Assembly (NCBI GenBank): GCA_017503865.1
Contig: JAFVSI010000038.1
Span: 1-41,878, forward strand
Direction: 5' to 3'
Length of the DNA stretch: 41,878 nucleotides
DNA from: Clostridia bacterium
GTDB taxonomy: Bacteria; Bacillota; Clostridia; Oscillospirales; CAG-272
Numbering within the stretch: position 1 is the stretch's first letter; each line of letters begins with the position of its first letter. The notes beneath the pieces were generated by a model. That model was given only the letters and a program-made list of their open reading frames with translations. It made no database searches and had not been told where the DNA came from. Shown piece by piece: positions 1 to 41,878 of the stretch. A program made the position numbers and the translations under genes.

Positions 1-19
1 TTATCTCTTCGAGAACTGA
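1..19. repeat. Attachment core, left copy (att site, rpsI 3'-end sequence)
   Basis: These 19 bases recur exactly at 41860-41878. On the minus strand they read T-CAG-TTC-TCG-AAG-AGA-TAA, i.e. Gln-Phe-Ser-Lys-Arg-stop, the conserved C-terminus of ribosomal protein S9. In this left copy the codons upstream of the core (…Leu-Lys-Asp-Tyr) are not S9-like and reach a stop 19 codons before the TAA, so it is only the core duplicated by integration. It therefore marks the far end of the prophage, downstream of rpsI. Confidence 0.8.
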
Positions 20-77
20 TAGTCCTTTAAATATAATACTTTTTGTCGATTTGTGTCTTACAAGGGTATTACTACCA

Positions 78-111
78 CACAAGCACCCAATTTTATAGGG
101 GAATGCTTGTG
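78..111. repeat. Inverted repeat near the left attachment site
   Basis: Arms CACAAGCA and TGCTTGTG (8 bp, perfect) with inner CCC/GGG pairing form a long hairpin about 60 bases inside the left attachment core. No T-tract follows on either strand, so it does not look like a terminator. It could be an integrase or excisionase arm site, or a structural element; the role is unknown. Confidence 0.4.
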
Positions 112-140
112 AAAATTTAATAAACGTGAATTCCAGTTCA

Positions 141-190
141 TTCAACAATTCGACGCATTCCTCTATAATGTTGCCTGTTTCACTGAAACA
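141..190 (+). promoter_or_regulatory. Promoter and palindromic operator of the left XRE gene
   Basis: A TATAAT box at 164-169 follows a poor -35 (TTCAAC, 141-146) by 17 bases. Starting 6 bases after the -10 is a perfect inverted repeat TGTTTC-act-GAAACA (176-190), where a bound protein would block initiation. The next gene is an XRE regulator with a strong GGAGG site, so autoregulation through this palindrome is the simple reading. Confidence 0.55.
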
Positions 191-213
191 AAAACATTAT
201 TGGAGGTGATTTT

Positions 214-468
214 ATGAAGAAAGCAACCACATTATACCCGGAACTTGCGGATTTTGGCGAGTTTGTTCGAGAAAGACGAAAAGAGCTCGGCATGACCGCA
301 GAACAGCTTGCTGAAGAGGCAAACAGATGTGATCGGCAAATCATTGACATTGAAAACGGCAAGACCGAGCCTTTATTGGGTACCGCACTTCTTCTTTGCA
401 AAGCTTGCAAAATTGATATGGGAGAGTTGGAAGCCTTTGTTCCAAATGAAGAAATTAAATATGGATAA
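214..468 (+). CDS. Small XRE-family helix-turn-helix regulator
   Basis: An 84-residue protein that is almost entirely an XRE/Cro-type HTH: the segment FVRERRKELGMTAEQLAEEA, a recognition helix around DRQIIDIENGKTEP, then LCKACKIDMGELEAF. The start is set by TTGGAGGTGATTTT before ATG. Its stop overlaps the next gene's start, so the two are translationally coupled. It lies between the left attachment core and the convergent late operon, with its own promoter and a 15-bp palindrome (176-190). It probably represses its own promoter and perhaps others; targets are unknown. Confidence 0.8.
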   Translation: MKKATTLYPELADFGEFVRERRKELGMTAEQLAEEANRCDRQIIDIENGKTEPLLGTALLLCKACKIDMGELEAFVPNEEIKYG

Positions 469-697
469 CTACAATATACGTTATGAGTTAATTGAAGGAT
501 CTTTCACTCTTGACTCCAAAACATACGTAGGCTACGGAATATCCGTAATAGATACAAGAAGCGGCAAATGTACGTTGTTTCACGATATAAGTGTAAACAA
601 AAACGACATTGCAAATCTCGTCTCTTTATGCAACGAGCTAAAACTCGATCCGATACATATAAGAGACGTTATTGACGATTTTCTTGTATCACACTAA
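461..697 (+). CDS. DUF6514-like small protein
   Basis: A 78-residue protein beginning MDNYNIRYELIEGSF, resembling the DUF6514 family of small clostridial proteins of unknown function (N-terminal Y-x-L-x-E strand, YGI segment, C-terminal VIDDFL helix). The frame is open further upstream, but that part overlaps the HTH gene. I chose the ATG overlapping the HTH stop; another in-frame ATG is at 446. The 3' end overlaps the convergent late operon's last gene by 29 bases. Family recognition is by eye. Confidence 0.6.
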   Translation: MDNYNIRYELIEGSFTLDSKTYVGYGISVIDTRSGKCTLFHDISVNKNDIANLVSLCNELKLDPIHIRDVIDDFLVSH

Positions 698-1643
698 TAT
701 CCTTATCCTCAGTAGAGTATTCCTCTGCTGAGGATTTTTTTCTTTCCTTAACCCACTCGTTAAAGAGGTCAATTATAGAGGATTGGTCTTTCTTGAAATT
801 CATCTCGGTTACAGCTACGCAGCAGTATCCGGAGTCCTCCCCCGTTATCGTTGCCCACAGTATAGGTAGCATTCTCGCAAACCATTGAATAATTACAAGC
901 AGAGAAAAGTTAAGGATAATATCTACTGCAATTGCTCCTCCAAAAAGAACGATGACTGCCCTCGATATAACTTGTGTCCTTTTATCCTTTTTCTCTCTAT
1001 CTCTTCCGCTTTGGTGAATAAGCTTGTTTCGCTCGGTCTCTCCCGATTCACTGAAGATGATGCTTGGAACGAGCTTTATAGGTCTTGCATTGTTGCATTT
1101 GAAAATTGTCCGCTTAACGTCAAGCGGCAATCTGAGCCTCATTATTTCTCGTTTGCTCTTGCCCCAATACTTTTCCTTATACTCTTCATATTCCATCTCT
1201 ATGCCCGAAAGCAAAGACTCTCGGTACTCCTTCAATTCCTTAACCTTATACTCCTTACAGAAGGTAGGAACGAGCCCTGCGATAGAGGAATCGTGAATTG
1301 CCTTGACCTTTTTTCTATAGTCCTCAAGCGAGGCTCTATAGTCGAGGTCCTGCATTCCTCTTCTTTTTCCTCGTGCATATCTATTGTTATAGACAAGTGT
1401 GGTAACAATATAAAGAAAGGCTGTGAGTGCGGTAAAATTCTTTATTTCACCGAAGGAGAGCGTGAAGTCGGTAAAGGAGATAGCTGCCGCAATAATGACA
1501 AGCAAATAAAGCATTATGTCATTAAGCTGTATTCGGTCAGTTTCCTTCCCTGCTATTCCTCTCTCTACGTTTTTTCTCAGCTCTCGTCTTATATCCGAGT
1601 TGATTACTTTTTCGTCTGCGAGTTGGGTATCAATGCGATTCAT
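669..1643 (-). CDS. Membrane protein at the end of the late operon, unknown function
   Basis: 324 residues. A charged N-terminus is followed by a hydrophobic segment (MLYLLVIIAAAISF) and a second one (ALTAFLYIVTTLVY), then a long charged cytoplasm-like region rich in Lys/Glu, and a C-terminal hydrophobic stretch (AVIVLFGGAIAVDIILNFSL). It overlaps the holin-like gene by one base (TAATG), implying coupling. As the last gene of the late operon beside holin-like genes it may act in lysis or the host envelope, but no enzymatic motif was seen. Confidence 0.75.
   Translation of the reverse strand: MNRIDTQLADEKVINSDIRRELRKNVERGIAGKETDRIQLNDIMLYLLVIIAAAISFTDFTLSFGEIKNFTALTAFLYIVTTLVYNNRYARGKRRGMQDLDYRASLEDYRKKVKAIHDSSIAGLVPTFCKEYKVKELKEYRESLLSGIEMEYEEYKEKYWGKSKREIMRLRLPLDVKRTIFKCNNARPIKLVPSIIFSESGETERNKLIHQSGRDREKKDKRTQVISRAVIVLFGGAIAVDIILNFSLLVIIQWFARMLPILWATITGEDSGYCCVAVTEMNFKKDQSSIIDLFNEWVKERKKSSAEEYSTEDKDISVIQENRQ
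705..741 (+). terminator. Rho-independent terminator after the left plus-strand pair
   Basis: ATCCTCAG…AGAG / CTCT…CTGAGGAT form a long stem with one internal mismatch, followed by TTTTTTT on the plus strand. It lies within the 3' coding end of the opposing membrane-protein gene and should stop transcription from 214-697 entering the late operon antisense. Confidence 0.8.
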
Positions 1644-2020
1644 TATTTACTACCGTCTCCTGAATTTCCGTCAGCTATTTTCTCGCCCAATTTATAGACA
1701 AAAGTGCCGACTATGTTAGATAACAAGCCAACAAAACAAACGATAACCATCTCATCGATAATATTCCGTAAGGCTATGAACAAAGCAAACAGTATTCCCC
1801 ACACCACCCAAGCGGATGGAGATTTCATATAGGTAGCTATCTGCTTTGCAAAGGGAAGCATAGAAAGCAAGGCAAACAGCAGGAACGTTCCCGATACCGT
1901 TGCCTCGCTGCTTCTATGTATCCATATAGGAAATTGAGAAAGCGTGGCAATAAGCGGACAAGCTACGTCCACTCCAATTGCCGACCATTTTACAACCTTT
2001 CCGAGTGTAGATTTCTTCAT
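1643..2020 (-). CDS. Holin-like small membrane protein
   Basis: 125 residues with three to four predicted membrane segments (VVKWSAIGVDVACPLIATL, GTFLLFALLSMLPFA, WVVWGILFALFIAL, VIVCFVGLLSNIVGTFVY) and a short charged C-terminus. Size, topology and position at the end of the late operon fit a holin, which would permeabilise the membrane at lysis. It has a GAGGAG site before ATG. The holin call rests on topology and context only; no partner endolysin was found nearby. Confidence 0.6.
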   Translation of the reverse strand: MKKSTLGKVVKWSAIGVDVACPLIATLSQFPIWIHRSSEATVSGTFLLFALLSMLPFAKQIATYMKSPSAWVVWGILFALFIALRNIIDEMVIVCFVGLLSNIVGTFVYKLGEKIADGNSGDGSK

Positions 2021-2023
2021 ATC

Positions 2024-2743
2024 TTACTCCTCCGTTTCGGTTGTCTCTTCCTCCGTAGGCTCTTCTACTGTCAAGCTTGCGTTTATGCCCTCTCTTACTG
2101 ACGCAACGATGGATTTGAGCTTCTCGTCATCGTCAAGAGCCTTGAGGCAATTTGCATACCGCAACATTACTACATCCTTGACACCCTGCGGAAGATTCTT
2201 TGAGTGAGGATAAACGGAGACAAGGATTTCAAGTATTGCCGTATTTTGTGCCAACAAAGCACCTACCAAACGGTTTCTATCATCCTCGGTCTCTCCGTAT
2301 TTCTCATAGGAATCCTTGAGAGCGTTATACCCGTCAATCATTCCGTTTACAGCCCCGACAACGGAGCCCTGAGAGCCGTTTGTTGCCTTTGCGTATTCCT
2401 CAATGCTGTTTACAGTTTTCTCTATTTCTGCGGTCTTTTTTCCCGTTCTTGAACGGATAAAGAGTGTAAGGATGACCAATATCACGTCTCCGCAAGTTGT
2501 GAGAAGCTCCTGCTTGTGAGTCACTATGTATTCCCAAATCCTTGAGAAATAAGCACCGAGTATATTTGTTGTACCTTCGGGTAAACTCTCAGACACAGTC
2601 TCGTCAACTACCGTGTCAACTACTTCGTCAACCGCTTCGGTAACGACTTCGCTTTCTCCCGTAGTTATTTCGGTTGCACAGATACTGACACAAAGAGATA
2701 GTGCCACGAGCATCAGTACAACCATTGAAAAAATTTTCTTCAT
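2024..2743 (-). CDS. Secreted/membrane protein with signal peptide, lysis region
   Basis: 239 residues. The N-terminus (MKKIFSMVVLMLVALSLCVS then CATEITTG) is a typical signal peptide, with Cys23 followed by an acidic Val/Glu/Asp/Thr-rich linker. A second hydrophobic segment (GDVILVILTLFI) is followed by a helical soluble region and an acidic Glu/Thr tail. It could be an accessory lysis protein, a spanin-like envelope protein or a second holin. No known domain was recognised. Confidence 0.65.
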   Translation of the reverse strand: MKKIFSMVVLMLVALSLCVSICATEITTGESEVVTEAVDEVVDTVVDETVSESLPEGTTNILGAYFSRIWEYIVTHKQELLTTCGDVILVILTLFIRSRTGKKTAEIEKTVNSIEEYAKATNGSQGSVVGAVNGMIDGYNALKDSYEKYGETEDDRNRLVGALLAQNTAILEILVSVYPHSKNLPQGVKDVVMLRYANCLKALDDDEKLKSIVASVREGINASLTVEEPTEEETTETEE

Positions 2744-2752
2744 TTTTGCACC

Positions 2753-3223
2753 TTATACGAGGTCGTATCCTTCCATTATTTTTTTGAGACGAGTATCGAT
2801 CTCGTCAATTCTTTTGTGAAGCTTTATATTTTCCTCACGAAGCTTCTCGTTCTCAATCTTGAGGTCGGTAATCTCTTGCGGAACGTTTGAGTCATCAGGA
2901 TAGACTATAAGGTCTCCGCTCGATGTATGACAGTACTGCAAACCCTCGCAGAGCCATCTACGAGGATTTACCATACCGTTGTTAATGATTATAGCTACCT
3001 TTATTCTGCCCTTGCCGGTGGCGGGTAATGTAAGGCTACACTCTCCCTCGGGTACAGGCTTATAAGATTCTCGCCCGTTGTCAAACTCAAATACTGCAAG
3101 TGAGCTTGAAGGGGCATTATCGACCGAAAGCTTTATCTCTCTATCAGCTACGACAAGATTTCGTTTGAGGATAATTCCCTTGTTGTTGTCAAGGAGTTTA
3201 TATACAAAATTTGGCTCATTCAT
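2753..3223 (-). CDS. Tail-end protein with C-terminal coiled coil
   Basis: 156 residues: a beta-rich N-terminal region (about 1-115) and a C-terminal coiled coil (about 118-152) with heptads such as LKIENEKLREENIKLHKR. Start is set by GGGAGGC upstream. Position between the fibre genes and the holin-like genes, and the probable trimerising helix, suggest a small virion or fibre-associated protein. Not recognised as a known family. Confidence 0.65.
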   Translation of the reverse strand: MNEPNFVYKLLDNNKGIILKRNLVVADREIKLSVDNAPSSSLAVFEFDNGRESYKPVPEGECSLTLPATGKGRIKVAIIINNGMVNPRRWLCEGLQYCHTSSGDLIVYPDDSNVPQEITDLKIENEKLREENIKLHKRIDEIDTRLKKIMEGYDLV

Positions 3224-3276
3224 CGGTGTATGCCTCCCATCCCTTCTGAATTTTCATTTAAGTACCCCCGTGGTGC

Positions 3277-3639
3277 TTAAACTCTCACACCCAAAATCGC
3301 AAGCTGTGTCTCTATGTATGTTCTCTGCGACATAGACACCGTAATACGTTCCTCTGTAATCGCAGGTGCTTCGGGAGTCTCGGGCGATACCTCGACAGGA
3401 GCTTTTTTAAGCTCCGCACGGATAACATAGCCCTTGTAGATGCTCTCGCTCTCATCGTCACCAATAATTGCGATAGACTCACAAGCCGACTCTGAAAAGG
3501 CGGTGTCTAATGCACCCATATCCTCTGTTGCAGGGAAAACGAAAGAAAGTGTATCTCTCTTTGCCCCTTGTACGAATGAGGTTGCTCCTTTTACAAGGAT
3601 AGGGTTTAACTCTGTACCATTTGCAAGTATAATTTTCAT
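3277..3639 (-). CDS. Small tail-fibre-associated protein, unknown
   Basis: 120 residues from MKIILANGTELNP. The frame is open upstream to a TTG, but GGAGGAAAACCAA directly precedes this ATG, so 3639 is chosen. A compact beta-rich body is followed by a Pro/Glu linker (APVEVSPETPEAPAITEE) and a C-terminal helix ending LAILGVRV. It lies between two receptor-binding-region genes, so a role in fibre assembly or as a small base protein is plausible; no function can be assigned. Confidence 0.65.
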   Translation of the reverse strand: MKIILANGTELNPILVKGATSFVQGAKRDTLSFVFPATEDMGALDTAFSESACESIAIIGDDESESIYKGYVIRAELKKAPVEVSPETPEAPAITEERITVSMSQRTYIETQLAILGVRV

Positions 3640-3663
3640 TTGGTTTTCCTCCAATTATTTTTA

Positions 3664-4437
3664 TTAGTTTATATTGAAATTATCATCGAATGTGGCTTCG
3701 TTTGATAATATTAAGGCAGGGCGAACACCAAAAGCATACCAAGTATATGGGTGGTCATTTGGGTATTGTTTTGCAATTCTCCAAACATACAGGCCGTTAA
3801 GGTCGTCCACATATGGGGAACGAGTCCACCAAAACTCCCCTATATATGCTTTGGTAACATCATCAAAATAAGCCAAACGCACACCGTCTTTGGGGCTATA
3901 ATCACTATAGTATTCATCAAAGCCTATTTCACGAATTGAAAGTAAAAAAATCCGTGTCGAAAGACCGTTCGCCCCCGTGTTATTTACATCATATTTTGAA
4001 TAACCGCTATTATAAGGGATTTTTACTTGCTTAATACTCGTATCGTTGTCAAACAAATTCAAAAACTCGTTGTTCAAATATTTGTGAATATCTGACTCTG
4101 CGTAGGTATCGCCACCACCTCCGTTCCACACTCTATTCTCATAAATATCTTTCATCAGCAACCAAGTCCCATCGCAACTAACGTCATACATAGTGGTATC
4201 GGGATTACCTTGATGAACCACAAGAAATTCGGTAGCCACTCCGTTGACATTCATATATACAGACGAGCCGACTTCCAATTCTCCAACGGGTGTTCCCCCT
4301 GCGTAACATTGCCTTGCCACATTATCAACGCCGATATATCCCTTTGTGACCTTTCGGGCAACATTATCTACACCGATATATTGCTTCGTAACCTTTCGAG
4401 CAACATTGTCTATACCGACATAACCCTTTTTGGCCAT
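3664..4437 (-). CDS. DUF6273-type fibre tip / receptor-binding protein
   Basis: 257 residues. Residues 1-45 hold three near-identical 15-residue repeats of the type GYIGVDNVARKVTK, which look like a particle-attachment or fibre repeat. Residues ~55-250 form a DUF6273-like domain with WNGG, ASSIGN-like DIHKYLN, FWWTRSPY and FGVRPALIL signatures, a lectin-like arrangement common in clostridial phage and surface proteins. The position next to the tail fibre suggests host recognition. A second DUF6273-type protein is at 31096. No reverse transcriptase was seen, so it is not evidently a retroelement target. Confidence 0.7.
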   Translation of the reverse strand: MAKKGYVGIDNVARKVTKQYIGVDNVARKVTKGYIGVDNVARQCYAGGTPVGELEVGSSVYMNVNGVATEFLVVHQGNPDTTMYDVSCDGTWLLMKDIYENRVWNGGGGDTYAESDIHKYLNNEFLNLFDNDTSIKQVKIPYNSGYSKYDVNNTGANGLSTRIFLLSIREIGFDEYYSDYSPKDGVRLAYFDDVTKAYIGEFWWTRSPYVDDLNGLYVWRIAKQYPNDHPYTWYAFGVRPALILSNEATFDDNFNIN

Positions 4438-4449
4438 ATCGTCACCACC

Positions 4450-6309
4450 TTACTCATATACGAAGTATAAAGCACCCGTTGGTAGAGCACTTACACCCGC
4501 CTCAAGCTTTTCTGTTCCATAGCTTTTTTCGCCCAAGACAACCCTACCATCCTTCAACACCTCAAAGGCATTGGAACGGTCATTATCGGATGTACCGTTG
4601 CCGACAATGAAGAGTGCATCGGGATTTTCTTTGTTGTACTTACCGATAGCGGTCTGTGCAGTTGCAGTTGCCTTTGTTCCTCTACCACCTGCGTGAGATT
4701 CCAAACCACTTGCTTCGGTAAGGTATCCTTCGGAGTGTGCTCTTCCTGCGGTAGCTTTGGTTTCTCTTCCTTCTGCGTGTGAATCTGCCGCACTTGCTAT
4801 AGTACTCCACCCTTCTGCATGAGCCCTAGCCCCACTTGCTATGGTTTGTCTTCCTTCTGCGTGTGTTGCTGAGCCTGTGGCTTCGGCAAGCCACCCCTCC
4901 GAATGTGAGTAAGGACCTAATGCTTTTGTATAGTTTCCTTCGGCAACAGCTGCCTCTCCTTCAGCCAGAGTAGCGTTGCCCATAGCAGTAGAAGCAAGGC
5001 CAAGTGCTTTTGTACCTTTATTTTGTGCGTGAGAATACTTAGCAGGAGCTTGTGTTTCGCTTCCCTCTGCGTTTGCCGCATATCCTGCAAGTGTCCCCTT
5101 ACCCGATGTATGTCCATAAGCTCCCACGACCTTTGTTCCTGCTCCAAGAGCCGTTCCTTCTTCACCTGCGGATATATTGCCGTATCCTGAAGAAAATGCG
5201 TTTTGGCAAACCTCTACGATTCCGTTAATAGGTTTGTCGGGAACACACAAGGTATAGTCGTCGTACTGTGGAAAAAGATTTACATAGTACTCTTCTACCA
5301 TCTTTGCGTTCCCCTGCGACACCATCCTTGCAAGGCCCGACTTGAATAGCTCAATATCGCCCTCAAAGGTTATAATATCGTGGTCTATCTTGGTTATTGT
5401 GCCAAACAAAACAAAGTGGTCGTTGCAGATGAGGCTGAACACGTCTCCAACCGCATAGTTTGGAGCTTCAAATGTAGGATTTTTACTTAATGCCTCGGGA
5501 GATATATACAATCCCCTGTTGGTAGGCTGTACGGAATCTATCTTTATCTGCGGATTTAACGTCTCACTTCCGTAGTATATTTCCGTAAAGTAGTAGCCCT
5601 TAGCTCCTGAAATGTTATTCTCACCTAAAGATATTGACCGTTCTGTAATAGAGCTGTTATTGCTCTCTACCTGCTCTATACTGTTTTCGCCCTCACCCTC
5701 GATAAGTGGAATACCTAACGCAATCTCAGCAACACCTTTTCCAAAGTTACGGAATGTAAATATCAGTCTCCTTGCTCCATTATCGTCCTCTGCGACAACG
5801 TCTGCACTTACCTTTCCGCCGTCTTCTATAAAGACAACATCTGCATCGGTGTAACCGTATCCAAGATCTGTAATGAGCTTTCTTACATTGTCTATCTCAC
5901 CATATGCCTCTTTTATTCTTTCGGCAATATTTTTATTGATACCAAAAATGACTTCTTGAAGCGTTTTTCGTTCATAATCGTTTTGTGTCGGAAACACCAT
6001 AAGAAGCTTCTCTGCAAATTCTCCATTGAAAATGGCATCTACAAGGTCCTGAAGATTACCCACCTCATAATCATCAAGTGCTATTCTTACGTACTGTGCT
6101 ATCTCATCCGTCGAGAATTGTTCTTGCCAAGCATTTATCTTATCTGCAAGAACTTTCGACATATTGTCAAAGTGAGCTTTTAGTTCTGCCGCAGACATGC
6201 CCGCATTTCCGTAAGCACTCTTTGCATTTGGACGATCAGAAAGAGCTTGTACACCTATTCTTTCGACGAGGTCGGGGGATATATTTGTAAATTTCTTAAC
6301 TTCACTCAT
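4450..6309 (-). CDS. Tail fibre with YadA-head-like repeats
   Basis: 619 residues. The N-terminal half (1-~370) looks like a fibre base. Residues ~385-560 contain about ten repeats with the Hep_Hag / YadA-head pattern (SHAEGxxTxASG; e.g. ATHAEGRQTIASG, SHAEGRETKATAG), which fold as left-handed trimeric beta-rolls. The C-terminus (FIVGNGTSDNDRSNAFEVL) resembles the end of such modules in phage fibres. The start overlaps the upstream stop by four bases (ATGA). It probably forms the adhesive appendage of the virion. Confidence 0.8.
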   Translation of the reverse strand: MSEVKKFTNISPDLVERIGVQALSDRPNAKSAYGNAGMSAAELKAHFDNMSKVLADKINAWQEQFSTDEIAQYVRIALDDYEVGNLQDLVDAIFNGEFAEKLLMVFPTQNDYERKTLQEVIFGINKNIAERIKEAYGEIDNVRKLITDLGYGYTDADVVFIEDGGKVSADVVAEDDNGARRLIFTFRNFGKGVAEIALGIPLIEGEGENSIEQVESNNSSITERSISLGENNISGAKGYYFTEIYYGSETLNPQIKIDSVQPTNRGLYISPEALSKNPTFEAPNYAVGDVFSLICNDHFVLFGTITKIDHDIITFEGDIELFKSGLARMVSQGNAKMVEEYYVNLFPQYDDYTLCVPDKPINGIVEVCQNAFSSGYGNISAGEEGTALGAGTKVVGAYGHTSGKGTLAGYAANAEGSETQAPAKYSHAQNKGTKALGLASTAMGNATLAEGEAAVAEGNYTKALGPYSHSEGWLAEATGSATHAEGRQTIASGARAHAEGWSTIASAADSHAEGRETKATAGRAHSEGYLTEASGLESHAGGRGTKATATAQTAIGKYNKENPDALFIVGNGTSDNDRSNAFEVLKDGRVVLGEKSYGTEKLEAGVSALPTGALYFVYE

Positions 6310-8924
6310 TCTTTATACCTTCCTGCTATCTTATATCTGTATGATATGTAATAAAGGGCAAAAGGTCTTTGGTACTCATCACTAAAGATGTAGTACTGTT
6401 TCTCTACCCACTTTTTTTCCTTCTCCTTAACGGCATACAAGGTTTGCCCTTCGGTATTAAAGGAAAAGTCGGAAAAGTCCATATCGTCAAAGGAAAATAC
6501 ACTACTGTTTATTCGTGCTATCTGCGAATAAGCCTTCTTGTTTGTCCGCACCTTTATCTTGGCAGCAGACTTGTGGAAGGCCTTAGTTTTAATGACGGTG
6601 GACTTCTTGATTGTAGTCTTCGTCAGGTGAGGAATTCCGCAGTTGTCCATTTTTGTGGCACATCCGCTTAAAATTGCCCTCTCGTTGAAGGAATACCATA
6701 TCGGAGCTATATCTCCGTCTTCTCCTCTTTTGTCAAAATTAAACGAACAAACGTCTCCGTTTTCCGTGCCGAAAAAGAGGTTGTAGTCAATTGACTTAAA
6801 GAGGGTTGCAGGCTTAAATACTCCGCCTGTGTGTGCCCCTTTCCCGCTTTCACAGAGAAGTGCCTCATAGCCCTTTTCCTCGCCCGTAAATATGTCATAT
6901 ATTTTATGGACAACGTAATATATACCTATGTCTCCTTCGTTCTCCTCGTCAAACTGAACGTGTACAGTATCAAAGAAAACCTTACAAGACTCGCTACCGT
7001 CATCAAGAGGCGGATTTGCAGTAAGTCCACGAAGGTCTTCCACCTTACCTGTATTCTCGTTGAGGACTTCACTTGCCACAACAATAGGTATTTCTATTTC
7101 TTTTTCGCAAGAACAATTTTCTATAGGTCCAAGACAGTTAGCACAAATCTTCACTGTCTTTCCCTCAAGATAATCGTATTGCTCCTTTGTGTACTTGTAT
7201 TCGGGATACTGTCCCTCATATACTCCTATGTCCTCAAGGTAATACCACTCATACTGCGGAGTACCCGATTCGTTTGTATATCGCTGACGGGAGTCAGCCA
7301 TAAACACTTTACCGTTAACCGAAACAAGAAGGTATCCGTTCCACTCCGCAAGACTTGCTTTCGTCAAGTCCAAATTTACGAGCTTTGAATCGATGAGGCT
7401 CGAACGATGTTCTATTGCTCTCTCGTATCTCACCGAGAGCTGACCGATTCCCTCTACACCGAGACGGGAAATGAATACAGGATCGTCAAGGAAGTTAACG
7501 CAAGCTCCAAGACATCCCGTACCTGCAAGTCCTTGAGTCGAGGGATATATAACAGGCTGTATATGGTCCCCTGTTGTAGTGGGAGTATGGAAGAACACCG
7601 AACCGTCTTGCTGTGTGTCTCCCTTTAGCACCATAAGAGAATCCGCAACGGGAATCATTCCTGTTATAGCTGTCTCACCTACACCGTCTTGCATATAATT
7701 GAGAACACCAAAATAGGTTGGATCTACATATCCCGTAGTATTTCTTCCACAATAGAATACGTGGTTGGGATACTTGGGATTGCCCGACAGGAACACTCGG
7801 TTGTCGAATATCGTTGCTATCGTACAAGCGGTTATAATGTTCTCGATCTCAACCGTCTCGTCAATAATTCCCGAAACTGCCGTAATGCTCTTCTTGGCGG
7901 TTATCTCGATGCCTGCAAAGAATTCGGGGTACATTATGTCTTCCCCGTCACCTTCTGCTTCCACCTGCACTGCCTCTTCGGGCTTTTTAGGTGCGGTCGT
8001 GAACGTAACCGTCCCCCCGGCCAAATCAGCCTTGTAGTCGGTAACAACCTTGCCGTACACCTTGACTTCGGTTATCTCCTCAAGGTCATTATCGTTGAGA
8101 TAGAACTTTGTCGTCTCTCCGTCAGCTATAAAGGTGTGCTTAAAGTACGGGGAAAGAATGTTTCTCTGCTCGTACTCGGTACCGTTATCAGAGTTCTCCC
8201 CTGCGGGAATTATATTGATATACGTAGTGGGAACGTATGCACCCGCTGACACCTTCTCGACCTTTTCTCCGTCATAGACGATATAGTTCTTTCCGTCTAT
8301 GATATAAAGACGGTTATTGAATATAAACGAGGTACTTTTCTGCTCGTTCATATCCGTAAAGAGAATATCCTCATCCTTGAAGCTGCCCTCTATAAAGTGA
8401 ACGGTTATTGTGTCGCCCTTTATTAAGAGGGTGCTTCTCACAGTCAAGATTTGCGTCTCAGGATCGTAGCTTGATGTGGCGGTCACATCGGTATTAAATG
8501 AGGTCTCAACCTTCACAATACTCTCTGCTGCGTCTTTAAGTTTTATCTCAAAGACATTCATCGTTTGTATTGTATCAACCACCTCACCAAGCACATATCC
8601 TTCCTTTACCACCACACCTATAGTGCTTGGGTAATTGTGCCAATTGTAAAGCTTTGTGCCGGAATGAACGAGTATTTTTGTTTTTCCTTCTTCAACAAAA
8701 TTATGGATTCCAAAAATTGATTTTCCTTCGGGAGTCGCTACTCTACGCCGAAAACCGCAGATACTCTCAAGGGATTGCCCCTGTCCCGATTGATAGTCCT
8801 TATACATATTCACGGAATAGGCAAGTCTACTCTCGTTTACTTGTGTGTGGTCGCTCGAAAAATCAACGCCACGAAAACCACCGTAGTATCTTGCATATTC
8901 CGGCTTCTGCTCAAGCAATCCCAT
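6306..8924 (-). CDS. Large podovirus tail nozzle / tail tubular-like protein
   Basis: 872 residues. The opening (FRGVDFSSDHTQVNESRLAY) and the internal beta-propeller-like composition resemble tail needle-base/nozzle proteins of short-tailed phages (tubular protein B type). A Cys cluster CANCLGPIENCSC lies near residue 598 and could bind zinc. The gene sits between the connector and the fibre, as expected for a nozzle. Start is chosen after GGTGGTGATTAA. The nozzle assignment is by size, order and N-terminal pattern, not by search. Confidence 0.6.
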   Translation of the reverse strand: MGLLEQKPEYARYYGGFRGVDFSSDHTQVNESRLAYSVNMYKDYQSGQGQSLESICGFRRRVATPEGKSIFGIHNFVEEGKTKILVHSGTKLYNWHNYPSTIGVVVKEGYVLGEVVDTIQTMNVFEIKLKDAAESIVKVETSFNTDVTATSSYDPETQILTVRSTLLIKGDTITVHFIEGSFKDEDILFTDMNEQKSTSFIFNNRLYIIDGKNYIVYDGEKVEKVSAGAYVPTTYINIIPAGENSDNGTEYEQRNILSPYFKHTFIADGETTKFYLNDNDLEEITEVKVYGKVVTDYKADLAGGTVTFTTAPKKPEEAVQVEAEGDGEDIMYPEFFAGIEITAKKSITAVSGIIDETVEIENIITACTIATIFDNRVFLSGNPKYPNHVFYCGRNTTGYVDPTYFGVLNYMQDGVGETAITGMIPVADSLMVLKGDTQQDGSVFFHTPTTTGDHIQPVIYPSTQGLAGTGCLGACVNFLDDPVFISRLGVEGIGQLSVRYERAIEHRSSLIDSKLVNLDLTKASLAEWNGYLLVSVNGKVFMADSRQRYTNESGTPQYEWYYLEDIGVYEGQYPEYKYTKEQYDYLEGKTVKICANCLGPIENCSCEKEIEIPIVVASEVLNENTGKVEDLRGLTANPPLDDGSESCKVFFDTVHVQFDEENEGDIGIYYVVHKIYDIFTGEEKGYEALLCESGKGAHTGGVFKPATLFKSIDYNLFFGTENGDVCSFNFDKRGEDGDIAPIWYSFNERAILSGCATKMDNCGIPHLTKTTIKKSTVIKTKAFHKSAAKIKVRTNKKAYSQIARINSSVFSFDDMDFSDFSFNTEGQTLYAVKEKEKKWVEKQYYIFSDEYQRPFALYYISYRYKIAGRYKE

Positions 8925-8928
8925 TTAA

Positions 8929-9846
8929 TCACCACCCATTGCAACTCTTGTATATAACAGGAGAGGTATTCTTGGTCGTTGCGACAATCTCTGCTGCTCT
9001 CTCTCTATACAAGGTGAGATAATACTCTGCAAGTGAAGGCTCGTCTTCTGCCCAAATATATGCAGCTACGAGGTTGGGGAGTGCATAACACAACTCTTCG
9101 TCAAGATCGATGCTCGTTGTGTCTTCTATCGCATTGCCTTCGCTTTCTATTGCTTTAGGTCTGCACTTGTATATAACCTTATATGCTCCCTGCTTATCAA
9201 AAGGCAGAAGGAGTATTGATGCAGACTCTATATCGTAGTCTTGGTTAAGGTGCAGATTCTCACCATCTACAAAAACGGGAGTTTCCGCAAAGCCGATAAA
9301 GTCATCGGCATATTTCGTCATATCGTAGCGATGAAAAGGCTCGTATGACGGTATATCTTCTACGTTGTTGCTGTACAAGTGTTCGTACATTGCAACGTTA
9401 CGAATTGAGTATATAAACTCACCCGAAAAACGAAGTCTTACTCTGCCCTTGGCAAATCCTTCTTCGTTCTCCTCTTTTATGAAATTTCTGTAAGGAATAA
9501 ATCCTTTTGACTCAAGTGTTTTCCGTGAGAGAATATCCCAAACCTTATTAGACTCGTTATACTTCTCTATGTTGACAACACCGTTTCCGTCTGCTTCAAA
9601 GTAGTACGCCTTTGCCCCTACCGCCTCAAAGGTAATGTCTTTTACTCTCGATATCGGTTTAAACGATGACGATTTGAGCATATTCTCTATTGGATGATGA
9701 TTGATAAGCAACGACTTTGTTGCAGGCCTCAAAGAATTGACCTGCAACAAAGCCCTGTTTACTGCAAAATAAAATCGCTCATCGTGTTCAAGGGCATCCT
9801 CAAATCCCAACTGTGATACTTGACTATAAAGTTCCGCAACGGTCAT
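8929..9846 (-). CDS. Head-tail connector / adaptor-like protein
   Basis: 305 residues, beginning MTVAELYSQVSQLGFEDALE and ending in a helical region (LCYALPNLVAAYIWAEDEPS, then LTLYRERAAEIVA). The helical ends with a beta-rich middle match the general look of podovirus tail adaptor proteins (P22 gp4 / tubular A type). It directly follows the capsid gene and precedes the nozzle-like gene. No catalytic motif is visible. Confidence 0.55.
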   Translation of the reverse strand: MTVAELYSQVSQLGFEDALEHDERFYFAVNRALLQVNSLRPATKSLLINHHPIENMLKSSSFKPISRVKDITFEAVGAKAYYFEADGNGVVNIEKYNESNKVWDILSRKTLESKGFIPYRNFIKEENEEGFAKGRVRLRFSGEFIYSIRNVAMYEHLYSNNVEDIPSYEPFHRYDMTKYADDFIGFAETPVFVDGENLHLNQDYDIESASILLLPFDKQGAYKVIYKCRPKAIESEGNAIEDTTSIDLDEELCYALPNLVAAYIWAEDEPSLAEYYLTLYRERAAEIVATTKNTSPVIYKSCNGW

Positions 9847-9874
9847 TTTTTCCGCCCTCTACTTTCTTTGTTTT

Positions 9875-10909
9875 TTAGATGGCCTCTGCCTCTGCAACCT
9901 CGCCATCAACAGCGAGAGCAATGTGCTTCCACGTGGTGAAGCCTACACCGAAACGGCAGTAACCGTTCCAGAACATATTTCTTGTGTGCTTATCGATGTC
10001 GGAAGTGATATCGAGGGGAACACGGTTGAAGAACATATTTCCGAGAAGGTTCTCATTTGCCTCGCTCGACATAACCATAAACTGGTCCTTATCTACTTCC
10101 CATCCGTCAAGTACAACAAGTGTCCAATTGCCGTACTGAGTGTTGATGTCGTTGTTGTGCGAACCCGTAGTTCTCTCAGAGCCTATGATCTTCTTTGCCA
10201 TCATCTCAAGCTTAGGGCGATTACAGGGGATAATAAGTACGTCTGCTGTATATCCCATCGTCTCACCGTTTTCATCCTTGAAATTACGGACCTTGTTTGC
10301 AAGAATGCCAAGTGCTTCTTCAAAGGTTGCGGAATCAGAGGTGAGGTCTCCGTAGAAATAATTGGACTGTGTCTGTCCCTTCATTTTATCAGTCGAATAT
10401 AGATGAGCCGAAGAGAAAAGCGCAAGTTCGTCACCTGTTGTAAGATCTACAGTAGCACCGTTGAAGTCCATACTCTTTTCAGTACCGTTTATAAGGGCCT
10501 GTGCCGCAAGCTTTATTCTTGTTTTGTAGTATGCACGTGTAAACTTACGGGGTGCATTCTTCATATTTGCTCCCATACCGAATTTAGCGTCATCTGCCAT
10601 CTTTCGTGTAATGGTAAACTCTTTACCAAACTCTACGTGCTCAATAGTCTTAGAAAAGGTCTTCTTGACCGTATCGGGTGAGGCTTCCTTGCCTTCCTCT
10701 TTGCTATGGAAGGTATCAAAGTCGGATTCGCCCATAACGGTCTCTGCATAACGATTGGATTTCTCAACGTTAAAGAGAACGTCGAGAATAGATTTATTCT
10801 GCTGACAAATGTTGGACTCATCCTCGATGAGCGCCTTAATGGGGTGTACAAACTTACCGAACAACGGAGTGTTTGCCTCTACCATCGAACTGTAAATAAA
10901 TTCAGACAT
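9875..10909 (-). CDS. Major capsid protein (HK97 fold expected)
   Basis: 344 residues beginning MSEFIYSSMVEANTPLFGKF. It follows the acidic scaffold gene, has a well-formed AGGAGG site, and has the moderate size and composition of an HK97-fold shell protein of the Mu-gpT-like type: N-terminal arm, KEFTITRKMADD segment, the ALINGTE helix, and late strands NWTLVVLDGWEVDKDQFMVM. No protease domain is fused. The identification rests on gene order and sequence feel, and is fairly secure. Confidence 0.8.
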   Translation of the reverse strand: MSEFIYSSMVEANTPLFGKFVHPIKALIEDESNICQQNKSILDVLFNVEKSNRYAETVMGESDFDTFHSKEEGKEASPDTVKKTFSKTIEHVEFGKEFTITRKMADDAKFGMGANMKNAPRKFTRAYYKTRIKLAAQALINGTEKSMDFNGATVDLTTGDELALFSSAHLYSTDKMKGQTQSNYFYGDLTSDSATFEEALGILANKVRNFKDENGETMGYTADVLIIPCNRPKLEMMAKKIIGSERTTGSHNNDINTQYGNWTLVVLDGWEVDKDQFMVMSSEANENLLGNMFFNRVPLDITSDIDKHTRNMFWNGYCRFGVGFTTWKHIALAVDGEVAEAEAI

Positions 10910-10924
10910 TTTTTATAATTCCTC

Positions 10925-11782
10925 CTAATTTGTTTTAGTTTTTCTGTAATGTTCGAGAATTTCTTTATCCGACTTGTGCGGAAAAAGATTTCTCCATTCT
11001 TTAAGTTCTCCCTTAGTCATACGAACGGGAGGCTCTTTGGTTGCCTTTTGGGGTACATTGGATTTGAGGTGCTTTTTTGTGTCATTGAGCGATTGCTGTC
11101 TAGTTGATTCTGCAATACTTTTAAAAATCTCGTCTCTATGACTAGCGGCAAACGCCTCTTCGGGCGTATTACCGAGATCTCGAAGAGCACCAAACCTCTT
11201 AAAGTTAGGAAAGTCCTCCACTGAGGTATATTTTTTTGTCTCTGGGTATGCGGCATGAATTGCAGCAAGATCATCGGCTATCATTTTTTTGTATGCCGCT
11301 TCCTTGCGTAGTCTCTCGCCCTCTTCACGCAGTTTTTCCTCTTCCTTTTTCTTGAGGTATTCCTCGGGGGTTTTATCCTCTGCCTCTGCGGCAAGTTTTA
11401 CCAGACCTTCCATTTCATCGCCACCCTCAATGCCAAGCTTTGACAAGGTGTCCTTTGCTTGAGTTTTCATTGCATTGAGTTCTCTTTTGAGTCGCTCAAT
11501 TTCCAGGTCTTTTTCATTGTCTTCTTTTACAGGCTCTACTACTTCCTCGGATTTCTCTTCCTCGGTTTCATCCTGCATCTCTTCGGCTTCATCATCCTCG
11601 AGAAATTCGTCATCGTCATCCTCAAATACGGGATCGGGGATAATGATATTACCGTCTTCGTCATACTCAAACTCATCGTCTTTATCTTCGATATCATCGC
11701 CAATAAGATCCTCATCATCCCCCTGAACGACATCATCTTCGATTATTTCAGATTCAAGTTCGATATTCTTTTCGTCTTCCAT
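10925..11782 (-). CDS. Capsid scaffolding protein
   Basis: 285 residues. The first ~95 residues are extremely acidic (runs of Asp/Glu), followed by long amphipathic helices (about 95-185, coiled coil with LKRELNAMKTQAKDTLSKLG) and a basic C-terminus (~240-285) such as PPVRMTKGELKEWRNLFP. Acidic N-terminus, helical centre and basic capsid-binding C-terminus directly upstream of the capsid gene are classic for phage scaffold proteins, which nucleate procapsid assembly and are then lost. Confidence 0.85.
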   Translation of the reverse strand: MEDEKNIELESEIIEDDVVQGDDEDLIGDDIEDKDDEFEYDEDGNIIIPDPVFEDDDDEFLEDDEAEEMQDETEEEKSEEVVEPVKEDNEKDLEIERLKRELNAMKTQAKDTLSKLGIEGGDEMEGLVKLAAEAEDKTPEEYLKKKEEEKLREEGERLRKEAAYKKMIADDLAAIHAAYPETKKYTSVEDFPNFKRFGALRDLGNTPEEAFAASHRDEIFKSIAESTRQQSLNDTKKHLKSNVPQKATKEPPVRMTKGELKEWRNLFPHKSDKEILEHYRKTKTN

Positions 11783-11818
11783 TTTAGACTTCCTTTCCGT
11801 TACTTACTGCAACTTATA

Positions 11819-11953
11819 TTACTTACTCTTTTTGGTTCCGTCTCTAAGGTCATTACCCTTCACTACGGTTGATTTAGGATCGCCTTTGCCCGTAGGCTTA
11901 GGTGCTTTTATAACACCGCCCTTGTTGGTAGCATATCTGTTATCCTTCTTCAT
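11819..11953 (-). CDS. Small basic protein upstream of scaffold (44 aa)
   Basis: A short ORF from an ATG with a very strong AAAAGGAGGAGAAGCC site: MKKDNRYATNKGGVIKAPKP, then a Gly/Lys/Thr-rich tail ending KKSK. It is basic, low in hydrophobic residues and probably disordered. It lies between the leader hairpin at 11988-12025 and the scaffold gene, so it is the first gene after that hairpin. It could bind DNA or a capsid component; the function is unknown. Confidence 0.75.
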   Translation of the reverse strand: MKKDNRYATNKGGVIKAPKPTGKGDPKSTVVKGNDLRDGTKKSK

Positions 11954-11987
11954 GGCTTCTCCTCCTTTTTAGATTTTTAAGATAAAA

Positions 11988-12025
11988 AGAGCCATAAATA
12001 CCGTCTATTCGGTATCTATGGCTCT
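11988..12025 (-). terminator. Terminator-like leader hairpin, copy B
   Basis: On the minus strand, AGAGCCATAGATACCG, loop AATAGA, and CGGTATTTATGGCTCT form a 16-bp stem (one G·U) followed by TTTTATC. Its 5' arm is identical to that of the hairpin at 26045-26082. It overlaps the zinc-ribbon gene's stop and precedes the 44-residue gene and scaffold. Upstream, CAGAGCCAAAG carries a second AGAGCCA that could pair with the 3' arm instead, so an attenuator is possible. Confidence 0.75.
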
Positions 12026-12236
12026 ATCTCTTCGGACTTTGGCTCTGTAATATATTCGATTGATTGTCGGGAACTGAATTCACTTCCCATAGTTCGCCAC
12101 AACGGCGACACTTAAAGCTCAAGCCTTGCGTAATGCTGTTCGGTTTAAGACCAACGCCCTTAACCTTTTCCCCACACCCCGGGCAAACAAGTTTTGTGAC
12201 GTCAGTCTTTTCTGTTGGTGTAATCATTATTGACAT
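12024..12236 (-). CDS. Zinc-ribbon protein (Com-like) in the late operon
   Basis: 70 residues from MSIMITPTEKTD. A paired-Cys zinc ribbon (CPGCG … CRRCG) spans most of the protein, with a conserved-looking GLSFKCRRCGELWEV end. Start chosen after GGGAGGATTTGTTT; an in-frame TTG two codons upstream lies too close to this site. It is the first gene after the box promoter at 12258-12298 and lies directly upstream of a terminator-like hairpin. Small zinc ribbons such as Mu Com bind mRNA, so regulation of that hairpin is conceivable but unproven. Confidence 0.75.
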   Translation of the reverse strand: MSIMITPTEKTDVTKLVCPGCGEKVKGVGLKPNSITQGLSFKCRRCGELWEVNSVPDNQSNILQSQSPKR

Positions 12237-12257
12237 AAACAAATCCTCCCGAATGAT

Positions 12258-12298
12258 ATTATATCATACATTTAGGTCGAATTTGTCGCCATTAATTT
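12258..12298 (-). promoter_or_regulatory. Box promoter B (29-base box plus TATAAT)
   Basis: A box at 12270-12298 (minus strand: TTAATGGCGACAAATTCGAC then CTAAAT) lies exactly 6 bases upstream of TATAAT (12258-12263). The same box with the same spacing occurs at 26129 and 36368. No good -35 is present at 16-18 bases; instead the box has two GAC-x-AAAT-like half-sites about 10 bases apart, suggesting an activator or repressor site. It would drive the zinc ribbon, 44-residue protein, scaffold, capsid and tail genes. Confidence 0.7.
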
Positions 12299-12300
12299 CA

Positions 12301-15300
12301 TTATGCAACAGATTTTTGAATAATTTTTCCGTTTTTTACCTGAAAATTGCACATTTCTGCGAGTTTTGCTTTGTTTTCCTTCGAAATATTCTTCAAGTTG
12401 AGGATATATCTTAACAATCTCTTCTTCGCCAATTGAGACGAGAGATTTCCGACATCGCTGTCGTTTATTGAATACCCCTTTGCACACAACAAGAGCATCT
12501 GCTCCTCGCTCGACAGTCCAAGTGATTTTATTGCAGCAAGCATTTTCTTCTTTTTGGTTCCGCTTATAGTCTTACCGTCTTTGTCCTTGTCGCTTTCAAG
12601 ACCTTTGGTAAGGATATAATACAACGCTAAAATATCAGCACCAAACACGTTGTTTAACAACACCGATTTTCCGCCGTCAATACCAAGAATATCCTCAAAA
12701 GCACTATCATAGTGCAGCTCGTAAACGTATTTTATCGCTTGAACCTTATCTTCTTCGGACAATGTCTTGTATTTTGCGTTAGAGAACAACTTATTCAAAG
12801 ACGCTTGCGAGGATGAGTAGCTTTGACGTAGTGAGTTTTGCTGTTCTGCAGACAACTCTATCTCCTCTCCGTTGTATGTTATCTTGGAAGCAACAGCCTT
12901 CGGCATAACCTTGTAACCCTTCATAAAAAGGTCATAAAGTTCATTATGAACACTCTCACTCATGGTATCACTCATTCGCTCGTTATACAGCATGCCCATA
13001 AGCATTCCAACCATCTCACCATCACCATCTTCCATTGCTTTATAAAGGTCGTTTTGGAAATTTTTCTTATAAAAGGTATTATCAATTTTATATGCTTTCG
13101 TAGGGCTAAAACGCTTTGTTAGTCCATAGAGAACATTAAAAATGTTTCTTACAGGAATTCCATATACCTGGCCGAGAGCATAACTCACTTTTCTAACCTT
13201 CGCTGCAAGTGTTTGATTAGAATCTCCTATTTCCATCAAACCTTTTATACTTGAAAGCAAGTCGTTAATGGCTGAATATGTATAGTTTTCCATCTCATAG
13301 CCGTTAACCATAAAGGAATATGCATCTTTCAAAAGTGGCAATCCACCAAACAAGTTACCAAAAGTATCCGCAAACATCGTTTCAATTACACTCTCATCCT
13401 CTTTTTGATCTTTATCATATAACCATCGGAATGCCTGCGAAATGCTTGCCATAAACACTGCTGTCATAGTGAGTGCCGTTATTGATTTTCTTACCTTTTT
13501 GTTTGCATCTTTAAGTTTTGATTTTAAATCGGCTCTCTCGCTCTCAGTTGTTGCCGCTTTTAACTTAGCCTTAAGCACAGCGGCCTCACCAGTCGAATCA
13601 ACCACTCGTCCGAACACCTTCATTGAGTCCGAGGTAAACATTGTAACAGCTCTCCAAAACTCACTACCTGAGCGCATAGCTTGAGATCTTTCTGTCGCAA
13701 ATGAATTCTGTTGCGTTTCAAGGATAACCTTTCTCAACAATTCTCCTGCCTTAACCTTGTTTTCCTTGGTTCCAATCTTGGGCCCACCATTCTTCTCAAC
13801 CTGCACCTGACAAGCACCAAAGAGTCTTCCGATAACAAGCTTATCTACTGTTCCAATAGGCTTCACAAAAAGATCGCCCACTTTAGAGTCCAAGTTACCT
13901 TGTGCCTTTGCCGCCGCGTTATCGTAATTTCTAAGCATTGCAAGCGAACAGTATTCCTCAACATCGGCAGACGAAAGTGTCATTCCTCTAACAATTGAGT
14001 CATAATCCAAAATACTTGAGGACGCAAATAATGAAGAAAACTGTGTTGCTAAAACCTTTGGGTTTGCTCCAAGCTGATATCTCGCATATCCTGTTCTTAA
14101 AAAAGCAAAGAACTTTGCCCCCTCGCTTGCAATAGCAGGTATTCCCTGAACGTCAGATATAAGCTTGTGAAAATAATCCATTCCATCTTCCCAAACGTTC
14201 TCACTTGCAGTACGTACACTCACTGGTTTGTTAGGATTACCCGATATATCCATATTAAATAGATGATTAAACGCATCAACAACGGGATGAAAGTAAGAAT
14301 ACTGACAAACTGCGTGAGCATGTCGATTATAACAAACATCAGCATCCTCAATAAACAACTGCTGCTTTGCTCCCTTGACCGTATCCTTATTAAACGAAGA
14401 ATTAGTCACTCTGTCTATTTCCCCTTTAACGTCGTTTACATCAATATTTATAGCCTTGTCAGCACGTATTATGGGATAATAATAGCCATCCGTCGCATTT
14501 GTAAAACCAAGCCGCTGCATATCTCGATCAACCTTTAGCTTTCGAAGGTCAACGTTGTATCCCTTTTCAAGAATAGAGATGTATTCTTTGTCAAGGTCAC
14601 TCAATTCCTTCTCAATTATCTCCATTTGTTTCTTGACTTCTGCTTCAAGTTGAGCTTCATTAAGATTAGCTTCAAGGTCAACAAAACCACTTACATCATA
14701 TTTTTCGCCTTTATGGATAAATTTAAAGCCATTGTAGGCGAGTCCTGCGTGTGCGTGTTTTCGTTTCATCGTCATATAAAGCCCGATAAGATGAAGTTTA
14801 TCTATCTTAACGCCTCTATACGTAACCATTTCTTCGGTTGCATTTTTGAGATATTTCTTATTCTTTTTTAGAAAAGCGTCATAATCACGCTTAACTTCAA
14901 CCTCTGCAACGGCAGCTTCTTCGGCAGCGAGACGAATATCTTCGATCATTTCTGTAAAGAATCCGCTTTCATACATATCCATTCGCCTTGCAATACTCAT
15001 AGGGTCACCAAACAATGTACTATACCAGTGACCGAGCTTTCCGCCAAACTTCCTACCGAACAATCCAATATTTATACCCTTATTTGCTTCAATAAGCTTG
15101 ATGTATCTCTCGCACTCGGACATAGCATCAAGCCATTTTCCGTTTCTCCATACCTTGTTATAATTCTCAACAAAGTGTGTAAAATAGGACATAACGTCAA
15201 TAAGCATCTTGAGGTCCTGATTGGTAAAATCTTTTTCTTCCATTGAAAGTGTATCAAGCATCTCGGCTATACTCTTGTTGTAGTATCCAGGGGAAGTCTC

Positions 15301-18300
15301 GTTAATGTACTGCATAATGGTATTGTCTGTCGTGTACCAACTGCGAAGCTCTGCAATTATCTTTCTCGTTCCTGATTTGTTAAGATTTCCTCGAAAATCA
15401 ATTCTTGCAAGTTTCTCAATTGACCCCTTGAATTTATCACTATCGAGCTGTGTTATATTGGAAAAAACGCCGAGTTTAATATCTCTCATTTTCTTTGCCT
15501 TCTCAATAAGAGTATTTATCAGTTCATTTCTTCCTACAAGTTTTTTATACTCGTCCTTCCAATACTTAACGTTGGATTCCCTTGCAGCTTGTTGCAAGAG
15601 TCTTGTTTTTTCTGATGGACGTCCTTCCGACACTATTCGCTTTAATGCCTTCTCAAGCTGTTCTTTAAGGCTCTTTACTTCCTCATCCGTCATTGATGAC
15701 TCGTTAAGCTCGTCAAAGAGCTTGTCTTTCATAACAAGGGTGTATTTCTCGTATCCCTGCTCATCAACTCTTTGGTTATATCCCTGGCAAAGCCTATCGG
15801 CAATAATACCAATCTTCTTTTTTGTAAGTTTGGAAATACCGTCAACCTCGGAAAGTGCTACAAGTATATCCTTTTTGTAGAATACCTTTTCGCCTTGATA
15901 ATTCGCCCTCAGTTGAGCAAGTCTGTTCTTGCTTACTACTGCTTTATTATCATTCGAATCGTTTTTTGTACCATCGATGTCGAGGGAGTAGCGAATGTCG
16001 GGATTCTCGCTATTAAACCTTTCGGAAAGTGGAATAATGTTGCCGTTGTCGTCTCGGGTTATAACATCCGTTTCCTTAAAGTCATAGAAGCCATAAATAC
16101 CGTTGTTGTGATAATATTTACGAGGATTGTCTCGCAAATCCATTATTTCTTCTACGGGATAGTAATATTTAGTTTCTCCGTCTGCTATATCATATTCCGT
16201 TCCCTCTATGAGAGAATCGTGATACTCCTGTGTACCTTTGCGAAGGACTATAGGTTCTCCAAAGCGGACTCTTCCTATGACCTTTCCGTCTTTAGCAATT
16301 CCTACCCACTTGCGAGTTAATGTCTTGGTTTTTCTTACCTCGCCTTTTTTCTTCCCATCTAAAATTGCATTAGCAAAGTCAACAACTCTTCCGTCTTTCT
16401 TATGGGCATCTTTGATGATGATTGCAGTTTCTTGACCATCGGGATTTCCCATTGATGCTATCGAAGCATCGTCCACCATACTTTGTGCCTTAAGTTTTTC
16501 ATTGCGACCTAATGCTTTGAAATAATCTTCGTCGGTAGAGTTTATTAATTGATTTCTTGTTTTCTTTGACCCGTCAACATCACTACCATTTTCAGTATAT
16601 CTTGCTCGGTCACTTCTCTCTTTTGGTCGTATCTCTCGATTATTGCTTCTATTAGTTTCTCCCGATTTTCGTCTATTTCGCAAAGTGTCGATACTGCCAC
16701 TGTTGTTTCTTTGTCCAAGCCGAAACTCTTCAACAGCCCTATCAGGTTGCTTTCTATCTTTGATATCATACTCTTTATTCCTTTCGTTTATATATTGGGT
16801 TTCTTTACGACTAATTGGATGCACTATGCCCGAATCACTTATCCAATATGCAATTGTAACATCATATCCATCTTTGATAAATGTTTTCGTAAGAATTTTG
16901 TTTCTGCGACCTGCACCCCAAGTCAATCCTTCTGATTGTATTTGTGCATATTCATCTTCAAGAAGTTCAATATCATTATACTGCGAAATATCAAAAGAGT
17001 CAATATCCACCGACGCCCTCGCACCATTGGGAAGTTTTGTCTCTCCATCTTTTTTTGTCGAAGGTGTTGACTTTTCGGGAGTTTGTGATATACTATTAGT
17101 GGAAGTTGTCGCGGATTTATCCGTAACCACCGAAAGTACATCGGCGGGGCAACTTCCTTTTTCTATTGCAAAAGAATAAAACCAATGTCCACTATCGTTC
17201 TGCTTAACGTCTATATTCATATAGCACTCAATTTCCGTACCGTTCGCCTCAACGTAAACAAGATTGGTGAGGAAGTAGTGCCACGTTGTAACGCCTGCGT
17301 GTGCGGCATTGTCTTTGCCCGTTTCAATCTTACTTCTTACGTGATGTGATTCTTCAGCAATCTGATAAAGATCGCTGGATAAATTCATTGTAATACGTTT
17401 TTCAGAAGCAGTACCTTTTCTATTGCCAAAGGCAATTTTGGAAAGGTCGCTTCTTTCTGTAAGCTCTGGATTAAATTTTGCCTCAATGGGAATGGTTTTA
17501 CCGTCCACAATTAGTTTTAGTTTGATAGGCTTCTCGCTCCATACATTTTGCACGAGGTCTACAATATCTTTCTGCTTAACGTCTTTGGGCGTATTTTCTG
17601 GATAGTTAGAGCGATATATTCCTCTGCCGTCTTTAGTTCTGCCTATTAAGGAATACCTCTTACTACCTTCAACACCCCCAAGAGCATTATTGCCTCTATT
17701 AGCTGCCGAAAACTCGGCATACATCTTTTGGTAGAGCTTATAGTAGCTCTTTGCCGCCCTTGACAGCCTCTCGTTTTTGTAGTTCGATGCTTCCTTGAAA
17801 AAGGAAAGTATTCTCTTTATAACTGAGGGCTGTTCTGTTGCAAGTGCTTTTGCATAGCCTTTAGTTGCCATTATTTCTGCCGCATAAAAGGCGGTTGTCT
17901 CGTCATCAATAATTGCTTGGTCGGCTCCGTATTCTTTCTCTATCTGTGCTTCCGTGTCCTCGTCTATCTTGTCGAGGGCTTTTTTATATTTGAGCGATAT
18001 ATTGATTCCCTTTTTCTTGTAAAACGCCCTCAATGCGTGGTCAAGCTCGTGAAAGAGTGCCTTTTCTTGCGATATTCTCGCCTCGGGATTTGCAACTATC
18101 CTATTGTTCTTTTCATCGTAATAAGCATTTACAAACTTAGTTTCCTCTTTTACCGAGCCGTCCTTTTGCTTAACTTTGACCTTTGTCTTGCTCAAGCTCT
18201 TATCAAATGCCACGTCAAGTCCTGAGTGTGCCGACATATCCGCCCACATCTTAACGTCAGTCTCGGAGAGACCGTTTGCTCTTGCCTGACGAATGACCTC

Positions 18301-20178
18301 TCGTACCATTAACTTCGCAGACGGAACAAGTCCCGCATAATCCTTTATGTTCTCCCTTGCCCAAGTGTCAAGCTCCTCGACCTCTGCCTTTCTCTTAGCA
18401 TTGGCTTCCTCTCTCTTGGTCTGCTCTGCTTGATACGTCTCTTGTGAGTAGTTGCGAAGGTATTCGTTGACTTCTTCCTTTGTCATCAGCCTTGAACGTA
18501 TATTTGTATCGAAATTGTACAGAATGTAATTATCTCCGTCTCGTGCTATACCCAAGTTACCCTCATTGAAACGAGTTGCATTTCCGCTTTTTAGCCCGAT
18601 AACTCCCTGCTTCACACTTCGTTTGCCCTTTGTTTTCTTGATCTTATCAACGAGCTTTGAATTTCTTACATACTCGTCCAAGCCTCCGTTGTTTTTGTAT
18701 TCGACAAGCTTGTCTGCAAGACCTTCCTTTGTCAGAGCTGTCCAATCCTCAATATTAAGTGCCTTCGACAATGCTTCTATTTCTTCGATAGAGCCTTTTT
18801 CTTTAAGATAAGCGAGGTCAGTCTTACTTAATATATTGCCTCTAAGGACACTGTCTGCCATAGCAGACGTGCTTGACATAGCCTTTCCCGCCAATGCCAT
18901 TGCCGACAACGTGCGAAGGGTATCGTTTGTCTTTATCGCTTCAGCAATACTATTGGGATTGCTTCGGTCAAATCCCTTTGTCAATCCCTCTGCTGTTATA
19001 GTTATGGTATTTCCGTCAAGGTCGGTATATCCGTTACCGTTGAATCTCGCTACAAAACCTTCTGCATCGTTGAGTATATTTGACGCTTCTTTACATAGCA
19101 ATGTAGCCACCTTTGATGTTACGTCTGCTCTCGAAAGGTCACCGAGCATCATTCGCTGATTTGCGGTCTTTACCTCTCCTCCTGTCTTGGCAATACTCTC
19201 GGAAAGTGCTTTATACGATGAGGATACCCTCTCGTAAAACTCCATACCCGTCTTTTGAGACTCCTCAAAGGCAGATACAATTTCTGCACTATTTATTATC
19301 TCTGCTGTTCTTCCCTCATTCACCGCTTTCGTGCCGCTTATAAGGCTTGAGGAAACGTCAACAGTAGCACCGCCGCCACTCATTATAGCACCACTCAATC
19401 CACCGACAAGCGATGCATATAATATCTCTTGTGCCGTTGCGTTCTTGGCATTGGGATCGTATGTGAATTTCTTTATGTAAGGTGTGACAAACTCCGAGAG
19501 ACCTTCCTCAAAAGCTTCTCCAAGAAAACCGTCCACAACAGCCACACCGACTCTTGATGCCATACTCTTAGTAGCACTCTTTCCGAAGTTCTTTATTACA
19601 CTTCCTACACCGCCTAAACCAAGTGCGTTGGTTACGCCCTCTATTCCGCCTTCTACAAGACCAACGCCCGTTCCGTAAAGGTATTCCTTGCCACCGAGCT
19701 GTCCTGTTTGCTCATAGGCTTCCTTTACTCCTCTGCCCGCTGCACCAAGTCCAGCTATAGTTGCCGAAACAAGTCCTACTGCCGCAGGAGCCGCAGCTCC
19801 GCCCGATGCTATTGTTATTCCAATAGCCGCCGCCATAGCGGGCAAGGACGTGCCTATACCGCTCGCAACGTCTCCCGCTATCTTCCATCCGCCTGTAGGC
19901 TGAAACCACTCGTCAGGGTGAGAATACCAATCGCCAAACCAATCGTTTGCTATCTGCTCCTCTGCCCATTCGTCAGCACCGAAGAGCTTAGCTATGCCCG
20001 ATGCGGTATAATCCCATATACCCTCGATTGAAGATACAAAGCCTACCGCTACCTTTTCTCCGAGATAGGCAAGTCCCTCTCCGAAATCCTTTTTCTCCTC
20101 AACGGGAGAAGACAAAGAGGACATTGTAGTCCCCTTTGCCGTTGTGTTTGTTCTATAAAGTTCTGCAAGTGTTGGCAT
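12301..20178 (-). CDS. Giant polyvalent virion protein (2,625 aa)
   Basis: Starts at MPTLAELYRTN after AAGGAGGCAAAT (an upstream in-frame start lacks a site). Residues ~80-290 are Gly/Ala-rich and hydrophobic, as in membrane-inserting ejection proteins. A zincin-like motif HELDH is at ~710-714, with a downstream DDETTAFYAAE supplying a possible third ligand. A 'YSL' linker precedes a folded domain (~850-1010). An ASCH-like region follows (~1265-1365; FANAILDGKKKGEVRKT). A large helical C-terminal half includes a hydrophobic stretch near 2225. This is the layout of large polyvalent proteins injected with phage DNA. It probably enters the host; enzymatic roles are inferred. Confidence 0.75.
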   Translation of the reverse strand: MPTLAELYRTNTTAKGTTMSSLSSPVEEKKDFGEGLAYLGEKVAVGFVSSIEGIWDYTASGIAKLFGADEWAEEQIANDWFGDWYSHPDEWFQPTGGWKIAGDVASGIGTSLPAMAAAIGITIASGGAAAPAAVGLVSATIAGLGAAGRGVKEAYEQTGQLGGKEYLYGTGVGLVEGGIEGVTNALGLGGVGSVIKNFGKSATKSMASRVGVAVVDGFLGEAFEEGLSEFVTPYIKKFTYDPNAKNATAQEILYASLVGGLSGAIMSGGGATVDVSSSLISGTKAVNEGRTAEIINSAEIVSAFEESQKTGMEFYERVSSSYKALSESIAKTGGEVKTANQRMMLGDLSRADVTSKVATLLCKEASNILNDAEGFVARFNGNGYTDLDGNTITITAEGLTKGFDRSNPNSIAEAIKTNDTLRTLSAMALAGKAMSSTSAMADSVLRGNILSKTDLAYLKEKGSIEEIEALSKALNIEDWTALTKEGLADKLVEYKNNGGLDEYVRNSKLVDKIKKTKGKRSVKQGVIGLKSGNATRFNEGNLGIARDGDNYILYNFDTNIRSRLMTKEEVNEYLRNYSQETYQAEQTKREEANAKRKAEVEELDTWARENIKDYAGLVPSAKLMVREVIRQARANGLSETDVKMWADMSAHSGLDVAFDKSLSKTKVKVKQKDGSVKEETKFVNAYYDEKNNRIVANPEARISQEKALFHELDHALRAFYKKKGINISLKYKKALDKIDEDTEAQIEKEYGADQAIIDDETTAFYAAEIMATKGYAKALATEQPSVIKRILSFFKEASNYKNERLSRAAKSYYKLYQKMYAEFSAANRGNNALGGVEGSKRYSLIGRTKDGRGIYRSNYPENTPKDVKQKDIVDLVQNVWSEKPIKLKLIVDGKTIPIEAKFNPELTERSDLSKIAFGNRKGTASEKRITMNLSSDLYQIAEESHHVRSKIETGKDNAAHAGVTTWHYFLTNLVYVEANGTEIECYMNIDVKQNDSGHWFYSFAIEKGSCPADVLSVVTDKSATTSTNSISQTPEKSTPSTKKDGETKLPNGARASVDIDSFDISQYNDIELLEDEYAQIQSEGLTWGAGRRNKILTKTFIKDGYDVTIAYWISDSGIVHPISRKETQYINERNKEYDIKDRKQPDRAVEEFRLGQRNNSGSIDTLRNRRKSGETNRSNNREIRPKERSDRARYTENGSDVDGSKKTRNQLINSTDEDYFKALGRNEKLKAQSMVDDASIASMGNPDGQETAIIIKDAHKKDGRVVDFANAILDGKKKGEVRKTKTLTRKWVGIAKDGKVIGRVRFGEPIVLRKGTQEYHDSLIEGTEYDIADGETKYYYPVEEIMDLRDNPRKYYHNNGIYGFYDFKETDVITRDDNGNIIPLSERFNSENPDIRYSLDIDGTKNDSNDNKAVVSKNRLAQLRANYQGEKVFYKKDILVALSEVDGISKLTKKKIGIIADRLCQGYNQRVDEQGYEKYTLVMKDKLFDELNESSMTDEEVKSLKEQLEKALKRIVSEGRPSEKTRLLQQAARESNVKYWKDEYKKLVGRNELINTLIEKAKKMRDIKLGVFSNITQLDSDKFKGSIEKLARIDFRGNLNKSGTRKIIAELRSWYTTDNTIMQYINETSPGYYNKSIAEMLDTLSMEEKDFTNQDLKMLIDVMSYFTHFVENYNKVWRNGKWLDAMSECERYIKLIEANKGINIGLFGRKFGGKLGHWYSTLFGDPMSIARRMDMYESGFFTEMIEDIRLAAEEAAVAEVEVKRDYDAFLKKNKKYLKNATEEMVTYRGVKIDKLHLIGLYMTMKRKHAHAGLAYNGFKFIHKGEKYDVSGFVDLEANLNEAQLEAEVKKQMEIIEKELSDLDKEYISILEKGYNVDLRKLKVDRDMQRLGFTNATDGYYYPIIRADKAINIDVNDVKGEIDRVTNSSFNKDTVKGAKQQLFIEDADVCYNRHAHAVCQYSYFHPVVDAFNHLFNMDISGNPNKPVSVRTASENVWEDGMDYFHKLISDVQGIPAIASEGAKFFAFLRTGYARYQLGANPKVLATQFSSLFASSSILDYDSIVRGMTLSSADVEEYCSLAMLRNYDNAAAKAQGNLDSKVGDLFVKPIGTVDKLVIGRLFGACQVQVEKNGGPKIGTKENKVKAGELLRKVILETQQNSFATERSQAMRSGSEFWRAVTMFTSDSMKVFGRVVDSTGEAAVLKAKLKAATTESERADLKSKLKDANKKVRKSITALTMTAVFMASISQAFRWLYDKDQKEDESVIETMFADTFGNLFGGLPLLKDAYSFMVNGYEMENYTYSAINDLLSSIKGLMEIGDSNQTLAAKVRKVSYALGQVYGIPVRNIFNVLYGLTKRFSPTKAYKIDNTFYKKNFQNDLYKAMEDGDGEMVGMLMGMLYNERMSDTMSESVHNELYDLFMKGYKVMPKAVASKITYNGEEIELSAEQQNSLRQSYSSSQASLNKLFSNAKYKTLSEEDKVQAIKYVYELHYDSAFEDILGIDGGKSVLLNNVFGADILALYYILTKGLESDKDKDGKTISGTKKKKMLAAIKSLGLSSEEQMLLLCAKGYSINDSDVGNLSSQLAKKRLLRYILNLKNISKENKAKLAEMCNFQVKNGKIIQKSVA

Positions 20179-20192
20179 ATTTGCCTCCTTAT

Positions 20193-22193
20193 TTATTCTT
20201 TTACTGCGCCCCCTGCGAACGTATGTTTCCAAAAACTTTCTTTATATCCTTCAGGATATCTTACATAGTCACTATCTGGCACAAAATCAACCGACATCAA
20301 TTTGTTATTGCCTAAGTATCTATAGTAAGAGGTATCGGTATTAAAGATTCCTCCAAAATTTACGCACACATACTCTCCCTCTTCGATGTCTCCATTTGTG
20401 ACCATTTCGATGATTTTATCCGTGTATTTCGCTTGCTCGGAATCCTTATCTTTGCTTCCCGCAAAATTACCAAACACAGTGGAAGGGCTGTCCTTGGATA
20501 CTTCAACGACCTTGCCTTTACTTACTTCTCCTTGCTCGAAATAGAATCCTTCGGGCAAAATTATTTGCTTGTCTGCCGTGTCTTCGACGGATATCTTCTT
20601 AAACAATCCAGTGTCGAGATATTCGTAGCAGTCACCGCGCCATTGATCATGGCCATAATTAACGTAAACAACGTATCCTTTTTTAATTTCTACCTGCTTT
20701 CCGTCTCCCTGACGGTAACCCTTGATTTTTCCCTCAACCATAGCCTTTATTGATTCAATGAGCTCGGTCTGCTTTTCTCCATCGTCGAAGTTTCCAAACG
20801 AATGTATATTGAAATCATCCGAATAGATGCTTACATATCCTTCCTCGTACCGCATCTTGTACGTTCCTTCGATCTCACGCCAAGTCTCTTCGTCTATAAG
20901 TCCATCCTTACTAAGCATTTGTGCCTTTTTGTATGCAACGCTTGCGGTTACCGCACTCTTTTCCGTCTGCACTCCATTGCTGTCGGTTTCGTAAAGCACA
21001 TCGTTCTTCGCCGCCGCACTTATTGCCTTGATTACGCTACTCTTAGACGCACCAAACGCTCCGTTTTCAATCTCGGTCTTCAACACACCTATTTGTGCGT
21101 CATTGCCGTATATATCGGGCATTGATCTTCCGACAAGGTTTGCGTATTCCGCTTTTCCCGTTTCGGTGTCCAACGAAAGCTTTTGCACCGTTACGCCTTC
21201 TTTTGCCGCCAAGACAAAGTTTCCTTGAGCATAATATTCTGTGCCTTTTTCCTCTGCTTTTTGAACATCAGCATCGGTTATCTTTGCAACACTTCCGTTT
21301 TCCTCCCCTATTTCGTTCAAAGCACCGTAATAAGTCTTGTAAGCCTCTGACCTTGCCTGAGAATAAATCTTGTCAGCCTCTGACCTTGCCTGAAAATAAA
21401 CCTTGTCCGCATCTGCCTTTGCTTGAGAGTAAGCCTTATCTGCATCAAGTCTTGCAATAGCTTCTTGGTAGAGTGCTTGTCTCTTAATGTCGGTTGCTTG
21501 TGCATTAGCACTCTGCCTTGCCGCCATTCCAGCGGCATAAGCTTGGCTGTTAAGGTAATCACTGTACCCGCTTACTTGAAGTCCCATTCTGCCCACTTGC
21601 TCGGCATTCGCACCGTATGTAGCCTTCTGCTGTTCTGCCATTGTAGAGGCATCTACAACACCCCTCTTGCGTTGTATCTCGGCAAGGGCTTCCGCTTCTT
21701 GTCTTTCCTTTAAAGCTTGAGCATACGATGCACCTCGAAGGCTCTCCGCATTGGAATAGGCACTACCAAGATACTGTTCCGCATTGGAGTAGGCTTTATC
21801 ACGATACTGTTCGTCATTGTTAAAGGCTCTATCACGATACTGGTCAAGATAGGCTTTAAGAGATGCATAAGTATCTCCGTTGGTATTAGTATTTGAGGCA
21901 TTATCTCCGTTGGTATTAGTATTTGAGGCATTATCTCCGTTGGTATTAGTATTTGAGGCATTATCTCCATTGGTACCAGGATTTGTGGTATCATCATACC
22001 TCACCCCGTGAAGGATTTGTTTATTGCCAACCTTATTGGTTTTACGATAGGTATTTATTACCTCATATACGTTTTTATTCGGGTCCTCCAATAAGTAATA
22101 TGCGGTTGCCACTGCATCTCCTTCCTCTTTTGTATCAAAATCGAAGTTTATACCTTCTATTGTTTTAGTGTAGACGTCCTTTTTTTCGCTCAT
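20193..22193 (-). CDS. Repeat-rich internal virion protein
   Basis: 666 residues. Residues ~75-107 hold three perfect copies of a ten-residue unit, DNASNTNTNG. Next come Tyr/Ala-rich heptad-like repeats (QYRDKAYSNAEQYLGSAYSN; QARSEADKIYSQARSEA) forming a long helix to ~300. The C-terminal part contains two related modules, each beginning FGNF and ending in a YPEGY/LPEGF motif. The start overlaps the portal stop (ATGA). Between portal and the giant protein, it is probably an internal head or ejection protein; the family is not recognised. Confidence 0.65.
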   Translation of the reverse strand: MSEKKDVYTKTIEGINFDFDTKEEGDAVATAYYLLEDPNKNVYEVINTYRKTNKVGNKQILHGVRYDDTTNPGTNGDNASNTNTNGDNASNTNTNGDNASNTNTNGDTYASLKAYLDQYRDRAFNNDEQYRDKAYSNAEQYLGSAYSNAESLRGASYAQALKERQEAEALAEIQRKRGVVDASTMAEQQKATYGANAEQVGRMGLQVSGYSDYLNSQAYAAGMAARQSANAQATDIKRQALYQEAIARLDADKAYSQAKADADKVYFQARSEADKIYSQARSEAYKTYYGALNEIGEENGSVAKITDADVQKAEEKGTEYYAQGNFVLAAKEGVTVQKLSLDTETGKAEYANLVGRSMPDIYGNDAQIGVLKTEIENGAFGASKSSVIKAISAAAKNDVLYETDSNGVQTEKSAVTASVAYKKAQMLSKDGLIDEETWREIEGTYKMRYEEGYVSIYSDDFNIHSFGNFDDGEKQTELIESIKAMVEGKIKGYRQGDGKQVEIKKGYVVYVNYGHDQWRGDCYEYLDTGLFKKISVEDTADKQIILPEGFYFEQGEVSKGKVVEVSKDSPSTVFGNFAGSKDKDSEQAKYTDKIIEMVTNGDIEEGEYVCVNFGGIFNTDTSYYRYLGNNKLMSVDFVPDSDYVRYPEGYKESFWKHTFAGGAVKE
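21871..21975. repeat. 30-base in-frame tandem repeat within the virion gene
   Basis: About 3.5 copies of a 30-base unit; two consecutive full copies are identical (21901-21930 and 21931-21960), with a near-identical copy before and a partial one after. They encode DNASNTNTNG repeats, so they are coding and not a CRISPR array. Perfect DNA identity suggests recent expansion by slippage or recombination. Confidence 0.85.
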
Positions 22194-24133
22194 TTAACAG
22201 TTCCTCCCGCTTTCTTAATCTCGTCTTGCAGATATCCCGCATATCCTGCAACATTCTCTACCTCGCCCTCGAGGTTGGCAATCTGCTGTTGCATTTGTGC
22301 CATCTGCTGCATCTGTGCTATCTCTTCCTTAATACGTTCCACGTTATCTCTCGCCCAGGGATAATGTGCCTTCTCCATATTCTGCCAGAATATAAGTCTT
22401 GTTTGAGGCTGTGCAGGGTCTCCGTAGGCTCCCTGCTGAAAGTTCATTCTATTCTCCTGCCACAAGGTCTCACGTGATTTTTCCAAGTCAATAGTTGCAT
22501 CGGTACTAAACAAATATTGGTCGTTATAGTACCATTCTCCCGCACTATCTCTCTCAATAAAGTCGTAACGGTTAAACATTATATTCTGATAATTGCCGTG
22601 TGCATCTCTATACGTAGCAGGGCGAGGCTCGTCCGCATAGGCAAGATAATACTGAAAGATAATCTGGTCTATCTCGGCATAAGCGGCGTTCTTCATTTGT
22701 CGCTTAGAGTCAAGTCTGCCTGCTGCCTGCTGTATCTGAAGCATCTTTGCTTTTCCCGATTGTGCAGAACCGTCATACTGACCCTGGAAGGAATCTGTTA
22801 TACCGAGTATTCTTTTAGCCTGGTCGTACATACGCTCTGCTTCGGCTATATCACGTGAAATATCGACCTGCAAATCGATTCTTCCAAACTGATTAAAGTT
22901 ACTGGGATTCGCCTTAAATACCTTCTTAAAAATGCTATTATCAAGGTCACCTGTAAAGCTTTCGGGAACAATAGGATATACTCCGCTTCCCATAACTTTT
23001 TGAATTATGCGGCTCTCTATCTTATTTATTGCCTGTTGCTGTGGGCGAATAAATTCACAGTCCGACTGACCGAAGAGATTATTTTCCTCGCTCGTATTCT
23101 TGCGTATGACGATAGGGAGAACGCTCATTTTAAAGTATGGAAGCTTTGTTTGTTCAAGCACAGGTACTTCTACCGGCATAGTTGCGGGAAGACCAAGCTC
23201 ATCAAATGCCATACTTCCATCCGGATTATTAGCCTGTATCTGCTTTGTTTCAGTAACATATACCCCGTCTTTTATCTTTGGTGACATTGCGGGGATAACA
23301 GATCCGTCCGAAAGCTTTATATCTCTCTTTATTTCCTCGAACTCTTCGTTTTGAAGTTCAAATTTAGGCTTGTCGCAATTGCAAAGGCCCTCACGTTTGC
23401 CGCACTTCTTGCATACCTTTCTCTTTCTTGAATAATAATCATCAATATCGAGAAGTTCTGTATCGGCTGACCAAACGTACTGACAGATTTTGTCCTCATC
23501 ATTCTTGTAGTAACAAACGTATAGTGTAGCCGTCTTATCATCGGCGGTTTCACTTGATTCTGCTTCATCGGCGACCTCGGGAGTTACGCCGTATCTGCGT
23601 TCTATATCTTCCTTGGTTGTATCAAAGGTTACAAAGCAGTACTCCATCTCCTGAACATCATATATGTAAGGCTGTCCTGTGAACTTCTGCGGACTGAGAC
23701 AATTTACCTTTATGTCACCTATTGTGTGATGTGTCATTATTGAGTTATCCCACTCTACAAGCCATACACTACCGCCATAGATAGGGTTATATCGCTCGTC
23801 TATATCATTCATCTTTTCAAAAGGTAGCTCGTTGCGCTTGTTAAGTAAAAGTGTTTCAATGCTCTTGGCATTTCTTTCGTTCTTTTCACTGAATATCTTC
23901 GGTGAAACAGCGGGTGTAGGAATGTAGCTTGTAACCTGCGATTCTACAAGCTCATAGGTAACGTTTCTTCCTTGAGTTGCTTTCACATCAGAGCCATCAA
24001 TCTCAAGGTCACCCTTATACTGTTTAAAGTTCTTTTCAAGCTGCTCATAAAGTGAATCTGCGGTCGCTCTTGCCTCATCGTAAAGGTCTTGAAAGAAGGC
24101 AAGTTTTCCGCCGTTTTTAGTATCAATATTCAT
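22190..24133 (-). CDS. Portal protein (P22-like podovirus type)
   Basis: 647 residues. It lies directly after the large terminase (ATGA overlap) and has the portal pattern of short-tailed phages: N-terminal helices (DLYDEARATADSLYEQLEKN), MNDIDERYNPIYGGSVWLVEWD, and a C-terminal helical barrel region with IAQMQQMAQMQQQIANLEGE. An unusual Cys cluster, CKKCGKREGLCNC, lies near residue 244. The dodecameric portal forms the DNA entry channel and contacts the terminase. Confidence 0.85.
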   Translation of the reverse strand: MNIDTKNGGKLAFFQDLYDEARATADSLYEQLEKNFKQYKGDLEIDGSDVKATQGRNVTYELVESQVTSYIPTPAVSPKIFSEKNERNAKSIETLLLNKRNELPFEKMNDIDERYNPIYGGSVWLVEWDNSIMTHHTIGDIKVNCLSPQKFTGQPYIYDVQEMEYCFVTFDTTKEDIERRYGVTPEVADEAESSETADDKTATLYVCYYKNDEDKICQYVWSADTELLDIDDYYSRKRKVCKKCGKREGLCNCDKPKFELQNEEFEEIKRDIKLSDGSVIPAMSPKIKDGVYVTETKQIQANNPDGSMAFDELGLPATMPVEVPVLEQTKLPYFKMSVLPIVIRKNTSEENNLFGQSDCEFIRPQQQAINKIESRIIQKVMGSGVYPIVPESFTGDLDNSIFKKVFKANPSNFNQFGRIDLQVDISRDIAEAERMYDQAKRILGITDSFQGQYDGSAQSGKAKMLQIQQAAGRLDSKRQMKNAAYAEIDQIIFQYYLAYADEPRPATYRDAHGNYQNIMFNRYDFIERDSAGEWYYNDQYLFSTDATIDLEKSRETLWQENRMNFQQGAYGDPAQPQTRLIFWQNMEKAHYPWARDNVERIKEEIAQMQQMAQMQQQIANLEGEVENVAGYAGYLQDEIKKAGGTVK

Positions 24134-25497
24134 ATTTCGGGGGGTCCTCCGTATTTCTTTATTATTATTTGTCTTTCTTCTTCAGTTGCATTAAAATAGT
24201 CCTCAAGAACATCTGCTCGGTATTTCACTCGCTTTATAATTTGATTGTTCTCGGGAGATACCCAATATATAGCAAAGTAACGCAGTGCATCGGGACTGTG
24301 TGTTATATCGTGTGGCTCATTCATAGTATCAGTTGGACGTTTTGGATCTCGCAACAACTCGGGCAAGTTTTTTATTAAACGAGTGCAAGTTTTGAATATG
24401 TGGAGCCTACTATTACCTTCTAAATCTTGTCTCAAAAGCTCCTTGATAGCAAGCCAACCCGCTTCTCTATCGTTGTTTGATTTTGTCAAAGTAAGTCCTG
24501 CTTCTTGAAACAACAAAGCCTTGCTTTTTCCCGTTTCTTGCGAGCGGTTCCAAAGATCAGGCGGAGCAAGTACACAATATATATTCTCATCGGCAGTTCG
24601 CATACCGTTAATTGCCTCAGCGGCTGCACTTATCGGCAAATCACTTTGGCAAAGCTCCTTATATACGTAACAATTCATTGAATTATCTACAGCAATCCAA
24701 TATGCCGCAAGCATATCAAGACCATAGTCAATACTGATATAACGCCGCCATTCTTTAGGTATAATAAACGGTTCACAGGTGTGTATCTCTCGTCTGAATT
24801 CAGCAAAATACTGACCTTCCGCAACATCCCACGAGCCGTATCTCCAACGCTCTTTCATTCCTTCGGGCAGGGAGTCGAGCTGTTTAACGTAGTCGGGGTT
24901 TTTTCGCATAAGTATCTCGTTATCATCAACGAGCGACTGTATAAACATAAAATCGTCGGGATTCTCTCCCGGCAAGTAATCTCTGCTTACAAATAAACGC
25001 TTTACCCAAAGAAATCCAATGCCGTCAGGATTGCAGGTAAGGTACATTCTTTTCGGAAAATCATTTGCTCCACGAAGACAAGCTTTAAGAACGTGAAATA
25101 CAAGCTCTGAAAACTGTGTAGCTTCTTCAAGAAAAATAACGTCATATTCCTGACCTTGATACTGTAAAGCATCACTGTCATTTGCAAAATATGAACACTT
25201 TATTCGAGAACCGTTTCTAAAACAGAAGGCTTTATCCGTCTCCTTATATGGTGCAAGTTCAGAAGGAAGCTCAGCACGCAGAGGAAGTATATGGTTATCC
25301 CTTAGATCCGTATAGGTCTTACGGATTATAAGAATCTTTATTCCTTCCCATTTTAGAGCTAACCGCTTTGCCTTTTCTCGAACGGACCAAGATTTTCCAC
25401 CGCCTCTTGCACCACCAAAAGCAACGTACCTGGCGGTAGCCATCATAAATTCCTTTTGCTTGGGCTGAGGTTTTCCGAGAACCACCGGAACAGTCAT
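24130..25497 (-). CDS. terL: Terminase large subunit
   Basis: 455 residues. N-terminal ATPase with a Walker A-type loop (GGARGGGKS, ~30-38), Walker B (DVIFLEEAT), and a coupling-type TCNPDG segment. The C-terminal nuclease begins with an RRYISIDYG strand carrying the first acidic residue, with later acidic positions such as SPDALRYFA. It packages DNA into the procapsid by ATP hydrolysis and cuts the concatemer. It overlaps the small subunit by one base and the portal by four. Confidence 0.95.
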   Translation of the reverse strand: MTVPVVLGKPQPKQKEFMMATARYVAFGGARGGGKSWSVREKAKRLALKWEGIKILIIRKTYTDLRDNHILPLRAELPSELAPYKETDKAFCFRNGSRIKCSYFANDSDALQYQGQEYDVIFLEEATQFSELVFHVLKACLRGANDFPKRMYLTCNPDGIGFLWVKRLFVSRDYLPGENPDDFMFIQSLVDDNEILMRKNPDYVKQLDSLPEGMKERWRYGSWDVAEGQYFAEFRREIHTCEPFIIPKEWRRYISIDYGLDMLAAYWIAVDNSMNCYVYKELCQSDLPISAAAEAINGMRTADENIYCVLAPPDLWNRSQETGKSKALLFQEAGLTLTKSNNDREAGWLAIKELLRQDLEGNSRLHIFKTCTRLIKNLPELLRDPKRPTDTMNEPHDITHSPDALRYFAIYWVSPENNQIIKRVKYRADVLEDYFNATEEERQIIIKKYGGPPEI

Positions 25498-26018
25498 CAG
25501 TTACTCTCCTCGTCTATCTCATCGGGAAGTGATACATTAAACGTTACCTCGCTCTTATTCTCTACCTTTTCGGTCATACCGTGCTCGTTTACTGCAAGTA
25601 ACTTTGCAAACATCGGATTATACATCCCTCTCAACGTATTTTGAATAAGAGTTATCTTCTGCATCTCTTTCGCACGCACATAAGCATTCGCAAAACGGCG
25701 GCTCTGATCACGCCAATTAAGTAGTGTGTTTACGGTTACACCGAGCTTTGCCGCAAACCCTTCGAACGTAGGATAGTCGTTAGCTATAACCACAGGTGTA
25801 CGTTTTATCAATTTTCCATCGCCGTTAAATACTTCACGGTACTCTATTCTCGTAGAAGGTTGATTAAAGTACTCTATAAGCTCGTCCGCATATTTTTCGT
25901 GATACTTACAAGCAGCGGCATTTTCCTTTTGAAAACGAGTTTCCTCGCCTATTTTATTATCTTTTGTAAATCTTCCCCTCTCGTCTCGCCCGGGAGATTT
26001 TTTCTTTTCTTGGCTCAT
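25497..26018 (-). CDS. terS: Terminase small subunit
   Basis: 173 residues. A charged N-terminus, a central HTH-like region (FEGFAAKLGVTVNTLLNWRD), a helical oligomerisation segment and a C-terminal acidic tail (SLPDEIDEESN). It lies immediately upstream of terL, is expressed after the box promoter/hairpin leader (26035-26157), and has AGAAAGGAGATAACAA before ATG. It should recognise the packaging site and activate the large subunit. Confidence 0.85.
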   Translation of the reverse strand: MSQEKKKSPGRDERGRFTKDNKIGEETRFQKENAAACKYHEKYADELIEYFNQPSTRIEYREVFNGDGKLIKRTPVVIANDYPTFEGFAAKLGVTVNTLLNWRDQSRRFANAYVRAKEMQKITLIQNTLRGMYNPMFAKLLAVNEHGMTEKVENKSEVTFNVSLPDEIDEESN

Positions 26019-26034
26019 TTGTTATCTCCTTTCT

Positions 26035-26082
26035 AAAAAACAAAAGAGCCACGGATACCGTCTCTTCGGTATCTATGGCTCT
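26035..26082 (-). terminator. Terminator-like leader hairpin, copy A
   Basis: On the minus strand, a 16-base arm AGAGCCATAGATACCG, loop AAGAGA, and arm CGGTATCCGTGGCTCT, followed by TTTGTTTTTT. The 5' arm is identical to copy B at 11988-12025. It sits between the box promoter (26117-26157) and terS, so transcripts must pass it. Upstream, AGCCACG matches the 3' arm's CGTGGCT better than the terminator's own 5' arm does, allowing a competing antiterminator fold. Confidence 0.75.
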
Positions 26083-26116
26083 CAGCTCGTGGCTATATGG
26101 CACTGTAATTATTTTA

Positions 26117-26157
26117 AGTATAACACAAATTTAGGTCTAATTTGTCGCCATTAATTA
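26117..26157 (-). promoter_or_regulatory. Box promoter A, upstream of the terminase/structural operon
   Basis: The 29-base box (26129-26157; minus TTAATGGCGACAAATTAGAC then CTAAAT) is 6 bases upstream of TATACT (26117-26122), with the same geometry as at 12258 and 36356. It is the probable start of the packaging/structural operon. The surrounding 150-base gap (26019-26168) holds this promoter and the leader hairpin and no gene. Confidence 0.7.
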
Positions 26158-26168
26158 CCCTGTAACTT

Positions 26169-26513
26169 CTAACTTTTATTTAAAAGTGATAATTCGACAG
26201 CGATGTCGTAAATGAGTTTACGCCGTCTGCGATAGTAAGCATTTTTTGAAAGCAACGACTGAACAAGTGACCTTTCGTACCCTACTCCCTTTATAATATC
26301 TTCAAGCATATACGTACGTATACCCGTTTCTATCTCAGAGAGTCCCTTGTCAATAGCAGAATTTAACTCAATATAACGCTCAAGGACTGCACCGGATATT
26401 GCAGAATGCTTTATAGCTCCCTCTCGACGATTATAATCAATGATTATGCATTTCACAACGTTTACCACGCTTGATGGTAGCTTATACTGAAAATATGTAG
26501 TTTTCCTTGACAT
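26169..26513 (-). CDS. Possible late-gene regulator (ArpU/RinA-like)
   Basis: 114 residues from MSRKTTYFQ after GGAGAGGGAA. Mostly helical and basic in its second half, with a possible C-terminal HTH (VGYERSLVQSLLSKNAYYRRRRKLIYDIAVELS). A small helical protein as the last gene before the terminases is where Gram-positive phages often encode late activators of the ArpU/RinA type. The candidate partner is the box at 26129-26157. Assignment is by position and pattern only. Confidence 0.5.
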   Translation of the reverse strand: MSRKTTYFQYKLPSSVVNVVKCIIIDYNRREGAIKHSAISGAVLERYIELNSAIDKGLSEIETGIRTYMLEDIIKGVGYERSLVQSLLSKNAYYRRRRKLIYDIAVELSLLNKS

Positions 26514-26526
26514 TTCCCTCTCCTCG

Positions 26527-27315
26527 CTATTCTCCGTAAGATCTTTTAAGGGCCGCATTGAAAAAATCATCTAAATCATAAGAGCATCCAATACTTGATT
26601 TATTAGCATCAGTCTTGCTTTCATCCTCTAATTGCCAACAAAGTATAGCCGCATAGTGCGAATCGTACTTATAATTCTTTGCCTTAAGCTTCAAAGAAAA
26701 CTGCTCAATAATTTCATCTGCCATTGGGAATCGCTTTACAAGCTCTGCATATTCTTCATCTTCAAGATAAACATTTTTAAACTGTCCGTACGGCTTCTTT
26801 GCGAGTGCGGTATCTCTCTCTAATTTAGTTTCCTTTACTTTACTTTCCTTTACTCTTATTTGCGTATTTGTGTTATCATTTTTTGAGTTTATGTTGTCAT
26901 TTACCCAGTTTATGTCAACATTTTTGAAAAATTCGGCATAGTCAACCAAGAGGTACCGTTTTTCGAGATTGACATTTTTACGGCGACTGACCGCCTCAAA
27001 GTATCTTTTTTGAATTCCAACGGAAGTCAAAATCTCATACTTATCATACATCTCAATATCGAAGATACCCCTACGGATACAAGCGGATACTATTTCAGAA
27101 ACGGCATTACCACCAAGGCCAACTGAACGCCCAAACAATAATGCAACCTCTTTTGTCCATTCACAGTAATAACCACGACTGTATATTCTTTGATACAGTT
27201 TGACAATTACCGCAAATCCTGTCAGTCCAAACTCCGCTTCTATCAGCTCAAATTTTTCGTCAAGAGACACATCAAAGGGAAAATAATCAACACCGTCTTT
27301 TATCGGTCTTGCCAT
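26527..27315 (-). CDS. Phage replication initiator, DUF4373 (Lin1244/Lin1753) type
   Basis: 262 residues. The N-terminus MARPIKDGVDYFPFDVSLDE and following EAEFGLTGFAVIVKLYQRIY match the DUF4373/Lin1244-type domain of phage replisome organisers. A low-complexity linker with Lys/Asn/Thr (NDNINSKNDNTNT) precedes a C-terminal DnaD-like helical region. It follows SSB in the same operon. It probably binds the phage origin and recruits host replication proteins; no helicase loader, helicase or polymerase was found. Confidence 0.75.
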   Translation of the reverse strand: MARPIKDGVDYFPFDVSLDEKFELIEAEFGLTGFAVIVKLYQRIYSRGYYCEWTKEVALLFGRSVGLGGNAVSEIVSACIRRGIFDIEMYDKYEILTSVGIQKRYFEAVSRRKNVNLEKRYLLVDYAEFFKNVDINWVNDNINSKNDNTNTQIRVKESKVKETKLERDTALAKKPYGQFKNVYLEDEEYAELVKRFPMADEIIEQFSLKLKAKNYKYDSHYAAILCWQLEDESKTDANKSSIGCSYDLDDFFNAALKRSYGE

Positions 27316-27330
27316 TTTCCTCTACCCCCG

Positions 27331-27759
27331 TCATAACGGCAAATCGCCGTCACCCTCTACGTCCTCAAAATTCGCCGGAGACGGCGTATAGGCATCGGGG
27401 GGTGAATTCTCTTGGTTTTCTCCTAAAGACTTGCTATCGACAAATTTTACCTCGTCAACGATGATTTCAGTAATATATCGTTTTACGCCTTGGTTGTCGG
27501 TATACGAACGGTTTTGCAATTCCCCTATAAGACACACCGAAGAACCTTTGTGGAAATATTTTGACATCAGCTCGGCCGTCCCTCTCCAAGCAACAAAATT
27601 AAAGAAATCGGCAATAGGTTTGTTCTCTGCATCTTTTTTCTTTCGGTTTACGGCTATACTTCCGCCGATCACCGATACACCGCTTTGTGTTTGCTTTAAC
27701 TCAATATCTGACGTAAGCCTTCCTGCGATAATTACTTTGTTTAAGTTAAAGTTAGACAT
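27331..27759 (-). CDS. ssb: Single-stranded DNA-binding protein
   Basis: 142 residues. An OB-fold SSB signature: MSNFNLNKVIIAGRLTSDIE, VNRKKKDAENKPIADFFNFV, then SSVCLIGELQNRSYTDNQG. An acidic, Pro-containing C-terminal tail ends GDLPL in place of the common DDIPF, so contacts with host partners may differ. The leader directly before ATG (GAAGGGAGTATAA) matches 14 of 15 positions of the small-RNA candidate at 35318-35332. Confidence 0.9.
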   Translation of the reverse strand: MSNFNLNKVIIAGRLTSDIELKQTQSGVSVIGGSIAVNRKKKDAENKPIADFFNFVAWRGTAELMSKYFHKGSSVCLIGELQNRSYTDNQGVKRYITEIIVDEVKFVDSKSLGENQENSPPDAYTPSPANFEDVEGDGDLPL

Positions 27760-27776
27760 TTATACTCCCTTCTTTT

Positions 27777-28034
27777 TCATCCCTCGCTGCAGGCGAGTGT
27801 ATTATATTCCATTATCCAGGTCAACGGAATGGGTTTACCAAGCTTCAAACGGTACCCTATAAGCGAGGTTAACATTACCGCCCTCTCTGCCCTGTTATTT
27901 GCCCCTACATCTTCTTCAAAATGAGTGGGTTTAGTTGTTTTACCACTGGGAGCAGCTATGTAATTACAGTGCTCACAAATCAAGGTACTCCTGTTTAAAC
28001 ACTTAGAGCAATCAAACTCTTTTGCTTTTTCCAT
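27777..28034 (-). CDS. Small zinc-cluster protein
   Basis: 85 residues with an N-terminal zinc cluster (CSKCLNRSTLICEHC) and a helical C-terminus (ERAVMLTSLIGYRLKLGKPI). AAGAAGGATTTTAAA precedes ATG. It is upstream of ssb in the replication operon; possibly a DNA- or protein-binding accessory. Not recognised as a named family. Confidence 0.6.
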   Translation of the reverse strand: MEKAKEFDCSKCLNRSTLICEHCNYIAAPSGKTTKPTHFEEDVGANNRAERAVMLTSLIGYRLKLGKPIPLTWIMEYNTLACSEG

Positions 28035-28108
28035 TTTAAAAATCCTTCTTTCTCAAATATTCATTTATTACTTATGCTTTTATATCAATTTTTCACTTAT
28101 TGAAACAA

Positions 28109-28429
28109 TCACCATTTTGGAAAAGATGTCATAATGTCGTCTTTTCGTTCCCTCACCTCATCAAGAGTCATAGCACGTACCTGTGCTGCTGATACAAATT
28201 GTGGATCCTGCTCCCTTTCCAATGTTCTTATAGCGTCTTGTTCGGATTTGAATACGTTTATTCCCCATCTTCCTCTCAGCAAATGACCAACGACAATACA
28301 AAGGTCCATCTTAGCTCCAATAAATGTTATTTCACTAACAATTCCTTTACTTATTATCTTCTTATCGGCTCGGGAACGTATCACCCAAACTGTGTCTCCT
28401 ATCCTGCACGGTATATTCCACGTCATCAT
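28109..28429 (-). CDS. Phage protein of unknown function
   Basis: 106 residues. The N-terminal half has a beta-barrel-like pattern (YRIGD-type IGDTVWVIRSRADKK, KGIVSEITFIG), and the C-terminus is helical and charged (LDEVRERKDDIMTSFPKW). The IGDxVW opening is common in small phage proteins of unknown role. The start overlaps the upstream gene's stop (ATGATG). Confidence 0.6.
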   Translation of the reverse strand: MMTWNIPCRIGDTVWVIRSRADKKIISKGIVSEITFIGAKMDLCIVVGHLLRGRWGINVFKSEQDAIRTLEREQDPQFVSAAQVRAMTLDEVRERKDDIMTSFPKW

Positions 28430-28683
28430 TCTTGATCCTTCTTCATTTCTTCAATAAGCCAAAGTGCTTTTTCGAAGTATGACTCGTGAAGCATGATCTT
28501 CCTCATTTTAAGCTCTGCTCTTATCTGCTCAAGAGAAAGGATGTTCTTTTCGATAAGTGTACACAATATGTGCTCTATCGGATACTGGTCAAGAGATTTT
28601 CCTGCATTTGACTGAAGATAGCCTTCGGCCCATTTGTAAAATCGTTCTTTCATTATTTCATCGAATTTTATTATTGCAGCCAT
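28426..28683 (-). CDS. Small helical phage protein, unknown
   Basis: 85 residues, almost wholly helical (FDEIMKERFYKWAEGYLQSN, LEQIRAELKMRKIMLHES). AAAAGGAGTAAGACA precedes ATG. It is followed by and coupled to the 28109 gene. No function recognised. Confidence 0.6.
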   Translation of the reverse strand: MAAIIKFDEIMKERFYKWAEGYLQSNAGKSLDQYPIEHILCTLIEKNILSLEQIRAELKMRKIMLHESYFEKALWLIEEMKKDQE

Positions 28684-28718
28684 TGTCTTACTCCTTTTTT
28701 ACATTTCTATTATTGTAC

Positions 28719-29258
28719 CTAATTTTGGACAGTTTTGTTCTTCCTTCTATTATTTGCTTGTGTCTTCATATCCACCCAGCGGCAGTTCTCGGGGCAGTAG
28801 TTTCCGTCAACGTCTATGCGGTCAAGGGTGCAAGCTCCTCGTGGGGCATTCTCATCGTAGCCGTTTGCCATAGCCCAATCGTGAAACGCTTGGAAATCAT
28901 CACGCCACTCGTCACAGACGGTTATGCCTCGTCCGCCATAATGTTTATATCTTTTATTGTTTGGATTATAACAGCGGTCTTTCATTCCAGCAAAAACCTT
29001 ATAAAGACGTGTTGTGTACATATTGTGCTTAATTACCTTCTCACGTGCTTTTGATATTCTTTCAGTTACTCTTTCTTTTCGTAAGCACCCACAACTTTGA
29101 GTATCTCCATATAATAATCTTTTTGACGAAACAAAACATATATTTCCACAATCACAGACACACTTCCAGATGATACGTCTGTTCTTTTGTTCCTCGGTCG
29201 GTTCAAGGGCAACAAGCCGACCGAATCTTTGACCTGTTAAATCTTTAGCTTTGCTCAT
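28719..29258 (-). CDS. HNH/AP2-type phage endonuclease-like protein
   Basis: 179 residues. It begins with DLTGQRFGRLVALE, a zinc-binding region (KCVCDCGN … SCGCL), then RLYKVFAGMKDRCYNP, the YGGRGITVCDEW motif and a C-terminal LDRIDVDGNYCPENCRW segment. This is the usual layout of phage HNH/AP2-like homing endonucleases. It overlaps the HTH gene upstream (ATGA), so it is embedded in an operon and is not obviously an independent intron element. Confidence 0.75.
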   Translation of the reverse strand: MSKAKDLTGQRFGRLVALEPTEEQKNRRIIWKCVCDCGNICFVSSKRLLYGDTQSCGCLRKERVTERISKAREKVIKHNMYTTRLYKVFAGMKDRCYNPNNKRYKHYGGRGITVCDEWRDDFQAFHDWAMANGYDENAPRGACTLDRIDVDGNYCPENCRWVDMKTQANNRRKNKTVQN

Positions 29259-29452
29259 AGAACCGATATCCCCGTGTGCTCAATGAATTTTTGCTTGCTT
29301 ATGAAATATGTATAGTTTCTGCCACTCATTCGAACCGCACACCCCCAAGGTAACTTCCCTTGCTGAAGGGCTATTCTAATAAACTGCTCCGACATTCCTG
29401 TAAGACGAGCTGCTTCTTTAATCGTTAGTTTGTTCTCATGACTCATATTCAT
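29255..29452 (-). CDS. Excisionase-like small HTH protein (copy 1)
   Basis: 65 residues with a MerR/excisionase-type HTH (LTIKEAARLTGMSEQFIRIA) and a winged region (YTYFISKQKFIEHTG). It is closely related to the protein at 35709-35894 (most of the 57 shared positions identical). Possibly an excisionase or DNA-binding regulator; since the integrase is far away, either function is open. Confidence 0.7.
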   Translation of the reverse strand: MNMSHENKLTIKEAARLTGMSEQFIRIALQQGKLPWGCAVRMSGRNYTYFISKQKFIEHTGISVL

Positions 29453-29790
29453 TCCCTCTCGTTTCTTTCTATTACAAACATAGCATACATAACCGATTGT
29501 TCAATGGCATTCCAAAACCAATCCCCCCATTGATTGCACCATTCCATACCACGTTGATTTTCGTAGTATAAAACCCATTCTTTGACAGTGTGGATTGTGG
29601 AATTGGTAGCCATAACTTCTAAAGCCTCGGAGAAATGCTTGATAGCTCTCATGTGTGTAGATTTCTGCCGCCAATGTTCATGGGTTTCAACCTCGTGCTG
29701 TAACTGACACGCAGCAATTTTCGATAATTCGGTAAATAAAGCTACCGTTTCTATGAGCTCTATATCCAAAATGTCTTTTACAGTGCTCAT
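29449..29790 (-). CDS. Small protein of unknown function
   Basis: 113 residues, helical, Trp-rich near the C-terminus (WVLYYENQRGMEWCNQWGDW). It overlaps both neighbours by four bases (ATGA), between two ImmA-like genes and the HTH. No motif recognised. Confidence 0.6.
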   Translation of the reverse strand: MSTVKDILDIELIETVALFTELSKIAACQLQHEVETHEHWRQKSTHMRAIKHFSEALEVMATNSTIHTVKEWVLYYENQRGMEWCNQWGDWFWNAIEQSVMYAMFVIERNERE

Positions 29791-30209
29791 AACTTTTTTC
29801 CCTCGCTCAAATCGGGTTCGGGTTCTTGTAATAGCATTTTGGCAAACATACTCGCCTCACGCTCTATGGTAATTCCGATAAGCTCGTCAAGGGCTCTGAT
29901 TATTTCTTTCCCCAAAGACGTTGGCTCCCAAAACCTTAATAGATAGTGCCCCACTTCGTGAGCAACAGTAAATCTTTGAAGATAAAGAGGTTGCTTTTCG
30001 TCAAAAATAATTATTGCCTTTCCTTCAGTCGCATCATAAACAATCTTTCCATATTCTTGACTTTTAAGATAGTTATGCTGCGTGGTGTCGATAAGGTGTA
30101 TATCTAATGCCTTAACTATCTTAATCAAGTCAATAGTTCCCTCTCCGTTTATGTCCCTGCACAATCTCACCATTTCTGATATTTCTTTTGTATCTCTTAC
30201 AAGGCTCAT
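29787..30209 (-). CDS. ImmA/IrrE-like metallopeptidase (second of tandem pair)
   Basis: 140 residues from MSLVRDTKEIS, where an upstream in-frame start overlaps the preceding gene and lacks support. The active-site motif HEVGHYLLR, preceded by RFTVA, and a downstream EREASMFAKMLL supply the zinc ligands and fold of ImmA/IrrE proteases, which cleave XRE-type repressors. It lies directly after the first copy (ATGA overlap). The target is unknown; the divergent XRE protein at 30843 is a candidate. Confidence 0.8.
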   Translation of the reverse strand: MSLVRDTKEISEMVRLCRDINGEGTIDLIKIVKALDIHLIDTTQHNYLKSQEYGKIVYDATEGKAIIIFDEKQPLYLQRFTVAHEVGHYLLRFWEPTSLGKEIIRALDELIGITIEREASMFAKMLLQEPEPDLSEGKKL

Positions 30210-30661
30210 TTTTTCACCTCTACACTTTCCAATACATAGGGAGAACACCTACCGAGAAGATACTCAGCGAATAAATCAGCTTCCCTCTCGGTGTTTATAA
30301 ATTTTAGCATTTCTATGCACTCAATTATCCAATTAAGCGTGTCTCGGGTTTCCCAATGCCTTAGCATATAGTGCCCTATCTCGTGTGCCAAAGTAAACTC
30401 TTTTTGCTCTGTTGTACGTGTTTCGTCATAGATAACGAATCCTTGTTTACCATCATAGTGAAACTTTCCATTCTCCGTGTCTTTAAGTTGAAGTTCCGGG
30501 GAATCTTCTAAAGATTCGTTTCGTATTACCTTTAACCCTAAATCTCGGGCGAGCTTGCCGATCTTCATTCTACCGTCCTCGGTAAACTCCATTTTTGCCC
30601 GGCACTCTGCCGCAAGTCTTCTAATCTCTTCATCCTTACGTGATACTTGTAACCATCCCAT
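30206..30661 (-). CDS. ImmA/IrrE-like metallopeptidase (first of tandem pair)
   Basis: 151 residues from MGWLQVSRKDEE, with AAAGGAGGAAGA in front; an in-frame GTG at 30682 lies upstream of that site and inside operator O1. Motif HEIGHYMLR preceded by EFTLA, and EREADLFAEYLL. It is divergent from the XRE gene at 30843 and is first in a long operon that includes the second ImmA, HNH, SSB and replication genes. Likely controlled by the O1-O4 operators. Confidence 0.85.
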   Translation of the reverse strand: MGWLQVSRKDEEIRRLAAECRAKMEFTEDGRMKIGKLARDLGLKVIRNESLEDSPELQLKDTENGKFHYDGKQGFVIYDETRTTEQKEFTLAHEIGHYMLRHWETRDTLNWIIECIEMLKFINTEREADLFAEYLLGRCSPYVLESVEVKK

Positions 30662-30677
30662 TTTTCTTCCTCCTTTT

Positions 30678-30792
30678 TGCACTCGATTTTAGTGCAAATT
30701 TATTATAGCACTAATTTTTAGTGTTGTAAAGAGACAAAATGCACAAACTTTTAGTGCATTTTTTGTTTATTTTTGCACTTGTTTTTAGTGTT
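30678..30792. promoter_or_regulatory. Four 19-bp operators (O1-O4)
   Basis: Four near-palindromic 19-mers share the pattern TGCACT…TTTTAGTGCA: O1 30678-30696, O2 30707-30725, O3 30740-30758, O4 30774-30792. Centres are spaced 29, 33 and 34 bases, about three helical turns. O2 fills the space between the -35 and -10 of the leftward promoter, and O4 covers the -35 of the rightward one. They are the obvious binding sites for the XRE protein at 30843. Confidence 0.85.
30702..30730 (-). promoter_or_regulatory. Leftward promoter of the ImmA/replication operon
   Basis: On the minus strand TTTACA (30725-30730), 17 bases, TATAAT (30702-30707): a near-consensus promoter. Operator O2 lies exactly between the elements and O1 in the initial transcribed region, so repression by the divergent XRE protein should be strong. 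Downstream genes run to 26169. Confidence 0.75.
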
Positions 30793-30807
30793 GATTTTTG
30801 TTATACT
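30779..30807 (+). promoter_or_regulatory. Rightward promoter of the second XRE gene
   Basis: TTGTTT (30779-30784), 17 bases, TATACT (30802-30807), followed by AAAGGAAGAAG before the ATG at 30843. Operator O4 overlaps the -35, suggesting autoregulation. Confidence 0.6.
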
Positions 30808-30842
30808 ATATCGTAACAAAAAAATAGAAAGGAAGAAGATTA

Positions 30843-31058
30843 ATGTCTATTCGTTATAAAATTGATGTTATGTCGGCATTAAAAGATGCTGGATATAGCA
30901 CTACAAGAATACGCAATGAAAAACTCATCGGGCAATCCTATCTACAACAAATACGACACGGAGAAATCGTTTCAAATGCTTGTCTTGACAAGCTTTGCGA
31001 GTTACTCAAGTGTCAACCCGGCGACATCATCGAATACGTAGAAGATGAGAACAAATAA
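30843..31058 (+). CDS. XRE-family regulator of the second switch
   Basis: 71 residues: MSIRYKIDVMSALKDAGYST, an HTH (RNEKLIGQSYLQQIRHGEIV), then LDKLCELLKCQPGDIIEYVE, typical of small XRE/HTH_26 regulators. It stands alone on the plus strand inside the minus-strand early region, facing away from tandem ImmA genes, with four operators between. It should bind O1-O4 and repress the replication operon. It lacks the C-terminal tail of the 38031/38485 proteins. Confidence 0.85.
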   Translation: MSIRYKIDVMSALKDAGYSTTRIRNEKLIGQSYLQQIRHGEIVSNACLDKLCELLKCQPGDIIEYVEDENK

Positions 31059-31066
31059 GTTGCCCT

Positions 31067-31097
31067 AAAGGAGAGGAAAGTTTTTCCTCTCCTTTTT
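31067..31097 (+). terminator. Terminator between convergent genes
   Basis: AAAGGAGAGGAAA, a 3-base loop and TTTCCTCTCCTTT form a perfect 13-bp stem, ending in a T-run on the plus strand. It follows the XRE stop and lies just before the end of the opposing gene at 31096, so it protects the two operons from each other. Confidence 0.85.
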
Positions 31098-31713
31098 ATG
31101 TAGATACGAGAACATCACTCGAAAGGATACAAAACGGACGCACGCCGATGTGGCTAAAGTAGTAGTAATTGCCGATACCGCCAGCCGGCGAGACGACTTT
31201 TACCCATCTATCGTTCTCGTGTCGTTTCGTACTATGAGGAGTAGCTAACCACCACCATTTCTCAAGACGTTCCTTATCGAGTACGTCAACAAATTCACGG
31301 TACTGCTCTGTAGTAAGCAAGGACACCCTCTCAACCACATTACCATAGTCCTTGAGTCCATCATCAGACGTGAGGTCCACAACGTGCTCTATGACGTTTT
31401 CTTCACCTACAAGAGAGGAAAGCTCGTCCGCAAACTTCGAGAGCACAGGACGTATATTAGACTCCCCGTAATCGTTGTTATTCTCCCCAAAAACAACGTC
31501 ATCATCTCCAAGAAGGTCCTTCAAGATAAGGTGCGTTTCTCCCGCTCCTTGCTTTAAGACTATGAACTCATAGTCGCCAATCTTGGCAGTGTCTCCTACA
31601 GCCTTCTCGGCAAGGAACATTTTGGGAGCTACGTTAAAGCTGTTTGCTATCTGATGAGCCTGCTCCTCGGTCAGCTCGATCTTAGTTCCGTTGAGATAGA
31701 AATAGTTTTTCAT
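31096..31713 (-). CDS. DUF6273-like protein in the early region
   Basis: 205 residues from MKNYFYLNG. An N-terminal helix-strand region (1-~35) precedes a DUF6273-like domain with IGDYEFIVLKQ, KWWWLATPH and IGVRPFCIL signatures, related in pattern to the fibre-tip protein at 3664. Because it lies in the early operon it is unlikely to be a virion receptor-binding protein. Its start overlaps the YopX-like gene by 32 bases. Role unknown. Confidence 0.65.
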   Translation of the reverse strand: MKNYFYLNGTKIELTEEQAHQIANSFNVAPKMFLAEKAVGDTAKIGDYEFIVLKQGAGETHLILKDLLGDDDVVFGENNNDYGESNIRPVLSKFADELSSLVGEENVIEHVVDLTSDDGLKDYGNVVERVSLLTTEQYREFVDVLDKERLEKWWWLATPHSTKRHENDRWVKVVSPAGGIGNYYYFSHIGVRPFCILSSDVLVST

Positions 31714-32020
31714 ATTTTGTTTTTTCCTTTCTTTCGTTGAATTCGTCGCAAGTCTTTCCGTCAAAGCATTCGCAGCCCTCGAAATATGTACAGTTGCGAC
31801 AGTCCTTTTTTATTGTGCTTGTTTTAATTATGCTTATAAAGTTAAATATCTTGGAGTTTTTGAGCGATTTCAGCCAAAACATACCCTCGTTGTATTGTAC
31901 GATGCAGTCAACGATTATAAGCTCCCCGGCACTCCAAACACCGGCACTAAGTATGTCTCCCTCGAATATCTCAAGACCGTATTTATCGGTGACACCTGTT
32001 GAACGTTTCTCCGCTTCCAT
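31682..32020 (-). CDS. YopX-like protein
   Basis: 112 residues from MEAEKRSTGVTDKYG. The opening STGVTDKYGLEIFEGDILS is the hallmark of the YopX family of small phage proteins of unknown function. The C-terminus adds a Cys cluster (CRNCTYFEGCECFDGKTC) that may bind metal. The ATG comes one base after the previous gene's TGA. Confidence 0.75.
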   Translation of the reverse strand: MEAEKRSTGVTDKYGLEIFEGDILSAGVWSAGELIIVDCIVQYNEGMFWLKSLKNSKIFNFISIIKTSTIKKDCRNCTYFEGCECFDGKTCDEFNERKEKTKYEKLFLSQRN

Positions 32021-32021
32021 A

Positions 32022-32210
32022 TCACTCACCGCCTTCGATAAAATTGACAAACTTTTCGTAACAATCTTCGCAAAGGTCTATTCTTTGTCCCGGCATTGAC
32101 CTATGTTCTCCAACGGCCCACAACTGTATTTTGGCAGATGATATCTTGATATCATAACTTGTAATTTCTCTGCCGCATCTATCGCAGACAACCTCTACTT
32201 TTTGTGACAT
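32022..32210 (-). CDS. Small zinc-ribbon protein
   Basis: 62 residues from MSQKVEVVCDRCG. Two Cys pairs (CDRCG … CEDCYEKF) form a zinc ribbon. It starts one base after the upstream stop (TAGTATG) and ends at the YopX-like start, so it is tightly coupled. Function unknown. Confidence 0.65.
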   Translation of the reverse strand: MSQKVEVVCDRCGREITSYDIKISSAKIQLWAVGEHRSMPGQRIDLCEDCYEKFVNFIEGGE

Positions 32211-32211
32211 A

Positions 32212-32430
32212 CTACTCGCCGCCTTTTCCTTTTGGGAACTCAGCAACTATGTAAATAGTGTCATCAGAAGCACATATACACGCTACGCACATCTTGTTTA
32301 TTGGGTTATCCCTATTTATGCCTTTTACGAGTCCTTCATAAATAGTCATTTTGTCAACGGCCTTGCCGAAATCGTTTATAACAACCTCGTCGTTTTTGTC
32401 CATAACGTGAAGTAACTGTGATACCCTCAT
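32212..32430 (-). CDS. Small phage protein, unknown
   Basis: 72 residues (MRVSQLLHVMDKNDEVVIND …), ending in KGKGGE. The start overlaps the upstream stop (TAATG). It resembles many small phage proteins of unknown function that begin with a short helix and 'EVVI' strand. Nothing more can be said. Confidence 0.6.
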   Translation of the reverse strand: MRVSQLLHVMDKNDEVVINDFGKAVDKMTIYEGLVKGINRDNPINKMCVACICASDDTIYIVAEFPKGKGGE

Positions 32431-32735
32431 TACTTACCCTCTCTTTCCTCAAGTGCCTTTTCTGCTTCCTCTCGGGAGAGGAATACGGTTTTGCCAAAAT
32501 CTTTAAGAGCTTTACCGACGTTATAGTAATCGAGTTTAGCTTCTCGGATATAATAAAACACACCCTTATACTTTCCTTGTTTTTCAACAACTCGGTAATA
32601 CTTAGTACCAATTGGTGCAGGCGGCACTATAACTCCATTTGCAAGTAGATAGTCTGCAACCACGTCCATTTGTGGGCAGTCCTTTTCAATCGCCACTTTT
32701 TCAAGCAGCTCTATCAATCTTTTTCTCTCAATCAT
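32430..32735 (-). CDS. Small phage protein, unknown
   Basis: 101 residues (MIERKRLIELLEKVAIEKDC …) with a VVPPAPIGTKYYRVV-like centre and a helical C-terminus (LSREEAEKALEEREGK). It overlaps its upstream neighbour by four bases and its downstream one by one. The 'PPAPIGTKYY' pattern is common in clostridial phage hypothetical proteins. No function. Confidence 0.6.
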   Translation of the reverse strand: MIERKRLIELLEKVAIEKDCPQMDVVADYLLANGVIVPPAPIGTKYYRVVEKQGKYKGVFYYIREAKLDYYNVGKALKDFGKTVFLSREEAEKALEEREGK

Positions 32736-33052
32736 ACCTGCACCCCTAAAGCCTTTCGCTTTCTATACTCTCGCTGATAGGCGTTCCATCTTTCCCTGTT
32801 CCGCTCACGCCAATGCTTCTGAGAAGCTTTCATCGTCTCCTTGAAGGCTTCATCGTTCTTGTGTTCTTGGCGGTAAGCCTTAGCATATTCCCTATTTTTC
32901 TCTCTACGGGCGGCATTGTACTCTTGACAGTACTTATCGAATTTTTCTTTATTTCGCATTCTCCACCGCTTTTGAGTCACATAGGCTTGCTCTTTATGCT
33001 CTTGCCGATACCGCTTCATATAAGCAGCTATCTCTTCTTTAGTCTTTGCCAT
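32732..33052 (-). CDS. Basic repeat protein, unknown
   Basis: 106 residues, very rich in Lys/Arg/Glu, with repeated units such as YMKRYRQEHKEQ and YAKAYRQEHKND, and HWRERNRERWNAYQREYRKR. It could bind nucleic acid. A degraded copy of its N-terminal part lies upstream at 33177-33263. Confidence 0.6.
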   Translation of the reverse strand: MAKTKEEIAAYMKRYRQEHKEQAYVTQKRWRMRNKEKFDKYCQEYNAARREKNREYAKAYRQEHKNDEAFKETMKASQKHWRERNRERWNAYQREYRKRKALGVQV

Positions 33053-33064
33053 TGGTGTCCTCCC

Positions 33065-33199
33065 TCATTGTAGGCACGAAAGGTCTTCTTCTTCAAGCCT
33101 TATTGAGTATTTGTTTCCTCGCTTATCTATGAGCCATACACAGCCACCCTGCTCGGTGCATCTCTTTATAAGTTCATTAAGTTCCTTCTCGATGTCCAC
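33065..33199 (-). CDS. Small 44-residue protein (GTG start)
   Basis: A GTG preceded by AAGGAGCAAGAAC opens an ORF beginning MDIEKELNELIKRCTEQG and ending EEDLSCLQ; a helix followed by a short strand pattern (GGCVWLIDKRGNKYSIRL). It ends 12 bases before the next start. It is short, with a plausible site and codon pattern, but coding status is less certain than for neighbours. Confidence 0.5.
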   Translation of the reverse strand: MDIEKELNELIKRCTEQGGCVWLIDKRGNKYSIRLEEEDLSCLQ

Positions 33200-33263
33200 G
33201 TTCTTGCTCCTTATGCTCTTACTGATGTTTCCTCATATACTCGGAACGTACTTCTTTAGTCAT
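33177..33263 (-). pseudogene. Decayed partial duplicate of the 32732 gene
   Basis: From ATG at 33263, codons read MTKEVRSEYMRKHQ-stop-EHKEQ. The stop replaces the Gln codon of YMKRYRQEHKEQ in the intact gene (CAA to TAA), and DNA identity is clear around AGAGCATAA-GAGCAAG. It looks like a remnant of a tandem duplication, now overlapped by the small GTG gene at 33199. Confidence 0.6.
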
Positions 33264-33323
33264 TACTATATATCCCTCTCAATAAAATATTTCTATTTCA
33301 GAAAAGCATTATAATTTTTCGTT

Positions 33324-35258
33324 CTACGAAATCATAACCTCATGCAACTGTGCCATGTCGGTTATCTTACGTTTACAATACTGTGGCAGATTAGCTCTTA
33401 CGAGTGCTTCTGCTACTGCTGGACAAACAGCATTGCCGCAGCGAGCAACTTGGTCAGCACGGCTTATAGGATTACCGCTAATATCTCGGTCAATGATATA
33501 ATCGTGCGGAAAGCCCATTGCGTCATAAAGCTCACGTGGGGTTAGCATTCTCAAGCCTATATCGGATATAAAATACCATATACCCCAAATATTCAAGAGC
33601 AGGACCTCATCGTCTTTAAGCTCATATCCGCAGTATTTATTCAGAAGCTCTCGCACCTGCGGCCAATATTTAAGTGTTGCAGTGTCTCCGTCGAACTTTG
33701 CTATCGTCGTGCGAATATCCGCAAACTGACCGTCACGTGCTGTAATAGTCATAAGAGGATCCTGCACCGCTTGCCCCTTGTCCTGCCCTTTAAAGTGAGC
33801 AAGATGGGCAAGAGTGAGTGCATTATGGTCAACTGCGGTAACGGTAGGTGTTGGCTCGTTAACATCTGCTCCGTCAACGCCCGTAAAGAACTTTGAAAGG
33901 AACGCAGAGGTAACTCCCTCACGCTCCATTGTAGTAATAGTAGCTAATGGCTTCTCAACAGAATGATAATGACCTTCGCCACTAAAATACTGTACCAAAT
34001 AAGCGGTAGAAAGACCGTATCTATTAGCAGCATCTACTGTGTGTATAGGTTGTTCTACTGTTTGACCACGCACCTCTTTCTCGCTCTGCTCGGTATGATA
34101 TTGAATGAGTGTTGGTGCCACTATATAATTACGGTCACCCGTAGTTATAGTGGGAACAGGTTCATTCATTTCATGTGGAGCATTACCCGTGTTGTTGCTC
34201 ATAACGTAAGGAGACATCTTCGGCACAGCTACCTCGTGAGCACCTACCGATGTAATGGTAGAAAGAGGCTTAGTTACGTCCTGTGCTCCATTTTGAAATT
34301 TGTGTTGACATAGAAAAGGTGTCATCTTCGGATTACAAGCATATTGCTTTACGTTTCCCACAACGGTAGATAATGGCTCCTTGATGTCGTGTACTCGGGG
34401 CTTCTGCCCCACGTTCTCACCGTAACCGATAGGAACTATAAAAGGCTCTCCGCTTTTAAGCACAAACTTATCGAGACCTCTCGCAATGCGGCGTAGAGTG
34501 TTATCCTTCAAAGGTCTCATAGCATTGATGCCGTACTGCTTCTTTATCTCTGCTTTGCTTGAAAATATCGAGGGACAAGGTACAGACCAATCTATAATCT
34601 CTGACGCTGACCGCCATGGAAGATACTTTCCGTTTCTTACATCATCGTTGTCCCTCGGTGCGTGTGTTCTTTCAGGCCATACGATAGGCTTGCCGTCACA
34701 ACGTGCTATAAGATGAAAGCGTGTTCTGATAGTCGGTGCACCGTAATCAGCGGCACACAGCTTGTTCGTCTCAACTACATATCCAAGGTCCTCAAGCTGC
34801 TTGAGCCATTTTCTATAGGTCTCTCCCGATTTGCTTTTCACGGGCTTGCCTTTTCGCACTGGCCCCCACGTAACAAATTCGGGTACGTTCTCAAGCATAA
34901 TAACGTCAGGACGAACAGCAGCAGCCCATTTAAGAACAACCCACGCAAGACCTCGAATTTTCTTATCTACAAGTGCGGCTCCCTTTGCCCTTGAGAAATG
35001 CTTGCAGTCGGGAGAAAACCACGCAAGACGCACGTGTCTGCCTCTCACAGCCGTCTTTGGATCTACCGCCCATATATCCTCTATGTAATGCTCTGTAAAG
35101 GGGTGATTTCGGCGGTGCATCATTATTGCCGCCTCGTTATGATTTATAGCAATGTCAACGGGGTGTCCCGTCGCAAGCTCTATGCCTGTGGACGCTCCGC
35201 CACCCCCGGCAAAGCTGTCCACAATGCAATCGTCAAAAATTCCGTATTGATAGCTCAT
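33324..35258 (-). CDS. Cytosine-C5 DNA methyltransferase with seven internal repeats
   Basis: 644 residues. Motif I (VDSFAGGGGAS, ~13-23), motif IV with catalytic Cys in SPDCKHFS (~82-89), motif VI (LENVPEF), motif VIII (IRTRFHLIAR), motif IX (TPRELYDAMGFP) and motif X (CGNAVCPAVAEAL) are all present. Between motifs VIII and IX, residues ~293-520 carry seven repeats of about 30-40 residues of the type PLSTITS … APTLIQY. This is where target recognition domains lie, so it may methylate several sequences. GAGGAAAA precedes ATG. Likely protects phage DNA from host restriction. Confidence 0.9.
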   Translation of the reverse strand: MSYQYGIFDDCIVDSFAGGGGASTGIELATGHPVDIAINHNEAAIMMHRRNHPFTEHYIEDIWAVDPKTAVRGRHVRLAWFSPDCKHFSRAKGAALVDKKIRGLAWVVLKWAAAVRPDVIMLENVPEFVTWGPVRKGKPVKSKSGETYRKWLKQLEDLGYVVETNKLCAADYGAPTIRTRFHLIARCDGKPIVWPERTHAPRDNDDVRNGKYLPWRSASEIIDWSVPCPSIFSSKAEIKKQYGINAMRPLKDNTLRRIARGLDKFVLKSGEPFIVPIGYGENVGQKPRVHDIKEPLSTVVGNVKQYACNPKMTPFLCQHKFQNGAQDVTKPLSTITSVGAHEVAVPKMSPYVMSNNTGNAPHEMNEPVPTITTGDRNYIVAPTLIQYHTEQSEKEVRGQTVEQPIHTVDAANRYGLSTAYLVQYFSGEGHYHSVEKPLATITTMEREGVTSAFLSKFFTGVDGADVNEPTPTVTAVDHNALTLAHLAHFKGQDKGQAVQDPLMTITARDGQFADIRTTIAKFDGDTATLKYWPQVRELLNKYCGYELKDDEVLLLNIWGIWYFISDIGLRMLTPRELYDAMGFPHDYIIDRDISGNPISRADQVARCGNAVCPAVAEALVRANLPQYCKRKITDMAQLHEVMIS

Positions 35259-35266
35259 TTTTCCTC

Positions 35267-35295
35267 TTGATTTTTTTACCTTAGTGTGATATAAT
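35267..35295 (+). promoter_or_regulatory. Plus-strand promoter of a short RNA
   Basis: TTGATT (35267-35272), 17 bases, TATAAT (35290-35295), with an extended TGTGATATAAT; the same TGTGATATAAT core and 17-base spacing occur at 37087-37115. It points away from the methyltransferase and leads into a hairpin terminator at 35337-35376 with no gene between. Confidence 0.7.
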
Positions 35296-35301
35296 AGAAG
35301 A

Positions 35302-35376
35302 GGTATAAGTGTTTGAGTTTATACTACCTTCTATTTGGACGTCCGAGTCGCCTAATCGGACGTCCTTTTCTTTTTG
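35302..35376 (+). ncRNA. Candidate small RNA with anti-RBS segment
   Basis: Promoter at 35267-35295, expected start near 35302, and a terminator (GGACGTCCGA … TCGGACGTCC, then TTTTCTTTTT) ending near 35376, giving about 75 nt with no convincing ORF. Bases 35318-35332 (TTTATACTACCTTCT) are perfectly complementary to the 15 bases directly upstream of the ATG at 36335, match 14 of 15 at the ssb leader, and pair in two blocks with the 35894 leader. It may repress translation in trans. It also overlaps the 3' end of the 35352 gene. Prediction only. Confidence 0.5.
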
Positions 35377-35579
35377 CGATTTTGCTTTTTTTCTGCAATC
35401 ATTCGGTCATATGCGGTCATACAAGTATATTTGCAGAAATACTTTTTTCCTTTGTGTTCCGTAACATTTGTATATCTAACAAATACCCACTCGGGCCGAA
35501 CTATGAATACTTTACCGCAAGTCTCGCATGTTGCTTCGGCTATGCCGAACTCAATCGTCTTCTTCGGTGTTTTTGTCAT
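35352..35579 (-). CDS. Small zinc-finger protein
   Basis: 75 residues from MTKTPKKTIEFG. Zinc-binding Cys pairs (CETCGKVF … FCKYTCM) and a very basic C-terminus (KKQNRKKKRTSD) suggest nucleic-acid binding. The start overlaps the preceding membrane-protein gene by 29 bases. The stop lies in the loop of the small-RNA terminator. Confidence 0.6.
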   Translation of the reverse strand: MTKTPKKTIEFGIAEATCETCGKVFIVRPEWVFVRYTNVTEHKGKKYFCKYTCMTAYDRMIAEKKQNRKKKRTSD

Positions 35580-35685
35580 CGTATATGTAACCCGCCTTTT
35601 TTGCTTCCTCTCTCGCCTCAAGATATTTATAGCCGAGGAAAGCTATAATAACCGTCCCGCCTAATGACAGTATTATGTCAAGCAT
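35551..35685 (-). CDS. Small single-pass membrane protein
   Basis: 44 residues starting MLDIILSLGGTVIIAFLGYK, a single membrane segment, followed by a charged cytoplasmic tail (LEAREEAKKAGYIYDDKNTE). GAAAGGAGGTTAGTGTA precedes ATG. It overlaps the zinc-finger gene in a different frame. Unknown role; could be a membrane-anchored regulator or superinfection exclusion peptide. Confidence 0.65.
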   Translation of the reverse strand: MLDIILSLGGTVIIAFLGYKYLEAREEAKKAGYIYDDKNTEEDD

Positions 35686-35708
35686 TACACTAACCTCCTT
35701 TCTTTTTA

Positions 35709-35894
35709 TCAAGACACGGATATACCCGTGTGCTCTATGAACTTCTCCTTGCTGATAAAATAAGTGTATCGCCTACCACTCATTTGAACAGCATACCCCC
35801 AAGGGAGTATCCCTCTCTGCAACGCTATCCGCACAAATTGTTCAGATACCCCCATTAAACTTGCGGCTTGCTTTATCGTCAATCTATTACTCAT
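35709..35894 (-). CDS. Excisionase-like small HTH protein (copy 2)
   Basis: 61 residues, paralogous to 29255-29452: LTIKQAASLMGVSEQFVRIA … YTYFISKEKFIEHTGISVS. GGGAGACGGTATAAAT precedes ATG. Two copies in different operons suggest a pair of regulators, one perhaps acting as excisionase. Confidence 0.7.
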   Translation of the reverse strand: MSNRLTIKQAASLMGVSEQFVRIALQRGILPWGYAVQMSGRRYTYFISKEKFIEHTGISVS

Positions 35895-35912
35895 ATTTAT
35901 ACCGTCTCCCTT

Positions 35913-36335
35913 CTATTTGATAGATAAATCACCAAAAAAGATTGCCGCATCTCGATAAAGATTCTTTAAAGAATTTGGACAACCAAATGGTTTGCCTCGC
36001 TCTTTTATCTCGCTGATATGATTGGAAATACCGTTTTTCCAAAGTACGTATTCCGCCTCTTTATCCTCATAAACCCTTTCATACAAAACATCCCAAATAT
36101 CATCTTTGGTTAATTTAATTCCAAATTTTTCTTTGAGATAGTCACATATTGCCTGTTCCTCACGCCAACCGTATTCATAATCGGCATTATTCATATCAGC
36201 AATTAACTCTTGTAGGCAAAAGTTTTTTTCAATCATTTTCAGTGCTTGAATACGTCTATTAAATATCGCTTCATCACTATAAAACTCTTGCTTACCTTCT
36301 TCGTACATTTTTTCGTAATTTACCTCTAATTTCAT
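35913..36335 (-). CDS. Protein of unknown function behind box promoter C
   Basis: 140 residues, helical, charged (MKLEVNYEKMYEEGKQEFYS …; EEQAICDYLKEKFGIKLTKD). It is the first gene after the box promoter at 36356-36396, with AGAAGGTAGTATAAAA before ATG, the exact target of the small-RNA candidate's complementary segment. No family recognised. Confidence 0.65.
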   Translation of the reverse strand: MKLEVNYEKMYEEGKQEFYSDEAIFNRRIQALKMIEKNFCLQELIADMNNADYEYGWREEQAICDYLKEKFGIKLTKDDIWDVLYERVYEDKEAEYVLWKNGISNHISEIKERGKPFGCPNSLKNLYRDAAIFFGDLSIK

Positions 36336-36355
36336 TTTTATACTACCTTCTTTCT

Positions 36356-36396
36356 ATTTTAACTTGAATTTAGGTCCGATTTGTCGCCATTAATTC
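36356..36396 (-). promoter_or_regulatory. Box promoter C, early accessory operon
   Basis: The 29-base box at 36368-36396 (minus TTAATGGCGACAAATCGGAC then CTAAAT) is 6 bases upstream of TAAAAT (36356-36361), with the same arrangement as at 26117 and 12258. It would drive 35913 and the genes towards the methyltransferase. Confidence 0.65.
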
Positions 36397-36412
36397 CGCT
36401 CACTGTGATTGT

Positions 36413-36847
36413 TCATAAATCTTTTGCAGCTATATCCTTAAATTCTTTACGTACCCCTTTTAATAGAAGCTTCACATCTTTCAATGGGGTGGAAGCATCA
36501 GATGTAAAATTATCCCAGTCGAGTTGTCTAAACCAATAGTAAAGATGAGACATTGCACTTAAATAAACCTCTTCCGGTTCACTATTAACAATCTTGCTTA
36601 AAAGAAAATCAAGTACGCTCGGTTCAATATCTTCATAAGCAACAGATTTTATCTTGGCAAAGATCGAGGAAGAACTATCCTCGCAATGATACGTATTCTT
36701 TATAAAATTCGCTATGTTGGTATATTTTTTGAGTTCAAGGTGCTTTTCATTAAGCAAGACATAAGCCACAAACTCCCTCAGCTCGGGCGTCTCATATATC
36801 ATTTGAATAGCCTTAGCTCGTCTTTCAATTCTTTCCATTTCTTTCAT
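36413..36847 (-). CDS. Unknown protein after the cro-like gene
   Basis: 144 residues from MKEMERIERRAKAIQM, whose ATG overlaps the stop of the cro-like gene (ATGA). Helical and acidic (ELREFVAYVLLNEKHLELKK). It begins with a segment (RRAKAIQMIYE) resembling RRIQALKMIEK near the start of the 35913 protein, so the two may be distantly related. Function unknown. Confidence 0.65.
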   Translation of the reverse strand: MKEMERIERRAKAIQMIYETPELREFVAYVLLNEKHLELKKYTNIANFIKNTYHCEDSSSSIFAKIKSVAYEDIEPSVLDFLLSKIVNSEPEEVYLSAMSHLYYWFRQLDWDNFTSDASTPLKDVKLLLKGVRKEFKDIAAKDL

Positions 36848-37053
36848 ACCGTCTCCCTCACTATAAGATCGTCCACCGAACACTGAACAAGATCTGCCAT
36901 ACCGACAAGCTGTTCAAAATTTGGCTTTCTCGTTCCTGCAATGATGTAGTGCACAAGTGGCGGAGTATATCCTATATAATCCGCTACCTTTCTCTCCGTA
37001 AGCTTATGCTTGTCCATAAGCTCCCTGTACTTCTTTCCATTAAATCTTGGCAT
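36844..37053 (-). CDS. Cro-like XRE regulator
   Basis: 69 residues: NGKKYRELMDKHKLTERKVA, a recognition helix near TPPLVHYIIAGTRKPNFEQL, then MADLVQCSVDDLIV, a compact XRE HTH. It is the first gene leftwards from the immunity region, divergent in transcription from the lysogeny operon, so it is the natural cro equivalent. GAAAGGAGAAGGTTTA precedes ATG. Confidence 0.8.
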   Translation of the reverse strand: MPRFNGKKYRELMDKHKLTERKVADYIGYTPPLVHYIIAGTRKPNFEQLVGMADLVQCSVDDLIVRETV

Positions 37054-37076
37054 TAAACCTTCTCCTTTCTTTTGCT

Positions 37077-37115
37077 AACAGTTTTATTGACTTTTTTACT
37101 GTTTTGTGATATAAT
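37077..37115 (+). promoter_or_regulatory. Plus-strand promoter overlapping an AACAGT palindrome
   Basis: TTGACT (37087-37092), 17 bases, TATAAT (37110-37115). An inverted repeat AACAGT … ACTGTT (37077-37103) overlaps the -35, directly upstream of the cro-like gene, and may be a Cro operator. A hairpin with a T-run follows within 40 bases, so transcripts may be very short. Confidence 0.6.
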
Positions 37116-37134
37116 GAAAATTACTAAAAAAATT

Positions 37135-37160
37135 AGCGAGAATTTCCAGCTCGTTTTTTT
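37135..37160 (+). terminator. Short hairpin with T-run in the immunity region
   Basis: AGCGAG … CTCGTT (one G·U pair) followed by TTTTTTT on the plus strand; on the minus strand the shorter CGAG/CTCG stem is followed by CTAATTTTTTT. It lies between the leftward promoter and the cro-like gene and just after the plus-strand promoter at 37087. It may act as a weak terminator in both directions. Confidence 0.5.
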
Positions 37161-37193
37161 ATGGTTGTTCTTGCTAATTTTGTTTACGGTTAT

Positions 37194-37246
37194 ATTATAT
37201 CTAGATTATCTTGATTTGTCAATTGAATTTCTCTTTTTTCTAGATT
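37194..37246 (-). promoter_or_regulatory. Leftward early promoter with CI-type operators
   Basis: Minus strand TTGACA (37217-37222), 17 bases, TATAAT (37194-37199): full consensus. The spacer holds TCAAGATAATCTAGA (37200-37214), closely matching the site in the 37981-38010 promoter, and a half-site AATCTAGA lies just upstream (37239-37246). This should be the main lytic promoter for the cro-like operon, repressed by the 38031 protein. The gap 37054-37327 contains only such control elements and no supported gene. Confidence 0.75.
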
Positions 37247-37280
37247 TTCGGTGTATTTTACAAATTCACAACATAATTTT

Positions 37281-37315
37281 TGTGCAAAAAAGAAAAACCT
37301 GCACAAGGCAGGTTT
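37281..37315 (-). terminator. Minus-strand terminator after the HEPN-motif gene
   Basis: AAACCTGC, a 5-base loop and GCAGGTTT form an 8-bp stem (37295-37315), followed on the minus strand by TTTCTTTTTT. It would end transcripts of 37512-37946 that run past the convergent 37328 gene, before they reach the leftward early promoter. Confidence 0.7.
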
Positions 37316-37327
37316 GGAAGGATTATT

Positions 37328-37537
37328 ATGGAAAAAATAAAATATGCAGAGATTTCTATGAAATGTCCGTTCTCAAATAAAAATGAAAAGGTTTGGGTTA
37401 GATATATGGAATCAGATGGAAAGTGCCTTATAAAGAAAGGATTAGGTTGCGAAAAGAATTTTCACGATTGCAAGAAATGCGATAAATGTCTTGAAAAAGC
37501 GGAACAAATGTTCACAGAAACGTTTCAAGCAAACTGA
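37328..37537 (+). CDS. Small cysteine-rich protein
   Basis: 69 residues from MEKIKYAEISMKCPF with seven Cys-type positions (CPF … CLIKKG … CEKNFHDCKKCDKC), probably metal-binding. GGAAGGATTATT precedes ATG. It converges with, and overlaps by 26 bases, the HEPN-motif gene at 37512. It might be a partner or antitoxin, but nothing beyond adjacency supports this. Confidence 0.6.
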   Translation: MEKIKYAEISMKCPFSNKNEKVWVRYMESDGKCLIKKGLGCEKNFHDCKKCDKCLEKAEQMFTETFQAN

Positions 37538-37946
37538 TCGCCTTTTCTAATGCTTCGTCATACGCGGAAAACAAAAGTTCTACTTTTTTCTTCTCGCCTA
37601 CATCTTTATTCACCGAGGACCATCGACGAGCAATCACTTTTATTGCTTCGTTGTCTTTGTGTGAAAGATCGTTTCTCAAAGACTTTAGATTACCTATAAT
37701 ATCCTTTGCTTCTTTTTGCTCTATGATGAGATCTCGCTCCCTCTCAAGGCAATTTATAGCGGTAACAAGATCCCTCTCAAATATAGCAGCCATAAAATTT
37801 GGATCAGTTGCAAAGCTAAATCGTTGATGATAAGAATGAAGCATTCTCAAGAGCTCTATCGCAGATTCTATTTCGGCTTTTTTATCCGAAAATTTAATTC
37901 CCTCAGGTGATATTTCACAATATCTTGGCATTAAATTGTTTTTCAT
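37512..37946 (-). CDS. HEPN-motif helical protein in the immunity region
   Basis: 144 residues, all helical. The segment LKSLRNDLSHKDN contains R91-N-D-L-S-H96, the RX4H motif of HEPN domain ribonucleases, with a polar residue after Arg as is usual. It has its own consensus promoter carrying a CI-type operator. Placed as cargo between the two halves of the switch, it is a candidate abortive-infection or superinfection factor. The HEPN assignment rests on one motif plus helicity. Confidence 0.55.
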   Translation of the reverse strand: MKNNLMPRYCEISPEGIKFSDKKAEIESAIELLRMLHSYHQRFSFATDPNFMAAIFERDLVTAINCLERERDLIIEQKEAKDIIGNLKSLRNDLSHKDNEAIKVIARRWSSVNKDVGEKKKVELLFSAYDEALEKAISLLETFL

Positions 37947-37980
37947 TTTACTACCCTCCCAAAATTAACTTTGTAGCTAT

Positions 37981-38010
37981 ATTATAATCTAGAATATCTA
38001 GGAATGTCAA
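37981..38010 (-). promoter_or_regulatory. Promoter of the HEPN-motif gene, with operator
   Basis: Minus strand TTGACA (38005-38010), 18 bases, TATAAT (37981-37986). The spacer contains CTAGATATTCTAG (37989-38001), an imperfect palindrome matching the operator of the leftward early promoter. The plus-strand repressor gene starts at 38031 with AAAGGAAAAATTT, so this operator is shared by both divergent genes. No clean -35 was found for the rightward direction. Confidence 0.7.
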
Positions 38011-38030
38011 TATTAAGAAAGGAAAAATTT

Positions 38031-38468
38031 ATGTTTTACGATATTTTTTTAGCTTTATGTATTCAAAAAAATGTAAAACCCAATAATGTCACAAAAGCAA
38101 TAGGTTTAAGTACAGCTGCGGCTACCGATTGGAAAAATGGTAGCATACCTAGAGATATTACACTAAAAAAACTTGCTAATTACTTCGATGTTCCCGTAGA
38201 ACATTTCAAAGTTCAAACTGATGAGAAAACACAATCAAACATTCAATTTCCTTTCACCGATGAGGAAATTGCCTTAATAATTGCTTATCGGTCTCAACCT
38301 GAAGTTCAAACTGCTGTTAAAAGAATTCTCGGCATCAATTCCGACTATATAGAAATTTATAATGCTGCGAATTCTGAAGAAAACAATCCCCCAAAAACAT
38401 CAAAAATTTTCAAAGGCGAGATAAACAAAATGAAAATCATACCTTTCACAGATCAAGATTTGAAATAA
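38031..38468 (+). CDS. CI-like XRE repressor with shared C-terminal tail
   Basis: 145 residues from MFYDIFLALCIQKN (an in-frame ATG at 38004 lacks a ribosome site). Residues ~5-60 are an XRE HTH (NNVTKAIGLSTAAATDWKNG, ITLKKLANYFDVPVEHF). The C-terminal ~36 residues (AANSEENNPPK … INKMKIIPFTDQDLK) match the end of the next protein with identical spacing. It is the presumed prophage repressor acting at the TCTAGA-type operators. No LexA-type peptidase domain is present; the downstream ImmA-like protein may cleave it. Confidence 0.8.
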   Translation: MFYDIFLALCIQKNVKPNNVTKAIGLSTAAATDWKNGSIPRDITLKKLANYFDVPVEHFKVQTDEKTQSNIQFPFTDEEIALIIAYRSQPEVQTAVKRILGINSDYIEIYNAANSEENNPPKTSKIFKGEINKMKIIPFTDQDLK

Positions 38469-38484
38469 CATATAGAAGGTACTT

Positions 38485-39327
38485 ATGAAAAACACGATAA
38501 AATCCCTTATAGAGTATTATCATACTTCTGTAGAAGATGTAGCAAATAGCATAAATATGCCAGTTGAAAATATTATGGTTTATTATAACAACAAAAATCT
38601 TAAACCATCTATGCACATTGCATTAGCTATTGCACAACACTTTAGCGTTGATGTAAGATTCATTTTTAATATTCCATATATTTGCGAAAAGACGTACGAA
38701 GATCTTCGTGCAGATCTTCAAGTTGATCTGCAAACAGCTGGGGACGCAAAGGAAGCTATGAAGTTTAAGTACCTAAAAGGATACTATCCGGAAGATGTTA
38801 TAACAAACTGCCATAAAAAAGTGTTTATAGCTATGAGTTTCGATTTTAAAAATCAAAAATTGTGTCAAATCCGTGATAATATAAAAAAAGGAATTGAAAA
38901 CACCAGCTATGAACCTATCATTATGAGCGAAGTTCATTCAAACAATTACATAACAGATGATATAATCCGATTTATAAAAGATTCCCAGTTCTTAGTTTTA
39001 GATACAACATTCGAAAATTACGGAGCCTATTATGAAGCGGGCTTTGCGAAAGGATTAGGTAAAGAAGTTATTATTTGTTGTAAAAAATCGGTGTTTGACA
39101 AACGAAAAGACCATTTTGATATAAATCACATTAACCATGTTCTTTGGGAAGATGGGGAAGATCTAATAAAGCAATTATCTGAACGAATTAATCACACCAT
39201 TGTTATTCCTCTTTATGACGCCGCTCTTTCAGAAAATAACAATCCACCTCAAATAAAAGAAGAAACAAAAAGCTTTTTTAATAAAATGAAGAAAGAATCC
39301 TTCTCAGATCAAAACTTGCAAAAATAA
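38485..39327 (+). CDS. XRE–deoxyribosyltransferase-like fusion regulator
   Basis: 280 residues. Residues ~1-60: XRE-type HTH (SVEDVANSINMPVENIMVYY). Residues ~110-235: a nucleoside 2-deoxyribosyltransferase/TIR-like Rossmann-type domain: KKVFIAMSFD, SEVHSNNYITDDII, SQFLVLDTT and GAYYEAGFAKGLGKEV, with Glu184 where such enzymes place their catalytic Glu. The C-terminal tail (AALSENNNPPQ … FNKMKKESFSDQNLQK) is shared with the repressor. This suggests a regulator that senses a nucleotide or an NAD-type signal. Function is inferred; the fusion is visible. Confidence 0.75.
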   Translation: MKNTIKSLIEYYHTSVEDVANSINMPVENIMVYYNNKNLKPSMHIALAIAQHFSVDVRFIFNIPYICEKTYEDLRADLQVDLQTAGDAKEAMKFKYLKGYYPEDVITNCHKKVFIAMSFDFKNQKLCQIRDNIKKGIENTSYEPIIMSEVHSNNYITDDIIRFIKDSQFLVLDTTFENYGAYYEAGFAKGLGKEVIICCKKSVFDKRKDHFDINHINHVLWEDGEDLIKQLSERINHTIVIPLYDAALSENNNPPQIKEETKSFFNKMKKESFSDQNLQK

Positions 39328-39345
39328 AACGAGCACTCAGATTAA

Positions 39346-39924
39346 ATGTACTACGGAATATATAAAGAAATTCGCAATAGTTCATGGAGATGTCTTATAG
39401 ACTTCAAAATTAATCATTTACCCATAGATGTATTAGACATTGCCCTAAAGTCAAAAGTACATGTAATTAGGAACAGTCATGTCAATGTTCTGAAACCAAA
39501 TGAATATGGAAAATCGTATTTTGATGGTGATACTTGGATAATTGTCTACGATGATTTACGAGATATACCCACATGCCGTTTCACCATAGCACACGAACTC
39601 GGACATTTCTTTCTTGGTCATGCACTTGTATATTCAAGATATGCAAATGAAAAGAAACCTTACAAAAAGCATCCTGCAGAAAAACAAGCCGATTCATTCG
39701 CCCTACGTCTTCTCTGCCCTGCGTGTGTTTTGAAGGATTTAAACATTTCCTCTGCCGAGGACATTGCCAAATATTGCAGAGTACCAATCGAATGGGCGGA
39801 GAAAAGATATGTCAGACTAAAAGCACTTAAGGAGCGAGACAAATTCTTCACAGACCCTCTCGAACGAGAAGTTTACGATAATTTCAACAACTATTTAAAA
39901 ACGGTTAAACGAAAAAAGAGGTAA
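39346..39924 (+). CDS. ImmA/IrrE-like metallopeptidase of the lysogeny operon
   Basis: 192 residues. Zinc motif HELGH (83-87) after CRFTIA, with E112 in AEKQADSFALRLL as a likely third ligand. A helical C-terminal part (VPIEWAEKRYVRLKALKERD) follows. It is 18 bases after the fusion regulator and is related to the pair at 29787/30206. In ICEBs1-type elements, ImmA cleaves the ImmR repressor near its C-terminus; here the shared tails of the two upstream regulators are obvious candidate substrates. Confidence 0.85.
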   Translation: MYYGIYKEIRNSSWRCLIDFKINHLPIDVLDIALKSKVHVIRNSHVNVLKPNEYGKSYFDGDTWIIVYDDLRDIPTCRFTIAHELGHFFLGHALVYSRYANEKKPYKKHPAEKQADSFALRLLCPACVLKDLNISSAEDIAKYCRVPIEWAEKRYVRLKALKERDKFFTDPLEREVYDNFNNYLKTVKRKKR

Positions 39925-39928
39925 TATT

Positions 39929-40591
39929 ATGGATACCATTGGAGATATAATCGCTATTGCATTTTTTGCAGCATTTACTTTATTCTTCTTTCTCCCTGTT
40001 ATAAGCGATGGAATAGGAAACAGCCTTAAGGATAGGAAAAAGCTGCGCAAAGAAATTGAAGAAGCCAACAGATATAAAGAAGATCTCAAAAAGAAACAGG
40101 AACAGTTAGCAGATAAAGAAAAGGAATATCAAAATCTTACTGAATTTCATCAGGCGTTTGACCAAGAGAAGTTAGATTTTTATAAGGCTATGGGAATGTT
40201 TGATAGAGAACGTAGCCTTGCGTTAAAGCATCTCAAATCAAATATCAAAGAGCAGTACAATATTGATGCCTTTTTCGAAAGTATTATTCGAGGAAGACTT
40301 TATAATGCAGATCGTACCGATCTTGAAATTATAGACCTTGACGTAAATACAACTATGCGTTCCGGCAATCATTCCTTTGAAGTATCACTTGCAAAATGCG
40401 GCTGTAGTGATTTCCAAAGACATCCGGGCAAACCTTGCAAACATATGCTCTATTTGGCATATTCGTTGGGTATTATGCAGCTCTATCCCGAAATGCACGA
40501 TAAGACTTTGAAGAATATACGAACAATATTAGACGAAAAAGTTAAGGAAAAGAAAAAATTAGAGTCAAATATTAAAGAATTAAGAAAATAA
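39929..40591 (+). CDS. Membrane-anchored coiled-coil protein with SWIM zinc finger
   Basis: 220 residues: an N-terminal membrane segment (IIAIAFFAAFTLFFFLPVIS), a coiled coil (~33-75), a linker helix, and a SWIM zinc finger, C157-G-C159 … C170-K-H172 (CxC…CxH), in ~150-180, then a charged coiled C-terminus. SWIM domains bind DNA or proteins and are uncommon in membrane-anchored prophage proteins. It lies between ImmA and the integrase, so a signalling or exclusion role is possible. Not recognised as a named family. Confidence 0.75.
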   Translation: MDTIGDIIAIAFFAAFTLFFFLPVISDGIGNSLKDRKKLRKEIEEANRYKEDLKKKQEQLADKEKEYQNLTEFHQAFDQEKLDFYKAMGMFDRERSLALKHLKSNIKEQYNIDAFFESIIRGRLYNADRTDLEIIDLDVNTTMRSGNHSFEVSLAKCGCSDFQRHPGKPCKHMLYLAYSLGIMQLYPEMHDKTLKNIRTILDEKVKEKKKLESNIKELRK

Positions 40592-40611
40592 AACCGCCCT
40601 CTCGGACGGTT
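40592..40611 (+). terminator. Hairpin between the SWIM gene and the integrase
   Basis: AACCGCCC, TCTC, GGACGGTT form a stem with one C·A mismatch, followed by TAATATAAATTTT rather than a solid T-run. It could be a weak terminator or an mRNA processing/stability element separating integrase expression from the upstream operon. Confidence 0.45.
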
Positions 40612-40642
40612 AATATAAATTTTAAAAGAAAGGAGGATAATT

Positions 40643-41731
40643 ATGCGATTACCAAACGGATACGGTGGTATAACCAAGCTATCAGGCAACAGGCGAAATC
40701 CTTGGCGTGTAAGAGTGACTGTAGGCTGGACAATTGATGAAAAAACTCAAAAAACCAAACAGCAATATGCTACTATTGGATATTATCCAACAAAGCAGAA
40801 GGCTCTACAAGCTCTTGCCGATTACAATGCCAACCCATATAACTTGGAAACAAATAACATAACGTTTGCCGAAGTTTATGAAAAATGGTCTGAAAAGAAA
40901 TTTGAAGAAATAAGTGCCTCAAATATACAAGGATATAAGGCTGCCTACAAGCTTTGTCACCCACTATACAAAACAAAGTTTGTGGACCTTAAACTTGTTC
41001 ACTTGCAGCACGTTGTTGATACTTCTAAAAAAGCTTATCCAACACTAAAAAAACTCAAAATTCTCTTCAACCAATTATTCGACTATGCCGTTATGCATGA
41101 GATAATTTCCAAGGATAAGAATGTTGTTGAGTTCCTCAATATAGGAAAAGAAGAAAAAAGCACTAAGCATTATCGTTTTACCGAATACGAAGTTAATACT
41201 TTATGGCAATGGGCTCCAAACAACGACTATGTGCAGGTCATTCTTATGCTTATATATTCAGGGGTTCGCCCTGGTGAGCTTTTCAACCTAAAAGCCGCAG
41301 ATGTTGATCTCGAGAATCATTTCTTTACGATTCAAAAAGGAAAAAACGTAAATGCAGCGAGAAAAGTTCCAATTCACGACAGGACTCTACCATTTTTTAA
41401 AAATTGGCTAAGCAAGAACAATGAATATCTCATTACTAATTTAAGCGGCAGAAAATTTCAATTTGACACCAATCACGGCTCATACACCGACAGCTTCTTT
41501 ATACCATTACTTGCCGATATGGGTATATTAGAATATACGAATGATAACGGCGAAATAAAAAAACATCTCCCCGACGACACAAGACACACCTTTACAACTA
41601 TGTGGCGTGAAAAACGTCTCGATGAAGCTATGCGGAGAAAAATACAAGGGCATAGTGGCAAAGGCATTGGAGAGATTGTTTATACTCACTTTGAACTAAC
41701 AAAATTATATGAAGAGCTGAACAAGCTCTAA
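40643..41731 (+). CDS. int: Tyrosine-family phage integrase
   Basis: 362 residues. An N-terminal arm-binding domain (GYYPTKQKALQALADYN), a SAM-like core-binding domain (~70-160), and a C-terminal catalytic domain with R209 (GVRPGEL), K241 (AARKVPI), R314 in DDTRHTFTTM, H337 (GHSGKG) and Y347 (VYTHF). The usual His three residues before R314 is Asp311 here. It integrates and excises the prophage at the rpsI-type core located 128 bases downstream. AAAGGAGGATAATT precedes ATG. Confidence 0.95.
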   Translation: MRLPNGYGGITKLSGNRRNPWRVRVTVGWTIDEKTQKTKQQYATIGYYPTKQKALQALADYNANPYNLETNNITFAEVYEKWSEKKFEEISASNIQGYKAAYKLCHPLYKTKFVDLKLVHLQHVVDTSKKAYPTLKKLKILFNQLFDYAVMHEIISKDKNVVEFLNIGKEEKSTKHYRFTEYEVNTLWQWAPNNDYVQVILMLIYSGVRPGELFNLKAADVDLENHFFTIQKGKNVNAARKVPIHDRTLPFFKNWLSKNNEYLITNLSGRKFQFDTNHGSYTDSFFIPLLADMGILEYTNDNGEIKKHLPDDTRHTFTTMWREKRLDEAMRRKIQGHSGKGIGEIVYTHFELTKLYEELNKL

Positions 41732-41810
41732 TTATTTTGTGTTTTACGTGTGACTTGTGTGTGTATTACAGTCCCGAAATTGCACAAATTTAGACGAAAT
41801 AAATAAAAAG

Positions 41811-41845
41811 AAAAACCCCAAAAACAAAGTGTTTTCGAGGTTTTT
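41811..41845. terminator. Bidirectional terminator between int and rpsI end
   Basis: AAAAACC … AAAAC / GTTTT … GGTTTTT form a stem with an internal bulge. T-rich sequence follows on both strands (TTTTT on plus, TTTTTCTTTTT on minus). On plus it ends integrase transcription; on minus it would terminate the inferred rpsI transcript entering from the right, replacing the host terminator displaced by insertion. Confidence 0.7.
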
Positions 41846-41859
41846 CATATCGAAGGTGA

Positions 41860-41878
41860 TTATCTCTTCGAGAACTGA
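41860..41878. repeat. Attachment core, right copy (inferred end of host rpsI)
   Basis: Exact copy of bases 1-19, lying 128 bases after the integrase stop. The integrase-proximal position and the S9 C-terminal codons (QFSKR-stop on the minus strand) fit site-specific insertion into the 3' end of rpsI. The rest of rpsI would lie beyond the right edge and be read into the window. Because the core contains the last five codons and the stop, insertion would leave S9 unchanged. The flanking host gene is not visible, so this is inference from the core alone. Confidence 0.8.

Follow-up and report, generated by a model that had tools for sequence, protein, structure and literature searches.

The right end of the window (the whole stretch of 41,878 nucleotides analyzed here) is the lysogeny module of a prophage in a Clostridia-type host, and we predict that it works as a switch of the ImmR/ImmA type in which a single protease has two tagged regulators, one being a DNPH1-fold fusion. 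These regulators, A and B, share a C-terminal tail, and since in dozens of related elements this tail marks the repressor beside the same kind of protease, one protease probably switches off both. The protease-linked tag module is a more general finding than the A-B pair itself. To our knowledge, substrate choice by ImmA/IrrE-type proteases is understood in just a few pairs; a ~40-residue tail that tracks the protease, unlike the DNA-binding part, would predict clients from sequence, name the cut site and suggest a portable tag.

Genes and promoters of the lysogeny module

The module runs on the plus strand in the order A, B, M78 protease, SWIM-like protein and tyrosine integrase, with A, B and the protease sitting where the initial annotation had placed them. 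The features discussed below are as follows.

37194..37222, minus strand: the other perfect promoter, TTGACA-17-TATAAT, directed at the XRE gene 37053-36844
37201-37213: candidate second operator CTAGATTATCTTG, in the spacer of the second promoter
37981..38010, minus strand: sigma-70 promoter with perfect consensus, TTGACA-18-TATAAT, pointing away from A
37989-38001: candidate operator palindrome CTAGAATATCTAG, in the spacer of the divergent promoter
38031..38468, plus strand: regulator A, XRE-type repressor with C-terminal tail, 145 aa; HTH_3 E 4.9e-5; phrog_8
38349..38465, plus strand: tail of A, residues 107-145; Ala-Ala core at 38364-38369
38485..39327, plus strand: regulator B, 280 aa; weak XRE-type HTH, linker, DNPH1/NDT-fold domain, tail
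38806..39204, plus strand: DNPH1/nucleoside 2-deoxyribosyltransferase fold domain of B, residues 108-240; conserved Glu184 in GAYYEAG
39205..39324, plus strand: tail of B, residues 241-280; Ala-Ala core at 39220-39225
39346..39924, plus strand: ImmA/IrrE-type (M78) metallopeptidase, 192 aa; PHROG_1914; CapP-like (capP 1.1e-15); HELGH at residues 83-87
39929..40591, plus strand: SWIM-like protein; Pfam SWIM E 0.001, just below the family cut-off
40643..41731, plus strand: tyrosine integrase, closing the lysogeny module

The listed reading frame of A opens at an upstream ATG at 38004, and the AAGGAAAAATTT-ATG context favors 38031, giving the 145-aa product. A passes as an XRE-type HTH protein, its HTH_3 match lying above the gathering threshold, and its N-terminal domain resembles the HTH of CapH, SinR, DdrO and ImmR in a fold search where many HTHs tie and which covered only residues ~1-82, the tail lying outside the range compared with solved structures. 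The HTH of B (residues ~3-61) is weak, scoring 22.7 bits with a local HTH model and lacking a Pfam HTH match, and the linker that follows it is modelled at low confidence; because of this weak HTH and the DNPH1-like main domain, the status of B as a repressor is unproven. With the tails removed, the two bodies align with a score of 37, a value reached by 83 of 1000 shuffles, so that no relationship between A and B is detectable outside the tail; the two regulators thus have different bodies, as had been noted at the start, and the idea that A is a truncated B, or the reverse, was ruled out. Searches with whole B retrieved no relatives in viral contigs or phages; those with whole A gave no confirmed relative in viral contigs and 10 matching phage records, none of which matches as far as the tail. 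The gene downstream of A and B, annotated early on as an ImmA/IrrE-type metallopeptidase, is indeed one (Peptidase_M78, Pfam E 1.2e-11), and its H83, E84, H87 and E112 are invariant in an 11-row alignment. Those relatives of the protease locus that bear names come mostly from gut Oscillospiraceae/Clostridia genomes, and in one of the related loci (L059) the protease is followed by an ORF with a C/H cluster which, by eye, is similar to that of the SWIM-like gene.

The main domain of B belongs to the DNPH1/nucleoside deoxyribosyltransferase superfamily as judged by fold, sequence family and a conserved glutamate. Its predicted structure has this fold; the Nuc_deoxyrib_tr family was found in 9 of 10 family members, being absent from B's own slice (E 0.05 for whole B); and a glutamate that lines up with Rcl is invariant across all 10 aligned domain rows. 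We take this residue to be catalytic. Among 18 inspected relatives of the domain, 16 end where the tail of B starts and two extend 10-20 residues further. None of the relatives searched (L003-L005 and L171-L178 read directly, L201-L212 searched by models) carries the tail, and an XRE domain was met in L211 only, as a weak match in a different protein; the domain also occurs in 21 plasmid records outside this set. Compared with DNPH1 (Rcl) and the nucleoside 2-deoxyribosyltransferases, B stands apart in that its putative-enzyme domain is fused to an HTH and a protease tail, and the matches listed from the open-licence literature included no description of a tailed regulator with a DNPH1-like domain beside an ImmA-type protease.

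Both perfect promoters hold a CTAGAnnnTCTAG-like palindrome between their hexamers, and the two sites form a 25-nt repeat of 80% identity. Across the window, CTAGANNNTCTAG occurs exactly only once, as CTAGAATATCTAG, and allowing one mismatch adds CTAGATTATCTTG alone; with two mismatches allowed, the 10 matches (17.4 expected) are no commoner than chance. Promoter-like sites overall are not enriched, with 17 found vs. 20.8 expected. We surmise that the spacer palindromes are likely candidate operators for the repressor.

The tail and its association with the protease

Local alignment of A and B yields a single gapless 39-residue block at the C-termini with a score of 89, reached by none of 2000 shuffles (mean 33.8, sd 5.5, maximum 61). 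The tail spacing first proposed held up, AA-x-SE-x-NNPP being followed by 10 residues, NKMK, 3 residues and F-[TS]-DQ-x-L; the exception is the last lysine, which is out of register (A ends in DLK, B in NLQK). When the 255 ORFs of the window were searched with a held-out tail model, built from 50 tails of which none came from the window, two passed, A at 1e-10 and B at 4e-5, the next ORF having an E of 0.2; B scored 17.4 bits vs. 35.2 for A, its match spanning model positions 9-37 only, and its tail reads 'ES' in place of the common 'AP'. Together, the shuffles and the held-out matches rule out chance similarity. With B as a query against the whole genome, the search picked up A's tail by itself (E 5.6e-4), and among the tails compared, those of A and B are each other's nearest. 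The block has 19 identical positions, of which 11 use the same codon, and a DNA identity of 72/117, so there was no recent DNA copy; recent duplication or conversion of the tail is accordingly unlikely.

The shared element is therefore real, but it is no local oddity: it characterizes the repressors that go with this protease family. Its general pattern is approximately [IV]-[YF]-x-AA-x-S-x-[DE]-[NG] ... K ... L-x-x-AP-x-TD-x-x-[LF], with AA-x-S as the best-conserved part; the NKMK and DQ segments singled out initially, like NNPP and [TS]DQ, are local spellings, the corresponding stretches elsewhere reading approximately 'KLKNAP' and 'TD[DE]xL'. In the host's family, relatives of the protease were found in 17 of 146 genomes, and the XRE genes upstream of them show the tail pattern in their last 45 residues in L023 and L007-L011; the pattern also adjoins the protease in L036 and L038-L040, and no upstream ORF with it was found at L012-L017 and L024, which have more distant proteases. 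A wider protease scan covered 114 loci (the best 80 of 123 genome loci, 32 virus loci and 2 phage records), comprising 60 with a close protease (at least 190 bits), 50 with a protease of 100-190 bits, and four below 100 bits (L167-L170) that were excluded from both classes. At the close-protease loci, the first tail model matched 54 of 60 (E<0.05) and an iterated model found the tail at the C-terminus of an ORF lying upstream on the same strand in 56 of 60, counts that are not independent because the models drew on those loci (10 of the 13 first-model rows come from among the 60, and the iterated model was trained on the same loci). These loci contain 100 XRE-like ORFs, of which 56 are tailed, one per locus. 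As for the four without a match, L074 has a protease frame broken near its start and no adjoining repressor, while the upstream XRE genes of L079 and L099 end differently; in L150, a 95-aa ORF before the protease has a tail-like end and a ribbon-helix-helix look and was left uncounted, as it belongs to no Pfam family and matches no tail model.

Starting from the tail instead of the protease, a search through 395 genomes of the same family, among them that of the window, found tails in 15, with 17 carriers at 16 loci. The protease is present at all 16, as the next gene in 15 and ~2.5 kb off in one; tails kept where the protease is lost were thus not seen, the outcome named at the start as one that would count against a shared protease element being such a loss in relatives that keep both tails. 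No relative with both the A and the B tail was found among the same-family genomes and the 60 close loci, and within the 16 same-family tail loci and those 60, two carriers in one locus occur in the window only. An order-wide search of 394 genomes retrieved tails in the window's genome, G093 and G572 (with the protease); a match in G059 (E 0.0033, later 5.4e-4) lies inside an unrelated 375-aa ORF and was dropped as chance. One XRE-S24 (LexA/CI-type) repressor (L100:2930-3778) also ends in the tail and possibly has two inactivation routes, self-cleavage and the M78 protease. In three loci of one genus (L010, L038 and L040), the tailed repressor-protease pair lies, by eye, beside a SecG-like gene, and because of this neighbor the pair may be resident rather than prophage-borne. 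Among the matches listed for literature on an ImmA recognition motif, a degron or two repressors, no description of the tail was found.

The distance between tails also rises with that between proteases (rank correlation 0.32, with 0 of 2000 permutations as high), vs. a correlation of 0.017 between protease and HTH distances, reached in 766 of 2000 permutations; the bootstrap interval of the difference is 0.18-0.44. These values come from 53 loci whose proteases all differ, a set that includes the window and L023 and still contains some near-copies. On these correlations, tail distance tracks the protease and not the DNA-binding domain. Since adjacent genes travel together, linkage could contribute to both pairing and co-variation, but that it is the whole cause is made less likely by 8 of the 60 close loci (four being near-copies), which keep the tail across 1.7-2.6 kb of intervening genes. 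In L067, L080, L084, L086 and L088, the tailed repressor is separated from the protease by a slot of varying content, which holds an SF1 helicase in L067, an HSDR_N protein together with an ion channel in L080, a HIRAN protein that probably has a membrane segment in L084 and, among the slot loci, lipoprotein-like ORFs. B occupies the same slot. Genes of pneumococcal prophage lysogeny modules, with a HIRAN protein among them, are described in PMC12637031.

Proteases of the distant class (L101-L138 and L155-L166) have a different arrangement: in 45 of 50, an XRE gene lies within 2.5 kb and converges on the protease, often overlapping it at the 3' ends. Near the C-terminus of 32 of these 45 convergent XRE genes is an [AG]-R-[DNGS]-G core (e.g. 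VKIAGRDG), and after such ends, of the IA[AG]RDG type, there is often a segment resembling a helix and then an acidic terminus. By eye, this C-terminus resembles another version of the tail module; the tail model itself (E<1e-3) matches two distant-locus repressors, L102 and L155.

Possible roles of the tail

The models of A (mean pLDDT 85.6, 42 sequences) and B (72.5, 19 rows) predict a similar tail, with strands 106-111 and 122-127 and helix 128-135 in A, and strands 240-245 and 256-261 and helix 262-270 in B; the two are not independent, because the alignment for B held tail rows of other proteins, A's included. In both, the Ala-Ala core lies at or just past the end of the first tail strand. 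Block-mean pLDDT of the A tail is 73-86 over most of its length and 53 at the end.

We postulate that the tail is a small transplantable strand-strand-helix module by which an ImmA-type protease would recognize and cut its client regulators, and, with reasonable confidence, that it serves the neighboring protease in this way with both A and B as clients. A would then be the lysogeny repressor, and B, which joins an HTH to a DNPH1-like nucleotide domain and has the same tail module, would be the other client. Once activated (in studied relatives by DNA damage or ssDNA), the protease would take hold of the first strand of the tail and cleave close to the Ala-Ala core, the predicted sites being A113|N114 (A) and A247|L248 (B); both regulators would probably be inactivated together in this way, opening the two perfect leftward promoters. 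The predicted strand binding and Ala-Ala cut draw on analogy with the substrates of MpaR, ImmA and PprI. The Listeria DUF955 protease MpaR acts on two CI-like repressors sharing a segment, and its cut, mapped in the phi10403S repressor, falls between Ala and His (TIAA|HID) (PMC6872733); in a model of DdrO on PprI, the cleavage loop forms an antiparallel strand, and ssDNA activates both PprI and CapP (PMC10904395). The exact cut is uncertain because 6 of 52 aligned tails lack a strict AA. By eye, the tail is like TIAAHIDxxxxEExxxxILAYIE in its AA core and downstream helix; the MpaR site stays an analogy, because the repressor of A118, a phage related to the MpaR-controlled one, matched neither tail model when taken as a stand-in for MpaR substrates, its sequence having AA and then a helix-like C-terminus.

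The earlier proposal of a recognition or cleavage element for an ImmA-type protease has thus gained strong comparative support from pairing, retention past cargo, co-variation and unlike bodies, while the release of two circuits at once that came with it is something we infer. These same observations bear on other roles for the tail. It might be an oligomerization or stability domain that co-travels with the protease as the adjoining gene end, the protease contacting its substrate elsewhere, with recombination inside the repressor gene swapping the HTH and leaving tail and protease as a block. The ordered strand-strand-helix predicted for the A tail would suit such a domain, as would the need of DdrO for its C-terminal domain to form dimers (PMC10904395) and the similar role suggested for ImmR by analogy with SinR (PMC8960796). 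We nevertheless regard this as unlikely, given the persistence of the tail past the intervening genes, its presence on unlike bodies, and the recurrence of a C-terminal core in the convergent XRE genes of the distant class. A pairing of A with B through their tails, in which mixed oligomers would let the nucleotide domain of B tune the repressor while the protease cuts A only, would fit the common tail spelling, the mutually nearest tails and the adjacency of the genes on one strand; but the other examined tail loci have a single carrier, so carrier-carrier pairing is not the tail's general role, and we consider this account of A and B improbable. Even less credible, in our judgment, is a degron for a host protease (ClpXP or Lon), with the M78 protein acting on something else: the tail is short, sits at the C-terminus and stops close to a conserved acidic/hydrophobic end, and in prophages of S. 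aureus, ClpX is reported to be indispensable for CI repressor inactivation (PMC10584840), but the tight pairing and co-variation with one protease family argue against it.

The tail as a protease recognition module places this locus close to known systems. It is like Listeria MpaR (monocin and phi10403S repressors) in that one DUF955/M78 protease would serve more than one repressor by a short common segment, here the tail shared by A and B, which we infer the protease recognizes; the clients of MpaR, however, lie in different elements and are all CI-like, whereas here both candidate clients are in one operon and one has a DNPH1-like domain. The resemblance to ImmR/ImmA of ICEBs1, an XRE repressor and M78 protease of a mobile element with a C-terminal cut at F95|M96 of 127 residues (PMC8960796), lies in the XRE-type HTH of A and an adjacent M78 protein with HEXXH; unlike ICEBs1, there are two candidate clients, and the tail is predicted as strand-strand-helix whereas the C-terminal region of ImmR is predicted as two helices (PMC8960796). 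In contrast to CapH/CapP (CBASS) and DdrO/PprI (IrrE), the setting is a prophage lysogeny module outside a CBASS or Deinococcus context.

More tentatively, and with some doubt, we raise the possibility that prophages graft the tag as a portable unit onto unlike proteins, in this case onto a DNPH1-like sensor or hydrolase in the cargo slot, thereby wiring lytic release to its removal or activation. If so, the element would read DNA damage via the protease and nucleotide pools via B in one proteolytic step, and B would be a nucleotide-acting regulator or defence effector, removed or activated by clipping. A tagged DNPH1-like regulator would connect nucleotide chemistry with prophage induction.

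Other features of the window

The window holds three M78 proteins in all. Two are short and lie in tandem on the minus strand (29787-30248 and 30206-30682; Pfam 8e-7 and 2e-7), each with HExGH, and are possible extra antirepressors. The 2643-residue ORF at 12301-20232 (minus strand) has no Pfam match at E<=0.001. Contig G000:C90, which is 33,531 bases long, repeats window 28.5-32.5 kb in reverse at 100% identity, and mirrored minor matches, with one change of offset of ~30 bases, suggest that the parallel extends further into the left part of the window; the contig is perhaps a variant or redundant assembly path. The window's final 141 bases (41738-41878), right after the integrase, are identical to G000:C41:37528-37668 and are either an attachment-site repeat or an assembler overlap.
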